From NCBI GenBank assembly GCA_003697085.1, contig RFFU01000124.1:1-10173 (forward strand): a stretch of DNA of 10,173 nt, written 5' to 3'. The DNA comes from Candidatus Hydrogenedentota bacterium. Its GTDB lineage: Bacteria; UBA8481; J006. Below the pieces are notes generated by a model. The model had not been told where the DNA came from. It saw only the letters and a list, made by a program, of their open reading frames with translations, and searched no databases. The stretch's first letter is position 1. The number at the start of each line of letters is the position of its first letter. Position numbers and translations under genes: made by a program. Of the stretch, positions 1 through 10,173 are shown piece by piece.

Positions 1-424
1 CTCCCGCAGGCGCCCGAAACCGAAAGACATACCCGCCGCTCGTTCGTCCTCCTCCCGCGGCCGCCCCCGCGGCTCCCGCCGCAGAAACCGACGCCGTCGC
101 GCGCGCCGCTCCCCCCGCTGTCACCTTCGCCACCGAGTTCTGACCCCCGTATCCGTCGTCCGCCTTCGCCGGATTATCCGGATCCACCACCCAGTCCGTT
201 CCGTTCACCACGTACTTGTACTGGTACTCCCCCGGCGCCAAATTCACCTCCGCTTCCCAGACTCCGTCTCCGTCCGCATCGCTCATCGGCGTCGCGTTCA
301 TATCCCAGTTGTTGAAACTGCCCGCCACGGAGACGCTCCGCGCTCCCGCAGGCGCCCGAAACCGAAAGACATACCCGCCGCTCGTTCGTCCTCCTCCCGC
401 GGCCGCCCCCGCGGCTCCCGCCGC
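1..424. repeat. 342-bp period direct repeat inside the CBM48 gene
   Basis: Positions 1-82 are identical, base for base, to 343-424, giving a period of 342 bp (114 codons). The identical block encodes the Ala/Gly linker and the start of the next domain (motif TSGGYVFRFRAPAG). The match breaks at position 83 of the first copy. The first domain of the protein (nearer 823) is more diverged. The array may continue to the left of the window. Confidence 0.9.
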
Positions 425-823
425 CGAAGCCGACGCCGCGCTCGTGGAAGCCTCGATGGCGATAACGGAATTCTCTCCTCCGAATCCATCCTCGATCTTT
501 CTCGGGTTTTCCGGATCCGTCTTCCAATCGATCTCGTTGACGACGAATTTATATTGATATTCGCCTGGAGGAAGATCGATCAAAACGGTCCAGACGCCGT
601 CGCCGTCGGGGTCGGACAGCGGATTCGCGAAAGCATCCCAGTTGTTGAAACTCCCTGCCACGGAGACACTCTTGGTGCCCGACGGTGCCTGAAAGCGGAA
701 TTCGTGAACCGTCGCGCGCGCGGAGTTGGTTCCGGAAAGGAGCAGTGTTCCAAAAAAAGAAAACATCAAAGCGAAAAACAGGGGGGTCGAACGCCGGACG
801 TCTTGCAAGGAACGGGCTTTCAT
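1..823 (-). CDS. Secreted tandem CBM48/AMPK-type glycogen-binding-like domain protein (3' end outside window)
   Basis: The reading frame stays open from an ATG at 823 to the window edge (274 codons visible). The start is supported by an AGAGGTGAT Shine-Dalgarno about 7 nt upstream; an ATG at 830 opens a different frame that does not give this protein. Residues 1-36 look like a signal peptide: basic start, hydrophobic stretch 14-30, possible cleavage after SARA. Two domains follow, at about 38-124 and 149-235, each with the family pattern VSVAGSFNNWD, DGDGVW, PGEYQYK(F/Y)VVN, W..DP.NP and a closing GG.NSV. A third starts near residue 265. Linkers are rich in Ala, Gly and Ser. Domains of this type bind alpha-glucans in debranching enzymes and AMPK beta subunits; no catalytic domain is visible here. 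It is probably exported and may bind a polysaccharide or act as a scaffold. The substrate is unknown, and the missing C-terminus could carry an enzyme. Confidence 0.85.
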   Translation of the reverse strand, partial: MKARSLQDVRRSTPLFFALMFSFFGTLLLSGTNSARATVHEFRFQAPSGTKSVSVAGSFNNWDAFANPLSDPDGDGVWTVLIDLPPGEYQYKFVVNEIDWKTDPENPRKIEDGFGGENSVIAIEASTSAASASAAGAAGAAAGGGRTSGGYVFRFRAPAGARSVSVAGSFNNWDMNATPMSDADGDGVWEAEVNLAPGEYQYKYVVNGTDWVVDPDNPAKADDGYGGQNSVAKVTAGGAARATASVSAAGAAGAAAGGGRTSGGYVFRFRAPAG

Positions 824-933
824 TCTCCATCACCTCTTGCCTGGTTTTCTTCCCGATGTCGAGCGTTTTTTTCTCCGAGCGCCTTGCGGGAAGGAATCAT
901 TTTCAGGGTAGCAAAAAAAGTGCCGGGAAGTCT

Positions 934-939
934 ATTTTA
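934..939 (-). promoter_or_regulatory. Candidate -10 box for the CBM48 gene
   Basis: The minus strand reads TAAAAT here (5 of 6 to the sigma70 -10 consensus) inside an AT-rich stretch. Only a weak -35 (TTAAGG, 19-nt spacer) is visible upstream. Transcription would start near 927, leaving a leader of about 100 nt. Such matches are common by chance in AT-rich DNA. Confidence 0.25.
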
Positions 940-1007
940 ATCTATTTAATTCTTTAATCCTTAACTCTTCGATAGATACTGGGATAAGGGCGGCGCGGAT
1001 TCAAAAA

Positions 1008-1153
1008 GTAGGTAGTTGTCCAATATCGCCTTTCGCTCATTCCCGGCGGCCATCCTGACCGCCTCCGAGGTATCGCCCTAAACGACGATCCAGGGACGTT
1101 TTAACGGCTTCAGGATCCGCCACGAGGCGATTTCGGCATCCTCCCCTACCTAC
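1008..1153. repeat. Imperfect long inverted repeat (MITE/REP-like or structured element)
   Basis: Both ends carry an exact 8-bp inverted repeat, GTAGGTAG (1008-1015) and CTACCTAC (1146-1153). Further matching blocks lie in order inside: ATCGCC (1025-1030) with GGCGAT (1126-1131), then GGCGG-CC-ATCCTGA (1045-1058) with TCAGGATCCGCC (1110-1121), a 12-bp match with a 2-nt bulge. Near the centre TAAACG (1079-1084) faces CGTTTTA (1097-1103). The element is flanked by A-runs on both sides (AAAAA and AAAA), which could be a short target duplication but may be chance. It lies between divergent genes, so it is not a terminator for either. It has no ORF. Possibilities are a non-autonomous transposon remnant, a REP-like element or a structured RNA. 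Confidence 0.5.
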
Positions 1154-1241
1154 AAAATAAAATCGCACCCCATTCTTCTCACTTTTCTGTTTTTCTTCGA
1201 AAGTCAACTTCACTTCCCCGCTTTCTTTCCGATATTAGCAC

Positions 1242-1269
1242 TTGAAACGCCGAACGTCCTCTTCATAAT
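1242..1269 (+). promoter_or_regulatory. Sigma70-type promoter for the DUF4956-CotH-VTC operon
   Basis: TTGAAA (1242-1247, 5 of 6 to the -35 consensus) is followed after 16 nt by CATAAT (1264-1269, 5 of 6 to the -10 consensus). The predicted transcription start is about 1276, only some 9 nt before the ATG at 1285. The leader would be too short for a normal Shine-Dalgarno, and none is seen, which fits a short-leader or near-leaderless mRNA. Confidence 0.6.
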
Positions 1270-1284
1270 GGCTCCCGGGTTCAA

Positions 1285-1956
1285 ATGTCGAAATACCTTC
1301 CGGGAAATATCGCCATCACCTTGCCGGACCTCGTGCTCGGGATTCTCCTGGCGACGCTGGCCGCCTCGATCGCCGCTCTCCTCTATCGGGCCACGCACCG
1401 CGGCCTCTCCTACGAACCGGGCTTCGCTTCCGGCCTCGTTCTGGTCGCCCCGATCGTCTCCGTCATAATGATGCTGATCGGAAGCAGTCTCGCGCTCTCC
1501 TTGGGTATGGTCGGCGCCCTCTCGATCATCCGGTTCCGCACCGCCATCAAGGACACCCGCGATATGATCTTCCTCTTCTGGACGATCGCCATCGGGCTCT
1601 CGGCCGGCACCTACAACTGGAAGGTCACGATCGTCTCGACGGCCCTGCTCGCCTCCATCATCCTCGTCGTGGAGGCCTTGCAACGGACAGGCCGCCCCTC
1701 CCGCGACTATGTCCTGATACTGCGCGGAACCGGCGCGCCGCCCCTCGACGCTCTCTCCGCTTCCCTGCGGGAACACGGCCGCCGTTCCAACATCCGCTCC
1801 GTCGATACCTCGGACGATTCCTGGGAAGTCGCCGTCGAACTCGGACTCGAACCGGCCTCGGTGGAAACCCTCCAAACGCTCCTCCAAGCGTTGCGCGCCC
1901 TCCCGAACACCGAAACCGTTTCCGCCGTCGCACCGCAAGCCTCCCTTCCGTTTTGA
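1285..1956 (+). CDS. DUF4956 family membrane protein
   Basis: The protein is 223 residues. The diagnostic DUF4956 region is at about 74-108: GMVGALSIIRFRTAIKDTRD followed by a hydrophobic stretch ending AIGLSAG. Likely membrane segments are 12-33, 48-72, 94-109 and 113-130. Residues 139-219 form a soluble C-terminal domain with alternating beta/alpha character that could be ACT- or ferredoxin-like. The loop with Arg83, Arg85, Lys89 and Arg92 between helices recalls the conserved core of MgtC/SapB proteins; this similarity is my inference. The family has no established biochemical function, and it often sits beside VTC-domain and CotH genes, as here. The ATG has no Shine-Dalgarno but has a promoter just upstream. 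The stop overlaps the CotH start (TTGA), so the two are probably translationally coupled. A role as transport or membrane partner of the VTC protein is plausible but unproven. Confidence 0.9.
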   Translation: MSKYLPGNIAITLPDLVLGILLATLAASIAALLYRATHRGLSYEPGFASGLVLVAPIVSVIMMLIGSSLALSLGMVGALSIIRFRTAIKDTRDMIFLFWTIAIGLSAGTYNWKVTIVSTALLASIILVVEALQRTGRPSRDYVLILRGTGAPPLDALSASLREHGRRSNIRSVDTSDDSWEVAVELGLEPASVETLQTLLQALRALPNTETVSAVAPQASLPF

Positions 1957-4697
1957 ACGGCAACAGCACGAACCAGAAAGACCGGACCGGTTCCGAAGCC
2001 GGAACGGTCCAGGGGACCGATCCCCAGTCGCGCCGGCTGCGAAGACGACTCCTTCTGGCGTTTATCTTCGCCCTCGTTCTCCTCGTTGCCATAATGCTCA
2101 TCAAAATGCAGTTTCTTTCTCCGGGTCTCTCGATGCGCGACGCGTGGGAAGCGGAGTGGGCGGGTTCCCGCACGGTCCAGGAGTTTTCCGAGGCCTACCG
2201 CCAACTCCCCCTCTACGAACTCCGGATCGCCCCGGAATACTGGCGCCGAATCGAAGCCTTCGGGCGGAGAAAACTGGCCGCGAACGAGTACCTGATGCGG
2301 AACGAAGAGAAGGTCTGGTACCCGGCTAAGTTCCTTTTCGATGGGAAACTCTACCGCTGCGATGTCCGACTCCACGGCGACGTCGCGAACCATTGGGCCT
2401 TCACCAAGAAATCCTGGGCGGTCCGCTTCAAGAAGGACCGGCCGTTTCCGGCCGTCAAGCGGATGAACCTCGTTCTCCCCTCGGACAAGGAATGGGAAGG
2501 GGAAATCGTTTTGAGCAAAGTAGGACGGGAGATGGGCGTGTTGACCTACCCGATGCGTTTCGTCCGCCTGCGCATCAATGGAGTCGATTACGGCGTGATG
2601 ATCCGCTCCGATCGTCTCAATGACAAGGTCCTCGAACTGGCCCGGCACCCCCCCGGCGTGATCTTCAAGGTGGACAACCTCTGGACCCTGACGCATTTCA
2701 CGGGATTCGGTATGTATCAGTACGCCAATTACGTCCCCGAGTTGCCGCTTCGTCTTCCCCTCTACGAATCGGCCTATACCACGGATGATGCCGGAGAGAG
2801 CCGGCCCCGCGAAGCGACCGCGCGGTGGAACGCCTTCCTGCGCCTCGTCCGGGAAGCCTCGGACGAGGAGTTCGAGAAACAGATCCCGCTCTACCTGGAT
2901 ATCGAAAAATTCCTCCGCTGGAACGCCCTCACCTGGCTCTTCGGATCCTACCACTCCCACGAACCGGACAATCTGCGCTGGTACTTCAACTCGGCCACCG
3001 GCCTTTTCGAGCCGATCCTCTACGACGTCGATTCCAAGGAGATCGACAATCTCTTTTCGGGTTCTTTCGAGATCAAGGAGTTCGAACCCGTCTCGCTCCG
3101 CCTGATGCGCATCACGGAATACCGCGAACGACGCAACGCGATTCTTTGGAGGCTTGTCAACGATCCACACTTCGACATCGTTGCGCGTCGAAAAGAAATC
3201 TACAACCGGCTACGAACGGCCTTCCTTTCGGGCGCCGGGGCGCCACGCTGGAGTTTTATGAAAGCCGAGCACGACTCGGCATTCCGTATCCTCAACACCA
3301 ACCGGAAACGCCTCCGCGGCCATCTCGCCTATTCGGCACTCTTCGTCAGCCCGACCATCTCCTCCGCGCCTTCTTCCGCCGAAAAAGAAACGCCCACGCT
3401 TCTCACGTTCGAAGCCCTCATCGACGGCCTTTCGCCTGTCCGCATCGATTCGATCACCCTCACGATCGCGCCCGAAAGCATACTTCCGGACACGGGAGAT
3501 CTCTCCCTTGCGAGCGGTACCGGACGGGAAACGACTTCCATTCCCTTCCGAACCCGGATAACGCAGCGAAGGATCGACTTTCTTCCCGAGAATCTCATCC
3601 TCCACGCGCGCGTTCTGAAGGATCTTCGCCCGGCCCCAAATGCGCGGCGTATCCTGCTCGTCCTCCCCCCGGGACTTCGTTTGCCGACCCCGGAATCGCT
3701 GGATGGCCGGCCTATGATTTCCGTCGCCGCAACGAATTTCCTGACGAAACGACCCCTTTCGAACGGCCACGTCTTCGTCTCCCCGCCCGCGATCCCGGAT
3801 CCCGATTACGCTCCGCCGGTTCCGCTGGACCGGCTCTTGCCGCTGCGGTCCGATACCGGTTCGCTGATTCTGCCGCGGGGCGACTATTCCGTGACCCGCA
3901 ACGCCTATCTCCCGCCGGGACCCCGGCTCGTCATCGAGGCTGGAACCCGGTTGCGCCTCGGCCCCGATATCAACCTCGTCTCCTACGCGCCCGTGTCCGT
4001 TCTGGGAACGAAGGAACACCCCGTCCATTTCGAACCGCTGGTGCCGAACCGCCCCTGGGGAAGTTTCGTCATCGTCGATGCTCCGGAAACGAACGTCTTT
4101 CGGTATGCCGTTTTCTCGAACGGAGGCGGCCGAGGCGAAAACTACGTGAACGGTCTCCGAAGCACCGCGATGCTCTTCAGCGCCCAATCCGATCTTACGA
4201 TGGACCACTGCCGGATCGAAGGAGCGGTTTCCGATGACGGGCTCAACGTCAAGAACGCCGCCGCGAAGATCACCGGCACGCAGTTCTCGAACAACGCCTC
4301 GGACGGCTTCGACGGCGACTGGGTCCGAACCGCCGTGACGGATTGCCGGTTCGATGGAAACGGCGGCGATGCGCTCGACCTCGCCGGCTCCAACGCCCTC
4401 GTCCGGTCCTCCGTCTTCGCTTCGTCCGGAGACAAGGGCATCAGCGCGGGGGAAAGTTCGATCGTCTCGATCACCGAATGCACTTTTCGAGACAACGCGA
4501 TCGGCATCGCCTCGAAGGACCGTTCGCGCGTCACCGCGGAGCAGAGCCGGTTCCTGGCCAACGGGACGGCTCTGGCGGCCTATCAGAAGAAGAAGATCTT
4601 CGGTCCCGGATGGATGGAAACCCGTTCGTGCGTTTTTGAGGAAAACGGAAAGGACGCGGACGCGAAACCGGGCTCCACGATACAAATCCTGCCGTGA
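1953..4697 (+). CDS. Membrane-anchored CotH-type kinase fused to a right-handed beta-helix
   Basis: The protein is 914 residues. It starts at a TTG that overlaps the previous stop by 4 nt; no in-frame ATG exists before the membrane segment, so TTG is preferred. A basic stretch (RRLRRR, 27-32) and one hydrophobic helix (33-50) indicate an N-in anchor with the rest outside the cytoplasm. The CotH-like domain spans about 85-460: KKSWAVRFKKDRPF (152-165), MNLVLPSD (171-178), LRINGVDYGV (206-215), DN at 339-340 and YDVDS (357-361). By analogy with Bacillus CotH, an atypical kinase of spore-coat proteins, D339 may be catalytic and D358/D360 metal-binding. A beta-rich linker (about 480-640) leads to a parallel beta-helix (about 650-914), with rungs such as DHCRIEG, TGTQFSNNASDG, TDCRFDGNGGDA and TECTFRDNAIG. 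Its length is well above that of stand-alone CotH. Substrate and phosphate donor are unknown; the beta-helix may bind a polysaccharide or surface partner. Confidence 0.9.
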   Translation: MNGNSTNQKDRTGSEAGTVQGTDPQSRRLRRRLLLAFIFALVLLVAIMLIKMQFLSPGLSMRDAWEAEWAGSRTVQEFSEAYRQLPLYELRIAPEYWRRIEAFGRRKLAANEYLMRNEEKVWYPAKFLFDGKLYRCDVRLHGDVANHWAFTKKSWAVRFKKDRPFPAVKRMNLVLPSDKEWEGEIVLSKVGREMGVLTYPMRFVRLRINGVDYGVMIRSDRLNDKVLELARHPPGVIFKVDNLWTLTHFTGFGMYQYANYVPELPLRLPLYESAYTTDDAGESRPREATARWNAFLRLVREASDEEFEKQIPLYLDIEKFLRWNALTWLFGSYHSHEPDNLRWYFNSATGLFEPILYDVDSKEIDNLFSGSFEIKEFEPVSLRLMRITEYRERRNAILWRLVNDPHFDIVARRKEIYNRLRTAFLSGAGAPRWSFMKAEHDSAFRILNTNRKRLRGHLAYSALFVSPTISSAPSSAEKETPTLLTFEALIDGLSPVRIDSITLTIAPESILPDTGDLSLASGTGRETTSIPFRTRITQRRIDFLPENLILHARVLKDLRPAPNARRILLVLPPGLRLPTPESLDGRPMISVAATNFLTKRPLSNGHVFVSPPAIPDPDYAPPVPLDRLLPLRSDTGSLILPRGDYSVTRNAYLPPGPRLVIEAGTRLRLGPDINLVSYAPVSVLGTKEHPVHFEPLVPNRPWGSFVIVDAPETNVFRYAVFSNGGGRGENYVNGLRSTAMLFSAQSDLTMDHCRIEGAVSDDGLNVKNAAAKITGTQFSNNASDGFDGDWVRTAVTDCRFDGNGGDALDLAGSNALVRSSVFASSGDKGISAGESSIVSITECTFRDNAIGIASKDRSRVTAEQSRFLANGTALAAYQKKKIFGPGWMETRSCVFEENGKDADAKPGSTIQILP

Positions 4698-5419
4698 TGA
4701 CGACCACGGTTTCCGCGGACCGTTCGGTGCGGACAGCGCCCCCGCGGCTCGAGTACAAGTACCTCCTTTCTCCGCGCCAGGCTCTCCTCGTCAAGAATGC
4801 CCTCCTCTCCATCTGCCGTCGGGATCCTCATTCGCGCTCCGAGGCTTACCGTGTGGTCTCCACCTATTTCGACACGCCCCACCTCACGGAATACGTCTCG
4901 AAACTCGAGGGACTCGGCACGCGATCCAAGTGGCGGATCCGGACCTACCCATCCTCTCCCGATTCTCCCGTGCTTCTCGAAGCGAAACGAAAGCGCGGGA
5001 CCCTCTACTTCAAGGAGTCGTACCCTTTGGCCCCGCGCCTGGTTGATTCTCTTTCGGAAGGGCGTTTCCCCGAAACGGCACCGGAATGGTTCCAGTCGTT
5101 CCTGACCCTGCTCCGAACGAGCCCGCTCGTTCCGACCGTCGTCATCTCCTATCGCCGCGAAGCCTTCTTTCTCCGGGACGACCCCGCGTGCCGGTTCAGT
5201 TTCGATCGGAAGATCGCGGCGCAATACACGAGGCGGCTTTTCGAGGAGTCCGTCCATCCGCGGCGGCCCCTCCATCCAGGGCATATCGTCTTCGAATGCA
5301 AATTGAAGCGGTCCCGGGCGGATCTCGCCCACCGGCTCGTAAAGGAATTCGCGCTCCCGGCCATCGCGCACAGCAAATACTTCTACGGAGTCACCGCCAC
5401 GAATCCGTACTTGCTTTAA
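4697..5419 (+). CDS. VTC-domain protein (polyphosphate polymerase-like, CYTH/TTM superfamily)
   Basis: The protein is 240 residues, a stand-alone VTC domain with no SPX or membrane segment, so probably cytosolic. The start is ATG 4697, sharing one base with the CotH stop (TGATG); a GTG at 4694 adding one residue is equally possible. Tunnel-type motifs appear in family order: RLEYKYLL (E19, K21), STYFDT (55-60), KWRIRTY (R80, R82), LLEAKRKR (E95, K97), ISYRREAF (R153), RFSFDRKI (R166, D170), FECKLK (E200, K202) and SKYFYG (226-231). These correspond to the basic and acidic residues lining the tunnel of yeast Vtc4, which makes polyphosphate from ATP, so the catalytic set looks complete. Activity of bacterial members is mostly inferred from the yeast enzyme. 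It is the last gene of the DUF4956-CotH-VTC operon and may make a phosphate polymer handled by the two membrane partners. Confidence 0.92.
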   Translation: MTTTVSADRSVRTAPPRLEYKYLLSPRQALLVKNALLSICRRDPHSRSEAYRVVSTYFDTPHLTEYVSKLEGLGTRSKWRIRTYPSSPDSPVLLEAKRKRGTLYFKESYPLAPRLVDSLSEGRFPETAPEWFQSFLTLLRTSPLVPTVVISYRREAFFLRDDPACRFSFDRKIAAQYTRRLFEESVHPRRPLHPGHIVFECKLKRSRADLAHRLVKEFALPAIAHSKYFYGVTATNPYLL

Positions 5420-5725
5420 AAGATGAATCATCTCAATGTCGCCTTAAATAGACACCGACCATAGAATCTCCCAAAAAGAAAAAAGGATAACCTCTGACAT
5501 TCGTTTTCGCTCCATGAGCGTCTTTTTCCGGATCTTCGTCTTTTCGGTAATGGTGTCACGGTGTCAGCCATTCGCTACTCTGTAATGTCTTCTTCTGGAC
5601 GGCATGTCTCGTATTCTTCCAGTATCACAACGCGGTAATTTCCGGAAATAGACCTTTCTATCCCCGCTGTTTCTCCTATTCCCTTCTTGACAGCAGAACC
5701 AAACATCGGCATTCTTCACTCAACC
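5420..5725 (+). other. Intergenic region, 306 bp, between VTC and ABC ATPase genes
   Basis: No coding region is supported. Base composition is clearly more AT-rich than the neighbouring genes. Visible items are a 13-bp palindrome AGATGAATCATCT (5421-5433) right after the VTC stop, and a direct repeat GGTGTCA at 5552-5558 and 5560-5566 that could be a regulator site. A promoter-like sequence lies at the right end. No hairpin followed by a T-run was found, so I see no clear terminator for the upstream operon. Confidence 0.6.
5687..5715 (+). promoter_or_regulatory. Candidate promoter for the ABC ATPase gene
   Basis: A perfect -35 box TTGACA (5687-5692) is followed after 17 nt by CATTCT (5710-5715), a weak -10 (3 of 6). 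The predicted start near 5722 is about 4 nt before the ATG at 5726, so the mRNA would be nearly leaderless. That agrees with the absence of a Shine-Dalgarno. The first base of the -35 could also be read as a TTG start codon adding 13 residues, which I reject. Confidence 0.4.
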
Positions 5726-6835
5726 ATGGCGGAAATACAACTCAAGCAGGTCAGGAAGGTTTATCCCAACGGCTTCGTCGGTGTGCACGGCGCCGACCTG
5801 GATATCTCCTCGGGAGAATTCTGCGTGATCGTCGGACCGTCCGGAAGCGGAAAGTCCACGCTCTTGCGGATGGTTGCCGGTCTCGAGGATATCACGTCGG
5901 GGGATCTCTATATCGCCGGACGACGGGTCAACGATGTTCCCCCCAAAGATCGGGACATTGCAATGGTCTTCCAGAACTACGCGCTCTACCCTCATATGAA
6001 TGTTTACGACAATATGGCTTTCGGACTCCGCCTCCGCGGGCTCTCCGAAGATGAAATCGATAAGCGTGTCCGAGAAGCGTCCGAATTCCTCCAACTCGCG
6101 CATCTCCTCGATCGAAAACCGAAAACCCTCTCCGGAGGCCAACGCCAACGCGTCGCCGTCGGCCGCTCGATTGTGCGGAAACCGAAGGCCTTTCTCTTCG
6201 ACGAACCCCTCTCGAATCTCGACGCGAAATTGCGTGTCGAGATGCGGGCGGAACTGGCGCGACTCCACCGGCGCCTAAGCGCCACAAGCCTCTACGTCAC
6301 TCACGACCAAGTCGAAGCCATGACGCTGGCGGACCGGATCGTCGTGATGAAGGACGGCCACGTTCAACAGGTCGGCCCGCCGCTCGAACTCTACGCCCAG
6401 CCGGCCAATCGCTTCGTGGCCGGATTTATCGGTTCTCCCGCGATGAATTTCATCGACTGCACGCTGGAAGAACGCGGGGAGTCGCTGGTCGTCGTCAATG
6501 GAGATTTCCTCGCCCGCTTGACTCCGGAACACGCCGATGCCGTTCGCTCCGCCAAAAATTCCGATCGACGTGTTGTCTTCGGTATCCGGCCGGAACATAT
6601 TCACGATAAACTCTTTCTCCCGGATGCCCCCGCCGACCAGACCATCTCGGCACTGGTCGATGTCGTGGAGCCGATGGGAGCCGAGACGTATGCCTATGTC
6701 CGCGTCGGAGAAGCCCTCTTCACGGTTCGATTGCGGGGAGACGCGCTTCCGAAGGTTGGAACGCAGATCGATCTTGTCCTCGATATGGCCCGGGCCTATC
6801 TCTTCGATCACGAGACCGGAACCAGGATCGCCTGA
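5726..6835 (+). CDS. ABC transporter ATP-binding protein, MalK/UgpC/MsmK type
   Basis: The protein is 369 residues, the usual length for sugar-importer ATPases of the CUT1 group. Motifs: Walker A GPSGSGKST (37-45), Q-loop Q83, signature LSGGQ (135-139), Walker B AFLFDE (155-160), D-loop SNLD (163-166) and switch His193 in THDQ. The stretch FVAGFIGSPAMNF (230-242) marks the change to the C-terminal regulatory TOBE/OB region, which contains GIRPEH, typical of MalK-like proteins. The protein hydrolyses ATP on the cytoplasmic side of an importer for sugars, oligosaccharides or glycerol-phosphate; the substrate cannot be read from the ATPase. No permease or binding-protein gene is in the window, so it may serve transporters encoded elsewhere, as shared MsmX/MsmK-type ATPases do. 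ATG 5726 is chosen because family proteins begin a few residues before the first strand; no Shine-Dalgarno is visible. Confidence 0.95.
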   Translation: MAEIQLKQVRKVYPNGFVGVHGADLDISSGEFCVIVGPSGSGKSTLLRMVAGLEDITSGDLYIAGRRVNDVPPKDRDIAMVFQNYALYPHMNVYDNMAFGLRLRGLSEDEIDKRVREASEFLQLAHLLDRKPKTLSGGQRQRVAVGRSIVRKPKAFLFDEPLSNLDAKLRVEMRAELARLHRRLSATSLYVTHDQVEAMTLADRIVVMKDGHVQQVGPPLELYAQPANRFVAGFIGSPAMNFIDCTLEERGESLVVVNGDFLARLTPEHADAVRSAKNSDRRVVFGIRPEHIHDKLFLPDAPADQTISALVDVVEPMGAETYAYVRVGEALFTVRLRGDALPKVGTQIDLVLDMARAYLFDHETGTRIA

Positions 6836-6894
6836 ACGGGGACATACCGTCAGCGCGGATTCCGGGGTGAAAGCCAGGCTTCGAACGGAGCGGA

Positions 6895-6948
6895 ATGGAA
6901 ACGATGAACAAAACTCTTCAGGCGCAAAGAACCGGGTTTCGGGGGTAA
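6895..6948 (+). CDS. Possible 17-residue upstream ORF before the diguanylate cyclase pair
   Basis: An ATG at 6895 follows a GGAG motif (6887-6890) by 4 nt, and a second in-frame ATG lies at 6904. The frame runs to TAA (6946-6948), only 2 nt before the ATG of the cyclase at 6951. The predicted peptide is METMNKTLQAQRTGFRG and matches nothing I recognise. The arrangement would allow translational coupling to the cyclase. It is short enough to be a chance ORF. Confidence 0.25.
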   Translation: METMNKTLQAQRTGFRG

Positions 6949-6950
6949 CG

Positions 6951-8420
6951 ATGGCGCCCGTGCTTTCCTATCTGGAGCGGGTTTTCGATTTCTCCGGCGA
7001 ACGCGTTCGGTTTCGGTCCCCCGGCGCGGAAGCCTTCACGCTCATTCTATTGATGCTTCTGGCATTCCTTCTGCTTTTTCTCGGAGTCGCACTCGGAGTG
7101 GATATGGCCCCCTTCCCGCGTCTTCTCGTCCCCTTCCTTGCGGTCGCCACGCTCGTTCCCGCCGTCGCCTTCTTCTGGGGAACGCCCGCCGGCATGGCCG
7201 TTGCAATTTTCCAGGGGGTCATCACCCTCTTCCTCTCCATTATCTGGCTCCGGTCCGCTTCCACGACCGGCTGGTTCTTTCTTCTGACGCTGGCTCTGTG
7301 CGAAACAGCATTACGGATCGGCGCCGCAAGGGAATTCTTGGACGGAGACCTCTACAGTCACCTCGTCAAGTACACCGATCTGATCGAAGAGAAGAACGAA
7401 ATCGAGACGAACATCGCCTCGTTGGAGACACGGATCGGCGCGACACGCGAGCGGGGAGAACGCCTCCTCAAACTCATTCACTCGACCTCGCGCCTCGAGG
7501 AAAAACTCTCGCCGCGCCAGGTCGCTGAGGAACTCGCGCGCCAGGTTCGTGGGATTCTCGGGAGAGGCCGGTGTCTGATTTATCGCTTTATCGGAAAAGG
7601 GGGCGATCTCTTGGCTTCCTATCCCCCGCTTCCCGAGGAATTCTCGCCCTTCGGCGACGACTTCAATCCCCTGATCGCTCAACGTCGCGAAAACATCTTC
7701 CTCTCCGATGTCGCCAAGGCCTATCACATTCATCCCGTCGCTCCCCAGGAACGCCCCTTCCGAACACTTTTGATGACACCCTTGAGCGCGGGGTACGAGG
7801 TGTGGGGTGTTTTGAGGGTCGAGGATGAGGAGCCGACGGCGTTTGATCGCGAGGACCTGATGACGCTTTCCGCCCTCTCCGTTCCCGGCGCTCTCATCCT
7901 TCAAAACGCCGAACTCTTTTCCCAGATTGAAAAACTCGCCCTGATCGACGGTTTGACCGGTACGTTCCGGAGGCACCATTTCGAGGAACGACTTCGCGCG
8001 GAACTGGCACGCGCCCGCCGGGAACAAGGCACCCTCTCTCTCGTTTTGATCGACCTCGATCGCTTTAAATCGATCAACGATACCTTCGGTCACCTCGAAG
8101 GAGATCGCGTCCTCAAAACCGTCGGGAAAATCTTGAATGAAAACGTCTCCTCACCCGGCCTCGTCGCGCGTTATGGGGGAGAAGAGTTCGTACTCCTCCT
8201 CCCCGGAATCTCCAAGGAATCCGCCGCGGCCGCAACCGATGCAATCCGAAAGAAACTGGAAGCGATTCCTTTCCCGGAATTCAACCGCTCCATCACCTTT
8301 TCCGCCGGGGTGGCGTCGTTTCCCGCGGATGGAGCAACACTTGAAACCCTCACGAACACCGCCGACCAGGCACTCTATAAGGCGAAAAGCGCGGGCCGGA
8401 ATCGCGTCGTGACGGCATGA
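6951..8420 (+). CDS. Membrane-bound diguanylate cyclase with GAF-like and GGDEF domains (I-site lost)
   Basis: The protein is 489 residues. It has four likely membrane helices (about 28-50, 56-77, 79-100, 106-124), a coiled coil (about 139-176), a GAF-like sensor domain (about 180-322) and a C-terminal GGDEF domain (about 328-489). The domain looks active: LTG (335-337), metal-binding D368 in LIDLDRFK, IND (375-377) and the A-site GGEEF (409-413). It should make c-di-GMP from two GTP. The inhibitory I-site RxxD, expected five residues before the A-site, reads SPG-type residues (S400 and G403 in the R and D positions), so product feedback is probably absent. ATG 6951 is chosen because the open frame further upstream only overlaps the ABC gene out of frame; GGGGGT just upstream may act as Shine-Dalgarno. 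The stop overlaps the next start (ATGA), implying coupled translation with the second cyclase. Confidence 0.93.
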   Translation: MAPVLSYLERVFDFSGERVRFRSPGAEAFTLILLMLLAFLLLFLGVALGVDMAPFPRLLVPFLAVATLVPAVAFFWGTPAGMAVAIFQGVITLFLSIIWLRSASTTGWFFLLTLALCETALRIGAAREFLDGDLYSHLVKYTDLIEEKNEIETNIASLETRIGATRERGERLLKLIHSTSRLEEKLSPRQVAEELARQVRGILGRGRCLIYRFIGKGGDLLASYPPLPEEFSPFGDDFNPLIAQRRENIFLSDVAKAYHIHPVAPQERPFRTLLMTPLSAGYEVWGVLRVEDEEPTAFDREDLMTLSALSVPGALILQNAELFSQIEKLALIDGLTGTFRRHHFEERLRAELARARREQGTLSLVLIDLDRFKSINDTFGHLEGDRVLKTVGKILNENVSSPGLVARYGGEEFVLLLPGISKESAAAATDAIRKKLEAIPFPEFNRSITFSAGVASFPADGATLETLTNTADQALYKAKSAGRNRVVTA

Positions 8421-9880
8421 AAAACGAATCCCGGCTCATCCCCTTCCCCGCAACCTTCCTTCTCCTTGCCGTCGCCTGCCTCGCCGCCTACGGCATGCTC
8501 CACCGTGCCAACTTTCTCCTGGTCGGAACGGTTCTTCTCATCGTCGCGGTGATCCCTCTTCCCGCCGTGGAACGGATCCCCTGGTACCTTACCCTCACCG
8601 CCGTCGCGATCGGAAGCGCGCTCGTCCATACGATTCTCTCTTCCCGGACCGGAGCGGCACTGCTTCTTTTCACCGCCGGCGCCCTCGGAAGTCGCGGCTT
8701 GCTCCACGGCGCCCGCCGCGAAATTCTCGCCCGCTTCGAAGAACGATTTGATACCCTCCGAAAGGAGGTGCGCCGCCTGCGCGCGCTCCGCGAGAAGAAA
8801 GAAAACGAATGGAATGAGGCTCAATCCTTTCTCGATGAAATCCATACGCAGTTCCAGGCCGTTCGATTCATCGGAACTTCGCTTCGTTTCGAGGAAACGT
8901 GGAACGAAATCAGTCGGGGGGCCCTGCGGCTCTTCGGCTCCGAACCGCTCCTCCACCTGCCGCGGATCGCCGAGAATATACCGGAAGGATATTATCCTCC
9001 GCGGAATCTCGTCTCTTCTTCCTCTCTCGGACGAGCGCCGCTCTTTCCTGATGATCTCGTCGGCCCCGAAGAAGGGTTCGCCGATACCACAGCCGCGATC
9101 TATTGGGAAAAGGCCTCGCGCGGAGAACCGGTTCGGATCCGCCTCGGTCGCGAACACTTCGCCGCCTGGATTCCCTTTACACTGGGGAACGGGAAGCGAG
9201 TCGTCGTCCACATCGTGGGACGGCGCGAGGAATTCCTTGGACAAGGTGGTCATAAACGCGAAGAAAACACTTTTTCGGAAACCCGCCTCGAGCACCTTAA
9301 GGCCAACGCACTCGAAATCTTCGTCAATCAAGTGGGACAATCCCTCGAAAAACTCCGCCTTTACGAATTGGCGGTCTCCCAATCGCGCACGGACCTTATG
9401 ACCGGCTTGCCGCATCACGCTCGCTTCGAAACGATCCTCTCCGAAGAGATGTCTCGTGCCCGCGACGCCGGCAAGCCGCTTTCCCTGCTCATCTGCGACA
9501 TCGATCGCTTCAAACGCATCAACGATACCTACGGCCATCTCGCCGGAGACGCCGTCATCGTTCACATCGCCAGGCTCCTGAGAAATCGCGTCCGAATCTC
9601 CGACACGGTGGCCCGCTACGGCGGAGAAGAATTCGTCGTCATCCTTCCCGGAACCCCGGTTTCCGGAGCCAATGAGATCGCCGAACGGATTCGTGAAATG
9701 ATTGAAGCGACGCCGGCCGGCGTGCACGGTCCCACGGGCGAAGTCTCCGTTCCGCTGACCATATCCATCGGAGGCACGGAACTGAACGACGGCGACTCGC
9801 TCGCGGATTTGATCGAACGGGCCGATCAGGCGCTCTACAGCGCCAAACGCGGCGGCCGAAACCGGGTCGTAATCAAATGA
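8417..9880 (+). CDS. Membrane-bound diguanylate cyclase, GGDEF domain with intact I-site
   Basis: The protein is 487 residues and starts at an ATG overlapping the previous stop by 4 nt. Four hydrophobic segments (about 10-28, 32-50, 56-74, 78-96) are followed by a coiled coil (about 103-148). A middle region (about 150-318) has the size of a GAF-like sensor but no motif I can name. The C-terminal GGDEF domain (about 320-487) has LMTGLP, metal-binding D361/D363 in CDIDRFK, IND (368-370) and GGEEF (402-406). RISD (393-396) sits five residues before the A-site, so the product-inhibition site is present. It should synthesise c-di-GMP with feedback control. It shares overall architecture with its upstream neighbour, which suggests an old duplication, but the sensor parts have diverged strongly and probably read different inputs. 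No EAL or HD-GYP phosphodiesterase is nearby. Confidence 0.93.
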   Translation: MKNESRLIPFPATFLLLAVACLAAYGMLHRANFLLVGTVLLIVAVIPLPAVERIPWYLTLTAVAIGSALVHTILSSRTGAALLLFTAGALGSRGLLHGARREILARFEERFDTLRKEVRRLRALREKKENEWNEAQSFLDEIHTQFQAVRFIGTSLRFEETWNEISRGALRLFGSEPLLHLPRIAENIPEGYYPPRNLVSSSSLGRAPLFPDDLVGPEEGFADTTAAIYWEKASRGEPVRIRLGREHFAAWIPFTLGNGKRVVVHIVGRREEFLGQGGHKREENTFSETRLEHLKANALEIFVNQVGQSLEKLRLYELAVSQSRTDLMTGLPHHARFETILSEEMSRARDAGKPLSLLICDIDRFKRINDTYGHLAGDAVIVHIARLLRNRVRISDTVARYGGEEFVVILPGTPVSGANEIAERIREMIEATPAGVHGPTGEVSVPLTISIGGTELNDGDSLADLIERADQALYSAKRGGRNRVVIK

Positions 9881-9913
9881 AACGAAAAATTCACCGAGGA
9901 AAAACCGAACCGC

Positions 9914-10173
9914 TCATTCTTCGTTTCTTCCCCGCCTTCCTCTTCTTACGACGTTCTTCAAGAGTTGGTACAGTGCTCCGCGTCGGCGACGGTACGCGTC
10001 CCAGACCGCCTGCCCGCCAACCGCCAAGCCTATGAGAAAAGGAATCCAACTCAGCCCGTAAATCACCGCCGCGCCGCCGGCTCCCCATTCGTAAAACGCA
10101 ATCGGCGAAGCCGCAAAGAGAAAGAGAAAGGCGAAAATCACCAGTCCGGAACCTATCAGGAACCGCAGTCCGC
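9914..10173 (-). CDS. Small membrane protein of unknown function (5' end outside window)
   Basis: The frame is open from the right edge to a TGA at 9914-9916 (86 complete codons). A GTG at 10141 could be the start, but the frame continues without a stop to the edge, so the true start may lie outside. Two hydrophobic segments are visible: one around FLIGSGLVIFAFLFLFAA, and another around VIYGLSWIPFLIGLAVGG. They are followed by a basic cytosolic tail (AYRRRRGALYQLLKNVVRRGRRGR). The positive tail suggests a hairpin with the C-terminus inside. I do not recognise a family. It is convergent with the second cyclase, with 33 bp between the stops and no obvious terminator hairpin there. Confidence 0.6.
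   Translation of the reverse strand, partial: GLRFLIGSGLVIFAFLFLFAASPIAFYEWGAGGAAVIYGLSWIPFLIGLAVGGQAVWDAYRRRRGALYQLLKNVVRRGRRGRNEE

Follow-up and report, generated by a model that had tools for sequence, protein, structure and literature searches.

What do three overlapping genes for a DUF4956 membrane protein, a CotH-like protein and a VTC-type domain do together? The question is raised by positions 1285-5419 of the window, by which we mean the whole of contig C20 (10,173 bases), from a draft genome of 3.2 Mb with a completeness of 94.6%. According to the open reading frame list and Pfam, the three genes are consecutive and co-oriented on the plus strand, and they and the sequence immediately upstream are laid out as follows:

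1242..1269, plus strand: promoter-like site TTGAAA-16-CATAAT ahead of the DUF4956 gene (2 such sites counted against 2.0 expected by shuffling)
1285..1956, plus strand: DUF4956 (PF16316) protein, 223 amino acids (Pfam 63 bits, cut-off 30.6)
1953..4697, plus strand: CotH-like/beta-helix protein, 914 amino acids, TTG start (Pfam CotH 66 bits, Beta_helix 84 bits)
4694..5419, plus strand: VTC (PF09359) protein, 240 or 241 amino acids (Pfam 106.9 bits, cut-off 23, profile positions 2-233 of 235)

The reading frames, both junctions and family matches above the cut-offs bear out the overlapping three-gene arrangement described by the first-pass annotation. The DUF4956 and CotH-like genes share the 4 nt TTGA, with the TTG start lying inside the DUF4956 stop region, and the CotH-like and VTC genes meet at GTGATG, which gives an overlap of 4 nt if VTC begins at GTG 4694 or of 1 nt if it begins at ATG 4697. 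The TTG start of the CotH-like gene is required, because the next in-frame ATG would truncate the predicted membrane anchor (residues 24-54). The ‘one good promoter’ of the annotation did not hold up, as the TTGAAA-16-CATAAT site occurs at chance level and leaves an almost zero leader before DUF4956. Around the trio the window has a carbohydrate flavour: neighbouring genes code for a CBM48 protein, the ATPase of a sugar ABC transporter and two GGDEF proteins. The first of these (2-823, minus strand) is a secreted protein with repeated CBM48/AMPK1-CBM glycogen-binding modules and Ala/Gly-rich linkers that runs off the contig end; the ATPase (5687-6835) is of the UgpC/MalK type and has no adjoining permease or binding-protein genes; and the consecutive membrane GGDEF genes (6951-8420 and 8417-9880), both with an intact GGEEF, lie just downstream of the trio.

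That these three families recur together in bacteria had been put forward in the annotation, and the distribution of the families confirms it. Among 290 genomes drawn across bacteria, DUF4956 occurs in 36, VTC in 28 and CotH in 41; of the genomes with VTC, 27 also have DUF4956 (p about 2e-28, with an odds ratio near 730) and 24 have CotH (p 2e-19), where the odds ratio and the p-values exclude the window’s own genome. About one in ten sampled bacterial genomes thus has a VTC-type domain, and nearly all of these also have the MgtC relative DUF4956. The sole VTC genome without DUF4956 (G116) is best explained by an assembly break, because its VTC gene stands directly after a contig end at which a beta-helix gene is truncated by its final 62 profile positions. 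At the level of loci, a random pattern of neighbours was looked for and the opposite was found: when 80 loci were fetched by DUF4956 only, 74 had VTC on the same strand at a distance of at most 400 bp and 69 had CotH no more than 3 kb away, so that the arrangement is not due to chance. These loci were found with a three-sequence DUF4956 profile and over-represent the window-like branch and Clostridia, and the 290-genome sample gives the less biased family counts. DUF4956 also adjoins VTC in all five plasmid records with a VTC match. Among the control genomes, Corynebacterium glutamicum is a species with all three families.

The joint function of the trio had been described as not defined, which is true only in part. 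The three genes have been published as the accessory genes cotH-PPP-DUF4956(-DUF4832) of Gram-positive pelDEADAFG clusters (PMC7112168), and mutants of its homologues in S. intermedius (SIR_1592-1594) have phenotypes: deletion of the DUF4956 or the CotH homologue changes the amount of Pel and, in one medium, lowers aggregation by more than half, with the two mutants shifting Pel in opposite directions, and the VTC mutant has no phenotype under the conditions used (PMC12345266). The only experimental data on the trio are those from these mutants. The same study states that the three-gene arrangement is not found outside the Pel locus (PMC12345266). This fails in general, because PelG, which occurs in 9 of the 290 genomes, is present in only 1 of the 28 VTC genomes, there on another contig; nor was PelG found in the window’s genome (94.6% complete). 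A Pel accessory module as the whole story is therefore rejected, and our data correct the published claim: the trio is mostly found outside Pel loci, often beside other glycan genes. What the window shares with the Gram-positive Pel accessory genes is the same families side by side (a membrane MgtC/ACT protein, a VTC-type protein and a secreted CotH protein) and a link to exopolysaccharide. It differs from them in its gene order (DUF4956-CotH-VTC), in the lack of PelG in its genome, and in a CotH-like protein that is without the catalytic Asp and has an AlgG-like beta-helix where the Pel-linked one has an FN3 domain.

The VTC-type domain has long been known as a eukaryotic polyphosphate polymerase. 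A PDB search with the single VTC sequence of the window returned no convincing relative, whereas a family profile built from 26 relatives found yeast Vtc4 at E 1.8e-20, followed by Vtc2/Vtc3 as the next closest solved relatives. The domain is complete, as had been claimed. All 13 tunnel or catalytic residues of Vtc4 that we examined (K200, R264, R266, E279, K281, K294, R361, R373, D377, E426, K428, S457 and K458) are kept in the window, as K21, R80, R82, E95, K97, K106, R154, R166, D170, E200, K202, S226 and K227 (numbered from ATG 4697), and nearly all of them are invariant in the 26 relatives. Since 13 of 13 residues are kept, including R264, R266 and E426, the catalytic residues that were altered to obtain an inactive yeast enzyme (PMC9911596), the window VTC is likely an active tunnel enzyme. 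Conservation of these residues does not by itself prove the product, which we infer to be polyphosphate. Alternatively, the protein could be a different kind of triphosphate-tunnel enzyme, such as a triphosphatase or a phosphotransferase acting on a glycan precursor; tunnel enzymes share residues across different reactions, the name polymerase derives from homology only, and the constant glycan neighbourhoods described below could mean a glycan-related substrate. We consider this unlikely, given that Vtc4, and after it Vtc2/Vtc3, come closest among the solved structures and that every Vtc4 residue examined is kept. A second tunnel-type protein (CYTH, a weak match) directly follows the trio on a Parcubacteria contig (L026:3029-4165).

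The constant neighbour of this enzyme, DUF4956, has two parts that matter for what follows:

1531..1563, plus strand: RFRTAxKDxxD loop, residues 83-93, between helices 3 and 4 (48-sequence alignment; helix limits from the model)
1702..1929, plus strand: ACT-like C-terminal domain, residues 140-215 (structure search with the model)

PDB searches with the single DUF4956 sequence and with a DUF4956 profile gave no convincing relative. A profile-profile comparison by hhalign of 48 DUF4956 with 16 MgtC proteins, however, gave a probability of 98.2 and an E of 3.7e-14 over 204 columns, and the Pfam MgtC HMM matches the DUF4956 protein of genome G034 at E 1.6e-6 (positions 2-115 of 121). The window’s own protein reaches 14.3 bits on this HMM, under the gathering cut-off of 31.4. 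Judged by these profiles, DUF4956 is a remote MgtC homologue, to be placed outside PF02308 because it scores below the cut-off. The structural model (pLDDT 87) predicts helices at 13-37, 45-65, 67-86, 91-108 and 112-135, followed by a beta-alpha-beta-beta-alpha-beta domain that matches the MgtC C-terminal domains 7qa5 and 2lqj with Z 10.1 over 86-87 residues, other ACT-like folds scoring equally; the listed structure matches all concern this domain and not the membrane part. An MgtC membrane domain and an ACT domain have already been assigned to SIR_1592, the S. intermedius DUF4956 homologue (PMC12345266), so that our assignment is independent support and not new. Within the loop, R83, F84, R85, K89 and D93 are invariant in 48 sequences. 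Both the loop and the ACT-like domain are predicted to be cytosolic, the side of the loop following from five helices with the ACT-like domain placed inside. DUF4956 thus resembles the MgtC/SapB family in its profile, over the 204 aligned columns, and in its architecture of five helices and an ACT-like domain, and differs from it in falling below the Pfam MgtC cut-off, in being tied to VTC and in having the RFRTAxKD loop where the MgtC motif would be. The earlier suggestion that DUF4956 is the membrane partner of VTC is in good agreement with the five predicted helices and with the constancy of VTC as its neighbour (27/28 genomes, 74/80 loci).

The relationship to MgtC also suggests a looser association, in which DUF4956 would be an MgtC-like sensor or regulator, the polyphosphate made by VTC would stay in the cytosol as a phosphate or energy buffer, and the CotH-like protein would answer the same signal independently. 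Salmonella MgtC acts on PhoR and on the F1Fo ATP synthase (PMC6658541), the opposite shifts in Pel of the S. intermedius DUF4956 and CotH homologue mutants (PMC12345266) would fit independent responses, and the window’s genome is without PPK1, so VTC could be its polyphosphate source. We nevertheless regard this arrangement as doubtful: VTC and DUF4956 are nearly inseparable neighbours, which suggests a direct partnership, and VTC and PPK1 are distributed independently in the 290 genomes (8/28 vs 70/262, p 0.82). The same independence led us to reject VTC as a general replacement for PPK1. The window’s phylum is represented by two genomes in the comparison; the window’s genome (G000) has VTC and no PPK1, and its sister from the same order (G001) has PPK1 and no VTC.

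The CotH-like protein was annotated as an outward-facing kinase that could use an exported phosphate donor, and the following features bear on this claim:

2022..2114, plus strand: N-terminal membrane anchor, residues 24-54 (predicted helix; sequence RRLRRRLLLAFIFALVLLVAIMLI)
2193..3437, plus strand: CotH kinase-like fold, residues 81-495 (5jda, Z 27.7 over 336 residues, 21% identity; phmmer E 1.8e-10)
2952..2954, plus strand: codon of His334, at the position of the catalytic Asp228 of B. subtilis CotH (alignment with CotH proteins)
3771..4694, plus strand: right-handed beta-helix, residues 607-914 (AlgG 4ozz, Z 28.6 over 274 residues, rmsd 2.1; Pfam Beta_helix 84 bits)

The N-terminus is Arg-rich before the anchor (RRLRRRLLLAFIFALVLLVAIMLI), and the remainder of the protein is predicted to lie outside the cytoplasm. 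In the model (built on 6 sequences, mean pLDDT 72), the fold of the Bacillus CotH kinase (5jd9/5jda) is recognizable over 336 residues, and the window protein keeps its Asn as N340 and its metal Asp as D358 (the position of B. subtilis Asp251). Unlike the Bacillus kinase, it has a membrane anchor that places it outside, an additional beta-helix, and His334 in place of Asp228, a residue required for B. subtilis CotH activity (PMC7821199). The substitution is not peculiar to the window. Across 12 beta-helix-type CotH proteins from widely different genomes this position is His in nine, Glu in two and Gln in one, and Asp in none, while among the 68 remaining CotH proteins in the alignment it is Asp in 63; the length of the loop varies and the exact Asp228 column is arguable. 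The beta-helix-type proteins of L120 and L121 have no acidic residue anywhere in that loop. In two others (L122:5751-8333 and L129:3275-5710) both the catalytic and the metal Asp are lost and the beta-helix charges are kept, and these are likely fully degenerate kinase folds. Most clostridial CotH partners retain the catalytic Asp, and the kinase question may therefore differ between branches.

On these grounds the annotated kinase role is not supported for the window’s protein. In its full form the proposal is that VTC makes polyphosphate, DUF4956 exports it and a CotH kinase outside the cell takes phosphate from it to modify substrates on the surface. Its topology fits, the VTC tunnel is intact, the basic loop of DUF4956 is invariant, and the yeast VTC complex passes polyphosphate via a basic membrane channel (PMC9911596). 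The catalytic Asp is, however, absent from the window’s kinase-like domain and from its whole subfamily, and MgtC relatives are known as regulators, not as polyphosphate channels. We know of no kinase that uses polyphosphate outside the cell in this way, and judge the proposal very unlikely. That the kinase-like half of the window’s protein does not work as a CotH-type kinase is instead part of the overall reading given below, and we hold it with the same evenly balanced confidence. For the beta-helix CotH subfamily, annotation as kinase is unwarranted without a test.

The strongest invariant positions of the protein lie in the C-terminal beta-helix, which is absent from the first-pass annotation. 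D762, D784, D787, D789, D806, D809, D827, K828, E834 and D856 do not vary among the 11 beta-helix sequences compared, whereas the kinase half of the same 11 conserves mainly Gly, Ser, Arg and Asn, which are mostly structural. The concentration of about ten invariant charged positions in the beta-helix suggests that this is the working part of the CotH-like protein. Its fold is that of AlgG, the periplasmic alginate epimerase (274 residues, rmsd 2.1), but with 11% identity and its own set of invariant charged residues, and the fold is unspecific, many polysaccharide enzymes scoring Z 23 or more. A scan of the translation found no DPH motif in residues 607-914, and by that mark the beta-helix is not an AlgG epimerase. 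Strong full-length matches to the window-type beta-helix occur only in VTC genomes, partly by construction, since 7 of the 8 built the profile. One genome has a second beta-helix/CotH-like gene (G173:C62:4398-5285) and its only VTC on another contig.

The neighbours of the trio in other genomes point to surface glycans. In Clostridia the usual order is [GGDEF] VTC-DUF4956-CotH, a 700-aa protein with no Pfam match, HEAT, a GT2 glycosyltransferase and [GGDEF/EAL]. Beta-helix-type trios adjoin GT4/GT2, DegT and mutase-like genes (L120), a Bac_transf sugar transferase (L127), a Wzx-type flippase (L033), a nucleotidyltransferase (L016) or an ABC exporter (L011). Taking these neighbourhoods together with the co-occurrence of the families, the remote MgtC homology, the conserved tunnel, the changed kinase site, the invariant charges of the beta-helix and the S. 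intermedius DUF4956 and CotH mutants, we favour the view that the three proteins form a membrane module with a supporting role in building or finishing a surface glycan, to which we give a probability of about 50%. Against it stand the lack of any glycan-synthesis gene in the window (the whole contig, 10,173 bases), the S. intermedius VTC mutant without phenotype, the Asp kept by most clostridial CotH partners, a CotH model built on 6 sequences and the missing DPH motif of the beta-helix. Inside the cell, the Vtc4-type triphosphate-tunnel enzyme VTC would polymerise or transfer phosphate from a nucleoside triphosphate while sitting on DUF4956, which would anchor and regulate it, with a predicted cytosolic ACT-like domain and an invariant basic loop turned towards VTC. 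On the outer side, the CotH-like/beta-helix protein, tethered by a single membrane anchor, would bind or modify the glycan through its AlgG-like beta-helix. The docking of VTC on DUF4956, the topology of the module and any export are likewise inferred. If VTC does work on DUF4956, then MgtC-family proteins would gain a natural enzymatic partner, and bacteria a membrane-coupled route to polyphosphate besides PPK.

A bolder version of the surface-glycan module would make it a bacterial counterpart of the yeast VTC machine, the MgtC-family protein serving as dock or channel for the VTC polymerase and polyphosphate or phosphate units being exported for a surface glycan that is handled by a new, His-substituted CotH and AlgG-like beta-helix enzyme. 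Like the yeast complex (Vtc1/Vtc3/Vtc4), the bacterial trio has a Vtc4-type tunnel with the same active-site residues and a constant membrane partner with conserved basic residues; unlike it, the bacterial VTC has no SPX domain, the partner is an MgtC-family protein and not of the Vtc1 type, and activity and channel are putative. We view this version as quite unlikely.

Several further genes accompany the trio. GGDEF/EAL genes flank it in Clostridia, as GGDEF genes adjoin it in the window. The protein of about 716 aa without a Pfam match that lies between CotH and HEAT in the clostridial clusters (L068:12191-14482) belongs to a cluster found in 30 loci. Another protein without a Pfam match, of about 355 aa, precedes VTC-DUF4956 in L042, L053 and L054 and DUF4956 alone in L006, these loci coming from Bacteroidota, Ignavibacteria and Zixibacteria.
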